A stretch of 54,815 nucleotides of DNA, from assembly GCA_902785935.1 (NCBI GenBank), contig CADAAN010000008.1, positions 1 to 54,815 on the forward strand, written 5' to 3'. The first letter of the stretch is position 1. Each line of letters begins with the position of its first letter. The stretch is from an uncultured Pseudomonadota bacterium (GTDB taxonomy: Bacteria > Pseudomonadota > Alphaproteobacteria > RF32 > CAG-239). Under the pieces are notes generated by a model. That model ran no database searches and was not told the origin of the DNA. It saw only the letters and a program-made list of their open reading frames with translations. Of this stretch, positions 1-54,815 are shown piece after piece. The translations under genes were made by a program, and so were the position numbers.

Positions 1-530
1 AAATTGTCAAAAGCATATTCTTTAATTTCAGGTGTGCCGCCTATCACGACAGATGAGAGACCGGTAGAAGAAAAAGCCTCTCCTCCGATTGTTTGCACAC
101 CGGTCAGGTCAACGCTTGTCAAACCCGTGGCACCCCAAAAGGCACTATCTCCAATTGTTTGCACACCGGTCAGGTCAATGCTTGTTAAACTCGTAGCACC
201 TTGAAAGGCAATTTCTCCAATATTGACACTTCCCGAAGTCTTAAGCGATGTGACACCGGGTGGCAGAGTCGAAGTAAAAGAATCTTCATTATAAAAAGCC
301 TCATACGGCACCTCGGCGGGATCGTTTCCAGATCCAGTCGTGCCGTAAATCGTCATCGTTTTATTGCCGTCCGGCCCGCTCAAGGCATAATATGTACCCG
401 AAGTGCCGATTTGTATACAATCACCTTCTCCCGCGTCGAGGCAATTGGCGAGTGACGTATCATCCGCTCTCGCTATCGTGGCAACAGAAGTGCTAAGCAT
501 TAATACAAATATAAATTGACTTTTTCTCAT
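1..530 (-). CDS. BspA-like leucine-rich-repeat protein, copy B (3' end cut off by the window)
   Basis: The reading frame is open from an ATG at 530 to the window edge, about 176 codons, so its end is not seen. The product begins with a signal peptide (MRKSQFIFVLMLSTSVATIARA) and continues as LRR_5/BspA-type repeats of about 22 residues with the pattern GATxLTSIDLTGVQTIGxxAF. It is nearly identical to the complete gene at 29037-29966, which lies on the other strand, so a recent duplication or conversion is likely. The start has an SD (GGAGG) seven bases upstream. Its transcript begins with the structured leader at 567-725. BspA-like repeats usually sit on secreted or surface proteins that bind host or other ligands; the specific role here is unknown. 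Confidence 0.85.
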   Translation of the reverse strand, partial: MRKSQFIFVLMLSTSVATIARADDTSLANCLDAGEGDCIQIGTSGTYYALSGPDGNKTMTIYGTTGSGNDPAEVPYEAFYNEDSFTSTLPPGVTSLKTSGSVNIGEIAFQGATSLTSIDLTGVQTIGDSAFWGATGLTSVDLTGVQTIGGEAFSSTGLSSVVIGGTPEIKEYAFDN

Positions 531-566
531 ATTTATCCTCCATTTTTCTTTTTTCATACTTTTAAA

Positions 567-725
567 ACAAAAATTCCGTTTTATATAACCAAAAACGGAG
601 GAGTCACAAAAACTGTCGGTCACAGTTTGTTTTATTCGTCACAAATGTGCTTATTTCAACAACTCCTCATAAAAGGAGTAACAACCGAATGTGTTTTGTG
701 AACACCGCAACCATTTTGGTTACAC
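567..725 (-). ncRNA. Structured 5' leader B with intrinsic terminator
   Basis: Read on the minus strand, the leader starts at about 725 with GTAACCAAAATGGTTGCGG, which contains the hairpin AACCA-AAA-TGGTT. A closing helix pairs CACAAAAC (693-700) with GTTTTTGTG (605-613, one bulged base). Inside it are a hairpin ACTCCT/AGGAGT, a small GTG/CAC-type hairpin and ACTGT/ACAGT. A U-tailed hairpin CCGTTTT/AAAACGG (576-598) follows, upstream of the start codon at 530. The same architecture precedes three other BspA-like genes in the window. It may be a riboswitch-like attenuator or a separate small RNA; the family is not one I recognise. Confidence 0.8.
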
Positions 726-729
726 CCAT

Positions 730-758
730 ATAATGCCATACTCAAAACCTAAAGTCAA
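730..758 (-). promoter_or_regulatory. Sigma70-like promoter of leader B
   Basis: On the minus strand TTGACT (753-758) and CATTAT (730-735) are 17 bases apart and end five bases before the predicted leader start. The same spacing occurs at the other leaders of this family, which strengthens the call. Confidence 0.65.
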
Positions 759-839
759 CATTTTTGTGTGCATTTCAAAAAAAATATTTTTTATTGTCCT
801 GTTAAAATGATATCTTTTGTGAAATGAAAGGAAGGTTAT

Positions 840-1673
840 ATGCTTTACATCGGTTCACATCTTTCAAGCTCAAAAGGCTTTGTTTCAATTGCAAAAGACG
901 CGCTTGATATCGGCGCAAATACGTTTCAGTTTTTTACACGCAATCCGCAGGGTTTCAAGGCCAAAGACATCGACCCGTCAGATGTTCAAAAATTTTTAAA
1001 AATAACTCAAAACAATCACTTTCAAAAATTTGTGGCGCATGCACCCTATACATTAAATCCCTGTTCTGACAAGCCTGAAACGCGTGAATTTGCAGAGCTT
1101 GTTTTTCAAGACGACCTCAAGCGTATGGAATATGTGCCGTATAATTATTACAACTTTCATCCCGGATCGCACGTCGGTCAAGGTATTGAGACCGGTATCG
1201 AAATGATTGCCAAGTTATTAAACCGCATTTTAACGCCTGAACAATCAACAATTGTTTTGCTTGAAACAATGTCCGGCAAAGGTTCTGAAGTCGGCTCTGA
1301 ATTTAAAGAGCTGAGCACCATTATCGACAAGACATATCTCAAAGATAAAATCGGCGTTTGCATGGACACCTGTCACGTCTATTCGTCAGGTTATGACATC
1401 GTACATAATTTGGATGGTGTTTTGGAAGAATTTGACCGTACCATCGGGCTTGAAAAACTCAAAGCCGTACACCTGAACGACAGCAAGACCGAATTTGCCT
1501 CAAAAAAAGACAGGCATGAAAAAATCGGTCACGGTTCCATCGGACTTGATGCAATTATCCGTTTTATCAATCACCCGAAGTTAAAGCACTTGCCGTTTAT
1601 TTTAGAAACGCCCAATGACCTCAAAGGCTGGGCCGATGAAATTCGCATTTTGAAAGAAAACTTTAATGACTAA
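840..1673 (+). CDS. nfo: Endonuclease IV (AP endonuclease, family 2)
   Basis: A 277-residue TIM-barrel, metal-dependent apurinic/apyrimidinic endonuclease that cuts 5' of abasic sites in base-excision repair. Family motifs appear in order: GSHLSSSKG at the N-terminus, [69 protein letters not shown] and FILETPND. These carry the histidine, glutamate and aspartate ligands of the trinuclear zinc site. The length is normal for the family. The start has an AGGAAGG SD close upstream. It appears to be monocistronic and ends at a strong terminator. Confidence 0.97.
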
Positions 1674-1678
1674 AAAAA

Positions 1679-1715
1679 ATCCGCCAAAGTCAACATCTTA
1701 TGGCGGATTTTTTTT
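1679..1715. terminator. Bidirectional intrinsic terminator
   Basis: ATCCGCCA (1679-1686) pairs with TGGCGGAT (1701-1708). A run of A precedes it and a run of T follows, so it can serve both nfo and the convergent ELM1-family gene. Confidence 0.85.
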
Positions 1716-1769
1716 GACAACCTTGATTTTATATGCGCTCAATTTCTCGCGCAGCGTCGATTGCCGCAT

Positions 1770-2657
1770 TTAAGGATGTCGTCGGCTTAAATTTGCATGC
1801 ACAAAACGGTAGTGTTTTTTTGTCAGCCAATCATTGCCCTCAAAGACAAGAACCGGTTTGCCCGTACCGCAAGCCTCCGAACACATCGAAACAGAATCGC
1901 CGGTTACGATGATATTATCCGCACAAGCTAAATAACCCAAATACGGATTTTCGTTTTTATCACCCCATAAAAATGTATGCGCCGGAATATCTTTGAGCGT
2001 TTCCATAATCAAATCCTGAGCCTTTTGACCGGTACGACGAGAGGTCGTAATCAAAATCGAGCCGCCGAGTTTCTTTTTTGCTTTTAAGATTTTTTCAGCC
2101 AATTCTTTTGCATTTTCAAGCGTAAATGCACGTTTTTTAATGGCTCCGCCGACAATCACTGCCGTCAACGGCCTTGGTAAATCCTTAAAAACAGGAGCCC
2201 ATTTTTCTTTTGCTTCCGATAAAACGGAAGGTGTCACACGGTGCGGCGCACCGATTAAATATCTGAAACTTTTGTGATAAGGTTTGTCCTTGTCATGTTC
2301 CGGCAGTAAAACAAGCGAGAATTCATTAAGGCCCGTTTCACCGGGATACATTAACTGAATAAGTTTTGTTTCAGGATTTTTCTTTTTAATATAGCGCGCA
2401 ACCGGCACCGTACGACGACTGATAGACATCACCATATCCGGCCAAGGCGCCTTAAGGCTTTGTTTTGTTTCAGACGTCAACCCGAGCAAAGTGTTTGAAC
2501 GCACAAAATTAGGCAACCCCGAAAGCTTGGTATAATCCAACTTTTTTTCAATGATTTCAAAATGTGCTTCATTAAGCTGCTGAGCAATACCACGCGCTTG
2601 ACCGACACTGCCCATGCGATTGTCAATCAAAATCCATAAAACTTTTTTATTTGCCAT
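1770..2657 (-). CDS. ELM1-family protein (DUF1022), probably frameshifted near its 3' end
   Basis: A 295-residue protein of the mitochondrial-fission ELM1 family, widespread in alphaproteobacteria; the bacterial function is not established. The body is typical: VLWILIDNRMGSVGQARGIA at the start and ITTSRRTGQKAQDLI, VTGDSVSMCSEACGTGKPV near the end. The start chosen is MANKK at 2657, which has GGAG eight bases upstream; an ATG seven codons earlier is less well placed. The visible frame ends in the odd tail VHANLSRRHP. One extra T in the TTT run near 1786 would instead give VHANFKPTTSLNAAIDAAREIERI, ending at 1729, which looks like a normal family C-terminus. A one-base deletion is therefore likely, either real or a sequencing error. 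Confidence 0.85.
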   Translation of the reverse strand: MANKKVLWILIDNRMGSVGQARGIAQQLNEAHFEIIEKKLDYTKLSGLPNFVRSNTLLGLTSETKQSLKAPWPDMVMSISRRTVPVARYIKKKNPETKLIQLMYPGETGLNEFSLVLLPEHDKDKPYHKSFRYLIGAPHRVTPSVLSEAKEKWAPVFKDLPRPLTAVIVGGAIKKRAFTLENAKELAEKILKAKKKLGGSILITTSRRTGQKAQDLIMETLKDIPAHTFLWGDKNENPYLGYLACADNIIVTGDSVSMCSEACGTGKPVLVFEGNDWLTKKHYRFVHANLSRRHP

Positions 2658-2747
2658 CACAAGACTCCAATAATTCAAAATTTGTTACAGTTTATGACAA
2701 AGTTTTTTCCAAATCAAGTAAAAAATAATACAAAAATAACGAAAACC

Positions 2748-2786
2748 AAAAAAAAATTAAGGCTCAAATTTATCGATTCGAGCCTT
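2748..2786 (-). terminator. Intrinsic terminator of the lipoprotein gene
   Basis: AAGGCTC (2759-2765) pairs with GAGCCTT (2780-2786). On the minus strand the hairpin is followed by a T-rich run (A-run at 2749-2758 on the plus strand). Confidence 0.8.
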
Positions 2787-2811
2787 AAAACAACTATCTT
2801 ATTCAAACAGA

Positions 2812-3192
2812 TTATTTTCTGTACTGAACAGCCATCGGCTCAGGCGCTCTTTGTGCGCAAAGATTGCCGTTCGGGCAAGAATAGGGTTTTTTAACAAATG
2901 TTGTGTTTGAATATGTCTTCGGCTCATAAACCGTTGTGTATGTCACATTCTTATAAACAACTTCAACAGGTTCTGAAACGGTATAGCTGTGAGAACCGCA
3001 TGAGTTGCAACCCTGTTGAACAGGAGCTTGAGCGACAGGAGCCTTGACACCGCAAGCATGAGCAGGTCTTGGTTGAACAACAGCCGGAGCAACTTGAGGT
3101 TCTGCCACAGGAGCTGGCTGAGGAGCCGGTTGACGTGAAGCGCAAGCAGACAAAGCAATTGCTGCTGCAAGCATTAATGTTGAATTTTTCAT
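2812..3192 (-). CDS. Small proline/cysteine-rich lipoprotein, unknown function
   Basis: A 126-residue protein with a lipoprotein signal peptide: MKNSTLMLAAAIALSAC, with cysteine 17 as the expected lipidated residue. A Pro/Ala/Gln/Val-rich linker of about 40 residues follows. The C-terminal part has several cysteines (HACG, GCNSCGS, YSCPNGNLC) and a Tyr/Thr/Val-rich stretch. I do not recognise a domain. The AGGGAAA SD just upstream supports the start. It is probably a single-gene unit, with its own terminator downstream and a possible promoter around 3274-3304 (TTGACC, TACAAT, 19-base spacing). It probably sits at the outer membrane, facing the periplasm. Confidence 0.8.
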   Translation of the reverse strand: MKNSTLMLAAAIALSACASRQPAPQPAPVAEPQVAPAVVQPRPAHACGVKAPVAQAPVQQGCNSCGSHSYTVSEPVEVVYKNVTYTTVYEPKTYSNTTFVKKPYSCPNGNLCAQRAPEPMAVQYRK

Positions 3193-3617
3193 GTTTTCCC
3201 TTTCAAATGCGTTAAATCAAATAAATCTTTGCTTTAACTGGTTGTTTGTTTAATAGATAAGATCGCTGTTCTTATTGTAAACCCTATCCATTGGTTGAGG
3301 TCAATATAAACATAAAATTTTCTTCTGTCAATAAAAAATATTAAAAAAAAGTTAATTTTTTTAAGGGAATGTATAATTTGCAATAACATATTGAATTAAA
3401 TACAATTTTGATTGAGTATCATATTCTTATACTTTACAGGTACATCAAATTTTATGGTGTAAAGCAATACAATTGACATATACAATATTTTTTATTGTTT
3501 GCTCTCCGGTCTTTTTTAGCGGGGTTTATCGATACAAGCTGTTGGGATAAATAAACTCTTATCAGCTTTAGGAACACATATGTCGACATATTGCTGTTGC
3601 AAAAACAAGTATATTGA

Positions 3618-3788
3618 ATTGACTATCGAATCGCTGTTATCGGAGTTGTGGCGGCTCTTATCGACGGATCATTGGACGCACATTGCATATTGTTTGTTGA
3701 TGATGTTGTTTTTGAAGTTTTGCCTTTAATATTATTGCTGCCATTTGCGATGTATATCTTGCTTAAAAAGAATCCGGAGCAGAAGTGA
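3618..3788 (+). pseudogene. Possible remnant of a small membrane protein gene
   Basis: From 3618 to the TGA at 3786 one frame reads IDYRIAVIGVVAALIDGSLD, then a valine/leucine-rich stretch, then LLLPFAMYILLKKNPEQK. This looks like real hydrophobic coding sequence with a basic C-terminus. There is no ATG, GTG or TTG start near its beginning, and a TGA lies directly upstream at 3615. An ATG at 3580 in another frame could have been its start before a frameshift. It could be a broken gene or chance; no family is recognised. Confidence 0.3.
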
Positions 3789-3903
3789 CCCACATCAATC
3801 TCACAAAAGAAGCAACATACCATTACTATATACAATGCCTCGGGGTATTTTGGCTCCCTGCTCTGAAAACGTATTTTTTTCTTGTTATTTTTCAAAAAAA
3901 TAG

Positions 3904-3932
3904 TAGACAAAAAGAAAAATTTATGCTAGATT
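3904..3932 (+). promoter_or_regulatory. Possible sigma70 promoter of the 3965-6793 operon
   Basis: TAGACA (3904-3909) and TAGATT (3927-3932) are separated by 17 bases, about 30 bases before the start codon. The match is moderate. Confidence 0.4.
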
Positions 3933-3964
3933 AAGAATAATCGTTCAGAAAAGGAGAAAAAGTT

Positions 3965-5875
3965 ATGCCTGAAATACAGGAAGAAATTCGTGGATACATG
4001 GACAGAGTTGATGATTTGGTTGACATCATAGATGCTCTGAATGATGCGGCAGGTAAATTCGAAGGTATTGATTCTAATGCGTACGCCCAAGTACAAAATG
4101 ATTGGCAGGCTTTAATGTCCGGTCATAAAATAAGCACGGATATCAACGCTTGGAAAGATGTTGCGGATAGATTTTATGCTCGACTTCAAGAAAAGATAAT
4201 TAATACAAAAAATGTAAACGCTTTACGCTCTGTTGTGGAAAAGATATCTGAAGAAAAAACGAATGATTATCTGCAGATTTTTGATCAAGCGGCAAAAGAA
4301 GTTAAAAGCTTGCATGATTCATACCAATTACTCAAGCTCATAAGCAAAGATACGCCCGAATTTAAATTTGAGGGCCGTGGTGACATTTCTTTGATCGAGC
4401 AAGAAACACAAAAAGCGATTGCTGCTGTTGAATTAACGCCGGAACAAATAAAAAAGCATAGAAAAGACAATAAAAATCTTATGTTTTTGTATGATAGAAT
4501 AAGAAAATACAATAAAACACCCAAACCGTCAACCGAAAAGAAAGTTCCTTCAAAAAACATCAAAGATGATCCGCGCTATAAAATGGGCGTACTTTTGAAT
4601 ATCAAAGGGATTGACTCTTCACTTGAAGATCTGCCTTATGATAAAGCCATAGGAACACTAAAGTTTTTGTTTTTAAGCCATATTGAAAGCAATGACAACT
4701 CTCAGGACTATGAAACACTCAAAAAAACAAATGAAGAGTTAGCAGAGCATTTCAAGGATATGTGTGAAAAGCATAAAGAGAAAAAGTCCGAAGAAAAAGC
4801 GGACGAAAATGAGCCAAAAGATGAGGCAAAATCTGAAAATGAGCCTAAATCTGAAACCAATAGCGAAACGTCGGCTCCGACCAATGTCGAAGGTGACGGA
4901 AATGAAGAACCGCAAGATGAAAACCTTGATTGGCTCGAAGATATGCGCCGTTTTTGGCAAGAATACGCCGCACGGCATGAATATACAGCCTCTTTTGAAA
5001 ATCCGGATAAAGAAGCCAAAGAACCATTTTATTGTGCACTTTCAAAAGATGAAAAGGTACAAGGTCAAGTGACTTATACATCACCAAATGACGTCCATAT
5101 CACAAAAGATTCATCTCTTGTGATGTACCAAGGTATTGTTGAAAAAGCAATTTTGAATAATTCGCCTTTACAGTTCGGTAAAACTTTGGACGATGCACAG
5201 CGTCTGACTTTATATGCAGCGGCTTTATCAACATCTGTCGACGGCAAAAAGATTAAAGTCTTAAATCCACCGGCTTTGACGAAAGAACTCTTTGACACGA
5301 AAGCCTTTACTCAATTAGACCCAAACGTGCAAAAAATCTTGAAAAACGAATTTGACCGCCGTGAAAAAGAAGCTTTAGAAAAAGCTAAGCGTGAAGAAGC
5401 GCTGAAACGGTTGCCCGAAATTGATCAGCGTATTGAACAAATACACAAAGAAATTGAGGCAAAAACGGCAGAATCGGAAACAATTAGCAAAGATGTCTTA
5501 AAGCTTAAAAAAGAAGAACTTAATCTTGTCAAAGAAAAGCTGAGCATTGATGCGCAATATAACCTTATCAGCAAAGGTGAAAGCCGCACGACACTTCGCG
5601 AGCAACAGTTAGGCTTAATGAAAGAAACCATTGATCCTTCCGACACAAAAAAGGATTTAATACATACTGAGTTTGAAAAAGACGGAAAAAAGGTTTCGAT
5701 TAATCAGGAAAATGCAGAGCGAATCGTCGCAGCACGTGTAGGACTTATCAAAGATGTTAAAGATTCCGAAGGCAAGGAAATCAAAGAAGATAAAGCTTAT
5801 GCCGACCGTAAACAAAAACAAAGTCCGAACTATATCGAATACTTAAAGAATCGTTATGCTTCAAAGGAAAAATAG
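3965..5875 (+). CDS. Large acidic coiled-coil protein, unknown function
   Basis: A 636-residue soluble protein with no signal peptide or membrane segment, so probably cytoplasmic. Residues 1-270 are helical. At about 270-325 there is a low-complexity Glu/Lys/Ser/Asn segment (EKKSEEKADENEPKDEAKSE). At about 325-450 there is a more globular part (WLEDMRRFWQEYAARHEY). From about 455 to 550 there is a Glu/Lys-rich coiled coil. The C-terminus is lysine-rich. An AAGGAG SD eight bases before the ATG supports the start. The next gene begins three bases after its stop, so the two are co-transcribed and probably work together. I do not recognise the family; large coiled-coil size could suit a scaffold or an effector. 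Confidence 0.8.
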   Translation: MPEIQEEIRGYMDRVDDLVDIIDALNDAAGKFEGIDSNAYAQVQNDWQALMSGHKISTDINAWKDVADRFYARLQEKIINTKNVNALRSVVEKISEEKTNDYLQIFDQAAKEVKSLHDSYQLLKLISKDTPEFKFEGRGDISLIEQETQKAIAAVELTPEQIKKHRKDNKNLMFLYDRIRKYNKTPKPSTEKKVPSKNIKDDPRYKMGVLLNIKGIDSSLEDLPYDKAIGTLKFLFLSHIESNDNSQDYETLKKTNEELAEHFKDMCEKHKEKKSEEKADENEPKDEAKSENEPKSETNSETSAPTNVEGDGNEEPQDENLDWLEDMRRFWQEYAARHEYTASFENPDKEAKEPFYCALSKDEKVQGQVTYTSPNDVHITKDSSLVMYQGIVEKAILNNSPLQFGKTLDDAQRLTLYAAALSTSVDGKKIKVLNPPALTKELFDTKAFTQLDPNVQKILKNEFDRREKEALEKAKREEALKRLPEIDQRIEQIHKEIEAKTAESETISKDVLKLKKEELNLVKEKLSIDAQYNLISKGESRTTLREQQLGLMKETIDPSDTKKDLIHTEFEKDGKKVSINQENAERIVAARVGLIKDVKDSEGKEIKEDKAYADRKQKQSPNYIEYLKNRYASKEK

Positions 5876-5878
5876 CCC

Positions 5879-6793
5879 ATGGCAGATATCGGTGATGAAT
5901 TTGTTGAATTTTTAAAGGCTCAATTTCCGGGTGTTTTGAGCGAATTGAATTCGGACAAAGTTGATGACATCACCGTAACAAGGACATTTGAAAAATATAA
6001 AAGCATTTTTGAGGCTTGGCTCAAAATTCCCTTAAAGTACAAGCCTTTCGGGCGTGCCGATGGTAAAATGCTTGAAGCGGCGCAAAAAGATCCCATTTTT
6101 ACCGAAAATGATGCCAAAAGGGTAGATGAAGAAATTAAAAGAGAATCAATGCCCTATGAAATTGCGCCGAAATCTTGGCACGACACCCCGATTTTTGATG
6201 ATTTGATCGCCTACGGTATTAAAATGACACCCGCGCACGTCGCAAAGCAAAAGTTAAATGCCGATCATTTAAGACGCGGCGGATATTCTTATCATACTGC
6301 TGAAAAATTGGCGTTTGAGTTTGTGGCCGTCAGTTTGCTTGTGCAAAAACGAAATGAAATTTTGATGCAAAAAAATCTTTCTCAAGATGAAAAGAAAAAG
6401 CAATTATCCGAACTTGATGAAAAGATTAATCAAAGGCGCAAAGAAAGGCTTGATACGGCAAAAGACGATTGTCTTCAAAATCAGCCAGAGCGCTTATTAA
6501 TGCTGATGTTACGTGATTTTCATCGTGGCAAAATCAGCAAAGAAGAGGCTGTTATAAAGACGGATTTTTACATCAAGCAAATCATCAGACTTGACCGCGT
6601 TTATGCCCTCAACGAAGCGATGGAAAAATCTCTGTATCAAAAAGTTTTAAATGAAGAATCCAAAGATGTTTTGCGCCGCGTGATGGATGCCAATCGCGAG
6701 AGCATAAATCCTGAAATGACGAAAAATCCAATCATCTCAGAGCGTCCAAAGGCCACAATAGTTAAACAAAACTTCTCTTATCACACTCGATAG
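5879..6793 (+). CDS. Hypothetical helical protein, partner of the coiled-coil protein
   Basis: A 304-residue, charged, mostly helical soluble protein. It has no signal peptide, membrane segment or recognised motif. The middle (about 160-205) is a lysine/glutamate-rich stretch (KNLSQDEKKKQLSELDEKIN) likely to form a coiled coil. Translation starts three bases after the upstream stop, which implies co-expression and possibly translational coupling, because no strong SD is visible. It converges on the minus-strand lipoprotein gene with only a 15-base gap, and no clear terminator is seen between them. Function unknown. Confidence 0.8.
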   Translation: MADIGDEFVEFLKAQFPGVLSELNSDKVDDITVTRTFEKYKSIFEAWLKIPLKYKPFGRADGKMLEAAQKDPIFTENDAKRVDEEIKRESMPYEIAPKSWHDTPIFDDLIAYGIKMTPAHVAKQKLNADHLRRGGYSYHTAEKLAFEFVAVSLLVQKRNEILMQKNLSQDEKKKQLSELDEKINQRRKERLDTAKDDCLQNQPERLLMLMLRDFHRGKISKEEAVIKTDFYIKQIIRLDRVYALNEAMEKSLYQKVLNEESKDVLRRVMDANRESINPEMTKNPIISERPKATIVKQNFSYHTR

Positions 6794-6808
6794 AACAATC
6801 AAATTCTT

Positions 6809-7204
6809 TTATTGACATGCATTGCCGCGAAAACGGTATGATTTGACAATATCGTTTTCAATGATAAATGATGTTTGACAAACACCTTCAACTTCATTAT
6901 CAACAACAACGGAAGTCGGTGCCATTTCATACTGATTAAAAAACGGATCATAGACCATATCTGACGCACCCCACATCGGCGTGTCATAAAAATATTCTAC
7001 CGGAACGAAGTATGTACCCTGTTTAAAATAGGTCAAAATCTTGCCACCGTCAGGTAAGTTTTTTTGCACGGACGGTGTCCCGAAATTTTCGATAAGAGAT
7101 TGCTCGGTCTGTCCGACGTATTGTTGTAATTGATGTTCATAACTGACATTTGCGCAAGCAATGACGAGCAAAAATGTAATCAATAAAAAAGCCGTTTTTT
7201 TCAT
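6809..7204 (-). CDS. Probable outer-membrane lipoprotein, BamE/SmpA-like fold
   Basis: A 131-residue protein starting MKKTAFLLITFLLVIAC, a lipoprotein signal with cysteine 17. The segment QYVGQTEQSLIENFGTP followed by LPDGGKILTYFK resembles the small BamE/SmpA fold (a conserved G-x-T-x-x-x-x-x-x-x-F/L-G-x-P start followed by strands). This assignment is by resemblance only. Two adjacent ATGs occur; the inner one at 7204 lies six bases from the AAGGAG SD and is preferred. The C-terminus is ordinary (YRFRGNACQ). Confidence 0.75.
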   Translation of the reverse strand: MKKTAFLLITFLLVIACANVSYEHQLQQYVGQTEQSLIENFGTPSVQKNLPDGGKILTYFKQGTYFVPVEYFYDTPMWGASDMVYDPFFNQYEMAPTSVVVDNEVEGVCQTSFIIENDIVKSYRFRGNACQ

Positions 7205-7289
7205 CATTTTCTCCTTTTGATAAGTAAAAAATAAGAAAAAACTGCGACTTTTCAATCAATCACAAAGTTTTAATTTCAAAATACTCAAT

Positions 7290-7817
7290 TTATTCTTTTT
7301 TTAATTTTTTGATATAATCCAGCACCCTTTTATCAGCCCATTTAGCAGTACCTTTGATGCGACCGATTTCTTGGCTTTGCTCATCAACCAGAACGGTGTG
7401 CGGTGTTGTAAAGATACCGAAATCAGAGGCAAGCTTCCCTTTTTTATCGGTATAAAATTCAACATTCGGTGCTCCATATTTTTTAAGGAATTTTTTTTGT
7501 TCCAAAGTTGATTTCCAATCCTTTTCTGGCGAAACCAAAATAAGCCGAATACCTTCCTTTAGTGCGGCATTGTAAAATGTGTTTAAGTCCCTCAGTTCTT
7601 TGATACAAGGGCCGCACGTTTTTGACCAGAATACGACAACCAAAAAATTTCCATTAAAATCACTGAGTTTATAATCTCTGCCGCTTTCGTGCGTAATATA
7701 TGTTTCGGGGACATCTCGCGAATCTGCAAAAATATTGACGGCATCTTGTTTTGAAAACGCCCTAAGTGCAAATAACAATGCTGCAAAAAAAATCACAATC
7801 TTAAAAAAATAGCGCAT
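7290..7817 (-). CDS. TlpA/ResA-type periplasmic thiol:disulfide oxidoreductase
   Basis: A thioredoxin-fold protein of about 175 residues with an N-terminal membrane anchor or signal (MRYFFKIVIFFAALLFALRA). The redox motif is in VVFWSKTCGPCIKELRDLN (CGPC near residue 68), followed by the cis-proline region FTTPHTVLVDEQ. It is expected to reduce disulfides in the periplasm, for example during cytochrome c maturation or envelope quality control. An in-frame ATG 14 codons upstream also exists, but the start at 7817 puts the signal peptide at the N-terminus. It is divergent from the LptM-like gene, which matches the usual alphaproteobacterial tlpA neighbourhood. Confidence 0.88.
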   Translation of the reverse strand: MRYFFKIVIFFAALLFALRAFSKQDAVNIFADSRDVPETYITHESGRDYKLSDFNGNFLVVVFWSKTCGPCIKELRDLNTFYNAALKEGIRLILVSPEKDWKSTLEQKKFLKKYGAPNVEFYTDKKGKLASDFGIFTTPHTVLVDEQSQEIGRIKGTAKWADKRVLDYIKKLKKE

Positions 7818-7911
7818 AACCTGTTCACATCCTAAAAAAAAACTATACTTTTGAAACATCTTTCAGATATAATCACCTAAAGCAAAAGTTACAATAAAAA
7901 GGTTAAAAATT

Positions 7912-8046
7912 ATGAAACACGTTTTCAAATTGTTGAAATGTTTTTTGATACTGTTTTTTGTCGTAAGCATGGCTTCTTGCGGCAAAATGTCAGACCCGAA
8001 ACCGATTGAAAACAGCGGTTATCCGCACATATACCCAAAAATTTAG
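7912..8046 (+). CDS. lptM: Very small lipoprotein, LptM (YifL)-like
   Basis: A 44-residue gene. The product has a hydrophobic signal ending VVSMASC, so the lipidated cysteine is residue 23. A short polar tail follows: GKMSDPKPIENSGYPHIYPK. A C-G-K start, a short Pro-rich tail and a YPxxYP end are typical of LptM-like lipoproteins, which assist disulfide maturation of the LptDE LPS translocon. In alphaproteobacteria this gene commonly lies between argH and lysA next to tlpA. Here tlpA is present and divergent, but argH and lysA are absent. AAAGG lies a suitable distance before the ATG. Confidence 0.7.
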   Translation: MKHVFKLLKCFLILFFVVSMASCGKMSDPKPIENSGYPHIYPKI

Positions 8047-8056
8047 GATAAAAAAA

Positions 8057-8743
8057 ATGACACCTGATAATTTAACAAATGATATGATTCCTTATGTCGA
8101 ATTTGCCGACAATGCCAATGAACGTACCCCGTGCGTGCTGGTTCTTGATTGTTCGGGTTCGATGCGCGGTGAGCCGATAAAACAACTCAATGCCGGCCTT
8201 AAAGCTTTAGAAAAAGAATTAAAAGAAGATATTGATGCCAGCTCACGCGTGCAAATATTGATTATCAAAGCATGCGGCAAAGAAGATGAGGCTGTTGTTG
8301 CATCGGATTGGATTGATGCCATGAATTTTACCGCACCCACGATGGAGGCCGGCGGTTTAACCCCGCTCGGGAAAGCTGTTGAGCTTGCTTTGAAGAAAAT
8401 TGAGGCACAAAAAGATTTGTACGATTCGTGCGGTGTCAGCTCAAAAAGACCGTGGATATTTTTGGTCAGCGACGGTGAGCCGACCGATTACGGGTGGGAG
8501 CAAGCCGCTGAAAAATGCATTGAGGCACAAAAAAACAAAAAAGTAATCGTACACGCTATCGGTACGCAGGGCGCCAATCTTGAAAAACTTGCAAAATTTT
8601 CGATTATGGCACCCAAACGCCTTGTAGGCCTAAAATTTACGGAATTTTTCCTGTGGCTGAGCCGCAGTGTTTCCTGTGTTTCAAAGGCGGCACCGCATGC
8701 CGATGATTTGTTAAAGGATATCAATGCCTGGAACGAAGAATAA
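8057..8743 (+). CDS. VWA-domain protein (TerY-like), first gene of a VWA/PP2C/kinase triad
   Basis: A 228-residue von Willebrand factor A domain. The MIDAS metal site starts at D31 (LVLDCSGSM), followed by the conserved threonine region GGLTPLGKAVELAL and the aspartate of VSDGEPTDYGW. No signal peptide, so cytoplasmic. The start is set at 8057 because AGGAT lies just upstream; an in-frame ATG 17 codons earlier lies inside the preceding lipoprotein gene. The gene overlaps the PP2C gene by 20 bases. VWA + PP2C + kinase triads are known from tellurite/stress (TerY-P) and phage-defence-like contexts; no ter genes are seen here. Confidence 0.88.
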   Translation: MTPDNLTNDMIPYVEFADNANERTPCVLVLDCSGSMRGEPIKQLNAGLKALEKELKEDIDASSRVQILIIKACGKEDEAVVASDWIDAMNFTAPTMEAGGLTPLGKAVELALKKIEAQKDLYDSCGVSSKRPWIFLVSDGEPTDYGWEQAAEKCIEAQKNKKVIVHAIGTQGANLEKLAKFSIMAPKRLVGLKFTEFFLWLSRSVSCVSKAAPHADDLLKDINAWNEE

Positions 8744-9482
8744 ATTGCGCTATAAGATTGTATCCGTCAGTTTAACAGGTCCCTATCATAAGCAAAAGGG
8801 TCTGAGATGTCAGGATTTTGCCAAAACTAAGATACAAAATCGCAGAATTGTCGCTGTTGCGGCTGACGGAGCCGGTTCCGCAAAATACGGGGCAATCGGT
8901 GCAAAGTGTGTTTGCGATATCATCTGTCGTACATTGATTTCAAAATCGATGAAAAATATGCGCCAAAGTGTGATTGACGCCATTGATGCCGCGCGTGACA
9001 ATTTGATTTGTCATCGTTTGAATAAAACAAAAAGCGAGGCAAGCTTGATTGATTTTGCTTCAACAATTGTCGGTGCCGTTTATGATGGCAAAAGCGGATT
9101 GTTTTTTCATATCGGCGATGGCGCAGGAATAGCACTCGGGCTTGAAAAAGATAAAAAAATTGTGCTTTCTGAACCGGAAAACGGCATTTTTTCAAGCGAA
9201 ACATTCTTTTTTACGATGGAAGATTGGAAAGACAGCTTGCGTTTTACCCCGTTTGATAAGGCTAAAAGCTTTATTTTAATGACAGACGGCGTGACGTGTT
9301 TTGCCTTAAAACATGATAAAGCATATCTTGAAGATGGTTTTATTGCTCCGATTGATGCTTTTTTGAAAGCCGAAAAAAGCACTAAACGTGCACAAAAAGC
9401 ATTAAAAAACACGCTTGAAACACCGAAAGCCTGCCGTTTAAGCGGCGATGATAAAACATTTGTATGGGTGGGTATTCAATGA
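8724..9482 (+). CDS. PP2C-family serine/threonine phosphatase, second gene of the triad
   Basis: A 252-residue PP2C-like phosphatase. Metal-binding motifs are visible: VAADGAGSA near residue 49 (the DG pair), a second FHIGDGAGIALG, and LMTDGVT. The early segment GLRCQDF corresponds to the QD motif near the start of PP2C domains. It should remove phosphates added by the kinase encoded immediately downstream. The start has an AAAGGA SD and lies within the VWA gene. Its stop overlaps the kinase start (ATGA at 9479-9482), so the three genes are translationally coupled. Confidence 0.88.
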   Translation: MPGTKNKLRYKIVSVSLTGPYHKQKGLRCQDFAKTKIQNRRIVAVAADGAGSAKYGAIGAKCVCDIICRTLISKSMKNMRQSVIDAIDAARDNLICHRLNKTKSEASLIDFASTIVGAVYDGKSGLFFHIGDGAGIALGLEKDKKIVLSEPENGIFSSETFFFTMEDWKDSLRFTPFDKAKSFILMTDGVTCFALKHDKAYLEDGFIAPIDAFLKAEKSTKRAQKALKNTLETPKACRLSGDDKTFVWVGIQ

Positions 9483-10933
9483 GTGAAACACCTGTTTATA
9501 ACGCTATATTCAGTGACGGGCATTTTGAGCGCGAAAAGCTTGGTACATTGCTGAACAAGGGTGGTGCGGCCGGAAAGATATATGCCTGTGTCAATCATCC
9601 CGATTTGGTCGCCAAAATTTTTCATGACCGCAATAAGAGCAAAACAAATCGCCAAAAGCTAGAGGCTATGTTGCAAAACAGACCGAATATTCCCACCCTT
9701 TATAAAGACGGAAAAGCATATGTTCAAATTGCGTGGCCGGAGGCTGTTTTAGAAGATGAAGAAGGCTTTTGTTGCGGCTATTTGATGCCTTTTATCAATA
9801 CCGATGATGCCGTTTCACTTGATCATTTGATGCAAAAAGCCGTCCGCCAAAAACAAGGTTTGAGTGAAAAATACGAGGATCGCCTAATTGCCGCTTATAA
9901 TATGACGGCAATGGTTGCGGCTCTTCATAAATGCGGACACTATATTGTTGACTTAAAGCCGGCCAATGTTTCTGTTTATAAAGATAATATGGCTGTGGCT
10001 GTTTATGACTGTGACGGATTTTCGATTAGGGGCATTGACACACGTTATCCTGCAGAATATGTCAGCGAAGAATATATTTATCCCGAAGGCATGAAAAAAT
10101 CCCCTGAAGAGATGGGCGAAGACCAAGATAACTTTGCACTGGCCGTGATTATTTTTAAGCTTTTGAACAATGGTATCCATCCGTTTGCCGGTACGCCAAG
10201 GCAAAAAGACGATGCGATGCTTGATATTCAGACGCGTATTGAACAATATCATTATCCGTATGGTTTGTGGCCGGATACATATCAGGCACCGCACCCGTAC
10301 AGTATGCATGATTACTTTGCTCCTGAAACATTAAAACTGTTTGATCGTGCCTTTGTTAAAAATGAAAAACGACCGACTGCCAAAGAGTGGTACGTACACC
10401 TTGGGCACTTATTGCGCAGTTTGAAGCATTGCAAAAAAGATCACAATCACGTTTATTTTACGGCCAAAGGATGCGGATTGTGTGCGGTAGAAGAAAAATT
10501 TCATCAGCACTTGGCGGATGTCAAAAAAGAAAAAGAGGCTCCGCAAACAATTCGCGGTGTGGTTGTATCTGATTTGACGGCTGAAAAAAATCAGGCCTTA
10601 AAAAAAGAAAAACGTCGTGAATTTGTACGCCTCAATAAATTGGCTTTGGGCTTGATGTTTTTGCATCTGATATTATGGAGCGTTCTGCCCTTAATCATAT
10701 ACCGTTTCAGGGATAAGATTGTTCCGTTCGGATATTTTGCCCAAATTTTGGCATGGCTGATTTTGCTTAAACTCGTTTTTGTAACATTAAACAAGGCGCC
10801 TAAACATTTACCGCTTTTTGAAAATGTTTTGTTGCTCAATTTAATTAAAATTTATGCTGCAATGAATGCGATTGTTTGTTTTTTGATAACAAACAGTATT
10901 CTTTTCAGCTTTTTTGGCTTAACATCTAAATAA
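9479..10933 (+). CDS. Membrane-anchored protein kinase-like protein, third gene of the triad
   Basis: A 484-residue protein with a kinase-like N-terminal domain (about 1-320): a glycine-rich loop in LLNKGGAAGKIY, the VAK lysine at 46, a catalytic VDLKPANV segment with D158, and a DxDGF motif (VYDCDGFSIRG) replacing DFG. A basic linker follows. Two or more hydrophobic segments near residues 390-480 (LGLMFLHLILWSVLPLIIY; FLITNSILFSFF) anchor it in the membrane. A Cys/His cluster (HCKKDHNH, KGCGLC) between the kinase and the membrane part could bind metal. The start at 9479 overlaps the PP2C stop. The catalytic loop lacks the usual histidine (IVDLKP), so the activity may be atypical. Confidence 0.85.
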   Translation: MSETPVYNAIFSDGHFEREKLGTLLNKGGAAGKIYACVNHPDLVAKIFHDRNKSKTNRQKLEAMLQNRPNIPTLYKDGKAYVQIAWPEAVLEDEEGFCCGYLMPFINTDDAVSLDHLMQKAVRQKQGLSEKYEDRLIAAYNMTAMVAALHKCGHYIVDLKPANVSVYKDNMAVAVYDCDGFSIRGIDTRYPAEYVSEEYIYPEGMKKSPEEMGEDQDNFALAVIIFKLLNNGIHPFAGTPRQKDDAMLDIQTRIEQYHYPYGLWPDTYQAPHPYSMHDYFAPETLKLFDRAFVKNEKRPTAKEWYVHLGHLLRSLKHCKKDHNHVYFTAKGCGLCAVEEKFHQHLADVKKEKEAPQTIRGVVVSDLTAEKNQALKKEKRREFVRLNKLALGLMFLHLILWSVLPLIIYRFRDKIVPFGYFAQILAWLILLKLVFVTLNKAPKHLPLFENVLLLNLIKIYAAMNAIVCFLITNSILFSFFGLTSK

Positions 10934-11012
10934 TGCATCTTATTATGTTTTTTATTGACCTCTTGCAAAAAGAACGTTAAAAAGTAAAAAAACATCAATA
11001 AAGGTGAAATAA

Positions 11013-12284
11013 ATGGCTGAAAAAGTGAGTATTGTCGGTGCAGGACTTGCCGGTTCTGAAGCGGCTTGGCAAATAGCAAAACGCGGCATTCATGTTGATT
11101 TATATGATATGAAGCCTCAAAAGTTTTCTCCGGCGCACAAAAATGCAGATTTTGCAGAACTTGTTTGCTCTAACTCATTGCGTTCCGACGATTATTTGCA
11201 CAATGCGGTCGGCTTGATGCATGAAGAAATGCGGCGTGCCGGATCTCTTATCTTAAAAACAGCCGATGAAACAAAGGTGCCGGCCGGCGGGGCTTTGGCT
11301 GTTGACCGAACGCTTTTTGCCCGCAAAATAACCGAAGCCGTTCAAAATCATAAGAATATTCGTGTCATTGAAGAAGAAATCACATCGCTTGATGATTTTG
11401 AAGACGGGCTTGCCATTATTGCAACAGGGCCTCTGACAAGCGAAAAATTGGCCGCAGATATCCTCAAACATGTTCAAGGCGAAACACTTTCATTTTATGA
11501 TGCGATTGCGCCTGTTGTGTATACCGAAAGCATTGATTTTTCAAAAGCTTGGTATCAGTCGCGTTATGATAAAGGCGACAAAAAAGATTACATCAACTGT
11601 CCGATGAATAAAGATGAGTACGAGGCTTTTGTGAGTGCACTTTTGAATGCTGAAAAAGTCGCCTTTAAAAAAAATAAAAAACAACCGGTCGGTCTGACCA
11701 ATCCGCATCATAAAGATATTAAACCTTATGCCGTTGTTCAATTAAGGCAGGATAATACCCCGGATACATTGCGCAACATTGTCGGTTTTCAAACAAAACT
11801 GAAATACGGTGAACAGGAACGTATCTTTAGGACAATTCCGGGGCTGGAACATGCCGAGTTTGCAAGACTTGGCGGTATTCATAAAAATACATTTATCAAA
11901 AGTCCCTTATTGCTCGATTCTTTTTTACGTTTCAAATCAAAGCCGAATGTAATGTTTGCCGGGCAAATCACAGGTTGCGAGGGATATGTCGAAAGTGCGG
12001 CCGTCGGCTTGATGGCCGGCGTTTTTGCAAGCGCTTTTGCTTTAGGAAAGACGCCCGCCCTGCCTAAAAAGACAACAGCTTTCGGTGCGATGCTCGGCCA
12101 TTTGCAGGATATACAAAATATTGAAAACTACCAACCGATGAATATCAATTTCGGATTATTTGAGGACACCCCTCCCATTATCACGCAAAACGGCAAAAAA
12201 AGATTTCTCAAAGGTGCGGAGAAAAAAGAAGCTTATGCCGCCCGCGCCTTGAAAGATTTAGATATTTGGCTTAAAGAAATATAG
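11013..12284 (+). CDS. trmFO: tRNA m5U54 methyltransferase, folate/FAD-dependent
   Basis: A 423-residue TrmFO (Gid) protein. It makes 5-methyluridine at position 54 of tRNA using methylenetetrahydrofolate and reduced FAD. Evidence is the FAD-binding VGAGLAGSEAAWQIAKRG at residue 8, the family segments AELVCSNSLRSD and NAVGLMHEEMRRAGSLI, PAGGALAVDR, the central QLRQDNTPDTLRNIVGFQTKL, and the C-terminal AGQITGCEGYVESAAVGLMAG. It is slightly shorter than most homologues (about 440). The start has AAAGGTG upstream. It is probably transcribed alone; the spacer before it is short and AT-rich. Confidence 0.97.
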   Translation: MAEKVSIVGAGLAGSEAAWQIAKRGIHVDLYDMKPQKFSPAHKNADFAELVCSNSLRSDDYLHNAVGLMHEEMRRAGSLILKTADETKVPAGGALAVDRTLFARKITEAVQNHKNIRVIEEEITSLDDFEDGLAIIATGPLTSEKLAADILKHVQGETLSFYDAIAPVVYTESIDFSKAWYQSRYDKGDKKDYINCPMNKDEYEAFVSALLNAEKVAFKKNKKQPVGLTNPHHKDIKPYAVVQLRQDNTPDTLRNIVGFQTKLKYGEQERIFRTIPGLEHAEFARLGGIHKNTFIKSPLLLDSFLRFKSKPNVMFAGQITGCEGYVESAAVGLMAGVFASAFALGKTPALPKKTTAFGAMLGHLQDIQNIENYQPMNINFGLFEDTPPIITQNGKKRFLKGAEKKEAYAARALKDLDIWLKEI

Positions 12285-12362
12285 CCGCGAATAGATACCC
12301 CTTCCCTCATTTCCCCCTTTGCGGGCGACCTGTCCCTTACTGTCATTCGCGGGGGGGGGTAT

Positions 12363-12418
12363 ATTGTCATCCGCGGGCAAAGTCCCTTATTGTCATCCGC
12401 GGGCAAAGTCCCGCGGAT
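12363..12418. repeat. Palindromic REP-like repeat, two direct copies plus a degenerate one
   Basis: A 24-base unit beginning ATTGTCATCCGCGGGC recurs at 12363-12386 and 12389-12412. A degenerate copy containing TGTCATTCGCGGG and a run of nine G lies just upstream (about 12341-12359). The second unit is completed to a perfect hairpin: ATCCGCGGG (12395-12403) with CCCGCGGAT (12410-12418). Such TGTCATCCGCGGG palindromes are common dispersed repeats in alphaproteobacteria. Confidence 0.75.
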
Positions 12419-12425
12419 CTCATCC

Positions 12426-12461
12426 TCATCGATACCAAATCGAAAAAGTGTTTGTCTTGCC
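12426..12461 (-). pseudogene. Relic of the 3' end of a BspA-like gene
   Basis: On the minus strand this reads GKTNTFSIWYR followed by TGA. Over 37 bases it differs at only two positions from the end of the BspA-like gene at 29037-29966. A TAA lies directly before it, so it is only a fragment. It lies just downstream of the intact BspA-like gene C on the same strand. Confidence 0.7.
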
Positions 12462-12501
12462 TTAAAATGTCATGGCCGGATGTATTCCGGCCATCTCGCC
12501 C

Positions 12502-13395
12502 TCATCGATACCTGATTTTGACCGAATTGACTTTGCCTGCGACTTCATTCGCCTCATCGATAGTATAGATACGCTTAACGATATGGTTGCCTGAGGCTAA
12601 ATCATCAAGTGAAGCATATGTTTTACCACCTGCCTTTATCTGCCCGTTTTCATCTATGCTGTATGAGATGATTCTCGGGGTACCTGACAAACCCGTAAAA
12701 GAATTACCACACTTCTTATCTGTCGGGCAATAAATGGTATTCAGTGCGCCATACTTAAAAGCGTCGGGGCTAATTCCTGTATAAACACCATCTCTTTGGG
12801 CATACTCCAAAATATTCCCATCAGCATCTAAAAGCGAATCGGATATAACAATGCTTGTCAAATTCTCGGCATGCCGAAAGGCATTCACTCCGATTGTGGT
12901 AACAGAGTCAGGAATAACAATACTTTTTATACCTGAGGTATAAAAAGTTTCCGTTCCGATATCTGTTACAGAACTTGGTATCTCTATCGTTTCAAGGGAA
13001 GCTGTCCCCTTAAAAGCACTACCTTCAATTGTCGTAACAGAATCAGGGATATCAACGCTTTTGAGATTAGTCATATTCATAAATGTCCAAGCACCGATAG
13101 ATGTAATACCCGTAGAGTTTTCACTTTTTCCCTCAATAACGGCACTTGTAATTTCGTCGCTTTTAGCATACCATGATGGCCAAATGCCTTCATCACAAAC
13201 CCAATTTGTCATTGTTCCGCTGCCTTTAATGTTTAATGTTTTGCCGTTGTTGATGTTATCATCTGATAAATAAGCCGTGCAATCATCACCGCACTGCCAA
13301 CAATCAACATCTAAAGTTGTACCTTCTGGACAATGAACAGCCGCGTAAGTGTTATAACTTGCAATTATACTTAAAATCAAAATCCATTTTTTCAT
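12502..13395 (-). CDS. BspA-like leucine-rich-repeat protein, copy C
   Basis: A 297-residue secreted protein. A signal peptide (MKKWILILSIIASYNTYA) is followed by a cysteine-containing N-domain (CPEGTTLDVDCWQCGDDC) and a segment LNIKGSGTMTNW. LRR_5 repeats run through about residues 85-205, with the phrases SVDIPDSVTTIEGSAFKG and SIVIPDSVTTIGVNAFRH. It ends in the family box VKRIYTIDEANEVAGKVNSVKIRYR. The start is fixed by GGAG eight bases before 13395; the longer frame to 13446 would run into the leader terminator. Expression should depend on leader C. Probably surface-associated or secreted; ligand unknown. Confidence 0.88.
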   Translation of the reverse strand: MKKWILILSIIASYNTYAAVHCPEGTTLDVDCWQCGDDCTAYLSDDNINNGKTLNIKGSGTMTNWVCDEGIWPSWYAKSDEITSAVIEGKSENSTGITSIGAWTFMNMTNLKSVDIPDSVTTIEGSAFKGTASLETIEIPSSVTDIGTETFYTSGIKSIVIPDSVTTIGVNAFRHAENLTSIVISDSLLDADGNILEYAQRDGVYTGISPDAFKYGALNTIYCPTDKKCGNSFTGLSGTPRIISYSIDENGQIKAGGKTYASLDDLASGNHIVKRIYTIDEANEVAGKVNSVKIRYR

Positions 13396-13418
13396 ATATG
13401 TCACTCCAAAAATATTAT

Positions 13419-13558
13419 TAAAAAAAATCACTTCAGAAAATTCCAAAGTGGGAGCCGTAAAACTGTCCGAGACAGACTCTCTTATTCGTCGTTAAAATAA
13501 CGCTTATCTCAAGAACTCTCGGAAAGTGTTTTACGAACACCGCAACCATTTTGGTTAC
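13419..13558 (-). ncRNA. Structured 5' leader C with intrinsic terminator
   Basis: This begins with the same GTAACCAAAATGGTTGCGG as the other leaders. The closing helix is GTAAAAC (13528-13534) with GTTTTAC (13457-13463), a perfect 7-bp match whose sequence differs from the other copies. The CTCCT/AGGAG hairpin is degenerate here. The terminator pairs CACTTT with GAAGTG (13429-13450), with a T8-9 tail on the minus strand, and lies 24 bases before the start codon. Confidence 0.8.
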
Positions 13559-13564
13559 ATTTTC

Positions 13565-13593
13565 ATTATGGCATATCAAAAAACAAAAAGCAA
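13565..13593 (-). promoter_or_regulatory. Sigma70-like promoter of leader C
   Basis: On the minus strand TTGCTT (13588-13593) and CATAAT (13565-13570) are 17 bases apart, seven bases before the leader start. Confidence 0.6.
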
Positions 13594-13718
13594 GCAAAAA
13601 ATTTCTGTTTATGAGCGTAAAAATGCTTGAAAAATTCGATGATTGATGTTTAATGAAGATAAATTAAAATATGTAAGTATTTTGATGACTGACAAAAATA
13701 ACTGTAAGGAATATCTTT

Positions 13719-15281
13719 ATGAAAAATATCATTATCGGATCCGGTCCGGCCGGCATCACAGCCGCGCTAGAACTTTCAAAGCATAAAAATCAGGAAGTAT
13801 GCGTCCTTGAAAAAAAAGCATATATCGGCGGTATATCTGCAACGCTCGATTTTGACGGGAATAAGGTGGATTTAGGTCCGCATCGCTTTTTTACAAAATC
13901 TCAAAGGGTGCAACAGCTTTGGGAAAGTGTTCTTCCTTTGCAAGGCAAGCCATCTATCGATGATATTGAACTTGAGCATCAGCTTTCTTATTCAAAAGAT
14001 AAAAATGCGCCCGACCCCGAAATGACGGATAATGTTTTGCTATATCGCCCGCGCTTGACGCGTATTTATTATTCAAAAAAATTTTTTGATTATCCTGTCA
14101 GTTTGTCTTTTCGTACATTAAAGGGCTTAGGCTTTTTAAATGTTATGCTTATAGGTTTTTCTTATCTCAAATCTTTATTGTTTAAGAAAAAGGAAGTGAG
14201 CCTTGAAGATTTTTTCATCAACCGTTTCGGACGTCGACTTTATGAAACTTTTTTTAAGGATTATACCGAAAAATTATGGGGTATCAGTTGCAAGGACATC
14301 CCCGCAGAATGGGGAGCTCAACGTGTCAAAGGTATCTCCATTGCTCAGATTTTGAAGGATATCTTCAGCAAACTTTTGCTTGGAAAGCGTTTTAAAACAA
14401 AGCAAACAAGTATGATTGAAGCCTTTTATTATCCTAAGTTGGGCGCAGGTCAAATGTATGAGCAGATGGCAAAAATCGCTCAAAACAACGGCGCCGTTTT
14501 GTCATTTAATTCCGATGTTGAAAAAATTAAGATAAAAGACGGTCTGATTCATTCCGTTTACATCAAAAAAGACGGACAATTGCAGGAAATTGTCGGTGAT
14601 AATTTTTTATCTTCCATGCCGATTAAAGAATTGATTGAAAAGATGGAAGGCGATGTAGCGCAAAAAGTCAAAGACGTTGCCGCCTTTTTGCCGTACAGAA
14701 ATGTTCGTTTAGCCGCCTTTTTATTTAATAAATTAAAAATCAAAAACACAACAAAAATTAAAACATACAACAATCTTATTCCTGATGTTTGGATTTATAT
14801 TCAGGAAAAAGGCGTTAAAGCCGGACGCATGGAAATCATCAATAACTTTTCGCCTTATCTTGTAAAAGAAAACAGAAATCAGGTTTGTGTTACCGTGGAA
14901 TATTTTTGTTCCGACAATGATGATTTGTGGCAACAAAAAGATCAAGATTTTTTAAAAACGGCGCTTGATGAATTGGTGCAAATGGAGATTGCGGATGCTG
15001 ATGATTTTCTGTCTTCAAAATCATTTAAGATAGAAAAAGCTTATCCCGCTTATTTCGGGTCATATAAAGATTTCGGGGTTATTAAAGATTTTATCAATTC
15101 CATACCGAATTTATACCCGATGGGCAGAAACGGCATGCACAAATACAACAACATGGATCACTCTATTTTAACCGCTCTTGAAACGGTTGATTGTATTGTT
15201 CAAAAAAATTCAGACAAATCTCTTATTTGGGAAGTCAATACAGAGCAATCTTATCATGAGGAAAAGGAAAATGAAAAATAA
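13719..15281 (+). CDS. FAD-dependent amine-oxidase-like oxidoreductase (protoporphyrinogen oxidase/UGM-like)
   Basis: A 520-residue flavoprotein. The N-terminus has the dinucleotide-binding motif IIGSGPAGITAALELSKH with the acidic end VLEKKAYIGG, followed by LGPHRFFT. It resembles the large NAD(P)/FAD oxidoreductase group that includes UDP-galactopyranose mutase-like and phytoene-desaturase-like enzymes; the substrate cannot be told from sequence. It overlaps galE by 11 bases, so a role in sugar-nucleotide or polysaccharide metabolism is a reasonable inference. Start codon preceded by AAGGAA. Confident on the family, not on the reaction. Confidence 0.85.
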   Translation: MKNIIIGSGPAGITAALELSKHKNQEVCVLEKKAYIGGISATLDFDGNKVDLGPHRFFTKSQRVQQLWESVLPLQGKPSIDDIELEHQLSYSKDKNAPDPEMTDNVLLYRPRLTRIYYSKKFFDYPVSLSFRTLKGLGFLNVMLIGFSYLKSLLFKKKEVSLEDFFINRFGRRLYETFFKDYTEKLWGISCKDIPAEWGAQRVKGISIAQILKDIFSKLLLGKRFKTKQTSMIEAFYYPKLGAGQMYEQMAKIAQNNGAVLSFNSDVEKIKIKDGLIHSVYIKKDGQLQEIVGDNFLSSMPIKELIEKMEGDVAQKVKDVAAFLPYRNVRLAAFLFNKLKIKNTTKIKTYNNLIPDVWIYIQEKGVKAGRMEIINNFSPYLVKENRNQVCVTVEYFCSDNDDLWQQKDQDFLKTALDELVQMEIADADDFLSSKSFKIEKAYPAYFGSYKDFGVIKDFINSIPNLYPMGRNGMHKYNNMDHSILTALETVDCIVQKNSDKSLIWEVNTEQSYHEEKENEK

Positions 15282-16248
15282 AATTTTGGTAACGGGCGGT
15301 GCCGGATACATAGGTTCACACACTGTCAGATATTTGTGTGACAAAGGTTATGATGTTATCGTCGTTGACAACCTGATTTACGGACATAAAGAAGCTGTTG
15401 ATGCAAGGGCTTTGTTTATTCAAGCTGATTTAGCTGATAAACGGGCTCTTGATCAAATTTTTGACACATATGACATTGATGCCGTCGTTCATTTTGCGGC
15501 TTTTGCCTATGTCGGCGAAAGTGTTGTTGAACCTGAAAAGTATTATTTTAACAACGTTGTCGGCACGCTTCATCTCTTAAAAAGTATGAAAGAACATCAT
15601 GTCAATAAAATTGTTTTTTCAAGCACATGTGCTACTTACGGAAAGCCCCAATACCTTCCTATTGATGAAAAACATCCTCAAAATCCGATTAATCCCTACG
15701 GACAAACAAAACTTATCATTGAAAAAATTTTTGAATCATACCATCAAGCATACGGCTTAAAATATATTGCATTGAGGTATTTTAATGCCGCTGGCGCACA
15801 ATCGGATATGTCTTTAGGAGAAAGTCACCATCCTGAAACACACTTAATTCCGCTTGTCTTAAAAACCATTCGCGCGGAACATCCTGTTCTTAAAGTTTTC
15901 GGAACAGATTATGATACTCCGGACGGCACGTGTATACGTGACTATATCCATGTTGAAGATTTAGCTTCGGCTCATTATTTGGCTTTAACAAAATTTGATG
16001 AGTATGTCGGATGTATCAATCTCGGTACGGGCAAAGGTTGTTCCATCAAAGAAATCATTAACGCCGCGGAAGAAATTTCTGCGCAGAAGTGCAAGGTAGA
16101 ATATGTAGATAAAAGACCCGGAGATCCGTCCATATTGATTGCCGACAACAAAAAAGCTCAGCATATTTTGGGATGGACGCCTCAATACAAAAATATCAAA
16201 GATATTATTCGAACCGCATGGGACTGGGAATGTCATAAAAAGTATTAA
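15271..16248 (+). CDS. galE: UDP-glucose 4-epimerase
   Basis: A 325-residue extended short-chain dehydrogenase that interconverts UDP-glucose and UDP-galactose. It shows the NAD-binding VTGGAGYIGSH at the N-terminus, the SSTCATYG serine/threonine region and the catalytic YGQTK (Tyr near residue 144). RDYIHVEDLA and INLGTGKGCSIKEII are also family-typical. The start is MKNKIL at 15271, with a strong AGGAAAAGGAAA SD; an in-frame ATG 31 codons earlier lies well inside the upstream gene. Together with the FAD enzyme it probably supplies sugar precursors for LPS or capsule. Confidence 0.95.
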   Translation: MKNKILVTGGAGYIGSHTVRYLCDKGYDVIVVDNLIYGHKEAVDARALFIQADLADKRALDQIFDTYDIDAVVHFAAFAYVGESVVEPEKYYFNNVVGTLHLLKSMKEHHVNKIVFSSTCATYGKPQYLPIDEKHPQNPINPYGQTKLIIEKIFESYHQAYGLKYIALRYFNAAGAQSDMSLGESHHPETHLIPLVLKTIRAEHPVLKVFGTDYDTPDGTCIRDYIHVEDLASAHYLALTKFDEYVGCINLGTGKGCSIKEIINAAEEISAQKCKVEYVDKRPGDPSILIADNKKAQHILGWTPQYKNIKDIIRTAWDWECHKKY

Positions 16249-16268
16249 AACTTTGTTCAGGCACGTCT

Positions 16269-17684
16269 TTATTTGATTTTAAGAGGTAGATAAACCGTAA
16301 AAGTCGTGCCGTTTTTATTGCTTGAAGAAACCGTCAAATTGCCGCGGTGACGCATAATGATTTGTTTTGCAATGGCAAGACCTAAACCCGTCCCTTTGAT
16401 GCCGATATTTTTATGAGCCTGCATACGGTAAAAGCGTTCTGTCAGACGGCTTAAATCAGTCGCCTCAATTTTAGGTCCTTTATTGTTGACCGAAATGGCA
16501 ATCGCTTTGCCTTGCGCCACATGAAAACTTTTGGATGAAGGGATTGATAAAACCTCTTTGATTGATATGACCACATCGCTTCCCGTCAGCCCGTATTTGA
16601 TTGCATTATCAGTTAAATTTTGCAATAATTGCTTCATCTGTGCGGAATCTGCCGTAATTTTCGGTAATTTATTTGCGATATTAAGAACGATACCCATATC
16701 GCGTCCCTCGGCTTTCAAACGTAAAGCATCAACAACTGCTACGGCGATTTTTGATATATCCGTCTTTTCTGTCGGCAATTCGTCCTGCAAAAGTTCTATT
16801 TTTGAAAGCGATAACAAATTTTCAATCAAATCAGACATAAAAGAAGCCTGAGATGCCATCACGGACAAAAAGCGTTCACGCGCGTCGGCATCATCTTTAG
16901 CTGTTGTCTGAAGTGTTTCGATAAAGCCTGAAATAATTGACAATGGCGTCCTAAGCTCATGACTTGCATTAGCCACAAAATCAGACTGCAACTTTTCAAT
17001 TTTAACAGCCTTGCTTAAATCATAAAGCGAAATCACCGCCACCGCACGACCTTTTGAAAACCAAGGCAACGGCTTGATATGCGCATAAATTTTTTGTTTA
17101 TTCGGAGGCAGATAAAACATCAGATTTTCAGATGCACTTTCTTTTTTTAAAACCTTTTGCACGGCCAAAATCAAATTGTTTGCATCAAAAACGGAGACAA
17201 TATTTTTTTCGGTTAAGTTGTCACCTAAAAGCCTTCGGGCAGAAAGATTGGCACCTAAAATGTTAGCCGCTCGGTCAATCATCAAAATCGGATCAGGAAG
17301 CGTATCTAAGACGGCAGCATCAGAAATAGCTTCAGCCTCAAGGGCATCTGTTTTTGCAACCCAAAAACGATGCATTGAATTAACGGCATCTGCAATATCT
17401 TTAGCCTCTTGCTCGGAGAGATTCATATTTTCCATATCTTCTCCTGCGGCCAAACGGTTAATGTATTTTTTCAAATTCTGTAATTCGAGCGAAATCGGCG
17501 ATAAAAAAATCATATTAAACAAAATGATGAAAATATATGATAAAATTGCATACATCGGCGCCAAAAAACCAAGCGCGACAAGCACCATAAATACAATCGC
17601 CGCAGGTGCCGACAAAACCAAGACCCTTGCCGAAAAGCTTGAATCTTTTTCAATTTCAAACATACCGATTTTTTTTATTTTCAT
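16269..17684 (-). CDS. Sensor histidine kinase, PhoR-like
   Basis: A 471-residue kinase. Two membrane segments (about 20-65) lack a large periplasmic loop between them. A HAMP-like stretch and a PAS domain (AVLDTLPDPILMIDRAANILGAN) follow. The HisKA helix has NASHELRTPLSIISGF (His near 242). The HATPase domain has the N box NLTDNAIKYG, then TERFYRMQAHKNIGIKGTGLGLAIAK. This arrangement matches the phosphate-sensing PhoR group. The ATG at 17684 has a GGAAG SD; a TTG directly before it is the alternative. No response regulator gene lies next to it in this window. Confidence 0.9.
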   Translation of the reverse strand: MKIKKIGMFEIEKDSSFSARVLVLSAPAAIVFMVLVALGFLAPMYAILSYIFIILFNMIFLSPISLELQNLKKYINRLAAGEDMENMNLSEQEAKDIADAVNSMHRFWVAKTDALEAEAISDAAVLDTLPDPILMIDRAANILGANLSARRLLGDNLTEKNIVSVFDANNLILAVQKVLKKESASENLMFYLPPNKQKIYAHIKPLPWFSKGRAVAVISLYDLSKAVKIEKLQSDFVANASHELRTPLSIISGFIETLQTTAKDDADARERFLSVMASQASFMSDLIENLLSLSKIELLQDELPTEKTDISKIAVAVVDALRLKAEGRDMGIVLNIANKLPKITADSAQMKQLLQNLTDNAIKYGLTGSDVVISIKEVLSIPSSKSFHVAQGKAIAISVNNKGPKIEATDLSRLTERFYRMQAHKNIGIKGTGLGLAIAKQIIMRHRGNLTVSSSNKNGTTFTVYLPLKIK

Positions 17685-17790
17685 CAAAAACTTCCGTTTA
17701 TTGTTGTTAAAAAAAGTTGTACTTTATTGTAAAATAAGTTAATATCAAAGAAGTTTAAATTCATTTAATAAATCAAAAAAAGCACGAACA

Positions 17791-20490
17791 ATGACAAATG
17801 AAAACGTTGAAATAACCCCTTCCATGCAACAATATCTCGATATTAAAAAAGATTATCAGGAATATCTTGTTTTTTATCGCATGGGTGATTTTTATGAACT
17901 TTTTTATGACGATGCCGTTGTCGCTTCTAAAGAACTTGATCTTGTATTGACAAGCCGCTCAAAAGATATGAATGTGCCGATGTGCGGTGTGCCTTTTCAT
18001 GCCTACGAAAGCTATCTTGAAAAGCTGATACGTCATGGTTATAAAGTAGCTATTGCAGAGCAGATGGAAACACCTGAAGAAGCTAAAAAAAGAGGTCGCA
18101 ACGCCCTTGTTCGGCGCGAGGTTATTCGTCTTGTCACTCCCGGAACTTTGACGGAAGAAAATCTTTTGGACGCACGCTCAAACAATTATCTTTTGTGCAT
18201 TGTCAAAAATATAAATACGCTCGGTTTTTCATGGATAGATATGTCCACAGGCGATTTTTTCTGCAAAAAAATGAAAAGTGACGAAACTTCGCTTTTAACC
18301 GACATATATAATATGATTTCAAAAATCAAGCCGAGTGAAATTATTATACCGGATACCCTCTTTACATTAAAAGAACTTGTTGCTCTATGGCATCGTACAT
18401 CAGAACAGAACACGGTTTTGCCACTTGCGCGTTTTAATGTCGAAAATGCGCGGGCGCGCATCAAAAAATTTTATCACATTGACGATTTGAGCTCATTCGG
18501 GAGCTTTTCGGATGTTGAAGTATCAGCGGCCGGTGTTATTTTGGATTATATCGAAACGACACAAAAAGCACAGGTACCGCATATCAAAAACCTTATGGGT
18601 CTGAATGATGCAAAATATATGGAAATTGATGCCTCGACAGAACGTAATTTAGAACTTTTTATCGGCGCAGACGGAAGCAAAAAGACATCTTTTTTATCAT
18701 GCATTGACAGAACATTAACCGGTGCCGGTGCAAGACTTTTCAAGGAACGTATGATTTATCCGTCGCTTAATATTTTTGAGATTAACCGAAGGCTTGATTG
18801 TGCTCAATTTTTTATCAATGCAGAACCGATGTGTCAAGATTTGCGAACAATTTTTAAGAATATATCCGATATGGAACGAATCGTTACACGTATTTCGGCC
18901 GGTATTGACAGACCAAAACAAATTTTATCCTTAAAACAAAGCTTAGCGCTTTTGATGAAAATTAAAACAATCATTTTAAATTACGGCCGTTACGGCACGC
19001 TGATTACGTCATTGCCGAAAGACATTACCGACATTTTAGGTCGTATTGAAAATTTCAGTGAATTAATTGATTTTTTGGATCAAGCCTTAAAACACGACGA
19101 TACACCGGAAGAAAAGCTTCCGGCATATATTCGCGACGGCGGATTTGTCCGTCAGGGTTTTGATGTCCGACTTGATGAATATCGCCGTTTAGCCAATGAC
19201 AACATCAGCCTGACAAACGAACTTTCGCAAAAATACAATGAGCAGCTCGGTATAACAAGCGCTAAAGTCCGCTACAATACGTTAATCGGATATTATGTCG
19301 AAGTTTCAAAAAAGGATGCGGATATTGTTTTTAACGACCCGAAGTTTGTTCACCGTCAAACCGTTTTAAACGGCGTGCGTTTTACAACGGCGGAGTTGTC
19401 AAATTTAGAAAGAGAAATCACCTCGGCGCAAGAAAAAGCTCTTGCCATCGAGCTTGAAATTTACAACGACATGGTCACACGCATTTTGGCCGAAACAAAA
19501 ACAATCTCACGTTCTTCACTTGCTTTGGCGGAACTTGATGTTGCCTGCGCAACAGCCGAGATTGCGCGTGAATTTAATTATACAAGACCTGTTCTTGATG
19601 AATCGCTTTGTTTTCAGGTTATTGAAGGTCGTCACCCCGTTGTTGAAGCGGCCTTAAAAAAAGCACACGAAGGCAATTTTGTTGCAAACAATTGCCAGTT
19701 GAATGAAAACAATCGCCTTTGGTTGATGACAGGGCCGAATATGGCCGGTAAATCAACATTTTTAAGGCAAAATGCCTTGATTGCTTTGATGGCTCAAATG
19801 GGGCTTTATGTACCGGCAAAGTCAGCCCAAATCGGCATTATTGACAAGGTTTTTTCACGTGTCGGGGCTTCAGATGACTTATCGCGCGGGCGATCGACTT
19901 TTATGGTTGAAATGATTGAAACAGCATCGATTTTAAATCAATCAACCGAGCGATCATTTGTGATTTTGGATGAAATCGGCCGTGGTACGGCAACTTTTGA
20001 CGGGCTATCAATCGCATGGGCTGTTGTTGAGCATTTAAGCGAGGTCAATAAATGTCGCGCCCTGTTTGCAACACATTATCATGAACTGGTTGTGCTTTCA
20101 AACAAACTCAAAACAATATCGCTTCACGCAATGAAGATTAAAGAATTTGAGGGCAATGTCGTATTTATGCATGAAGTGATTGATGGCGTTGCCGATCGTT
20201 CATACGGCGTGCATGTGGCTAAATTGGCAGGTCTGCCTAAACTTGTGATTAAACGCGCCGAGCAAATACTAAAAGCTTTGGAAAACAATCCGGCAAATGC
20301 CAAAATAACATCTGTTGAAGACGATTTGCCCTTGTTTTCTGTTTTGAAAAAGGAAACAGAAAAACAAACCCAATCACCCTTGGATACGGCATTGGAAAAA
20401 CTCAATCCGGATAATTTAACACCGCGTGAAGCATTAGATAAAATCTATGAAATTAAAATGCTTTATCAAAAGTACGCCAAAAACGACTGA
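17791..20490 (+). CDS. mutS: DNA mismatch repair ATPase MutS
   Basis: An 899-residue MutS. The mismatch-binding motif is FYRMGDFYELFYDDA near residue 29 (F-x-E type). The lever/clamp domains fill the centre. The ATPase has Walker A GPNMAGKSTFLRQN (about 648), the signal DDLSRGRSTFMVEM, Walker B ILDEIGRGTATFDG and ATHYHEL. It recognises mismatches and recruits MutL. The C-terminal tail carries the tetramer-type segment PLDTALEKLNPDNLTPREALD. Length is normal. It is divergent from the histidine kinase gene, with about 100 bp of shared upstream sequence. Confidence 0.98.
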   Translation: MTNENVEITPSMQQYLDIKKDYQEYLVFYRMGDFYELFYDDAVVASKELDLVLTSRSKDMNVPMCGVPFHAYESYLEKLIRHGYKVAIAEQMETPEEAKKRGRNALVRREVIRLVTPGTLTEENLLDARSNNYLLCIVKNINTLGFSWIDMSTGDFFCKKMKSDETSLLTDIYNMISKIKPSEIIIPDTLFTLKELVALWHRTSEQNTVLPLARFNVENARARIKKFYHIDDLSSFGSFSDVEVSAAGVILDYIETTQKAQVPHIKNLMGLNDAKYMEIDASTERNLELFIGADGSKKTSFLSCIDRTLTGAGARLFKERMIYPSLNIFEINRRLDCAQFFINAEPMCQDLRTIFKNISDMERIVTRISAGIDRPKQILSLKQSLALLMKIKTIILNYGRYGTLITSLPKDITDILGRIENFSELIDFLDQALKHDDTPEEKLPAYIRDGGFVRQGFDVRLDEYRRLANDNISLTNELSQKYNEQLGITSAKVRYNTLIGYYVEVSKKDADIVFNDPKFVHRQTVLNGVRFTTAELSNLEREITSAQEKALAIELEIYNDMVTRILAETKTISRSSLALAELDVACATAEIAREFNYTRPVLDESLCFQVIEGRHPVVEAALKKAHEGNFVANNCQLNENNRLWLMTGPNMAGKSTFLRQNALIALMAQMGLYVPAKSAQIGIIDKVFSRVGASDDLSRGRSTFMVEMIETASILNQSTERSFVILDEIGRGTATFDGLSIAWAVVEHLSEVNKCRALFATHYHELVVLSNKLKTISLHAMKIKEFEGNVVFMHEVIDGVADRSYGVHVAKLAGLPKLVIKRAEQILKALENNPANAKITSVEDDLPLFSVLKKETEKQTQSPLDTALEKLNPDNLTPREALDKIYEIKMLYQKYAKND

Positions 20491-20542
20491 TGAAGGAAAA
20501 TCTTAAATTAAGGCTTGATTTTTAATTTTTTTATGCTAACAT

Positions 20543-20730
20543 AAAAATAGCATCGTTTGGTGCACGGGCATAGAAACCCGAGACAGAAACAGTCGATTTA
20601 TTCGACCATTCACCGGCCTCTGCGTTGAGCGGATGTCGGCCGAATAAGACATCTAGCTCAAATAAGCCGAGCCGTTTGTTTCTGTACGGTTTTCTATCAT
20701 CCGCCCGCTTTTTATAAAGTCGGGTTTTTT
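20543..20730 (+). ncRNA. Diverged structured leader E with intrinsic terminator
   Basis: It lies between mutS and the BspA-like gene E. Outer helix: ATAGAAACC (20570-20578) with GGTTTTCTAT (20688-20697, one bulge). A nested helix pairs ACAGAAAC (20583-20590) with GTTTCTGT (20678-20685). Inside are hairpins GTCGA/TCGAC and GGCC-type stems, and the phrase CGAATAAG that the other leaders also have. A U-tailed hairpin CCCG/CGGG (20704-20730) follows. A possible promoter is TTGATT (20515) and TAACAT (20537). Homology to leaders A-D is suggested by architecture, not by overall sequence. Confidence 0.6.
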
Positions 20731-20758
20731 AGTGTTGAATTTTATAGGAGAAAACATT

Positions 20759-21715
20759 ATGAAATATAATAAATATTTTATTTTAATGATGATTTTGACG
20801 GCTTTGCCCTAGCTTGAGTATTATTTTTACGTATCACCGGAGGTCTTAGATGAAGAGGATAATTGTTGCAATGAAGAATGTTCATGCCAATGGTCTTTAA
20901 CAGACGTGACAGATGAAAGCGGAAATACAATTTATATTGATGAAGCTAAAACGATAAAATCTCAACAGCTCAATATTACAGGTAATGGAGCTATGAAAAA
21001 TTATACTAATGAAATTAATACTTTTTTTGACCAAAATGATATAACAAAATCAGCGTATATAAGAACAAAAGCACCGTGGGGAGCTTACAACAATCAAATC
21101 ACTCAAATCAATATTGAAGAAGGTATCACAGATTTAGGAAATAATTCGTTTGTTGGTTTAGACAAGGTGACACAGGCAAAACTTCCGGATACTTTGGAGG
21201 TTATAGGGGCTTCGGCTTTTTATCTTTGCAAAAATCTGACACAAATAAATATTCCGTCTTCGCTGACAGCCATTCAGTATGCCGGATTTTATGCTACAAA
21301 TCTGGAAAATATTGTTGTTCCGAGTACAGTAAGTTATATTGGAGAAGTCGCTTTTGGAGGTAATGGAAATTTAGAGGCAGTAATCATTGAGGGCACGCCA
21401 AGTTTAGATACAAATGTTTTTTCGGGTATCGGAGATGTTGCAGATGAAAGGACATGGGAACTTATCAACACTCATCCGGTTAAAATTTATTGTCCATCAA
21501 ATCTTGATTGTAATAACAAAGGCCAAAGCGCAAATGGCACTATTATTTCTTATCAAAGCTCAAACGATACGGGGCAATTTATTATTGAAGGTAAATTTTA
21601 TAATTCCCTTTCTGATTTGCTCAAAGGCAAATCTATGCCCAAGCGCATCTACACGATTGATGAAGCAAGTAAAGTTGCCGGCAAAAAGAATCGTTTTTCA
21701 ATTAAATATCGGTAG
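20759..21715 (+). pseudogene. BspA-like leucine-rich-repeat gene E with an in-frame TAG at codon 18
   Basis: The gene starts at an ATG at 20759 (SD TAGGAG) with a signal peptide, MKYNKYFILMMILTALP, then a TAG at 20810-20812 in the same frame. Reading continues in frame (LEYYFYVSPEVLDEEDN...) into the body with LRR_5 repeats (INIEEGITDLGNNSFVGL; AKLPDTLEVIGASAFYL). It ends in the family box PKRIYTIDEASKVAGKKNRFSIKYR. An internal ATG at 20906 would give a 269-residue product lacking the signal. Most simply it is a recent nonsense mutation, because the rest is intact. A sequencing error or suppression are alternatives. Confidence 0.75.
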
Positions 21716-21717
21716 TA

Positions 21718-21795
21718 TTATTTTAATTTTCCCTTCAAATACATACCTGTGTAGCTTTCTTTGGCTTTGGTGATTTGCCTGAGGGTACCTTGTGC
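21718..21795 (-). pseudogene. Duplicated, diverged 3' end of uvrA
   Basis: On the minus strand this reads [19 protein letters not shown] then LKGKLK and TAA. It matches the last residues of the intact Uvr[20 protein letters not shown] then LKGKI, encoded at 22676 on the same strand. The two copies flank the zeta-toxin-like module (21892-22661). Confidence 0.8.
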
Positions 21796-21891
21796 AAAAA
21801 TACTATATTTTAAAATCAAATTCTGACTTGATTTTAAAGGGTAAAGTCCTTATTCTTATTTTATAAATATAAAAATTTTAAGGAAATCGCT

Positions 21892-22461
21892 TTGAATAAA
21901 AAACTTTATCTTATCGCTGGAGCAAACGGCAGCGGTAAAACAACACTGGCACGTGAACTTCTTGCAAATGAAAATATTTGTTTTTTAAACGCTGATGAAT
22001 ATGCAAAGGAATTAAGCCCCAAAGATCTTTCCAAAGTTAAAATAACAGCAGGAAAAAAGTTATTTCATGAGTTAGATAGGTGTATCAAAAATAATCTTTC
22101 TTTTGCTATAGAAACCACTCTAGCCGGCTCTTTGTATGTTAAAATCATCAAACATTTACAAAAAGAAGGATATAAAGTTCATCTTATTTACGTTTTTCTA
22201 GACAGCCCTCAAATGTGTATTGCGCGTATCAAAGGACGTGTTAAACAGGGTGGACACTATATTCCTGATATAGATGTGCACCGCAGATATTTTCGGAGCC
22301 TAAAAAACTTTTGGAATTGTTATAAAGATATTGTAGATAGCTGGGGGCTTTATTATAATGGTACCGGACAAAATATTTTTGTCGCAAGCGGAACAAAGGT
22401 TGATATTGACATTTTAAATCCTTTGCTATACAATTTATTTCATAAAGGATTAAACCAATGA
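21892..22461 (+). CDS. Zeta-toxin-like P-loop kinase
   Basis: A 189-residue protein of the zeta-toxin/AAA P-loop group. Walker A is GANGSGKTT (residues 10-18). Next come FLNADEYAKELSP, FAIETTLAGSLYVK and the arginine-rich GRVKQGGHYIPDIDVHRRYFRS. Zeta toxins phosphorylate UDP-N-acetylglucosamine and block wall synthesis, but many relatives of this short chromosomal type have unknown substrates. The start is TTG at 21892 with AAGGA seven bases upstream; no ATG is suitable. Its stop overlaps the next gene (ATGA). The pair lies between two copies of the uvrA 3' end, which suggests it arrived as a cassette. Confidence 0.85.
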   Translation: MNKKLYLIAGANGSGKTTLARELLANENICFLNADEYAKELSPKDLSKVKITAGKKLFHELDRCIKNNLSFAIETTLAGSLYVKIIKHLQKEGYKVHLIYVFLDSPQMCIARIKGRVKQGGHYIPDIDVHRRYFRSLKNFWNCYKDIVDSWGLYYNGTGQNIFVASGTKVDIDILNPLLYNLFHKGLNQ

Positions 22462-22661
22462 CCGAAGATTCTAAAGATTTAATGATTAAATTTACAAAAA
22501 TCGGCAATGAAGCTGTTCGCAAGGCGCAAGAAAAAAACCGCGAACTCGGCATACCGAATGTATACTCAATTAATGGTATCATGGTCTATGAATACGATGG
22601 TAAAATTTCAATGACACCGCCTGAAGAATGGGAAAAATTCAATCCGGCTGAAGAACATTGA
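22458..22661 (+). CDS. Small partner protein of the zeta-like gene (possible antitoxin)
   Basis: A 67-residue charged protein, no membrane segment. The N-terminal half is helical (TKIGNEAVRKAQEKNRELG). The rest is short strands with IPNVYSINGIMVYEYDGKI. It overlaps the zeta-like gene by four bases, so the two are translationally coupled. I recall this type of small protein as a common neighbour of zeta-like kinases. An antitoxin role fits the position but is an inference; classical epsilon antitoxins do not look like this. Confidence 0.7.
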   Translation: MTEDSKDLMIKFTKIGNEAVRKAQEKNRELGIPNVYSINGIMVYEYDGKISMTPPEEWEKFNPAEEH

Positions 22662-22675
22662 TAAATGATTTTTAT

Positions 22676-25489
22676 TTAAATCTTCCCTTTCAAATACATA
22701 CCTGTGTAGCTTTCTTTGACCTTAACGATTTGTTCGGGTGTGCCGGTGGCGATGATTTTACCGCCGCCGTCGCCGCCTTCGGGGCCTAAATCAATGATAT
22801 AATCTGCCGTTTTAATCACATCCAAATTATGTTCAATCACAACAACCGTGTTGCCTTGCTCTACAAAACGGTGCAAGACTTTTAAAAGCTTATTGATGTC
22901 TTCAAAATGAAGCCCTGTTGTCGGCTCATCTAAGATATAAAGCGTTTGTCCCGTTGCCTTTTTTGCAAGCTCTTTAGAGAGCTTAATGCGTTGTGCCTCA
23001 CCGCCCGAAAGGGTTGTTGCCGGCTGGCCGAGTTTGACATACCCCAAACCGACTTCTTGCAAAAGTTTTAAGCGGTTTTTAATTGACGGGATATTTTCAA
23101 AGAAAACAAAAGCCTCATCAACCGTCATATCCAAAACATCGGCAATGGATTTGCCCTTAAACTTCACTTCCAAAGTTTCGCGGTTAAAACGTTTGCCTTT
23201 GCAAACATCGCACTCGACATAAACATCGGGCAAAAAGTGCATTTCGATTTTTTTGACGCCGTCGCCTTCGCAAGCCTCGCATCTGCCGCCTTTCACATTA
23301 AACGAAAAACGACCTGCCGTGTAGCCTCTGGCTTTTGCCTCGGGCAGAGAGGCAAACCAATCTCTGATATAAGTAAAAAGCCCCGTATATGTCGCAGGGT
23401 TTGAACGCGGCGTGCGCCCGATGGGTGATTGGTCGATATCAATGATTTTATCAATATTTTCTGCACCCTTGATGGCGGTATATTTGCCTGCGGGTTTTCT
23501 TGAGCCGTTAATCACCTTATTTAAGGCCGGAAAAAGTGTTTCTAATATAAGGGATGATTTTCCGCTGCCCGAAACGCCGGTGATGCAAGTCATGGTATTT
23601 AACGGCAATTTGAAATTTACATTTTTCAAATTATGTGTTTGAACACCTTTCAGTTCCAAAAACTTGCCGTTGCCTTTGCGGCGAACAGACGGCACCTCAA
23701 TTTCTTTTTGACCGGTTAAATAAGCAGCAGTCAGACTTTCTTTGTTTTTTAATACCTCATCAACCGTACCTGAGGCTACAATCTTTCCGCCGGCATCACC
23801 TGCCAAAGGCCCCATATCCACCAAAAAATCGGCCGCTTTGATGGCGTCTTCATCATGCTCAACCACAATGACCGTATTGCCTATATTGCGAAGCCTTGTT
23901 AATGTTTCTAAAAGTTTGTCATTATCGCGCTGATGAAGACCGATGGATGGTTCATCCAAAACATACATCACCCCCGTCAAACCCGATCCGATTTGCGATG
24001 CAAGACGGATACGTTGCGCTTCACCGCCCGACAAACCGCCGCTTTGGCGTGACAATGTCAAATATTCTAAGCCGACATTGTTCAAAAACTTTAGACGCTC
24101 AATGATTTCTTTTAAGATTTTGTGCGCAATTTCAGCCTTTTGGTTTGAGAGCTCAGCCTCAACGGATGAAAACCATTTTAAGGCCTCTTTGACCGACATA
24201 TCAGATGCATCCATAATATCTTTGTTTGCAATTTTGACGGCCAAAGCTTCCGGCTTCAAGCGTTTACCGTTGCAATAAGGACAAACGGCGGCCGACTGAT
24301 AATGCGAAAGCTCTTCACGCATCGCCGCAGAATCGGTTTCTAAAAACCGACGCTCCATATTTGGGATAACCCCTTCAAACGGGCGATTTGTTTCAAAACG
24401 TGAATAATAAATCGGCACATTTTTGCCGTTTGAGCCGTATAAGATGACGTCTTTGGCAGATTTTGGAAGGTCTTTCCACGGTGTTTTTGTTGAAATGTTT
24501 AAATAGTCTGCCAAGCCTTCAATCGTTTGCGTGTAAAAAGACGAACGAAAGCCATACCACGGCTCGATTGCTCCCTGAGAAATACTCAAATTTTCATTGG
24601 GCACAATCAAATCCGGATCCATATAAAGACTTGCGCCCAAGCCGTCGCAATGCGGACAGGCTCCATACGGGTTATTAAATGAAAAAAGGCGCGGCTCAAT
24701 TTCTTCAATCGTGAAGCCGGAAACAGGGCAGGCAAATTTTGAAGAAAGAATCTTGCGCTCTCTCCCATCCGTAAAATCAACAAACAAAAGGCCGTCAGAA
24801 AGTTTTAAGGCCGTTTCGACCGACCCTGTCAAACGCTCAATAATGCCGTCTTTGACAACGAGGCGGTCAATGACGACTTCAATATCATGCTTTTGATTTT
24901 TGTTCAAATCAGGTACTTCATCCAAATTATATATCGTACCATCGATATTGATGCGCTGATAGCCTTGTTTTAAAAGCGTTTCAAACTCTTTTTTAAATTC
25001 GCCTTTTTTGCCTTGGGCAATCGGGGCAAGTAAAATGATTTTTGTGCCTGTTTCAAGCTCTAAAATCTTATCTGCCATTTGCGAAACAGTCTGCGCTTCA
25101 ATCGGCAAACCCGTGACGGGCGAATACGGCGTCCCTGCCCTTGCCCACAAAAGGCGCATATAGTCATAAATTTCGGTAATTGTGCCGACGGTTGAACGCG
25201 GGTTGTTTGATGTTGCTTTTTGCTCAATAGAAATGGCAGGGGACAAACCTTCAATCGAATCGACGTCAGGTTTTTTCATCAAATCCAAAAACTGGCGTGC
25301 ATAGGCCGACAAACTTTCAACATATCGGCGCTGACCCTCGGCATAAATTGTGTCAAAAGCAAGTGAAGACTTTCCGCTGCCCGACAGGCCGGTGATTACC
25401 GTGAGTTTATCCTTTGGAATATTGATATCAACGCTCTTGAGGTTATGCTCGCGCGCACCTTTAATTTCAATAAATTTATTGTCCGCCAT
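22676..25489 (-). CDS. uvrA: Excinuclease ABC subunit A
   Basis: A 937-residue UvrA. It is the damage-recognition ATPase of nucleotide excision repair. Two ABC modules are visible: Walker [10 protein letters not shown] (34-42) and a second GVSGSGKSS in the C-terminal half, with signatures [12 protein letters not shown] and [12 protein letters not shown]. Zinc modules: CPHCDGLG with CPYCNGK upstream of the first signature, and CEACEGDG with CDVCKGKRF. The start MADNKF at 25489 has CGGAG six bases upstream; an ATG 26 codons earlier is less plausible. The last 20 or so residues are duplicated at 21718-21795. Confidence 0.97.
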
Positions 25490-25605
25490 TTTTATCTCCG
25501 TTTTACGGAAAGCAAATATAATCAAAAACGCCTCATAATACAATAAGAATTTTACAAAAAGTGGCAAGCAAGGTTAATTCGGTCAAAATCAAGTATAGAT
25601 AATCG

Positions 25606-26835
25606 TTATTCATACCTTAAGGCATTAATCGGATTTAAGAGAGAGGCTTTATAGGCCGGATAAAATCCGAAGAAGAGGCCGACTAAACCTGCAAATGAAA
25701 ACGGCAACAAAACATAAAATGTTGACACAACAGCCTTAAAGCTTGAAAAAAATGATACCAATCCGACGCCGATAAGCCCGAGCATTACACCGATAAATCC
25801 GCCGATGAGCGAAAGAACCAAGGCCTCAATTAAAAATTGCAGGCGAATGTCCCATCTTTTTGCGCCGATGGCCATGCGGATACCGATTTCGCGCGTGCGC
25901 TCGGTCACGGATACAAGCATAATGTTCATAATCCCGATACCGCCGACAAGCAGCGAAATTGAGGCAATCGAGCCCAAAAGCACGGTTAAAATTTTGGTTG
26001 AATTTTCCATCATCTCCATCATTTGGGTCAAATTCATAATCACAAAGTCATCGTCTTTATTTTGCCCTAAATTATGGCGTTGACGAAGAAGAATGCGTAT
26101 ATCTTCCTGCGAAGTATAAGTGCTTTCGGCTGATACAGCCTGAAGCATGACCATATGCACCATATCGGGAAAAGCAATGCCGGTCACCTTTTTTTGCGCG
26201 GTAGAAAGCGGTATATAGACAACATCATCCTGGTCCGTACCCATACCGCTTTGCCCGCGTTCCTTCGTCACACCGATAACGGTGAAAGGTATGCCTTTGA
26301 TACGTATGGTTTTACCGATAGGATCCACGTCGCCGAAAAGTTCTTTGACAACCGTTTTACCCAAAATCGTGACTTTTCCGGCATTTTTTTCTTCATTTTC
26401 GCTGAAGAATCGACCATAATCCAAATCCCAATCACGAATGGTAAAATATCTGTTATCCGTCCCCGTAATGGAAGTTGACCAGTTGGCGTTGCCATAAACA
26501 ATTTGCCCGGCATCATTTAAAACAGGTGCGGCCATTTTGATACCTTTTATTTTTTGTTCAATCGCATTGCCGTCAGAAGCTTTCATCGTCGGCTGTGATC
26601 CGCGCCCCATACGTTGACCGCCCGATGTTGATGTGCCTGAGCGTATCATAATCAGGTTTGTGCCCATGCTCTTCATCTCATTTTGTATCGAAATTTGTGC
26701 TCCGTTGCCGATAGAAAGCATCACAATCACGGCGGCAACCCCGATGATGATCCCGAGACTTGTTAAAATCGAGCGCATTTTGTTGGCCTTGATAGCGCGC
26801 AATGCAATAGCAAATGTGGCAGACGTATCAATCAT
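25606..26835 (-). CDS. MacB-type ABC transporter permease (FtsX-like)
   Basis: A 409-residue membrane protein with an N-terminal transmembrane helix (KANKMRSILTSLGIIIGVAAVIVMLSIG). A large periplasmic domain follows, and three C-terminal helices (SIASISLLVGGIGIMNIMLVSVTERTREIGIRMAIGAKRWDI is the family signature). It ends LNPINALRYE, as in MacB. This is the permease half of a MacB, separated from its ATPase. The start overlaps the ATPase stop by four bases. With MacA it should form a tripartite mechanotransmission exporter for antibiotics, toxins or lipid-linked molecules. Confidence 0.9.
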   Translation of the reverse strand: MIDTSATFAIALRAIKANKMRSILTSLGIIIGVAAVIVMLSIGNGAQISIQNEMKSMGTNLIMIRSGTSTSGGQRMGRGSQPTMKASDGNAIEQKIKGIKMAAPVLNDAGQIVYGNANWSTSITGTDNRYFTIRDWDLDYGRFFSENEEKNAGKVTILGKTVVKELFGDVDPIGKTIRIKGIPFTVIGVTKERGQSGMGTDQDDVVYIPLSTAQKKVTGIAFPDMVHMVMLQAVSAESTYTSQEDIRILLRQRHNLGQNKDDDFVIMNLTQMMEMMENSTKILTVLLGSIASISLLVGGIGIMNIMLVSVTERTREIGIRMAIGAKRWDIRLQFLIEALVLSLIGGFIGVMLGLIGVGLVSFFSSFKAVVSTFYVLLPFSFAGLVGLFFGFYPAYKASLLNPINALRYE

Positions 26836-27521
26836 TTTTTGAGCCTTTCGTCACTTTTGATTTCACCGTCAACAATTTTAATGATGCGTTTAGCATATTT
26901 TGCAATATCTTCTTCATGGGTGACCAAAATAATCGTGCGTCCCATATCTTCATTAAGTTTTGTAAAAAGCGCCATAATTTCAAGGCTCATTTTTGTATCC
27001 AAATTGCCGGTCGGCTCATCGGCAAAGATAATCGGAGCACCGCCGACAATCGCCCGAGCAATTGCGACCCTTTGTTGTTGACCACCGGAAAGCTGATTGG
27101 GCATGTGATAAATGCGCTCGGCAAGACCGACGCTTTCAAGCGCCTGCTTGGCACGCTCTTTTCTTAAATTTGATTTGATATTTAAGTACACCATCGGCAA
27201 TTCAACATTTTCAAGCGCGGTCGTACGCGAGAGAAGATTAAATCCCTGAAAAACAAAACCTATTTTTCTGCCACGAATCTCGGCAAGTTCATCGGGCGAA
27301 AGATTTTGTACGGGATTGCCGTCTAAAAGATAAATACCGGATGAGGGGGTATCCAAACAGCCCAAAATGTTCATGAGCGTTGATTTTCCGGAACCCGACG
27401 GACCCATGATTGCCACAAACTCACCTTTTTCGATTTTGAGATTAATTCCTTTTAAGATTTCTAAGTCAAAACCGTCAAGCGGATAGCTTTTTTTGATGTT
27501 TTTTAATTCAATCAGCGCCAT
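26832..27521 (-). CDS. MacB/LolD-type ABC transporter ATP-binding protein
   Basis: A 229-residue ABC ATPase: Walker A GPSGSGKST near residue 40, signature LSGGQQQRVAIARAI, Walker B IIFADEPTGNLDT, and the H-loop VTHE. Family-typical MNILGCLDTPSSG matches the MacB/LolD group. It sits between the MacA-like and permease genes and overlaps the permease, so it should energise that exporter. In MacB the ATPase and permease are usually one chain; here they are two. Confidence 0.93.
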   Translation of the reverse strand: MALIELKNIKKSYPLDGFDLEILKGINLKIEKGEFVAIMGPSGSGKSTLMNILGCLDTPSSGIYLLDGNPVQNLSPDELAEIRGRKIGFVFQGFNLLSRTTALENVELPMVYLNIKSNLRKERAKQALESVGLAERIYHMPNQLSGGQQQRVAIARAIVGGAPIIFADEPTGNLDTKMSLEIMALFTKLNEDMGRTIILVTHEEDIAKYAKRIIKIVDGEIKSDERLKK

Positions 27522-27541
27522 TTTTTTGCCCTCTTTTGGCT

Positions 27542-28708
27542 TTAACGCGGCATTCTGAGGCGCGTATTTTTCTCTTTTGATGCATTGTCTTTTTTAGAAA
27601 CAATCACCATTGCACCTTCTTTAATATTGTCTGAAATAATTTCGGTGTTGTTGTCATCAGTAATACCTTGCGTGATATCAATCCTTTCGGGTTTGCCTTC
27701 TTTTAAAATCCAAATGCCTTTGTTTTGATAGCGAGTTGAATTATCCATATAAAATCTTAAAGCGGCGGCCGGCACCAAAAGTGCATCATCTTTTTGAGCC
27801 GTGATAATCTCAACATTTGCCGTCATACCCGGTTTGAGCTTGAAATCTGAATTGTCAATACCGATAATGACACTGTATGTTACAACGTTTGATGTCGTAA
27901 TCGCCTCATTTCTGACTTGTTTGACCGTACCGACAAATGTTTCATCAGGAAAACTGTCAACGCTGAAATAAACTTTTTGCCCGTTTTTGACTTTGGCAAT
28001 ATCCGCCTCAACGACAGAGGCCTCAATTTCCATCTTGGTCAAATCTTCTGCAACCGAAAAAAGCTCAGGCGTTGAAAAACTGGCGGCTACCGTCTGACCG
28101 ACTTCAACAGATTTTGAAATTACAATACCTTTAACGGGTGAGGTGATTTTGGTATATTTAAGTTCCGTTTCGGCCGATTGTAAAGCCGCTTCGGCCTGCT
28201 TGACCTGAGCTTTTTGAAGAGCAAGCTGAGCAAGTGCATTGTTATAGTCGCGCTCAGCCGCTTCTAATTCTTTGTCGGTGGAATATTTAGAATCTTTGAG
28301 CTTTTGGATGCGGTTTAAGGTTTTTTGATAATAAACAATATCGTTTTCTTCAACCTGAACCTGAGCTTTCGCGATTTCAAGCGCGGCCGAACGCTGAGCC
28401 ACCGTAGCTTCAAAAATATCAGGGTCAATTAAGGCCAAAAGTTCACCCTCTTCAACCTCACTGTTATAATCAACATAAATTTCCTTAACGGTGCCGGAGA
28501 CCTGTGTACCGATGGTGACGGTGGACAACGGATTAATCACACCGGATGCGGTGACAATTTGTTTGATATGTCCCTTAAAGACCTTTGCCGTATTAAAACC
28601 GTCTTTTTGTGTTTTTGAGATGACAGTGCAAAACGCAATGCATAACAGCATTGCCGCCGCAATGATGTATTTGGCATATTTTTTTAAATACGGAAGATAT
28701 TTTTTCAT
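27542..28708 (-). CDS. MacA-like periplasmic adaptor (HlyD/RND-adaptor family)
   Basis: A 388-residue adaptor. An N-terminal membrane anchor (YAKYIIAAAMLLCIAFCTVI) is followed by a biotinyl-lipoyl half motif (GVINPLSTVTIGTQVSGTVKEIYVDYNSEVEEG), a long alpha-hairpin (coiled coil, residues about 100-180), the second lipoyl half (ITSPVKGIVISKSVEVGQTV) and beta-barrel/MPD domains. It is first gene of the exporter operon with the ATPase and permease. No outer-membrane channel gene is in the window. The promoter region (28709-28845) is shared with the divergent leader A. Confidence 0.92.
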   Translation of the reverse strand: MKKYLPYLKKYAKYIIAAAMLLCIAFCTVISKTQKDGFNTAKVFKGHIKQIVTASGVINPLSTVTIGTQVSGTVKEIYVDYNSEVEEGELLALIDPDIFEATVAQRSAALEIAKAQVQVEENDIVYYQKTLNRIQKLKDSKYSTDKELEAAERDYNNALAQLALQKAQVKQAEAALQSAETELKYTKITSPVKGIVISKSVEVGQTVAASFSTPELFSVAEDLTKMEIEASVVEADIAKVKNGQKVYFSVDSFPDETFVGTVKQVRNEAITTSNVVTYSVIIGIDNSDFKLKPGMTANVEIITAQKDDALLVPAAALRFYMDNSTRYQNKGIWILKEGKPERIDITQGITDDNNTEIISDNIKEGAMVIVSKKDNASKEKNTRLRMPR

Positions 28709-28809
28709 TTGAGCCTCACCAGCAATATTTTATTCAGACAAATATATAAAACGAAAATAGAGCAAAAAAAGTTCATTTTCCAGATATTTTTTTTAAAATC
28801 AGATTTTAT

Positions 28810-28838
28810 TTGACTTTTGGCTTTTGTTGTGCGATAAT
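28810..28838 (+). promoter_or_regulatory. Sigma70-like promoter of leader A
   Basis: TTGACT (28810-28815), 17-base spacer, GATAAT (28833-28838). The predicted transcript start at about 28845 is exactly where the conserved GTAACC of the leader begins. Confidence 0.75.
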
Positions 28839-28844
28839 CGAGAT

Positions 28845-29006
28845 GTAACCAAAATGGTTGCGGTGTTTCAAAGACACATTCATCGTATTGCTCCTTATAA
28901 AGAGGAGTTGTTGAGATAAGGCGGTTTCCGCTCGAATAAAACAAACTGTACGATGACAGTTCTTTGAGCTCCTCCACTTTGGATGTTTTTCTAAAGTGAT
29001 TTTTTT
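28845..29006 (+). ncRNA. Structured 5' leader A with intrinsic terminator
   Basis: It begins with GTAACCAAAATGGTTGCGG. Closing helix: TCAAAGA (28868-28874) with TCTTTGA (28961-28967), perfect 7 bp. Inside: CTCCT/AGGAG (28891-28907), GCGG/CCGC (28921-28931), ACTGT/ACAGT. Between the closing helix and the terminator is CTCCTCC (28969-28975), complementary both to GAGGAG at 28902-28907 and partly to the gene's SD (AGGAG). The terminator is CACTTT/AAAGTG (28975-28998) with a T7 tail. The coding start follows about 30 bases later. Confidence 0.82.
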
Positions 29007-29036
29007 ATATAATTTGAATAAAATAGGAGAATAAAT

Positions 29037-29966
29037 ATGAGAAAAAGTCAATTTTTATTTGTATTAATGCTTAGCACTTCTTTTGCCACAATGGCGAGAG
29101 CGGATGATACGTCACTCGCCAATTGCGTCGCCGCGGGAGAAGGTAATTGCGTTCAAATCGGAACTTCCGGTACATACTATGCTTTGAGCGGGCCGGAGGG
29201 CAATAAAACGATGACGATTTACGGCCCGACGGAATCGGGAAGCACTGCCGCCACCGTTCCGCAGGAGGCTTTCTTTTTCTGGGACGATGAAAATGAGATG
29301 TCAACTGTTCCTGCGGGCGTTACATCGCTTAAAACATCCGGCAATGTGAATATCGGAGAGTATGCCTTTAATGGTGCCACGGGTTTGACAAGCGTTGACC
29401 TGACCGGTGTGAAAACAATTGGAAGTGGTGCCTTTTGGGGTGCCACGGGTTTGACAAGCGTTGACCTGACCGGTGTGCAAACAATCGGAGGAGGGGCCTT
29501 TTCTTCTACCGGTCTCTCATCTGTCGTGATAGGCGGCACACCTGAAATTGGAGGATATGCTTTTGACAATTTGCCGAGTGGTGCAAAACTCTATTGCGAA
29601 TCCGAATCCGTTTGCCAAACCATCATCAGTACTTCAGAAAGAGAGGTGAATGATGATTTGATATCTTTGTCGGAATGTGATGATATTGTTATTCAGACAT
29701 TTAGCAAAGGCGATGACGGTGTTTATGTCCTTAAAGATGAAGATGGTGATCCTATTGCTTATTATTCATCAGCAGCCAATATGATGGCAGGCGGGACGCA
29801 AGAAGGCTGCGCCACTCAAGAATCTTGTGCGGCCGTTGTACTTGCGGCAAATAACCCAACGCCGCAACCGACAAAGCCTCAGCGAGCGGATATTCGCATT
29901 TATACCATTGATGAGGCGAATGCCGTTGCGGGCAAGACAAACATTTTTTCGATTCGGTATCGATGA
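29037..29966 (+). CDS. BspA-like leucine-rich-repeat protein, copy A
   Basis: A 309-residue secreted protein with a signal peptide MRKSQFLFVLMLSTSFATMARA. The body has LRR_5 repeats of 22 residues (GATGLTSVDLTGVKTIGSGAF), a cysteine-bearing segment (CESESVCQTI) and a low-complexity part with several cysteines (EGCATQESCAAVV). It ends RADIRIYTIDEANAVAGKTNIFSIRYR. The SD AGGAG is seven bases before the ATG. It is the intact near-copy of the truncated gene at 1-530, in the opposite orientation. It is expected to be regulated through leader A. Role unknown, probably adhesion or surface binding. Confidence 0.9.
   Translation: MRKSQFLFVLMLSTSFATMARADDTSLANCVAAGEGNCVQIGTSGTYYALSGPEGNKTMTIYGPTESGSTAATVPQEAFFFWDDENEMSTVPAGVTSLKTSGNVNIGEYAFNGATGLTSVDLTGVKTIGSGAFWGATGLTSVDLTGVQTIGGGAFSSTGLSSVVIGGTPEIGGYAFDNLPSGAKLYCESESVCQTIISTSEREVNDDLISLSECDDIVIQTFSKGDDGVYVLKDEDGDPIAYYSSAANMMAGGTQEGCATQESCAAVVLAANNPTPQPTKPQRADIRIYTIDEANAVAGKTNIFSIRYR
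29373..29504 (+). repeat. Two tandem 66-bp repeats within the BspA-like gene
   Basis: Units at 29373-29438 and 29439-29504 are nearly identical and each encodes one 22-residue LRR_5 repeat. The first 39 bases of each are the same. The copy at 1-530 carries the same type of units. This is a plausible site of repeat-number change. Confidence 0.8.
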
Positions 29967-30132
29967 GAATGAAACGGCCTTAATATATTCGGCTGCAAAA
30001 TTTTAAAGATATGGTAAAAAGACGGATATTCATCCATTAAAAAAACAAAATTGTGAAGAGCTTGAAAATTTATGATGACAAGTGCCTTTAAAACTGGCAT
30101 ATTAAATGCGATCATTGTAAAGGAAAAAAAAC

Positions 30133-30846
30133 ATGCAACCTTTATATAAACGCGTTTTAATCAAGCTCTCGGGCGAAGGCTTAATGGGTGATAAGCCATT
30201 TGGTATGTCGCCGACCGTCTTAAAAAAAATTGCAGATGACATCCGAAAAGTTTATGATTTGGGTGTTGAAATATGTATTGTTGTCGGTGGCGGTAATATT
30301 TTTCGAGGGGCAAAAGAAGCCTCAAAGGGTATCAGCCGAAGTGTTGCCGATCAGGTCGGTATGCTCGGAACGGTGATGAATGCACTTTATTTACAAGATG
30401 CCTTGGAAAATAAAAATCTGCCGGTTCGGGTGATGTCAGGCTTAAACGTGCCTCAGGTTTGTGAACCGTATATGTATCGCAAAGCCTTAAAACATCTTGA
30501 ACGAAAGCGCATTATCATTTTTGCCGGCGGTACGGGAAATCCGTATTTTACGACAGATACGGCGGCGGCTTTGCGCGCTTCTGAAATCGGCTGTGATGCA
30601 CTTTTGAAGGCAACGCAGGTCGATGGCGTTTATTCTGCCGATCCGAAAAAAGACGCCAATGCAAAGCGTTTTGATAAGATCAGTTATGATGAGGTCATTG
30701 AAAAAAACTTGAAAGTCATGGATATGACGGCTTTTACGCTGATTAAGGAAAGCAATATTCCGACTGTTGTTTTTGCGCTTGAGGGTGAAAATGCTTTTTT
30801 AAATGCCGTGTGCGGCAAGTCGAAATTAACAATCATTCAAAATTAA
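30133..30846 (+). CDS. pyrH: UMP kinase
   Basis: A 237-residue bacterial UMP kinase that makes UDP from UMP, in the amino-acid-kinase fold. Motifs: VLIKLSGEGLMGDKPFGMSP, VVGGGNIFRG, DQVGMLGTVMNALYLQDALE, FAGGTGNPYFTTDTAAALRASEI and KATQVDGVYSADPKKDANA. Length is normal. It opens the block of eight genes that make nucleotides, ribosome recycling factor, undecaprenyl and phospholipid precursors and outer-membrane proteins. It starts just after AAAGGA. Confidence 0.97.
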   Translation: MQPLYKRVLIKLSGEGLMGDKPFGMSPTVLKKIADDIRKVYDLGVEICIVVGGGNIFRGAKEASKGISRSVADQVGMLGTVMNALYLQDALENKNLPVRVMSGLNVPQVCEPYMYRKALKHLERKRIIIFAGGTGNPYFTTDTAAALRASEIGCDALLKATQVDGVYSADPKKDANAKRFDKISYDEVIEKNLKVMDMTAFTLIKESNIPTVVFALEGENAFLNAVCGKSKLTIIQN

Positions 30847-30858
30847 AAGAGGAAAAAT

Positions 30859-31422
30859 ATGTCAGATATCAATGAAATCAAAACAAATGCTCTATCGCGT
30901 ATGGAAAAAACGTTGGAAGCGCTGAAGGCTGACTTCGGTTCGCTTCGTGCGGGCAGGGCGCATGTCAGCCTGCTTGACGGGATTATGGTGGAAGCGTACG
31001 GCTCAATGACGCCGATTGCACAAGTTGGCACGGTTTCAACCCCTGATGCCAGAACTTTGTCTGTCAGCGTGTGGGATAAGTCGCTGGTGAAAAATCTTGA
31101 AAAAGCATTGCGCGAAAGTGATTTGGGCTTAAATCCGGCCGTGGACGGTACACTGATTCGCATTCCGATTCCGCCGCTTTCAGAAGAGCGCCGTAAAGAG
31201 CTTTCAAAAATTGCGGGTAAATATGCCGAACAAAGCAAGGTGGCTGTGCGTAATATTCGCCGTGATGCCTTAGATGATATCAAAAAACTCAAAAAAGACG
31301 GGCAAATTTCAGAAGATGAAGAAAAACGCGGTGAAAACGAAGTTCAAAAACTGACCGATGATGCGGTTAAAAAAGTTGATGACTTGCTTGCCGTAAAAGA
31401 AAAGGACATTATGCAGGTTTAA
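30859..31422 (+). CDS. frr: Ribosome recycling factor
   Basis: A 187-residue RRF that works with EF-G to split post-termination ribosomes. The family segments are MEKTLEALKADFGSLRAGRAHVSLLDGIMVEAYGSMTPIAQVGTVS and RIPIPPLSEERRKELSKIAGKYAEQSKVAVRNIRRDALD. It starts 12 bases after pyrH with an AGAGGAAA SD and ends a few bases before uppS, so it is in the same operon. Confidence 0.97.
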   Translation: MSDINEIKTNALSRMEKTLEALKADFGSLRAGRAHVSLLDGIMVEAYGSMTPIAQVGTVSTPDARTLSVSVWDKSLVKNLEKALRESDLGLNPAVDGTLIRIPIPPLSEERRKELSKIAGKYAEQSKVAVRNIRRDALDDIKKLKKDGQISEDEEKRGENEVQKLTDDAVKKVDDLLAVKEKDIMQV

Positions 31423-31428
31423 CCTCAA

Positions 31429-32133
31429 ATGAGCAAAAATATTTTAGAACATATCGCCATAATCATGGACGGCAACGGACGTTGGGCCTTAAAACGAGGT
31501 TTGCCGCGGACGGCCGGCCATAAAAAAGGTGCCGAGAAGGTGCTTGAAATTGCTAAAGCCGCAAAAGAAATGGGCATAAAATATATGACTATTTACGCTT
31601 TTTCGACGGAAAATTGGAAACGCAGCAAAGAAGAAGTTGATACCTTAATGAATTTGCTCAGAGAATATCTTTCAAATGATTTTCAAAAGCTTCTTGATGA
31701 AGGAATTCGTATCCGTTTTATCGGCGAAAGGTATATGTTGAGTGACGATATTGTTCAAAAAATGGAAAAGTTAGAAAATTTAAGTGCCTCAAATACGACA
31801 GCAACGCTTCAAGTCGCTCTAAGCTACGGTTCGAGAGCAGAAATTGTGTCTATGGTCAAAAACATAGCTCTTAAAATTAAAGATGGTGATATGTCGATAA
31901 AAGAGATTGATGAAAAAACAATCTCTGATATGCTCTATACAAAAGATATTCCTGATCCGGATATCTTAATCAGGACAAGCGGTGAACAACGCTTGAGCAA
32001 TTTTTTGCTTTGGCAAATGGCTTATACGGAGTTTTTCTTTACGGATACTTATTGGCCTGATTTTACAAAAGAAGAATTAAAACAAATTGTTGAACGCTAT
32101 AACGGAAGGGAAAGAAGATATGGCAAAAACTAA
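31429..32133 (+). CDS. uppS: Undecaprenyl (polyprenyl) diphosphate synthase
   Basis: A 234-residue cis-prenyltransferase that makes the C55 carrier for peptidoglycan and LPS. The active-site aspartate is in IAIIMDGNGRWALKRGLPRTAGHK. Other motifs: AFSTENWKRSKEEVDTLMNL, DPDILIRTSGEQRLSNFLLWQMAYTE. It overlaps cdsA by 14 bases, as is common in alphaproteobacteria. Confidence 0.97.
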   Translation: MSKNILEHIAIIMDGNGRWALKRGLPRTAGHKKGAEKVLEIAKAAKEMGIKYMTIYAFSTENWKRSKEEVDTLMNLLREYLSNDFQKLLDEGIRIRFIGERYMLSDDIVQKMEKLENLSASNTTATLQVALSYGSRAEIVSMVKNIALKIKDGDMSIKEIDEKTISDMLYTKDIPDPDILIRTSGEQRLSNFLLWQMAYTEFFFTDTYWPDFTKEELKQIVERYNGRERRYGKN

Positions 32134-32962
32134 ATCAAAATCAAAAAAGATGGGATCATTTGCAAAACGTACGCTTGCAGCACTTGTGATGTTGCCTGTT
32201 GTTATCGGCGCATTATGGTTTTCATATCCGTATATTGATATTTTAGCACTTTTAGTCGGCGTTTTGCTTTCATGGGAATGGTCATCAATGGTTCCGTCAC
32301 GTAAACCGAGTGTTTATTTCGGGACTTATGTTTTGGCACTTGCTGTGGCACTTTTTGTGTACAGCACACATGCAATTGTGTTGACAATACTTTTTGCAAC
32401 GCTTTTTGCCTTCTTAAAAGCCCGCAATGAAAAAGAGCGTTTTTTGTTAACACTCGGTGTTCCGTATATCGCTGTCGGTGTTGGTTCGCTTATGTGGATT
32501 TATCATGATATTTTTGCTTATGCGCCATACAATTTTTATATGACCTTATGGTTTTTGTTGATGGTGTGGGCTATGGATGTTGGCGCTTATATTGTCGGAA
32601 GCAACTTAAAAGGACCGAAACTTGCACCTTCAATCAGCCCAAACAAAACTTGGTCGGGTTTAATCGGCGGCTTGATTTTGGCAATTGCCGTCAGTGAACT
32701 TTATTTTTATGGGTTTGCTTATTTCGGATTGGTTAAAATCGATTCGAATACAGAACTGTTTTTTGCAATGTTCGGCGGTTTAATTGCCTTAATTTCACAA
32801 GGCGGAGATTTAATCGAATCGGCTATCAAACGCCATTTGGGGATTAAAGATTCTTCTGAGCTGATTCCCGGCCACGGCGGTGTGTTTGATCGTATTGACG
32901 GCTTGATTTTTGCCGCGCCGTTTGTGTATTGGCTTTTTGCTTACGGCCTTTGGTATTTGTAA
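32120..32962 (+). CDS. cdsA: Phosphatidate cytidylyltransferase
   Basis: A 280-residue integral membrane enzyme that makes CDP-diacylglycerol, the precursor of phospholipids. Multiple hydrophobic helices are followed by the family signature SAIKRHLGIKDSSELIPGHGGVFDRIDGL. The segment PSISPNKTWSGLIGG is also typical. The start is MAKTKS at 32120, inside the uppS end; an in-frame ATG 11 codons earlier is less likely. It is followed closely by rseP. Confidence 0.95.
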   Translation: MAKTKSKSKKMGSFAKRTLAALVMLPVVIGALWFSYPYIDILALLVGVLLSWEWSSMVPSRKPSVYFGTYVLALAVALFVYSTHAIVLTILFATLFAFLKARNEKERFLLTLGVPYIAVGVGSLMWIYHDIFAYAPYNFYMTLWFLLMVWAMDVGAYIVGSNLKGPKLAPSISPNKTWSGLIGGLILAIAVSELYFYGFAYFGLVKIDSNTELFFAMFGGLIALISQGGDLIESAIKRHLGIKDSSELIPGHGGVFDRIDGLIFAAPFVYWLFAYGLWYL

Positions 32963-32980
32963 GATAGGACAAAATAAAAA

Positions 32981-34108
32981 ATGTGGGCACTTAATTTCTT
33001 TTATTATGTCGTTCCGTTTATTGTCGTTCTGGGCATTTTGGTATTTGTGCATGAATTCGGGCACTTTATTGTTGCGCGCGCTTGCGGTGTTGAGGTCAGC
33101 GCTTTTTCTATCGGCTTTGGAAAAGAGCTTTGGGGCAGGCGCGATAAACACGGCACATATTGGAAGATTTCTGCCGTTCCGCTTGGCGGATATTGTCAGT
33201 TTTTAGGTGACGGAGATGCCTCATCTTCATCAACGCAGAATCTCAATGAATTAAGTGATGCACAAAAAAAACGGGCTTTTGCCTTTCAAAATCCGTTTAA
33301 AAAATTGGCAATTGTTTTAGCCGGCCCCGGGTTTAATTATCTTTTGGCGCTTTTGATTTATTTTGTTTTGTTTGCTTCATTCGGAAAATTTAATATTCCG
33401 CCGGTTATCGGTGAAGTGATGGAAGGAAGTTTGGCTCAAAGTTTGGGGCTTCAAAAAGATGACAGAATAATAAATATCAACGGACACGATGTTGCTGAGT
33501 TTTCAGACATATCGCGTGAGGTTTTAATGGCAGCCGATCATAAGATCGTTTTAAGTGTTCGCAGAAATGGCAAAGAGTTGCACTTTGACGGTATCTTGAC
33601 AGAGCTTGAAAATGCGCAAAAAGACGGTGAAGTTAAAAAGCAATATATGCTTGGTATCAAATCTGTCGGTGCGGTGGAATTGACACATCAAAGACTTTCA
33701 ATACCGCAAGCTTTTGTCAGCGCCGCATCTGAGGTTTGGAGTGTGACGGCAATGACTTTGAGAGGCTTGTCTCAGATGATTTCCGGTGTTCGCTCAAGTG
33801 AAGATGTCGGAGGCATTATCCGCATTGCCGAAATGTCGGGTGATATCACTAAAAATGAGTCATTTTTGGATTTTGTGACATTTTTGGCACTCTTGTCCAT
33901 CAATCTCGGTTTGATTAATCTCTTTCCGATACCGGTTTTAGATGGTGGGCACGTGGTGATTTTCATACTTGAAATTTTAACAGGTCGTGAAATCAAAGAA
34001 AAAATAAAAGATTATCTTTTCAAAGCAGGCTTTATGTTGCTGCTTGCTTTGATGATTTTTGCAACATGGAACGATATTGTTCATTTAATCAAAAGGTTTT
34101 TTAATTAA
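32981..34108 (+). CDS. rseP: Site-2 intramembrane zinc protease RseP
   Basis: A 375-residue protease. The zinc site HEFGH is at residues 24-28 (VFVHEFGHFIVARACGVEV), with the PDZ domain in the middle (SLGLQKDDRIININGHDV) and the C-terminal motif NLFPIPVLDGGHVV. It cleaves anti-sigma factors or signal peptide remnants in the inner membrane and monitors envelope stress, a fitting neighbour for bamA. It is co-directional with cdsA and bamA. Confidence 0.96.
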   Translation: MWALNFFYYVVPFIVVLGILVFVHEFGHFIVARACGVEVSAFSIGFGKELWGRRDKHGTYWKISAVPLGGYCQFLGDGDASSSSTQNLNELSDAQKKRAFAFQNPFKKLAIVLAGPGFNYLLALLIYFVLFASFGKFNIPPVIGEVMEGSLAQSLGLQKDDRIININGHDVAEFSDISREVLMAADHKIVLSVRRNGKELHFDGILTELENAQKDGEVKKQYMLGIKSVGAVELTHQRLSIPQAFVSAASEVWSVTAMTLRGLSQMISGVRSSEDVGGIIRIAEMSGDITKNESFLDFVTFLALLSINLGLINLFPIPVLDGGHVVIFILEILTGREIKEKIKDYLFKAGFMLLLALMIFATWNDIVHLIKRFFN

Positions 34109-34126
34109 AAAATACGAGGAAAATAT

Positions 34127-36382
34127 ATGAAAAAAATACATTTTGCATTTGTTTTGTTGATGGGTTCGGCGATTGCATCAAACGCATCGGCATTTTATGT
34201 CAAAAGCATCGATGTTGAAGGCTTAAAGCGTGTTGAAAAAGAAACGGTTAATGCATATCTCGGCATTAAAAAAGGAACAGACATTTCACAAGATGCGCTT
34301 GATGCTTCATTTAAGAATCTGTACGCCACAGGGCTTTTTTCGGATATCAAAATGGAAACGCTCGACAGTGGTGTCTTGAAGGTTGAGGTTACGGAAAATC
34401 CCTTGATTGCAGAGCGTGCTTTTGATGGCAACAAAAAACTGAGTGATAAAATTTTATCGGCTGAAGTTTTGAGCAAACCTAACAGCATCTATAACAAATC
34501 AAAAGTTTTGGAAGATGTGCAACGTATCATTGCTCTTTACAAAAAATCTGGGCGCTATGGTGCAATGGTCAGTCCGAAGATTATTGAACGTGACGAAAAC
34601 CGCGTGGATTTGATTTTTGAAATCGATGAAGGTAGCAAAGCCAAAATCAGTCAAATCAACTTTTTTGGAAATAAGCACTACTCAAGCTCAGATTTGAAAG
34701 AAGAAATTATGAGTCGTGAATCACGTTGGTATCGTTTGCTTGGCAGTTCAGATACGTATGATGCCGATAAGATGAATTATGACAAAGAGATGCTTCGTCG
34801 TTTTTATTATGAACGCGGATATGCTGATTTTGACGTGACTTCAGCCGTGGCGGAATTGGCGCCGAATAATAAGTCATTTATCTTAAATTTCAATGTTGAT
34901 GAGGGTATACGTTACAAAATCGGCGAAATTACGATTGACAGTGAAATTGAAGACGTCAACACCAAAAAGCTTTACAAAGAAATTGATATCAAAAAAGGTG
35001 AATGGTACAATATCAAAAAAATTGAAAGATCAATCACCGATATGACGGAATATCTAGGCAAAAAAGGTTTTGTTTTTGCAGAGGTTTCACCGACATTAGA
35101 ACGCCATGAGGACGGTGTGATTGATGTGGCCTTTCATGTGGTGCAGGGTGAACGTATCTTTGTGAATCGCATCAATATTTCGGGCAATACACGCACAATT
35201 GATGAGGTTATTCGTCGCGAGATCAGAATAGATGAAGGTGATGCCTTTAATGTGTCTAAAATCAGGGATTCGCGCCGTAATATTGAAAATTTAAATTATT
35301 TCAGCAAAGTGGATATCGATTCTGTTCCCGTTGATGAGAATAAGGCGGATTTAAATATCAATGTTGAAGAAAAATCAACAGGTTATTTTAACATTGGTGT
35401 CGGTTATTCAACGACAAACGGGGCTCTTGTTCAAGCCGGTATTACGGAAAACAACTTTCAAGGTAAAGGCCAAGAGCTGAGCTTAAACGGATCTGTATCA
35501 CAACGTACAAAAGATTATTCTTTGAGCTTTACTGAACCATACTTTTTAGGTCGCCGTTTAAGCGCCGGTGCTGATTTGTTTTATAGTGATGAAGATTATC
35601 AGGACGAAAGTTCGTATGATACGTCAAGTATCGGTTTAAGAACAAGACTTGGATGGAATTATACGGATGATTTTTATCAAACACTTCGCTATACCATCCG
35701 AAATGATGAAATCAGAAACGTTAAAGAAAATGCCTCTGAATATGTCAAAAAGGAAAAAGGCAAAACAACGGGTTCTATCATCGGTCAAACGCTTTATTAT
35801 GACAAGCGTGACAGTGCCGTACGTACAAAGGAGGGGTATTTCCTCTCATTCGGTAATGATATTGCCGGACTTGGCGGCGATGAGAAGTTCTTCAAATTTG
35901 ATGTCAAAGCTTATCAATACTATACTCTTGCCGATTATTGGACATTTAAGTTTCATGCAAACGGCGGATATATCGTAGGTTATGGCGGAAAAGATGTCAG
36001 ATTGTCAAACCGTTATTATCTTGGCGGAAGCACAATGCGCGGTTTTGAATATGCCGGTATCGGTGCTCGCGATAAAAAAACGGATGATGCTTTAGGCGGC
36101 AACTGGGAATTGTACGGCGGTGCCGAGCTGTCCTTCCCGATCGGGCTTGACGATTTGGGCGTCAGAGGTCGTACATTTTTTGATATCGGTATGCTTGGCA
36201 AACCGGATGGTATCAACAAAAATGATGTTGACTATTCTTCAAAGCCGCGTGCATCGGTCGGCTTCGGCTTTGAGTGGTTTTCGCCGATGGGTAAAATCGA
36301 TATCGACTTCGGCTTCCCCGTCATGAAAGAAGATTATGATGAGCGTGAAGTGTTCAGATTGAATTTCGGCACAAGTTTATAA
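34127..36382 (+). CDS. bamA: Outer-membrane protein assembly factor BamA
   Basis: A 751-residue Omp85 protein. A signal peptide ([22 protein letters not shown]) is followed by POTRA domains over about residues 23-410; the first begins [24 protein letters not shown]-terminal 16-strand barrel follows. [12 protein letters not shown] carries the conserved VRGF-like motif of loop 6. It folds and inserts outer-membrane proteins. The last residues are FRLNFGTSL, not ending in the usual phenylalanine. The SD is GAGGAAA. The essential partner lipoproteins are elsewhere, except perhaps the BamE-like protein at 6809-7204. Confidence 0.96.
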
Positions 36383-36396
36383 TTGAAGAGGTAAAA

Positions 36397-37416
36397 ATGG
36401 CAGATAAAGCATTTTTTAGGAACAAAGGCCCGTTTTCGGTTAGCAAAATTGCGGAAATGACGGGTGCTGAAATTGCAGATTCGGCAAAAAGCGATTTGAT
36501 GATTTCGGATATCGAAACGATGGAAAAAGCAGGTGATGACCAAATTTGTTTTTTCTATGATAAAAAAGCTAAAACCAAGGCTTCAGAAATTAAAGCATCC
36601 GCTTGTGTGACCACAAAAGATTTAGCACCTTTTGTGGCGTCAAATACTGCAATTTTGACCTGTGACGACCCGAAAGGGGCATACTTAAAGCTCAATTTGG
36701 CAATGTATGAAGAATATTTGCCCGAGCCGCATATTTCAAGTAAAGCCTCCATTCATCCTACGGCCAAAATCGGTAAAAATTGTGTGATAGCAGATTTTGT
36801 GACGATTGAAGAAAATGCCGTTATCGGGGATAATTGCCGAATTGAGTCCGGTGCTTATATCGGCCGTGCTTGTCAAATCGGAAACAATTGTCGCATCGGT
36901 GTTAATGCAACGATAAGTTATTGTTTGATGGGCAATGATTGTTATATTTACAGCGGGGCCAGAATCGGCAATGACGGTTTCGGTTTTAATACAATAGCCG
37001 GACAGCATAAACGTATTCCTCAGGTCGGGCGCGTGATTATCGGCAATGATGTTGAAATCGGCGCAAATACATGTGTTGACAGAGGTGCGCTTGATGATAC
37101 GGTGATAGGGGACGGCTGTCGCGTCGATAATTTGGTGCAGATTGCACACAATGACAAGTTCGGCAGAGGGTGTATTTTGGTCTCTCAAGTGGGTGTTGCC
37201 GGCAGTTGTCATTTTGGCGATTATGTGGTCTGCGGCGGCCAAACGGGTTTTGCCGATCACTTAAATATTGGCTCTCAGGCACAAATCGCGGCTCAATCGG
37301 GTGTGATGCGTGATGTTGAACCCGGGGCAGTGCTTTTGGGTACGCCGGCTGTACCGTTTAAGGACTTTATGCGCCAAGTTGCCTTTTTGCAAAAAAATTC
37401 TAAAAAGCAGGGATAA
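36397..37416 (+). CDS. lpxD: UDP-3-O-acylglucosamine N-acyltransferase
   Basis: A 339-residue left-handed beta-helix acyltransferase of lipid A synthesis. N-terminal uridine-binding domain to about residue 105, followed by many hexapeptide repeats ([33 protein letters not shown]). The catalytic histidine lies in [12 protein letters not shown]. It ends with AIPFKDF-like text ([15 protein letters not shown]). It shows that this organism makes LPS. The next gene is fabZ, two bases after. Confidence 0.96.
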
Positions 37417-37418
37417 AA

Positions 37419-37856
37419 ATGGAAAGTCAAATATATAAAATCAATGATATTATGCGCATTTTGCCGCACAGATATCCGTTTTTGCTTGTCGATCAAATTG
37501 AGGTGATAAACAAGGGCGAAGAGGGTATAGGCTATAAAAATGTAACGATGAATGAGCCGTTTTTTCAAGGCCACTTTCCCGATAATCCGATTATGCCGGG
37601 TGTCTTACAGATTGAGGCAATGGCTCAGACTGCGGGCTTTATCATTGCAACGGGATTTGAGCAAGATAAAAAGGCCAACGTCTTGTTTATGGGCGTGGAT
37701 AAGGTTAAGTTTCGCCATCAGGTCATTCCGGGTGACAGGCTTGAAATTCATGCCAAAAAAATTAAGGCACATCGCAACGTTTTTGTCTGTGAGGCAAAAG
37801 CTTATGTCGGCCAAAACCTTGTTTGTGAGGCAATTCTTACGGCAATGGTTAACTAA
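37419..37856 (+). CDS. fabZ: 3-hydroxyacyl-ACP dehydratase FabZ
   Basis: A 145-residue hotdog-fold dehydratase. Motifs: ILPHRYPFLLVDQIE, the catalytic-His segment GHFPDNPIMPGVLQIEAMAQ with the Glu at EAMAQ, and VKFRHQVIPGDRLEIHAK. It serves fatty-acid elongation, and its usual operon mates lpxD and lpxA share hydroxyacyl-ACP. Here no lpxA follows; a pilin-like gene does. Confidence 0.96.
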   Translation: MESQIYKINDIMRILPHRYPFLLVDQIEVINKGEEGIGYKNVTMNEPFFQGHFPDNPIMPGVLQIEAMAQTAGFIIATGFEQDKKANVLFMGVDKVKFRHQVIPGDRLEIHAKKIKAHRNVFVCEAKAYVGQNLVCEAILTAMVN

Positions 37857-37877
37857 AAAAATATATCAAAAGACATA

Positions 37878-37906
37878 TTGACAATGAAAAAAAATCTTTA
37901 TAAGAT
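37878..37906 (+). promoter_or_regulatory. Promoter of the pilin-like gene
   Basis: A perfect TTGACA (37878-37883) is followed after 17 bases by TAAGAT (37901-37906), about 44 bases before the start codon. The gene therefore probably has its own transcript instead of reading on from fabZ. Confidence 0.7.
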
Positions 37907-37949
37907 AGAAAAAAAATTGTTTCAAATTTAAAATTTTGGGAGAAAAATT

Positions 37950-38465
37950 ATGAAAATAAATCAATCCGGTCGTTCAATGATTGAAATGCTCGGCGTTTTG
38001 GCAATTATCGGTGTTTTATCCGCCGCAGGTCTTTACGGCTATCAAAAAGCGATGATGAAGCACAAGGCCAACAAGACAATCAATCAAATGGCAACCATCA
38101 TCAATAATATCCACACGGCGTTTGCTAACTCTTCAGCATCGCAAAAGCCTTATTCAGGGATGTGCGAAAGTGGTGATGCAAACGCAGAAGGAGGCTGTGA
38201 TGCGACGAGTAAGCTTATTCAACTCAATGTCTTTCCTGAAGAAATGCTTCGTGGAAATGGTGAAAATGTTGAAGTATATGACCTTTACCAAGGTGAGGTC
38301 AAAGTGACAGTCAAAGGCGGTGGTGAATATTTCGAGCTGGATTTTGCAAACTTGCCGAAGGATGTCGCGGTCAGCCTTGGTACGACAGACTGGGGCTTAG
38401 GCGATGCCAGCGGCTTGCAAGAAGTTTCCATCAACGACGGAGCGGAAACACCAGTAGTACCGTAA
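37950..38465 (+). CDS. Type IV pilin-like/prepilin protein
   Basis: A 171-residue protein with a class III (type IV) prepilin signal: a short basic leader MKINQSGRS followed by MIEMLGVLAIIGVLSAAGLYGYQK, with glutamate 12 at the expected +5 position. The cleavage glycine would be G7. The C-terminal domain contains a pair of cysteines (MCESGDANAEGGCD) and a beta-rich end. It could be a pilus or type II/competence pseudopilin subunit; no pilus-assembly genes are next to it. SD GGGAG seven bases before the ATG. A strong terminator follows. Confidence 0.85.
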   Translation: MKINQSGRSMIEMLGVLAIIGVLSAAGLYGYQKAMMKHKANKTINQMATIINNIHTAFANSSASQKPYSGMCESGDANAEGGCDATSKLIQLNVFPEEMLRGNGENVEVYDLYQGEVKVTVKGGGEYFELDFANLPKDVAVSLGTTDWGLGDASGLQEVSINDGAETPVVP

Positions 38466-38505
38466 AATTACATTTTTACGCTTTTGAAAAGAATGATTTT
38501 CAAAC

Positions 38506-38538
38506 AAAACCCGGCGATAATATGTCGGGTTTTCTTTT
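38506..38538 (+). terminator. Intrinsic terminator of the pilin-like gene
   Basis: AAAACCCG (38506-38513) pairs with CGGGTTTT (38526-38533), followed by a T-rich tail. Confidence 0.85.
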
Positions 38539-38619
38539 GTATGTTTTTATTTTTTTATAAAAAGCAAGAATTGCGTGATTTTATTGAATGTTTATACTCT
38601 CGATGCAAAAAACAGGCAC

Positions 38620-38653
38620 AAAAAAAACCGAACAAATAAGCTCGGTTTTTTTT
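38620..38653. terminator. Bidirectional intrinsic terminator
   Basis: ACCGA (38627-38631) and TCGGT (38642-38646) are flanked by A7 and T8, so the hairpin extends on either strand. It mainly serves the minus-strand barrel gene. Confidence 0.75.
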
Positions 38654-38672
38654 CATCTTTTTAACTTATCAC

Positions 38673-39239
38673 TTAGAAAGCGTAACGTACGCCAAATGAC
38701 AATGTGTCAAAGCCTCTGATGTCTTTGTTGACGAAAGCAACGTGACGATACATTGCTCTGACACCCCAGTTTTCAGTAATGTTGTACTGAACACCGGCAC
38801 CCAAGCGGTAGCCCCAAACATGCTCTGATCCATGGAAAGAGCCGACAAGAGATTTCGGGCCTACTTTTTCTTCAAATCTGTAACGACCGATACCGGCTGT
38901 GCCCAAAAGTTCCCATTCGCCATAGCAACCCAAAGGCAAAATACCGAAAGCATCAACACCATATGCACCATATTCGGAATGAATTTTTACCGGTCTGTGT
39001 TTTTTTGTAGCATGTTTTGAAAGTTCACCGAAAGCTTCAACAGCAAAATACGGCGAAACTTTTGTACCGACATTGATTGAACCGGAATGGTATTTTCCGG
39101 GAACTATACCATCTAAGAATGAAGCTTTGTTCACAAAGTTCAAGTTATAATCAGCACCGACATAAGGTGTCAATTCAACAGCCTGAGCATTGAAAGCAAA
39201 AACGCTGGCAACACCGGCAAGTAATAAAGTTTTATTCAT
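38673..39239 (-). CDS. Small outer-membrane beta-barrel protein (OmpX/opacity-like)
   Basis: A 188-residue exported protein. A signal peptide (MNKTLLLAGVASVFAFNAQA) is followed by alternating strands: VELTPYVGADYNLNF, WELLGTAGIGRYRFEEKV, GYRLGAGVQYNITENWGVRAMYRHVAF. It ends in LSFGVRYAF, a typical terminal-phenylalanine beta signal for BamA. The start is at 39239, with AGGAC about nine bases upstream. It belongs to the 8-strand surface-antigen/opacity barrel type. Confidence 0.87.
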   Translation of the reverse strand: MNKTLLLAGVASVFAFNAQAVELTPYVGADYNLNFVNKASFLDGIVPGKYHSGSINVGTKVSPYFAVEAFGELSKHATKKHRPVKIHSEYGAYGVDAFGILPLGCYGEWELLGTAGIGRYRFEEKVGPKSLVGSFHGSEHVWGYRLGAGVQYNITENWGVRAMYRHVAFVNKDIRGFDTLSFGVRYAF

Positions 39240-39389
39240 GAAATTTTGTCCTTTTAAATAAATCAATTTATTTACATATATCGTTCTAAATTAGAACAAT
39301 ATGTTATAGACTTTAGTTCAATTTTTCTTTATTTGCAAGCATTTTTTTAATTTTTTTTGATGTTTGTGCCGATTTTTTAAGAAAAACGC

Positions 39390-39830
39390 TTAAAAAACAA
39401 CAGTATTGCCAATTTTGATGGCATGTTTTTTCACCTCTCCGGCATTAATCTCGACCACCATAGATGCTGCCTTGTGTGTTGGTGAGATGATTTTTAGACT
39501 CATCGGCTCTGTATTTTCTGCAATGCCGATAATTTTACCTTCTTTTGAGATAAAAAGCATATCAAGCGGTATCAATGTGTTTTTCATCCACATTGCAATC
39601 GGTTGAGGGTGCGATTCATCAAATAAAAAAATCATCCCTGAATTTGAGGGCATTTTTTCACGCCACATCAAACCTTTTGTCCTTTTTTCATCCGTATCGG
39701 CAATTTCGACCATATAATGTACATCACCGTTTGATGTTTTAATCGTCAATGGCTTTGAATCCTTTTTCACGCAAGCCGAAAGCATCAAAACGATAAGAAA
39801 AATGAAAACTTTAATCTGCTTTTTGAACAT
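39390..39830 (-). CDS. DUF192 lipoprotein
   Basis: A 146-residue lipoprotein with MFKKQIKVFIFLIVLMLSAC (lipid cysteine 20), then a DUF192 domain: VEIADTDEKRTKGLMWREKMPSNSGMIFLFDESHPQPIAMWMKNTLIPLDMLFI. The family is widespread and of unknown function. The start at 39830 is set by AGAGG upstream; the frame also stays open far upstream, opposite recJ, but that is not coding. The DUF192 domain sits C-terminal to the lipobox without a linker. Confidence 0.9.
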   Translation of the reverse strand: MFKKQIKVFIFLIVLMLSACVKKDSKPLTIKTSNGDVHYMVEIADTDEKRTKGLMWREKMPSNSGMIFLFDESHPQPIAMWMKNTLIPLDMLFISKEGKIIGIAENTEPMSLKIISPTHKAASMVVEINAGEVKKHAIKIGNTVVF

Positions 39831-39964
39831 TTTTGCCTCTTTACCGAGATAATATGAAAAAAACGTACAAAAAGTAAAGTAAAAAATCATTTTTTTGATT
39901 GTTTTTGTGGCGTTGTTGTGGCAAAATGGCTCCATTGGTTGAATTTTAGCGGATATATAAAGCG

Positions 39965-41725
39965 TTGTTTGAAGATAAACTTTCAATTTCGGGGCAAAAG
40001 TGGATTTATCAAAAAGCTGACGAAAATCAGGTTGAATTTTTGATGCAACGCTTAGGGCTTTCATACTCTTTATGCCGTATTTTGGCTTCAAGAGGCATAA
40101 CTCCTGAAACAGCGCCCGTCTTTTTATCTCCGAAGTTGCAAACTTTGATGCCGGACCCTTCATGTCTTCGTGATATGGACAAGGCGGCCGCTTTGCTTGC
40201 AGATGCGATTGAAAAAAAAGAAAAAGTCGGTATTATAGGTGACTATGATGTTGACGGTGCGACATCAAGTGCCATTTTGCGCCTTTATCTTGAATCTTTT
40301 GATATTCAAGTTGTGACGCATATCCCTGAACGTGATGAAGGTTACGGACCGAGTAATCACGCTTTTGAAATGTTTAAGGCGCAAAATATCAAAACGGTTG
40401 TCACAACCGATTGCGGCACAACGGCATTTGATGTCTTAAATAAGGCCGCTCAAGATGGGTTTAACATTATTATCATTGACCATCATGAAGCTGAGGCAAA
40501 GTTGCCGGATGTTAAAGCTGTTGTTAATCCGAAACGCTTGGATGAAAAAAACGATTATCCGGACTTAAAGTATTTGGCTGCCGTGGGGGTTGTGTTTTTA
40601 ACACTTGTTGCCGTTAATCGTGAACTTAATGACAGAGGCTGGTTTGAGGCGCATCAAAAGCCTGATTTGCTTTCATTTTTAGACCTTGTGGCATTGGGAA
40701 CGGTTTGTGATGTTGTGCCTCTTTTGGGGCTTAACAGAGCTTATGTCAAGCAAGGACTTAAGGTGATTTCAATGCGAAAGAATCTCGGCCTGACGACGCT
40801 GATTGACAATTCAGGCATTAAAGAAAAGCCCGATGTCTATCACCTAGGCTTTGTCTTAGGACCCAGAATCAACGCCGGCGGCAGGGTAGGGGATTCTTCC
40901 GTCGGACACAGATTGCTTTGTACTAATAGCCCATCTGAGGCTATGGATTTGACACAAAAACTTAATACCTATAACATTGATCGAAAAGATATTGAAACAC
41001 ACGTTTTAAGTGAAGCTTTGGAGCAATTAGAGGGCGAGCCGCAAGCTTATCCGATGGCCTTTGTGTACGGCAAAACATGGCATCAAGGCGTTATCGGAAT
41101 TGTGGCCGGAAAATTAAAAGAACGCTATCATCTACCCTCATTTGTGATGAGTATTGAAACAGATGAAGTCAAAGGATCCGCACGTTCTGTCAATGGGCTT
41201 GATTTAGGTGCCCTGATTATGAGTGCCAAAGAAAAAGGACTGCTGACAAAAGGCGGCGGGCACGTCATGGCGGCAGGATTTTCTTTAAACAAAGACAAAA
41301 TCGAAGATTTTAAGACATTTGTCGGTACTTATATCAACGAAAAACTGAGCGCGGCATCGCTTGTTCCGACGCTTGATTTTGATGTGCTTTTAAGCCTTGG
41401 CGGTGCAACACTTGAATTGGCTGAAGAATTTCAGATTTTAGCACCGTTTGGAACCATGCATCCCGAACCGAAGGTTGTGATTGAAAATGTTTCTATTGCC
41501 AATGCATCGATTGTGGGTGATGGTCATGTCAGGTGTTTGTTGTCTGCCGACCGTTTAACCAAAGCCGTCAAAGCGATTTGTTTTAAGTGTGCGGATAATG
41601 CCATCGGTCAGGCCATGTTATCTCAAAATGAAAAACGATATAATGTGCTTGGAACACTTCGAGTTGATGAATGGATGAACAAAAAAACTTTGCAATTGAT
41701 AATTGAAGATTTAATGGAGGTTTGA
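39965..41725 (+). CDS. recJ: Single-stranded-DNA-specific exonuclease RecJ
   Basis: A 586-residue DHH-superfamily 5'-3' exonuclease used in recombination and repair. Motifs: IIGDYDVDGATSSAILRLYL near residue 92, VVTTDCGTTAFD, the DHH motif IIIDHHEAEAKLPD near 171, and the C-terminal DHHA1 region KGSARSVNGLDLGALI and KGGGHVMAAGFSL. The best start is TTG at 39965: the frame is closed by a TAG at 39947 and no ATG lies between. A weak SD is a reason for some doubt about the exact start. Followed by a DUF502 gene after one base. Confidence 0.95.
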   Translation: MFEDKLSISGQKWIYQKADENQVEFLMQRLGLSYSLCRILASRGITPETAPVFLSPKLQTLMPDPSCLRDMDKAAALLADAIEKKEKVGIIGDYDVDGATSSAILRLYLESFDIQVVTHIPERDEGYGPSNHAFEMFKAQNIKTVVTTDCGTTAFDVLNKAAQDGFNIIIIDHHEAEAKLPDVKAVVNPKRLDEKNDYPDLKYLAAVGVVFLTLVAVNRELNDRGWFEAHQKPDLLSFLDLVALGTVCDVVPLLGLNRAYVKQGLKVISMRKNLGLTTLIDNSGIKEKPDVYHLGFVLGPRINAGGRVGDSSVGHRLLCTNSPSEAMDLTQKLNTYNIDRKDIETHVLSEALEQLEGEPQAYPMAFVYGKTWHQGVIGIVAGKLKERYHLPSFVMSIETDEVKGSARSVNGLDLGALIMSAKEKGLLTKGGGHVMAAGFSLNKDKIEDFKTFVGTYINEKLSAASLVPTLDFDVLLSLGGATLELAEEFQILAPFGTMHPEPKVVIENVSIANASIVGDGHVRCLLSADRLTKAVKAICFKCADNAIGQAMLSQNEKRYNVLGTLRVDEWMNKKTLQLIIEDLMEV

Positions 41726-41726
41726 T

Positions 41727-42401
41727 ATGAAAAAAAAGAAAAAACAGCTCAAAAAAAATATTGAGAAAAAGCCCTCAATTGTTGCGCGTTTTTTGGGCAA
41801 AATCAAGACTTATCTGTTTACGGGTATCTTGGTCACGGCGCCGGTCGGCATGACGTTTTATATTGCATTTAAGCTCATTGTTTATATCGACAAGTGGTCA
41901 AATGCGATTGTGCCTGAAAAATTTCGTTTCAGTGAATATCTGCCCTTTGAAGTGCCGGGGCTTGGCATTGCTGTTATTGTGGCCGTTCTGATTTTTATCG
42001 GTATGTTTACGACAGGATACGTCGGGCGTTTTTTTGTGCGTCTCGGTGAAAAGATTTTATCAAAAATGCCATTTATATCAAGTGTTTACAACCTTTTGAA
42101 ACAAGTTTTCGAAACATTTTTTTCAGGCAAAAAACAATCGTTTAATCAGGTTGTTTTGCTTGAATATCCGCGCAAAGGTATTTGGGTTTTAGGTTTTGTC
42201 AGTTCCAAAACAGATGGTGAAATCGGTAAAAAGATTGATGACAAGGTCTTAAATGTTTTTGTACCGACGACGCCGAACCCGACATCCGGTTTTTTGATTT
42301 TTGTAAAAGAATCGGAGGTTATCAAACTTAAAATGTCGGTTGAAGACGGCTTAAAACTCGTGATATCCTGCGGCATTGTAACGCCGGATAAGGTCAAATA
42401 A
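41727..42401 (+). CDS. DUF502 family membrane protein
   Basis: A 224-residue protein with two hydrophobic segments (FTGILVTAPVGMTFYIAFKLIVY and LGIAVIVAVLIFIGMFTTGYVG). It then has the family text PFISSVYNLLKQVFETFF and VFVPTTPNPTSGFLIFV. DUF502 proteins are inner-membrane proteins of unknown function. The N-terminus is strongly lysine-rich. It follows recJ by one base and is probably co-transcribed. Confidence 0.9.
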   Translation: MKKKKKQLKKNIEKKPSIVARFLGKIKTYLFTGILVTAPVGMTFYIAFKLIVYIDKWSNAIVPEKFRFSEYLPFEVPGLGIAVIVAVLIFIGMFTTGYVGRFFVRLGEKILSKMPFISSVYNLLKQVFETFFSGKKQSFNQVVLLEYPRKGIWVLGFVSSKTDGEIGKKIDDKVLNVFVPTTPNPTSGFLIFVKESEVIKLKMSVEDGLKLVISCGIVTPDKVK

Positions 42402-42570
42402 ACATGATTTTTTTGCTTCAAACGGAAGATCATAAATAAAGTCGGCTTTTTTCATTTTGAGGATACCATTAAATCCATATGCTCAAAATTTTCAAAAAAT
42501 CAAAATTATGCTTTATTTTTGATTTTTTATCTGTTAAAAGCTAAAGGGTAAAAACTTGAGGAGAATCTTG

Positions 42571-43254
42571 ATGAAAAAGTTTTTTTTAACACCATTTTTT
42601 GCGCCTGTTTTTTTCTGTACTTTTTGGGGTGCTTTGCTTTTTGTTGTCCTTGTCTTTTTTAACAGCTTGAAGTTTGAAATTACGACGGATGGACAAGTTA
42701 TTGATATTGCAACATATACGGGATATGCTTTGATGATTTTGACCATGTTATGCCTCATCAAAGACTTTAAGGGCAAAATGCTTTCATGGGCAATTTATTT
42801 AATGCTCGGTGTGGCGGCGCTTTTGCGCGAAGCCGGTATTCAGCATCATTTATCTTCAACAGACAGTACGCCATTCAAATCACGATTTTTTATTAATCCT
42901 GACAATCCGCTGTCTGAAAAAATCATTTTCGGCTTTGTTTTACTTGTGATTTTCGGGGCGCTTTTGTATTTGGTTATTAAGTATGCCAAGCATTTGGTTG
43001 TGTCGTTTTTCAAACTTGATACGTTGACTTGGTCGACTGCGACATTTTGCTTTGTTTTGGTATTTGCAAAATTTGCGGACAGATTTCCTTCTCATTGGCG
43101 ACACCTTAATCATCTGGATGATTTGCCGCGCGAATTTATTGACATATGGTCGCTTTTAGAAGAAAGTTCAGAGCTGTTTTTGCCTTATTTGGTTATAATT
43201 TGCTTTATTCAACACCATTTTTTGCAAAAAAAAGCCTTAAATAAAAAATTTTGA
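42571..43254 (+). CDS. Hypothetical multi-pass membrane protein
   Basis: A 227-residue protein with about five or six hydrophobic segments (FAPVFFCTFWGALLFVVLVFF near the N-terminus; ATYTGYALMILTMLCLI; LSWAIYLMLGVAALL; IIFGFVLLVIFGALLYLVIKY; then STATFCFVLVFAKF and FLPYLVIICFI). No recognised motif. The start at 42571 has AGGAG eight bases upstream; a TTG five codons earlier is the alternative. Its stop overlaps the upstream extension of the transglycosylase gene. Function unknown. Confidence 0.75.
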   Translation: MKKFFLTPFFAPVFFCTFWGALLFVVLVFFNSLKFEITTDGQVIDIATYTGYALMILTMLCLIKDFKGKMLSWAIYLMLGVAALLREAGIQHHLSSTDSTPFKSRFFINPDNPLSEKIIFGFVLLVIFGALLYLVIKYAKHLVVSFFKLDTLTWSTATFCFVLVFAKFADRFPSHWRHLNHLDDLPREFIDIWSLLEESSELFLPYLVIICFIQHHFLQKKALNKKF

Positions 43255-43328
43255 TATTAACCGAAACATTTACTTGTCAAAGACAAAAAATTACATTAAA
43301 GTCAATGATAAAGTATATGAGGGTTGAT

Positions 43329-44621
43329 ATGAAATTTAAGTTTTTTTTCTGTTTTTTTGTATTACTTTCGGGACTTGTTTGTCCTGAGGTTTGTGTATGT
43401 GCACAAGGTGATGCAACCCCGACAAAAGAATGGATGACTTATCTTGAAAATCTCAAAGCTGAAATGATGGCTAAGGGAATATCTAAGAAAACGATTGACA
43501 AAGCCTATGGCGATAAAACCTATTATCACCCAAGGCCGGAAGTTGTAGCTCAAGATAAAAAGCAGGTTGAATTTGTTTTAACCTCATATGCTTATGTCAA
43601 TAAGATTGTGTCCGAAGGGCGTGTCAAAGAGGCACGAAAACATTTCAAAGACTTAAAAAAACGTTATCAAAAAGTGGAAGATGAATATCAAGTTCCGCTT
43701 GAATATTTGACCTCATTTTGGGCGGTGGAAACAAATTTTGGGCAAAACAAGGGCAAATATCACTTAATTGACGGTTTGACGAATTTGAGCTATCGCAACA
43801 GACGCTCTAAATTTTTCAAAGATGAGCTTTATAACGTATTGAAAATTATGGATAAATTCGATTTACAAAATGATAAAATGCTCGGTTCGTGGGCAGGTGC
43901 AATGGGGCATTTTCAGTTTATGCCGTCGACATACAATGCTTATGCGATTGATTATGACGGTGACGGCGTGATTGATATTTGGGATAGTTTTGATGATGCG
44001 ATTGCATCGGCAGCCAATTATTTGCACGATTTGGGCTTCAAGAAAGATGAGCCTTGGGGCAGGGCTGTTCAATTGCCGTGGGATTTTGATTATACTTTAA
44101 CGGGCTATAAGGTGCGCAAAACCGTTGAAGAATGGGAAAAACTTGGTGTTAAAAACAAAGACGGCAAATCCTTGGGCTTAAAACCGAATTTGCAAGCTTC
44201 CGTGATTATTCCTGACGGGAGAAAGGGGCAACCGTATTTGATTTTGGGTAACTTTCGCCGCATTATGATTTGGAATAGGTCTGAAAATTATGCTTTAGCG
44301 GTTGGTATGTTGGCCGACTATATCGCTTCAGATAATAAATATGAGCCGTTATCTTCAAAAAATCAATATGCTTTAACAAATGAAGATATTATCAAAGTGC
44401 AAAAGTTTATCAATAAAGTATTGCACCTGAATTTAAAAGAAGATGGCAAGCTTGGGCCAAAGACCAAAGATGCTGTCAAAAAATTGCAAGCCAAGGCTAA
44501 AATGCATCAGGACGGATATCCGGATTACAGGCTTCTTTATAAAATCGATCATTACGATTCAAAAGCAGGTTTTCATGTTCCGGCTCAGCCTAAAAAGAAA
44601 GTAAAAAAGGTTCAAAAATAA
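43329..44621 (+). CDS. Lytic murein transglycosylase, MltB-like, with peptidoglycan-binding domain
   Basis: A 430-residue exported enzyme. A signal peptide (KFFFCFFVLLSGLVCPEVCVC) is followed by a transglycosylase domain. The catalytic glutamate lies in FWAVETNFG (about residue 134), followed by GSWAGAMGHFQFMPSTYNAYAIDYDGDG, which is the MltB signature. A peptidoglycan-binding domain at the C-terminus (VLHLNLKEDGKLGPKTKDAVKKLQ) is followed by a lysine-rich tail. It cleaves the glycan strand to form 1,6-anhydro ends. The start at 43329 is preceded by GAGGG; an ATG 26 codons upstream lies at the preceding stop and is less likely. Confidence 0.93.
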   Translation: MKFKFFFCFFVLLSGLVCPEVCVCAQGDATPTKEWMTYLENLKAEMMAKGISKKTIDKAYGDKTYYHPRPEVVAQDKKQVEFVLTSYAYVNKIVSEGRVKEARKHFKDLKKRYQKVEDEYQVPLEYLTSFWAVETNFGQNKGKYHLIDGLTNLSYRNRRSKFFKDELYNVLKIMDKFDLQNDKMLGSWAGAMGHFQFMPSTYNAYAIDYDGDGVIDIWDSFDDAIASAANYLHDLGFKKDEPWGRAVQLPWDFDYTLTGYKVRKTVEEWEKLGVKNKDGKSLGLKPNLQASVIIPDGRKGQPYLILGNFRRIMIWNRSENYALAVGMLADYIASDNKYEPLSSKNQYALTNEDIIKVQKFINKVLHLNLKEDGKLGPKTKDAVKKLQAKAKMHQDGYPDYRLLYKIDHYDSKAGFHVPAQPKKKVKKVQK

Positions 44622-44718
44622 AAAAATATAACCGTTTCTGATATAAAATCGATGTGTGCTTTGCATCAGGGGGCAAAATCAACAATGGAGCTGAAATTTT
44701 GGTGGGCTAAAAATTCAT

Positions 44719-44754
44719 AATATCCTTTGAGTAGGTTGCTGGGATATTTTTTTT
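44719..44754 (+). terminator. Intrinsic terminator between mltB-like gene and carD
   Basis: ATATCC (44720-44725) pairs with GGATAT (44742-44747), followed by a T-run. It lies about 100 bases after the transglycosylase stop. A short reading frame (MELKFWWAKNS, starting at 44685) stops immediately before it. Confidence 0.7.
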
Positions 44755-44855
44755 GATAAAAAAATCATTTTTTTTAAATTTATACTGGATTTATGTCAAA
44801 AAATGTGGTATAAAGGTAGTTGTTTTGATATAAAATTTTTTAGTAGGTGAAATCA

Positions 44856-45362
44856 ATGGTTGCAAAAAAATTACCGACTGTAACTTTTAATTCCGGTGAA
44901 TATGTTGTTTATCCGACCCATGGTGTGGGCAAAATTTCGGATATTTCAAAACAGACGATTGCCGGAACGGAACTTGAATTATTGGTCGTTAATTTCGAAA
45001 AAGATAAAATGACTTTGCGTATTCCGATGACAAACTTAAAAAATGTCGGTTTGCGTAAAATTTCTGAACCTGAAACCATTAATCAGGCTTTGGAAACATT
45101 AAAGGGAAAAGCCAAAGTCAGAAAAATCATGTGGTCTCGTCGTGCGCAGGAATATGAAAATAAAATCAATTCAGGCAATCCTGTTTCGGTGGCAGAAGTT
45201 GTGCGTGATCTGCATCGCCGTGAAAATATAGCGGAACAGTCATACAGTGAGCGTCAGATTTATGAACAGGCTTTTGATCGCTTGGCTTCGGAAGTGGCTG
45301 TGTGTGAAAATATTTCTGTTGATGAGGCCGGCAAGAAGTTGCTTGGAATCTTGGCAAAATAG
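44856..45362 (+). CDS. CarD/CdnL-family RNA-polymerase-binding regulator
   Basis: A 168-residue CarD-type protein that binds RNA polymerase and stabilises open complexes at promoters. The N-terminal Tudor-like domain has NSGEYVVYPTHGVGKISDI and VVNFEKDKMTLRIPMTNLKNVGLR. The C-terminal helical domain has MWSRRAQEYENKINSGNPVSVAEVVRDLHRR. The start at 44856 has AGGTG about six bases upstream; a GTG three codons earlier is the alternative. It is likely monocistronic between two terminators. Confidence 0.95.
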   Translation: MVAKKLPTVTFNSGEYVVYPTHGVGKISDISKQTIAGTELELLVVNFEKDKMTLRIPMTNLKNVGLRKISEPETINQALETLKGKAKVRKIMWSRRAQEYENKINSGNPVSVAEVVRDLHRRENIAEQSYSERQIYEQAFDRLASEVAVCENISVDEAGKKLLGILAK

Positions 45363-45378
45363 TGTTTTTTTCTCCCTA

Positions 45379-45408
45379 AAAAAAGGCAGACTTTGTTCTG
45401 TCCTTTTT
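45379..45408 (+). terminator. Intrinsic terminator of carD
   Basis: AAAAGGCAGA pairs with TCTGTCCTTTTT with one mismatch, and a T-rich tail follows. Confidence 0.7.
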
Positions 45409-45419
45409 GCTTTTTAAAA

Positions 45420-45450
45420 TAAAAAAAAGTGCGGTTTTAATACCGCACTT
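45420..45450 (-). terminator. Intrinsic terminator of the 45462-46706 gene
   Basis: AGTGCGGT (45428-45435) pairs with ACCGCACT (45442-45449). On the minus strand it is followed by a run of T (A-run on plus). Confidence 0.85.
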
Positions 45451-45461
45451 AAAATAAAAGA

Positions 45462-46706
45462 TTACCGATTGTTGTGTTCGGCAATGATTTCGTCGGCTCT
45501 TTGACTCACGATAGCATCGGCTTTTGACGCTTTTTCGGTGCCGGTCAAGACAGATTTAGCCTCTTTTTCTAAGGCGATAATCTGCTCGACATAATCCTTT
45601 TTGAGCGAGGCAAGGTCATAATTGCCGTTTTCATCGGGCATCAGACCGATAAATTGCAAAAAGGCGCGGCTCTTTTCCTGTTCTTTTTCTTTGAAGGCAC
45701 TTTGAGGATAACTCTTGAGCTCTTCAAGCTTCATAACATGCTTGAGGGGCTGAAGTTCTGCCGACCGCCTCAAAAGAACGGAATCCTTTTCAAAAAGAGA
45801 TTTCATCGGCGTCGGGAAGGGAAGATAATCCGCAAATCCAAAGTCGGAAATCACTTGTCTGCGCTTGTCGACAAAGCCGGCACTCGGCGTAAAATTGACG
45901 GCGCAAACGGACGTGTAATCCGATGAAGGAAGCAGGGTCCATTTGTTGCCCAAAATGCGTTTCCAGTCATTTTTTGAAAGGACACAAACATTTTCAGCCA
46001 GCAAATAGCCGTTTTCAGCTTTTTGCAAAACGATGGCATCTTTCGGCGGTTCAGATACGCTTTCGGCATTTTTGAAAAGCTTGTCTTGAGCTATGACAAC
46101 ATAGTTTGCCGACGGTCGTAGAGGAATGGTCAGAAAAACATATTTTCCGGCCGATTCAATTGCGGTAAGCGTGCTTGAAATGTCCTCAAGGGGTGTATGT
46201 GCAAGAAGACTGTTGCAAAAAACAATTTCTGCCTGACCTTCAAGCGGTTTTTCATAAGCATTGATGCCTGTGTCAAAATTGCGCACCGTGACGGTGATGC
46301 CGTAATCATATGCTTCAACGGCCTTTGAAGTCATGCGCTTGAAAGATGAAATTGTTTTGAACATCACCAAGCCGTTTTCGACAACTTCATCGAATGTGGA
46401 GCCGTATTCCTTGGCAACAGTGAAGCCGTCGACGTTGGCCGCCCACATCAAGCCGTCAAAATTGAGTACATTGGATTTGCCGCCGCCGTAATCAGTGATG
46501 GCAAAATCATTTTCAAATTTGATCAAGCCTAAGCGGCAAAGCTCAAAAATGTTCAAAAACATTTCAGAATAAATTGCCCGCGGCTGCAAAACAGCTCTTG
46601 CGCCAATCAGCGGAAATTTTGAGCGAAACGCGCCAAGGTCAATCGCATTTTTAAGCCAATGACCTTCCGTATCTTGAAAAAATACGGTTGTTAATTTTTT
46701 TTCCAT
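45462..46706 (-). CDS. Hypothetical protein, methyltransferase-like segment
   Basis: A 414-residue soluble protein with no signal peptide. The phrase ITDYGGGKSNVLNFDG and the later EIVFCNSLLAHTPLEDISSTLTAI look like a Rossmann SAM-binding methyltransferase core (motif I and post-II), at about residues 70-185. The rest, including a long Lys/Glu-rich C-terminus, is unfamiliar. No clear SD is visible before the ATG at 46706. It is a single gene with its own terminator. The methyltransferase reading is tentative. Confidence 0.7.
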   Translation of the reverse strand: MEKKLTTVFFQDTEGHWLKNAIDLGAFRSKFPLIGARAVLQPRAIYSEMFLNIFELCRLGLIKFENDFAITDYGGGKSNVLNFDGLMWAANVDGFTVAKEYGSTFDEVVENGLVMFKTISSFKRMTSKAVEAYDYGITVTVRNFDTGINAYEKPLEGQAEIVFCNSLLAHTPLEDISSTLTAIESAGKYVFLTIPLRPSANYVVIAQDKLFKNAESVSEPPKDAIVLQKAENGYLLAENVCVLSKNDWKRILGNKWTLLPSSDYTSVCAVNFTPSAGFVDKRRQVISDFGFADYLPFPTPMKSLFEKDSVLLRRSAELQPLKHVMKLEELKSYPQSAFKEKEQEKSRAFLQFIGLMPDENGNYDLASLKKDYVEQIIALEKEAKSVLTGTEKASKADAIVSQRADEIIAEHNNR

Positions 46707-46831
46707 AATGATTTGAGATTTATAGGTTAAACATAAATATGGTCTTTTGATACAGAGATAATAACAAAAATTTTGTTTTTGTCAAGGAACTTTTGCAGAA
46801 AAACAGCATTTTTTTGAAAATCCGATAAAGC

Positions 46832-46861
46832 AAAAAAAAAGAGGCTTAAAAAAGCACTCTT
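46832..46861 (-). terminator. Intrinsic terminator of the 46884-47440 pair
   Basis: AGAGGCTT (46841-46848) pairs with AAGCACTCT (46853-46861), with one mismatch, and a T8 run on the minus strand. Confidence 0.7.
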
Positions 46862-46883
46862 ACAACTTTTGATGCAAATAAAA

Positions 46884-47192
46884 CTAAAGATTTTCAACAA
46901 ATGTATTGCGTTTGATGTGCTTAATCGGCGCCTCATATGATCGCAAAACATCTTCAAGTTCATCATCAAGTTCCATAATCAAGACCTTATCCTGCTTGTC
47001 TAAAATCGGGGGTAAACGATCATCTAAGTAATCAAGCGCGATTGTTTCGTCTTCCGAGCGATAAAGCGTTGCATGCTTTGACCCGTCATAAAGCAAAAAA
47101 GGCTTGAAAGGCTCAGTCTGCCGCGACTTTATCAAAAAGACCAAAATCCCCTCATTTGTGATAATGACTTTATAATCACCTTCCTGTTGCAT
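46884..47192 (-). CDS. Small hypothetical protein
   Basis: A 102-residue soluble protein (starts MQQEGDYKVIITNEGILVF). It has an acidic region near the end (LIMELDDELEDVLRSYEAP). No family recognised. Its start codon overlaps the upstream stop by one base (TGATG), so it is translated together with the 82-residue protein. Confidence 0.65.
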   Translation of the reverse strand: MQQEGDYKVIITNEGILVFLIKSRQTEPFKPFLLYDGSKHATLYRSEDETIALDYLDDRLPPILDKQDKVLIMELDDELEDVLRSYEAPIKHIKRNTFVENL

Positions 47193-47440
47193 CAGTCGAT
47201 TAACTCCTTGCCTTTTTTCATAAGATATTTAGATATTTTTCCAACACCTTTTTGTGTATCAGCCATCAATGTTGTACCGATTTTTAAATCAGGCGCGTTC
47301 ACAAAATGATTGGCAAGATTTTTTGCACCGCTTAAAACCACATCTGCAACGTGCAGGCCATATTTTGTAAGGGCTGCAGCAACGCCCACACTATAAAGCG
47401 CAACGCCGCCGGTCGTCTTCAAAACTTTTTTTGCATCCAT
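47192..47440 (-). CDS. Small hypothetical protein with a hydrophobic patch
   Basis: An 82-residue protein. Its middle (GVALYSVGVAAALTKYGLHVADVV) is moderately hydrophobic and helix-forming but is not a clear membrane segment. A lysine-rich C-terminus follows. The ATG has a strong AAGGAGAT SD. It forms a two-gene unit with the downstream 102-residue protein. Function unknown. Confidence 0.65.
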   Translation of the reverse strand: MDAKKVLKTTGGVALYSVGVAAALTKYGLHVADVVLSGAKNLANHFVNAPDLKIGTTLMADTQKGVGKISKYLMKKGKELID

Positions 47441-47497
47441 ATTTTATCTCCTTTTTATGCATCATACGATATTTTTTTGCTTTTGTCAAATTTATTA

Positions 47498-47525
47498 TTG
47501 ATTTTTATTAAAATGGTGTTATAAT
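47498..47525 (+). promoter_or_regulatory. Promoter of the 47562-47999 gene
   Basis: TTGATT (47498-47503) and a perfect TATAAT (47520-47525) lie 16 bases apart, about 36 bases before the start codon. Confidence 0.65.
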
Positions 47526-47561
47526 GAAGTCTCCAAATAGAAATTAAAAAATTATTTAGAT

Positions 47562-47999
47562 ATGAAAAAAAATGTTTTTTGCGGCTTAGCCGCTGCAATC
47601 ACTGTGATAATGGTGGTTGCTATGGTTGCTATGAAGGCCATCACTTTTGAAGGTGGCCGTTCTGTCATCCTCATTGTTTCCCTGCTGTCTGTGTTTGCAG
47701 CATGGAGCAATGTGGAAGATAAAGAAAGAGCGAACGCTATTATGTGGTCCTTTGCAATCTACATGATTGTGTTGGGACTGCTGTGGTCGCTTGCTCCGGC
47801 AACAGTGTGGTATTCAAAACTTTTGACGGTTGTTTTATACGCCGCCATAGGTTGGTACCATACCTACCTTCAGACCCCTGACGAAATCTTCGGAAGTGTG
47901 AAGGAGTATGAAAGAGAACAGTACAGCAAACCGCACGTCAAATACCTCTTATGGGGTATGATGACACTGTTTGCGGCATATTGTAGCTTGTTCTGCTAG
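47562..47999 (+). CDS. Hypothetical membrane protein with four hydrophobic segments
   Basis: A 145-residue protein with hydrophobic segments GLAAAITVIMVVAMVAM, SVILIVSLLSVFAAW, MWSFAIYMIVLGLLWSL and LLWGMMTLFAAYCSLF, and a charged loop after the third (TPDEIFGSVKEYEREQYSKPH). No family recognised. No SD is visible before the ATG at 47562. It reads differently in composition from its neighbours (more GC-rich codons such as CTG and GTG), which may indicate transfer. A strong terminator follows. Confidence 0.7.
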   Translation: MKKNVFCGLAAAITVIMVVAMVAMKAITFEGGRSVILIVSLLSVFAAWSNVEDKERANAIMWSFAIYMIVLGLLWSLAPATVWYSKLLTVVLYAAIGWYHTYLQTPDEIFGSVKEYEREQYSKPHVKYLLWGMMTLFAAYCSLFC

Positions 48000-48014
48000 C
48001 CGCAAAAAAAATTG

Positions 48015-48047
48015 ACAGAGCCCCCTTAGTGGAGGCTCTGTTTTTTT
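48015..48047 (+). terminator. Intrinsic terminator of the 47562-47999 gene
   Basis: ACAGAGCC (48015-48022) pairs with GGCTCTGT (48034-48041), followed by a T-run. Confidence 0.85.
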
Positions 48048-48064
48048 GGTGAGCATTTTATATT

Positions 48065-48268
48065 TTATAATACTTCAATTTCTCCTGCTGCGATTCGCCC
48101 CCTGTCATCATAAGGCTCATAACTCACTTTTTGCCCGTCAAAAAGCCGTCTGATACCTTTTTCTTCAAGCTTTGAGATATGTACAAAAATATCTTTTCCG
48201 CCGTTTGAAGGCTCAATAAAACCATAGCCTCTTTTGGTGTTGAACCATTTTACAGTTCCGGTCGTCAT
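48065..48268 (-). CDS. Cold-shock-domain protein (CspA family)
   Basis: A 67-residue protein with the RNA-binding motifs KRGYGFIEP (RNP1) and DIFVHISKLEE (RNP2). It is a single cold-shock domain that binds RNA and single-stranded DNA as an RNA chaperone. AAAGGA lies before the ATG. The roughly 150-base leader upstream (48269-48417) may hold the usual thermoresponsive UTR, but no specific structure was read. Confidence 0.95.
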   Translation of the reverse strand: MTTGTVKWFNTKRGYGFIEPSNGGKDIFVHISKLEEKGIRRLFDGQKVSYEPYDDRGRIAAGEIEVL

Positions 48269-48417
48269 ATATAAATCCTTTCGTTATTTTTAACTTATGG
48301 TGAAAAAAACTCTTCACCTTTACACAAAGAAAGGTAGACCGATTCGGAGATAAAATCAACTAAAATTTGAATTAAAATAATATTTTATATCATTAGTTGT
48401 GTATAACTTCAGATATC

Positions 48418-48720
48418 CTAAATTTCAGACATGCATTGTGTGATGTACTCACGGCGATTCGTATCAGTCGGATTATTTTTTATATAATCATCTAAGATTT
48501 TTAAAATGGCACTGCGATAGACTGATTTAACGGCGGCCGTGATACAAAGCTTAAAAACAGCAGCCTCAAAAATTTGTGATTCTCTGCTGTCTAAGTCCTT
48601 TGCCATTAAAAGATAAGTCGGTGTATAAGCACCTTTATCGCAAACGGATGGCGCATCTGTGGTTTTTTTTGTTGAAGGGCCGACAATAGCTGACCAAAAA
48701 GCATTTATTTTTTGAAACAT
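48418..48720 (-). CDS. Small hypothetical protein
   Basis: A 100-residue soluble protein beginning MFQKINAFWSAIVGPSTKK. It contains two cysteines in the first half and a helical segment (VFKLCITAAVKSVYRSAILKILDD). No signal peptide or family recognised. A weak SD (GGGAT) precedes the ATG. It lies between the cold-shock gene and the ECF operon and is transcribed on the same strand as the former. Confidence 0.6.
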   Translation of the reverse strand: MFQKINAFWSAIVGPSTKKTTDAPSVCDKGAYTPTYLLMAKDLDSRESQIFEAAVFKLCITAAVKSVYRSAILKILDDYIKNNPTDTNRREYITQCMSEI

Positions 48721-48859
48721 TTGATTAATCCCGTTCTTTAAATATGTTGTTGAAACTTTTTTTACAACGTATCTCTTAAAAAAATATTGATGATCTAAAA
48801 AAATAATTTGAACCGAATTTTAAATTTTTTCGTTATATATTGTTGTCAGGAGATTGAAT

Positions 48860-49117
48860 ATGGACAAGTTAGAACTACTTTTAAATGAGGCAAAGCCGCT
48901 TTATATGAAGCGAAAGAAAAATCGGCGTATAGCGGTCGGCATTTGTTCTGTTATGCCGTGTTTTGCGGCGCTGTTTTTGAGCTTTAACACATCTTTTCAT
49001 GCACAAAGCCCGATATATGATATATGGGCTGATGAAATAGATACGCTTGAAGTCGGCTCTGTGATTGAAGATTTGGGCTTGCCCGTTGATGAATACGGTT
49101 TATTGAAAGTCAGCTGA
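48860..49117 (+). CDS. Small single-pass membrane protein, possible anti-sigma factor
   Basis: An 85-residue protein with a basic cytoplasmic N-terminus (MDKLELLLNEAKPLYMKRKKNRR), one hydrophobic segment (IAVGICSVMPCFAALFLSF) and an acidic periplasmic tail. Immediately in front of an ECF sigma gene and overlapping it by one base, this is the expected place and topology for a small membrane anti-sigma factor. That is inference: no anti-sigma sequence motif is recognised. SD AGGAG six bases upstream of the ATG at 48860. Confidence 0.6.
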   Translation: MDKLELLLNEAKPLYMKRKKNRRIAVGICSVMPCFAALFLSFNTSFHAQSPIYDIWADEIDTLEVGSVIEDLGLPVDEYGLLKVS

Positions 49118-49617
49118 TGACAAATTTTATTGAACAAAATCAAAAATATGTCAAAGCTGTGATTAAAAAAATGACCGGTTCTGAAAATGAGGATTTAGAG
49201 CAGGAAGTATACATCAAAGCTTGGCAAAACAGGCAAAAATACAAAGAACAGGGTAAATTAAAACAATGGATTTGTATGCTTGCCGCCAACCTTTGCCGTG
49301 ATTATTTCAGATCAAAGTCCTACAAAATCTCAAAGGCAGAAATTTCAAGCGAGATTTGTTTGCAAAATGCTTCCGTTAAGCCGAAAAACGAAGAGCGACT
49401 TGATCAAAAAAGGCGCCAAAAAATCGTCTTAAAGGCAGTGGATGATTTGCCCAAAATCTATCGCGAAATTATTATTATGGCCGATTTTGAAGAAATGTCG
49501 GTTGCTGATATCGCTCTGAAGCTTAAAATTCCGGAAGGAACAGTCAAATCAAGGCGACACAAAGCAAAAGAACTTTTGAAAACAACTTTAACCCCTTTAC
49601 TTGGAGAAAACTTATGA
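49117..49617 (+). CDS. ECF-type RNA polymerase sigma factor
   Basis: A 166-residue sigma factor with region 2 (EDLEQEVYIKAWQNRQKYKEQGKLKQWICMLAANLCRDYFR) and region 4 (LPKIYREIIIMADFEEMSVADIALKLKIPEGTVKSRRHKAKELL). The short linker between them is typical of the group. It should bind promoters of a stress regulon, probably including its own operon. It overlaps the upstream membrane gene by one base and the downstream Spy-like gene by four. Confidence 0.93.
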   Translation: MTNFIEQNQKYVKAVIKKMTGSENEDLEQEVYIKAWQNRQKYKEQGKLKQWICMLAANLCRDYFRSKSYKISKAEISSEICLQNASVKPKNEERLDQKRRQKIVLKAVDDLPKIYREIIIMADFEEMSVADIALKLKIPEGTVKSRRHKAKELLKTTLTPLLGENL

Positions 49618-50087
49618 AAAAAAACATATTACCGATATTGCTTGCAACAACGATTGTTTCAGGCGGATTAATTTTAAACAATGCGCATGCAGAGAATGTG
49701 AGCCTTAAAGTTCACGCTCCCTCAAAGGTTGAACATTCACTCGACCGCGAAGAAATGCATCACAAAATGGCTGAAAAAATGGCTAAAAAACTCAATTTAA
49801 CCGAAGAACAGCAACAAAAAGCCGAGCAAATTCGCGAAAAAGGCAAAAAAGAAATTGAGCCGTTAATGAATGAAATGAAAGATTTGCGTGAAAAAATGGA
49901 TGAAAAACGCCGCGAAAACATGGAAGAATTTGAAAAAATCTTAACTCCCGAGCAAACAACAAAATTTGAGGATATGAAGAAAAAAAGAGAAGAAATGCGC
50001 CATCATGAAGGCTTTAAGGATAAAGGCAGCAGACATTTCGGTCCGCACGGCCCGCGTCCGGCAGAACCCATTCAATCCAATGAATAG
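49614..50087 (+). CDS. Spy/CpxP-like periplasmic protein
   Basis: A 157-residue exported protein: signal MKKNILPILLATTIVSGGLILNNAHA, then highly helical, charged sequence with LTEEQQQKAEQIREKG and LTPEQTTKFEDMKKKREEM, which match the LTxxQ repeats of the Spy/CpxP family. A His-rich tail (MRHHEGFKDKGSRHFGPHGPRPA) could bind metal. It overlaps the ECF gene. Spy/CpxP-like proteins act as periplasmic chaperones or metal/stress sensors. In this operon it could be the sensor that feeds the sigma/anti-sigma pair. Confidence 0.88.
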   Translation: MKKNILPILLATTIVSGGLILNNAHAENVSLKVHAPSKVEHSLDREEMHHKMAEKMAKKLNLTEEQQQKAEQIREKGKKEIEPLMNEMKDLREKMDEKRRENMEEFEKILTPEQTTKFEDMKKKREEMRHHEGFKDKGSRHFGPHGPRPAEPIQSNE

Positions 50088-50109
50088 ATTTTGCTTGAAA
50101 TTAAACAAG

Positions 50110-50140
50110 AAGCTCGCATCACGTGGTGCGAGCTTTTTTA
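50110..50140 (+). terminator. Intrinsic terminator of the ECF operon
   Basis: AAGCTCGC (50110-50117) pairs with GCGAGCTT (50128-50135), followed by T6. Confidence 0.85.
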
Positions 50141-50179
50141 ATTTTAAGCGAATTTTGTTTTTTTATCAAAAGTCAACAG

Positions 50180-51466
50180 CTAAAACATATTAAAATAAGT
50201 CGGGGCTGCCGGTTTTGGAGATAGTTTTTGATATACAACATCAGCATTTTTGCCATAAATTTCAGGCATCATGGTAGGATAAACGGGAGCTTGATACAAC
50301 TTCGGCGTTATTTTCTTAGGTGCGCTGTCTGTAACCTCTAAGCCGTTTTGGGTCACCTTGACGATATCTAAACTATGCGTATTTGTACCGTCCTGATTAA
50401 TCTTAAAAACACCGTTAATCCCGACATAACCGTCCGGGTCTGTGATAGATGCGTGCATCAAAGATTCATCTTTGCCGCTTAAAGCCGATGCAAGCGCTAC
50501 CGCATCATAAGCATAAGTATAGAGGCTGTTTGGCTGTTCTAAAAACAAATCTTTGTACTTGTTGTTGAAATAATCGGCATGTACGCGCGAAATGGATGGA
50601 TAAATCGCATGATAGAGGGTTGTTTCTTTCGTCAAATTCGTGTTTTCCCAAACAGATGTCCCGATAAATAAAACGTCGGGATATGAGACATCATAATAGC
50701 CGAATGTTGATGCAATTGCCTTTAAGCGACTGCCTGTTTCGGCAATCAATATTGTATCAAAATTTTTTGATGCAACCATCTTTTGAACTAAATCCGAAAA
50801 CTCAAGAGAGGAGGGCTCATAAAAACCGATTTTTGATACGCGTGCGCCATGCTGAGCTGCTGCATCAAAAGCCGATTTTGCAATATTAAGACCTGATGCG
50901 GAATCGGGGACAACAACAGCGATATTCTGCCGTCCCTGAGATGCGGCATATGACACGATTCGCTCAATTTGCTCATCTGCGAGAAGCCCGATGGTATAAA
51001 CACCGCCACCCAAAACCTGAGGCGAGGTTGAAAATGATATGACAGGTATATTTTCTCGTTTTGCAGATGGCGAAACAGCCGAAACTTCATCAGCCGTCAA
51101 AGGGCCCAATATCAATTTTGCATGGTTTGCAACAGCCTGATGAAAAGCCTCTAAAGCACCGCTACCCGTGCTCCTTGTGTCATAAAATCTGATTTCAAGA
51201 TGCGTGTTTGATGTATCTTCAATCGCCATCATGGCCGCATTTTGCAAACCTTTGCCATAAGTCGATGCCTTGCCTGAAAGCGGCAACAACATTGCAACCT
51301 TAAACGAATCTTTTTTCAAATCGTTGGTATACTCATCCGCACTTTTGTAGGCATGGTATGAATAACCCTGAACAGGCTTTTTTTGCGATAAACCAGGTAT
51401 TATTTGCGAACAACCGAATAAAATGAGCGCCATAAAACAGAGGCATACTTTTTTTAACACTTGCAA
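50180..51466 (-). CDS. Penicillin-binding-protein-activator-like lipoprotein (LppC/LpoA family)
   Basis: A 428-residue lipoprotein. Lipobox LILFGC with cysteine 19, then a periplasmic-binding-protein fold: FKVAMLLPLSGKASTYGKGLQNAAMMAIEDT. This is the C-terminal LpoA-like domain of alphaproteobacterial LppC proteins. They activate peptidoglycan synthases or are ABC-type Leu-binding relatives. The start is TTG at 51466 (AAGGAAAA close upstream) or GTG two codons later. It is divergent from rsmI, which is the usual arrangement. Confidence 0.9.
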   Translation of the reverse strand: MQVLKKVCLCFMALILFGCSQIIPGLSQKKPVQGYSYHAYKSADEYTNDLKKDSFKVAMLLPLSGKASTYGKGLQNAAMMAIEDTSNTHLEIRFYDTRSTGSGALEAFHQAVANHAKLILGPLTADEVSAVSPSAKRENIPVISFSTSPQVLGGGVYTIGLLADEQIERIVSYAASQGRQNIAVVVPDSASGLNIAKSAFDAAAQHGARVSKIGFYEPSSLEFSDLVQKMVASKNFDTILIAETGSRLKAIASTFGYYDVSYPDVLFIGTSVWENTNLTKETTLYHAIYPSISRVHADYFNNKYKDLFLEQPNSLYTYAYDAVALASALSGKDESLMHASITDPDGYVGINGVFKINQDGTNTHSLDIVKVTQNGLEVTDSAPKKITPKLYQAPVYPTMMPEIYGKNADVVYQKLSPKPAAPTYFNMF

Positions 51467-51542
51467 TTTTCCTTTAATGCTTTAATGTAAGAAACAATGT
51501 TTTATATGTAATTTAAAAAAAATCAAATGTAAAGAGTTATCC

Positions 51543-52373
51543 ATGTTAAAAAACGGACTTTATATCGTCGCAACACCTATCGGCAACTTAAATGACATCA
51601 CGCTCAGAGCCTTGGATGTCCTCAAAAATGCTGATGTGATTGCTTGTGAAGACACACGTGTGTCAAAAAAATTATTTACGCTTTTGGGGCTTGCGACGGA
51701 TAAAAAATTTATCTGTTATGAAGACCATCGTGAAGATAAAGTGGCTTCAAAAATTGTTGAAATGATTGAAAGCGGTTTATCTGTTGCGCTTATCAGCGAT
51801 GCCGGATCTCCGCTTATTTCGGATCCGGGATATAAGCTTGTCAAGTTGTGTCGTGCGCAAAACTTAAGCGTGACAACGATTCCAGGTGCATCTGCCGTGA
51901 TTTCGGCTTTACAAATTTCAGGCCTGCCGACCAATCGTTTTATGTTTGCAGGGTTTATCCCGAATAAGCAAAAAGCGCGTGCCGATTTGTTTTCAGAGCT
52001 CAAAAATATCAACACAACGCTTGTTTTTTATGAAACGGCACCGCGGTTGACAGATACGTTAAATGCGATGTCTGAGCCGTTTGAAGGCAGAGAAATTGCC
52101 GTCGCGCGCGAGATTACAAAAATTTATGAAGAGTGCCGGACCGGTACGGCTCAAGAACTTTGCACATATTATAAAGAAACACCGCCCAAAGGCGAAATTG
52201 TGTTGATGATAGCTCCGCCGAATACAAATGATACACAAGTTGATATTGCTTCTGAACTTCAAAAAAGGTTAAAGACGATGAGTGTTAAAGATGCCGTGCA
52301 AGAAGTAAGCTTGTTGAGCGGCGCCAAAAAAAGCGATGTTTATGATTTGGCTTTAAGGCTCAAAAATGAATAA
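51543..52373 (+). CDS. rsmI: 16S rRNA (cytidine-1402-2'-O)-methyltransferase
   Basis: A 276-residue tetrapyrrole-methylase-fold enzyme that 2'-O-methylates C1402 of 16S rRNA. Motifs: LYIVATPIGNLNDITLRALDVLKNADVIACEDTRVSKKL, VALISDAGSPLISDPGYKLV, TIPGASAVISALQISGLPTNRFMFAGF. It is divergent from the PBP-activator gene and overlaps yraN by eight bases, as in many alphaproteobacteria. Confidence 0.97.
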   Translation: MLKNGLYIVATPIGNLNDITLRALDVLKNADVIACEDTRVSKKLFTLLGLATDKKFICYEDHREDKVASKIVEMIESGLSVALISDAGSPLISDPGYKLVKLCRAQNLSVTTIPGASAVISALQISGLPTNRFMFAGFIPNKQKARADLFSELKNINTTLVFYETAPRLTDTLNAMSEPFEGREIAVAREITKIYEECRTGTAQELCTYYKETPPKGEIVLMIAPPNTNDTQVDIASELQKRLKTMSVKDAVQEVSLLSGAKKSDVYDLALRLKNE

Positions 52374-52722
52374 AAAACAAAAAGGAAATTTGGCTGAAAT
52401 GTTGGCGCGCATGGTGCTCCGCCTCAAATTTTATCGTATTATTGAGCAAAATTATATCACGGGCCGCGGTTTCGGTTGCGGCGAAATTGATATCGTTGCC
52501 TTGAAAGGAAAAACGATTGTTTTTGCTGAAGTCAAAGAGCGTCAAGACATAAAATCAGCTCTTTATGCCATCAAACCGGCTCAGCAAAAACGAATTTTGC
52601 GTGCGGCGGAAGTTTATCTTGCCCGACACAGAGAATTTAGGGGTTATGACGTTAGGTTTGATGCTATTTTTGTCGCACGATGGCACCTTAAACATTACAA
52701 AAACGCTTTTCAGATGCGTTGA
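52366..52722 (+). CDS. yraN: UPF0102 family protein YraN
   Basis: A 118-residue protein of the YraN/UPF0102 family. It has the nuclease-like segment GEIDIVALKGKTIVFAEVKER (E-x-D ... E-V-K). The start overlaps rsmI. The family is thought to be a Holliday-junction-resolvase-fold nuclease but the role is not settled. The gene runs straight into the spacer before BspA-like gene D, with no clear terminator. Confidence 0.92.
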   Translation: MNKKQKGNLAEMLARMVLRLKFYRIIEQNYITGRGFGCGEIDIVALKGKTIVFAEVKERQDIKSALYAIKPAQQKRILRAAEVYLARHREFRGYDVRFDAIFVARWHLKHYKNAFQMR

Positions 52723-52780
52723 TGAATGCTTGAGGATATGTTTTATTGATATGCTCGGATTTGTTTCCAGCATCTCATTT

Positions 52781-53473
52781 TTATCGGTATTTGATGCTAA
52801 CCGTATTGGTCTTTTTTGCCACTAGATTGGCTTCTTCAATGGTATAGATACGCTTGACAATATAATTTTCAGTACCGATATCATTGACCGTTTTGTACCA
52901 CCTACCATTGTAATAGTATTCATTGCCATCTTTTTTATAGCTTTTCAAAACATCGATGCTAAGTCCTGACCAGGAAAGAGCCTCTTCGCACATTTTGCGC
53001 TGAGCTTCGGAACAGTAAACTTCCGTCGTATTTTTTGTAAAAACAGGATAAGTGCTAGAACCTCCTATATATGTCACGGAACTTGGAATATTATATGAAG
53101 TTAATTGTGTCCCGCCAAATACGTTCCAACCGATTTGAGTTAAAGTATCAGGCATTTTTATATTTTTTAAGTTCGTTGCGATATAAAAAGCATGTGAGCC
53201 TATGTTTGTGATTCCGTTTTCTATTACGATGTTTTCAATATCTTTATAAAATGATGTGTCTTTTGACCATGGATGAGCATACATATTGCTTGTGTTAAAC
53301 ATTGCTCCTTGTCCTGAAATTATGAGTGTTTTACTTTCATGGTCATACTTCCACTCACAATTTATCCCAAAATTGCCATTATCATCTTTTGGTCCGCAAT
53401 AGCCTGAGGATTGTTCTTGTGCGTTTGCATTAAAATGAATAAAAATGCTTAAAATCAAAACACATTTTTTCAT
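52781..53473 (-). CDS. BspA-like leucine-rich-repeat protein, copy D
   Basis: A 230-residue secreted protein. Signal MKKCVLILSIFIHFNANA, an N-domain with a cysteine pair (YCGPKDDNGNFGINCEW) and LIISGQGAMFNTSN. A short LRR_5 region follows, about 85-150 (IVIENGITNIGSHAFYIATNLKNIKMPDTLTQIG). It ends VKRIYTIEEANLVAKKTNTVSIKYR. The start is supported by GGGAGA upstream. It is the shortest of the five family members. The leader D upstream is almost identical in layout to leaders A-C. Ligand unknown. Confidence 0.88.
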   Translation of the reverse strand: MKKCVLILSIFIHFNANAQEQSSGYCGPKDDNGNFGINCEWKYDHESKTLIISGQGAMFNTSNMYAHPWSKDTSFYKDIENIVIENGITNIGSHAFYIATNLKNIKMPDTLTQIGWNVFGGTQLTSYNIPSSVTYIGGSSTYPVFTKNTTEVYCSEAQRKMCEEALSWSGLSIDVLKSYKKDGNEYYYNGRWYKTVNDIGTENYIVKRIYTIEEANLVAKKTNTVSIKYR

Positions 53474-53530
53474 ATGATATCTCCCATATTATTGAAATAA
53501 GTCTTTCAAGACGGATTGTTGTGACAAACC

Positions 53531-53690
53531 AAAAAAACACTTCAGAAAATATCTAAAGTGGAGGAGCTAAGAAACTGTTTCCGCACAGTCTGCCTTATTC
53601 GTCACTAAAAGCGCTTATCTCAACAACTCCTCTTTGAAAGGAGTTATGCGGAAAATTGTGTTTCTTAGACACCGCAACCATTTTGGTTAC
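53531..53690 (-). ncRNA. Structured 5' leader D with intrinsic terminator
   Basis: It begins with GTAACCAAAATGGTTGCGG. Closing helix TAAGAAAC (53660-53667) with GTTTCTTA (53568-53575), perfect 8 bp. A hairpin AACTCCT/AGGAGTT, a GCGC-type hairpin and ACTGT/ACAGT lie inside. Then AGCTCCTCC and the terminator CACTTT/GAAGTG (53538-53560) with T7 on the minus strand. The start codon is about 60 bases further on. Confidence 0.82.
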
Positions 53691-53696
53691 ATTTTC

Positions 53697-53725
53697 ATTT
53701 AACCATACATCAAAATATTTGTCAA
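53697..53725 (-). promoter_or_regulatory. Sigma70-like promoter of leader D
   Basis: On the minus strand TTGACA (53720-53725, perfect) and TTAAAT (53697-53702) are 17 bases apart, seven bases before the conserved leader start. Confidence 0.75.
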
Positions 53726-53751
53726 GATGTTTTTTTTTAAGAATGACGTAT

Positions 53752-53786
53752 AAAAAAACCCGCGTACTGTTTTAAGATACGCAGGT
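53752..53786 (-). terminator. Intrinsic terminator of the small frameshifted gene
   Basis: CCGCGTA pairs with TACGCAGG across 53759-53785 (one mismatch), with a T-run on the minus strand. Confidence 0.75.
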
Positions 53787-53797
53787 TAGAAGAGGGG

Positions 53798-54018
53798 TTA
53801 TCTCTTTATAAGGAGCCTCTTGCCGGGATACCATTGAGGAGATCCCTGATAAAGAAGGCACATCTTCCGTAATGGCTGAGGCATCACTTTCATATCAAGA
53901 TAAAGAGCTCCTTGTTCGGCATTAACCCACACAAATTTGTGCCGGCTTTTTTTTCAAGCAGGTTTGACGGCACAAATTCACCGTCAGCGGTAATAAATGC
54001 CGCATTGATGGGCATCAT
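53798..54018 (-). pseudogene. Small gene with a one-base frameshift in an A8 run
   Basis: From an ATG at 54018 (or 54015; SD AGGTGG five to eight bases upstream) the frame reads MMPINAAFITADGEFVPSNL, then LEKK. The frame then fails in a run of eight A (T8 at 53947-53954 on the plus strand). With nine A it would continue as SRHKFVWVNAEQGALYLDMK, then VMPQPLRKMCLLYQGSPQWY, then PGKRLLIKR, ending at the TAA at 53798. The result is a coherent 73-residue product with its own terminator. It could be a real mutation, a sequencing error or programmed slippage. No family recognised. Confidence 0.6.
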
Positions 54019-54227
54019 TTTTGCCACCTTATGACAAGGGTAAAAATATTTGCCTTATAGCTTTTTTATCATCTCCAGTTTACCCTCCCCGATTTTTTGT
54101 CAAGTCTTTTTTCAAAAAAATGTGGTTTTTTTATAAATTTAACTTGAGAAATGCTTTAAGAAGATATATAAATCGGGCAAGATAAAACGATTAGGCTCTG
54201 AATGCGAGCTAAAAGAGAATAAGAAAA

Positions 54228-54815
54228 ATGGCAGATTTATTTGAAACGAATTTGGCGGTTAAAGAACAGTATTCCGCCCAAGATATTGATGTTTTGGAGG
54301 GCTTGGAGCCCGTACGTTATCGTCCAGGCATGTATATCGGCGGCACCGATGAAACGGCACTTCACCATTTGGTGGCCGAAATTTTGGATAACTCCATGGA
54401 TGAGGCAGTGGCCGGATATGCCAATCATATAGATGTTGAGGTACATGAAAATAACTCTGTCACCATCACGGACAACGGCCGCGGTATTCCGGTTGATGAA
54501 CATCCGAAATATCCCGGAAAATCGGCTTTGGAAGTTATTTTGACAACACTCCATTCCGGCGGTAAATTCGGCTCAAGTGTTTATAAGGTATCCGGTGGCT
54601 TGCACGGTGTCGGTCTGTCGGTCGTCAACGCGCTTTCGTCAGAACTGATTGTTGAAGTCGCGCGTGATAAAAAGCTTTATCGTCAGGTCTATTCAAAAGG
54701 CAAGCCCTTAACCGCGCTTGAGTTTGTTTCAAATGCACCAAACAGACGCGGCACATCAATTACTTTTACACCTGATGTTGAAATTTTCGGGGCATCGTCA
54801 AAATTTGATGCGATG
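54228..54815 (+). CDS. parE: DNA topoisomerase IV subunit B (3' end beyond the window)
   Basis: The first 196 codons of a GHKL-type topoisomerase ATPase: [89 protein letters not shown] and [15 protein letters not shown]. The N-terminus (MADLF...[28 protein letters not shown]) fits ParE more than GyrB of alphaproteobacteria. It decatenates sister chromosomes with ParC. No clear SD is seen before the ATG. Confidence 0.92.

Follow-up and report, generated by a model that had tools for sequence, protein, structure and literature searches.

The window (the whole stretch of DNA analysed, 54,815 nucleotides) contains five copies of a structured RNA leader, A to E, each lying before a gene with an LRR_5 match. 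Leaders A to D had been placed by the preliminary description and were recovered where it had put them, both in the sequence and with the family-wide covariance model R2 (E 3e-23 to 1e-32).

Leader A occupies positions 28845-29006 (+), as defined by sequence and covariance-model match. Its promoter, TTGACT-17-GATAAT, was located by consensus scan at 28810-28838 (+) with the 17-base spacing previously described, and the placement of the promoter relative to the RNA is repeated in the other copies. All parts of the RNA lie on the same (+) strand. The 5' end forms hairpin P1 (GTAACC/GGTTGC, 28845-28861; pair counts, covariation across genera), followed by hairpin P2 (GTGT/ACAC, 28863-28877; pair counts and compensated stem changes) with segment a1 (28868-28873) in its loop. 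Segment b1 (28880-28886), the partner of b' in the P7 loop, was assigned by covariation and own-pairing energies, and hairpin P4 (28890-28908) by covariation. The 3' strand of P4, GAGGAGT (28902-28908), doubles as the 5' strand of a C4-type closing stem. The C4-like domain thus closed (28902-28974) was delimited by pair counts, alignment to RF02221, the layout of phage P1 and a permutation test of the closing stem. It comprises the closing stem (28902-28909/28967-28974), P5 (28909-28912/28940-28943), P6 (28920-28932), P7 (28946-28959) with b' (28950-28955), and a' (28962-28967), and it carries the conserved loop GAGATAAG...CGAATAA. An intrinsic terminator (28975-29006; hairpin 28975-28998, then a T run) follows, and the gene behind it (29037-29966, +) encodes a secreted BspA-type LRR protein (PF13306, LRR_5).

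Leaders B, C and D lie on the minus strand at 567-723, 13419-13558 and 53531-53690; the covariance-model matches to B and C cover 568-723 and 13420-13558. The gene behind B begins at 530 and continues beyond the window edge (LRR_5 match at 3-233), that behind C spans 12502-13395 and that behind D 52781-53473; in leader C the 5' strand of P4 is lost. In agreement with the preliminary description, all four leaders share the 5' start GTAACCAAAATGGTTGCGG, the phrase TTGA(G/A)ATAAG...CGAATAA and a U-tailed hairpin, followed by SD and ATG, and all four genes matched PF13306 LRR_5 (BspA type).

The diverged fifth copy, leader E (20549-20731, +), was absent from that description. It was detected by matches to RF02221 (20627-20714; 32.9 bits, E 5.9e-4) and to R2 (24.0 bits, E 5.9e-4), and has P2 (GGG/CCC), a closing stem (GCGGATG/CATCCGC) and a terminator; its a1 (ATAGAAA) faces a' TTTTCTAT, and its b1 (ACAGAAACA) faces b' TGTTTCTGT. 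The gene behind it (20759-21715, +; PF13306) carries TAG as its codon 18, in frame and directly after the signal peptide, which could be a nonsense mutation, an assembly error or recoding. A C-terminal motif, KRIYTI(D/E)EA..V.GK.N.FSI(K/R)YR, recurs in secreted LRR proteins, e.g. those encoded at 29037-29966, 12502-13395, 52781-53473 and 20759-21715, and looks like a sorting or anchoring signal. A short open frame in the leader, ATGGTTGCGGTG..., was considered and rejected, neither its sequence nor its end being conserved. The same holds for a peptide-leader attenuator: no conserved short frame was found, and the frames starting from ATGGTTGCGG differ in end and sequence between copies.

Covariation and two exclusive folds

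For structure analysis, 29 copies from the same genome were aligned without structural information, and the top covarying column pairs grouped into helices. In order, these are P1; P2, with a1 in its loop as the partner of a' close to the 3' end; the pairing of b1, located 3' of P2, with b' in the P7 loop; P4; P5; P6; and P7 (CTGT/ACAG). The reciprocal pairings a1:a' and b1:b' define the element and were absent from the preliminary description; they rank among the strongest covarying helices. With this structure, 94% of the cells were paired and two-sided changes occurred in 24 of 41 pairs. Cells with two-sided changes numbered 184, compared with 51±6 in shuffled and at most 34 in slid controls, and so are not a matter of chance. 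The proposal of a structured, terminator-ended RNA under its own selection is upheld. Among 42 diverse copies, in an alignment fitted to the structure, 95% of the cells were paired and two-sided changes were present in 29 of 34 pairs (400 cells versus 105). By inspection, the P2 and P7 stems of distant families show compensatory changes; in other families P2 reads GGAG/CTCC, CGGA/TCCG or GGGG/CCCC. Columns 23 and 107 of alignment A2 (28867 and 28944 in leader A) covary fully (T-A, C-G, T-G), and neither Y23 nor R107 belongs to a neighbouring helix of the model; they may form a tertiary contact, possibly a base triple with G131.

Two partners are available to the 3' strand of P4, the P4 5' strand and the strand CUCCNCC just before the terminator, and both pairings track changes in it (GAGGAG/CUCCUC, GUGGAG/CUCCAC, GCGGAG/CUCCGC, GGGGAG/CUCCCC). 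Own duplexes were more stable than permuted ones both for P4 (z = -9.6) and for the closing stem (z = -11.6), in a permutation that, like the others reported here, ignores relatedness among copies. Two folds result, each nested when taken alone: one with a1:a', b1:b' and P4, the other with P2, P7 and the closing stem. Only one of them can form at a time, since P4 and the closing stem compete for one shared strand. Constrained folding favoured the a1:a'/b1:b' fold in 24 of 29 copies, by a mean of ~6 kcal/mol over the closed C4-like fold; this preference was weighed lightly since the energy model ignores pseudoknots. The terminator was not visibly destroyed in either fold.

The long-range pairings are private to each copy. 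In 61 copies of the genome, a1/b1 bound the a'/b' of the same copy with a mean of -19.1 kcal/mol, as against -6.8 kcal/mol for those of other copies, and the own partner was the best one for 59 of 61 a1/b1 segments and for all 61 a'/b' segments. Such pairing is consistent with action in trans but is not proof of it, because intramolecular folding alone would also select for pairing.

Copies, downstream genes and distribution

A BLASTN search with leader A returned 40 copies from its own genome (1.46 Mb). Covariance model R1 raised this to 65, of which 64 scored above 80 bits and one was weak, i.e. ~1 copy per 22 kb and ~61 more than had been described. An LRR_5 protein is encoded within 1.2 kb downstream on the same strand for 39 of the 65 RNAs and on the opposite strand for none. 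The proposed link to surface LRR genes as a set was thereby upheld, and covariance modelling together with the genome search yielded both very strong covariation and linkage to LRR_5 genes. The linkage between RNA and downstream gene holds at constant distance. The genome encodes ~81 LRR_5 proteins, 42 of them without such a leader according to R1. For the remaining copies, what follows is a prepilin-like gene (GRSMVEMLG...), one of two XRE regulators, a gene for another secreted protein or the end of a contig; contig ends often lie inside the element. Prepilin-like genes (GRSMVEMLGVLAIIGVLSAGA) form a recurring second class of targets in this genome (L008, L015, L247, L249, L253) and occur as targets in distant families as well (L117, L118, L121, L131).

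Within its family the RNA was found in 107 of 152 genomes, representing 14 of 16 genera. Several further families of the class also gave clear matches, most of them in genomes of 0.9-2.3 Mb. Two large-genome families gave R2 matches at E values of 1e-4 to 1e-3, which were not relied on, and the phylum-wide scan gave no match among 397 other genomes. The core pattern occurs in at least 85 stretches of GTDB genomes; among the matches listed, the titles are all uncultured Alphaproteobacteria, Rhodospirillaceae or proteobacteria MAGs, and several come from rumen, caecum or rectum samples. It was absent from the viral contigs searched.

Specificity for BspA-like genes, as implied by the preliminary description, did not hold: in most of the family the gene behind the leader codes for a small XRE-like HTH protein. 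In genera other than that of the window, the next gene nearly always encodes an XRE-like protein of 72-115 aa (Pfam HTH_31, HTH_25, HTH_3) and begins ~22-31 nt past the end of the matched element; as read from the listing, ~74 of 80 further copies precede such mini-XRE genes. Dozens of these single-domain proteins (72-115 aa; L038-L051, L263-L337) are strongly diverged, and nearly each of their genes has its own RNA leader, with several to many per genome. Tandem units occur, also without a gene between them. At one locus (L112, G131:C7 26398-27305), four tandem promoter-RNA-terminator units, ~240 nt apart, precede one mini-XRE gene.

Readings of the element

The leaders are probably domesticated and amplified self-antisense RNAs of the C4/sRNA-Xcc1 type, each dedicated, as attenuator or sRNA, to the one gene behind it. 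The parts, the covariation, the kinship and the private pairing are computational results, and architecture and kinship of the C4/sRNA-Xcc1 type are well supported; read-through as the output mechanism, action in trans and the direction of the effect are what we infer. The transcript would begin with a protective hairpin and then expose the targets a1 (in the P2 loop) and b1, while the closed three-stem domain would carry the complements, b' in the P7 loop and a' just 3' of it. Each RNA molecule is predicted to fold either with a1:a', b1:b' and P4, leaving the closing stem open, or with the closed C4-like domain. As the terminator follows the domain at once, most transcripts should end as an RNA of ~160 nt, with the gene expressed by read-through. 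RNA made from one gene might then act in trans on fresh transcripts of that gene by pairing with their a1/b1, and so shift the balance between the folds and tune read-through or translation. With a1/b1 and a'/b' differing from copy to copy, every gene would have a private address.

Free-standing sRNAs would share many of these parts. The loci would then be promoter-sRNA-terminator units with targets elsewhere, the adjoining gene being expressed by leakage. The own promoter and terminator and the tandem units without an intervening gene fit such an arrangement, and this mode of action has been proposed for C4-like sRNAs of Acinetobacter (PMC5320573). Yet nearly every copy has a same-strand gene at fixed distance, as seen in the strand bias of the LRR_5 genes and in the mini-XRE genes behind the further copies, and every a'/b' finds its best match in the a1/b1 of the same copy. 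Free-standing sRNAs with targets elsewhere are unlikely; the promoter-linked small RNA offered as an alternative in the preliminary description retains some probability.

An orphan riboswitch, whose loop GAGATAAG/CGAATAA would bind a metabolite and thereby switch a cell-surface regulon between termination and read-through, is possible but quite improbable, and it is no longer the simplest reading. It would account for the internal loop between P5 and P6, which is strictly conserved in very diverse copies, for terminator and SD as an expression platform, and for tandem copies, as known from tandem riboswitches. However, a ligand pocket needs no long-range helices that are private, fully variable and yet self-matching. 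The layout moreover equals that of C4, and the target genes have no common metabolic pathway.

Translational control as in P1, where the antisense segment would cover the RBS of the own gene and block translation, is highly doubtful for these leaders. In phage C4 the output is indeed RBS occlusion (PMC5320573). The pattern holds for sRNA-Xcc1 loci, and a weaker form is found in the family outside the window's genus, where own pairing between antisense segment and RBS exceeds permuted pairing (z = -7.4) and the RBS reads GGAGUU or GGAGCU, complementary to AGCUCC. Within the window's genus, by contrast, the RBS is GGAGAA in 32 of 49 cases, own pairing was no better than permuted, and a2/b2 targets at the RBS were not found (z = -0.7). 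Because a2/b2 are not present at the RBS, the classical C4 output is missing there. The commonest longest T run of the terminator is 7 in this genus versus 4 outside it. We infer that the output has shifted from translation to transcription in the window's genus.

A promoter-leader cassette spread among surface genes by recombination, its RNA structure kept only for mRNA stability, would explain the many copies and the contig ends within the element, but mutually exclusive covarying helices with private self-complementarity exceed the needs of stability and make it extremely improbable. Type III toxin-antitoxin systems, which consist of a structured RNA with defining tandem repeats, a leaky terminator and a toxin, were considered because of their layout and rejected: the targets here are LRR proteins, prepilins and HTH proteins, and there are no tandem repeats.

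The RNA is built like the antisense RNAs with which phages such as P1 restrain their antirepressor genes; its copies stand before different genes, mostly for surface proteins, and pair best with themselves. This suggests the conversion of a device of phage immunity to the control of the cell surface. More tentatively, and with somewhat less than even confidence, an antisense RNA of phage immunity may have given gut Alphaproteobacteria a regulatory grammar that spans the genome, in which up to 65 leaders with private, self-complementary addresses tune each surface gene independently by transcription attenuation. In the literature read, no description of transcription attenuation as the output of this kind of RNA was found. 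If private addressing is functional, the genome would offer ~60 orthogonal self-regulating RNA pairs ready-made, and a gut symbiont would have a testable route to vary its surface gene by gene.

Comparison with sRNA-Xcc1 and phage C4 RNA

At Rfam thresholds there was no match in the window, and none of the cis-regulatory families of Rfam (riboswitch, attenuator) matched in the window or in relatives. The earlier statement that the leader was not recognised as any known riboswitch, T-box or attenuator stands as far as Rfam thresholds are concerned; the idea of a new kind of RNA falls short in that the element resembles sRNA-Xcc1 (RF02221) and has the order of parts of phage P1 C4. At relaxed thresholds, RF02221 recurred at the element core in the right register (33.8, 30.0, 26.9, 29.5 and 28.1 bits), with E 0.01-0.7 for sub-threshold matches on diverged copies in small searches. 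The best scores, 33.8 bits (L117) and 32.9 bits (leader E), lie below the gathering cut-off of 53 bits. Over the 87-nt core, cmscan alignments (model positions 1-87) gave the same secondary structure in register.

True sRNA-Xcc1 loci were present in 58 of 398 genomes of the phylum. Upstream of the core annotated by Rfam, they have the same a1 hairpin and b1 (z = -10.9, own versus permuted), and both segments are repeated at the RBS of the next gene (z = -6.0), as in L372 with GGGGCCGAAAACCCCACCAAACAG ... CTGTTTGCGGTTTTCGG ... CCGAAAAGGAGCAAACAGCCATG. Rfam sRNA-Xcc1 corresponds to the 3' domain only, the full element extending ~110 nt further upstream (L354-L383). The genes at these loci include Bro-N, KilA-N, P22_AR_N, Rha and SymE, and sRNA-Xcc1 has been described upstream of symE in Xanthomonas integron cassettes (PMC12444791). 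The window RNA and sRNA-Xcc1 have in common the closing stem, a second stem with an A-rich internal loop (AAUA...GAAUAA), a third stem whose loop contains b', a' ahead of the closing strand, a1/b1 on the 5' side and, behind the RNA, a gene that has an RBS of its own. At sRNA-Xcc1 loci, b1 and the domain are separated by a T-rich hairpin and the target segments recur at the RBS. The window RNA has neither of these; it has a terminator after the domain and other target genes.

The C4 RNA of phages P1 and P7 (RF01695, with c4-a1b1 RF03163) is similar in the succession of promoter, 5' hairpin, a1, b1, three-stem domain with b' and then a', and gene. In the annotation of phage P1 the order is a1, b1, c4 RNA, a2, b2 and then icd/ant; b' lies in the third-stem loop and a' between the third stem and the closing strand. 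P1 likewise has a 5' end hairpin, and it has a segment, GCGGTATTTTTGTG, that recurs in sRNA-Xcc1 loci. P1 C4 differs from the window RNA in a short second stem with a tetraloop, a2/b2 at icd and control of an antirepressor; P1 C4 is also processed by RNase P (PMC5320573). RF01695 and RF03163 gave no match in the window at gathering thresholds or in relatives at a relaxed E-value, while the P1 control matched both. Many copies in one bacterial genome are also known from Acinetobacter baumannii, with 21 C4-like sRNA copies of variable a' (PMC5320573); these are fewer than here and have been presented as sRNAs rather than as leaders to a group of surface-protein genes.

Because scores stay below the thresholds and, in the window's genus, RBS targets are lacking, the element was not filed under RF01695 or RF02221. 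Common descent with the C4/sRNA-Xcc1 antisense RNAs is probable; as R2 finds neither sRNA-Xcc1 nor P1 loci, it rests on the layout together with weak profile scores. Novel features are the copy number, the set of targets, the ending of the RNA in a terminator, and the connection drawn between the two Rfam families. RNAs that Rfam separates, its clan holding C4 and c4-a1b1 with sRNA-Xcc1 outside, are joined into one layout, which offers a possible reason for the position of sRNA-Xcc1 before symE and antirepressor genes.
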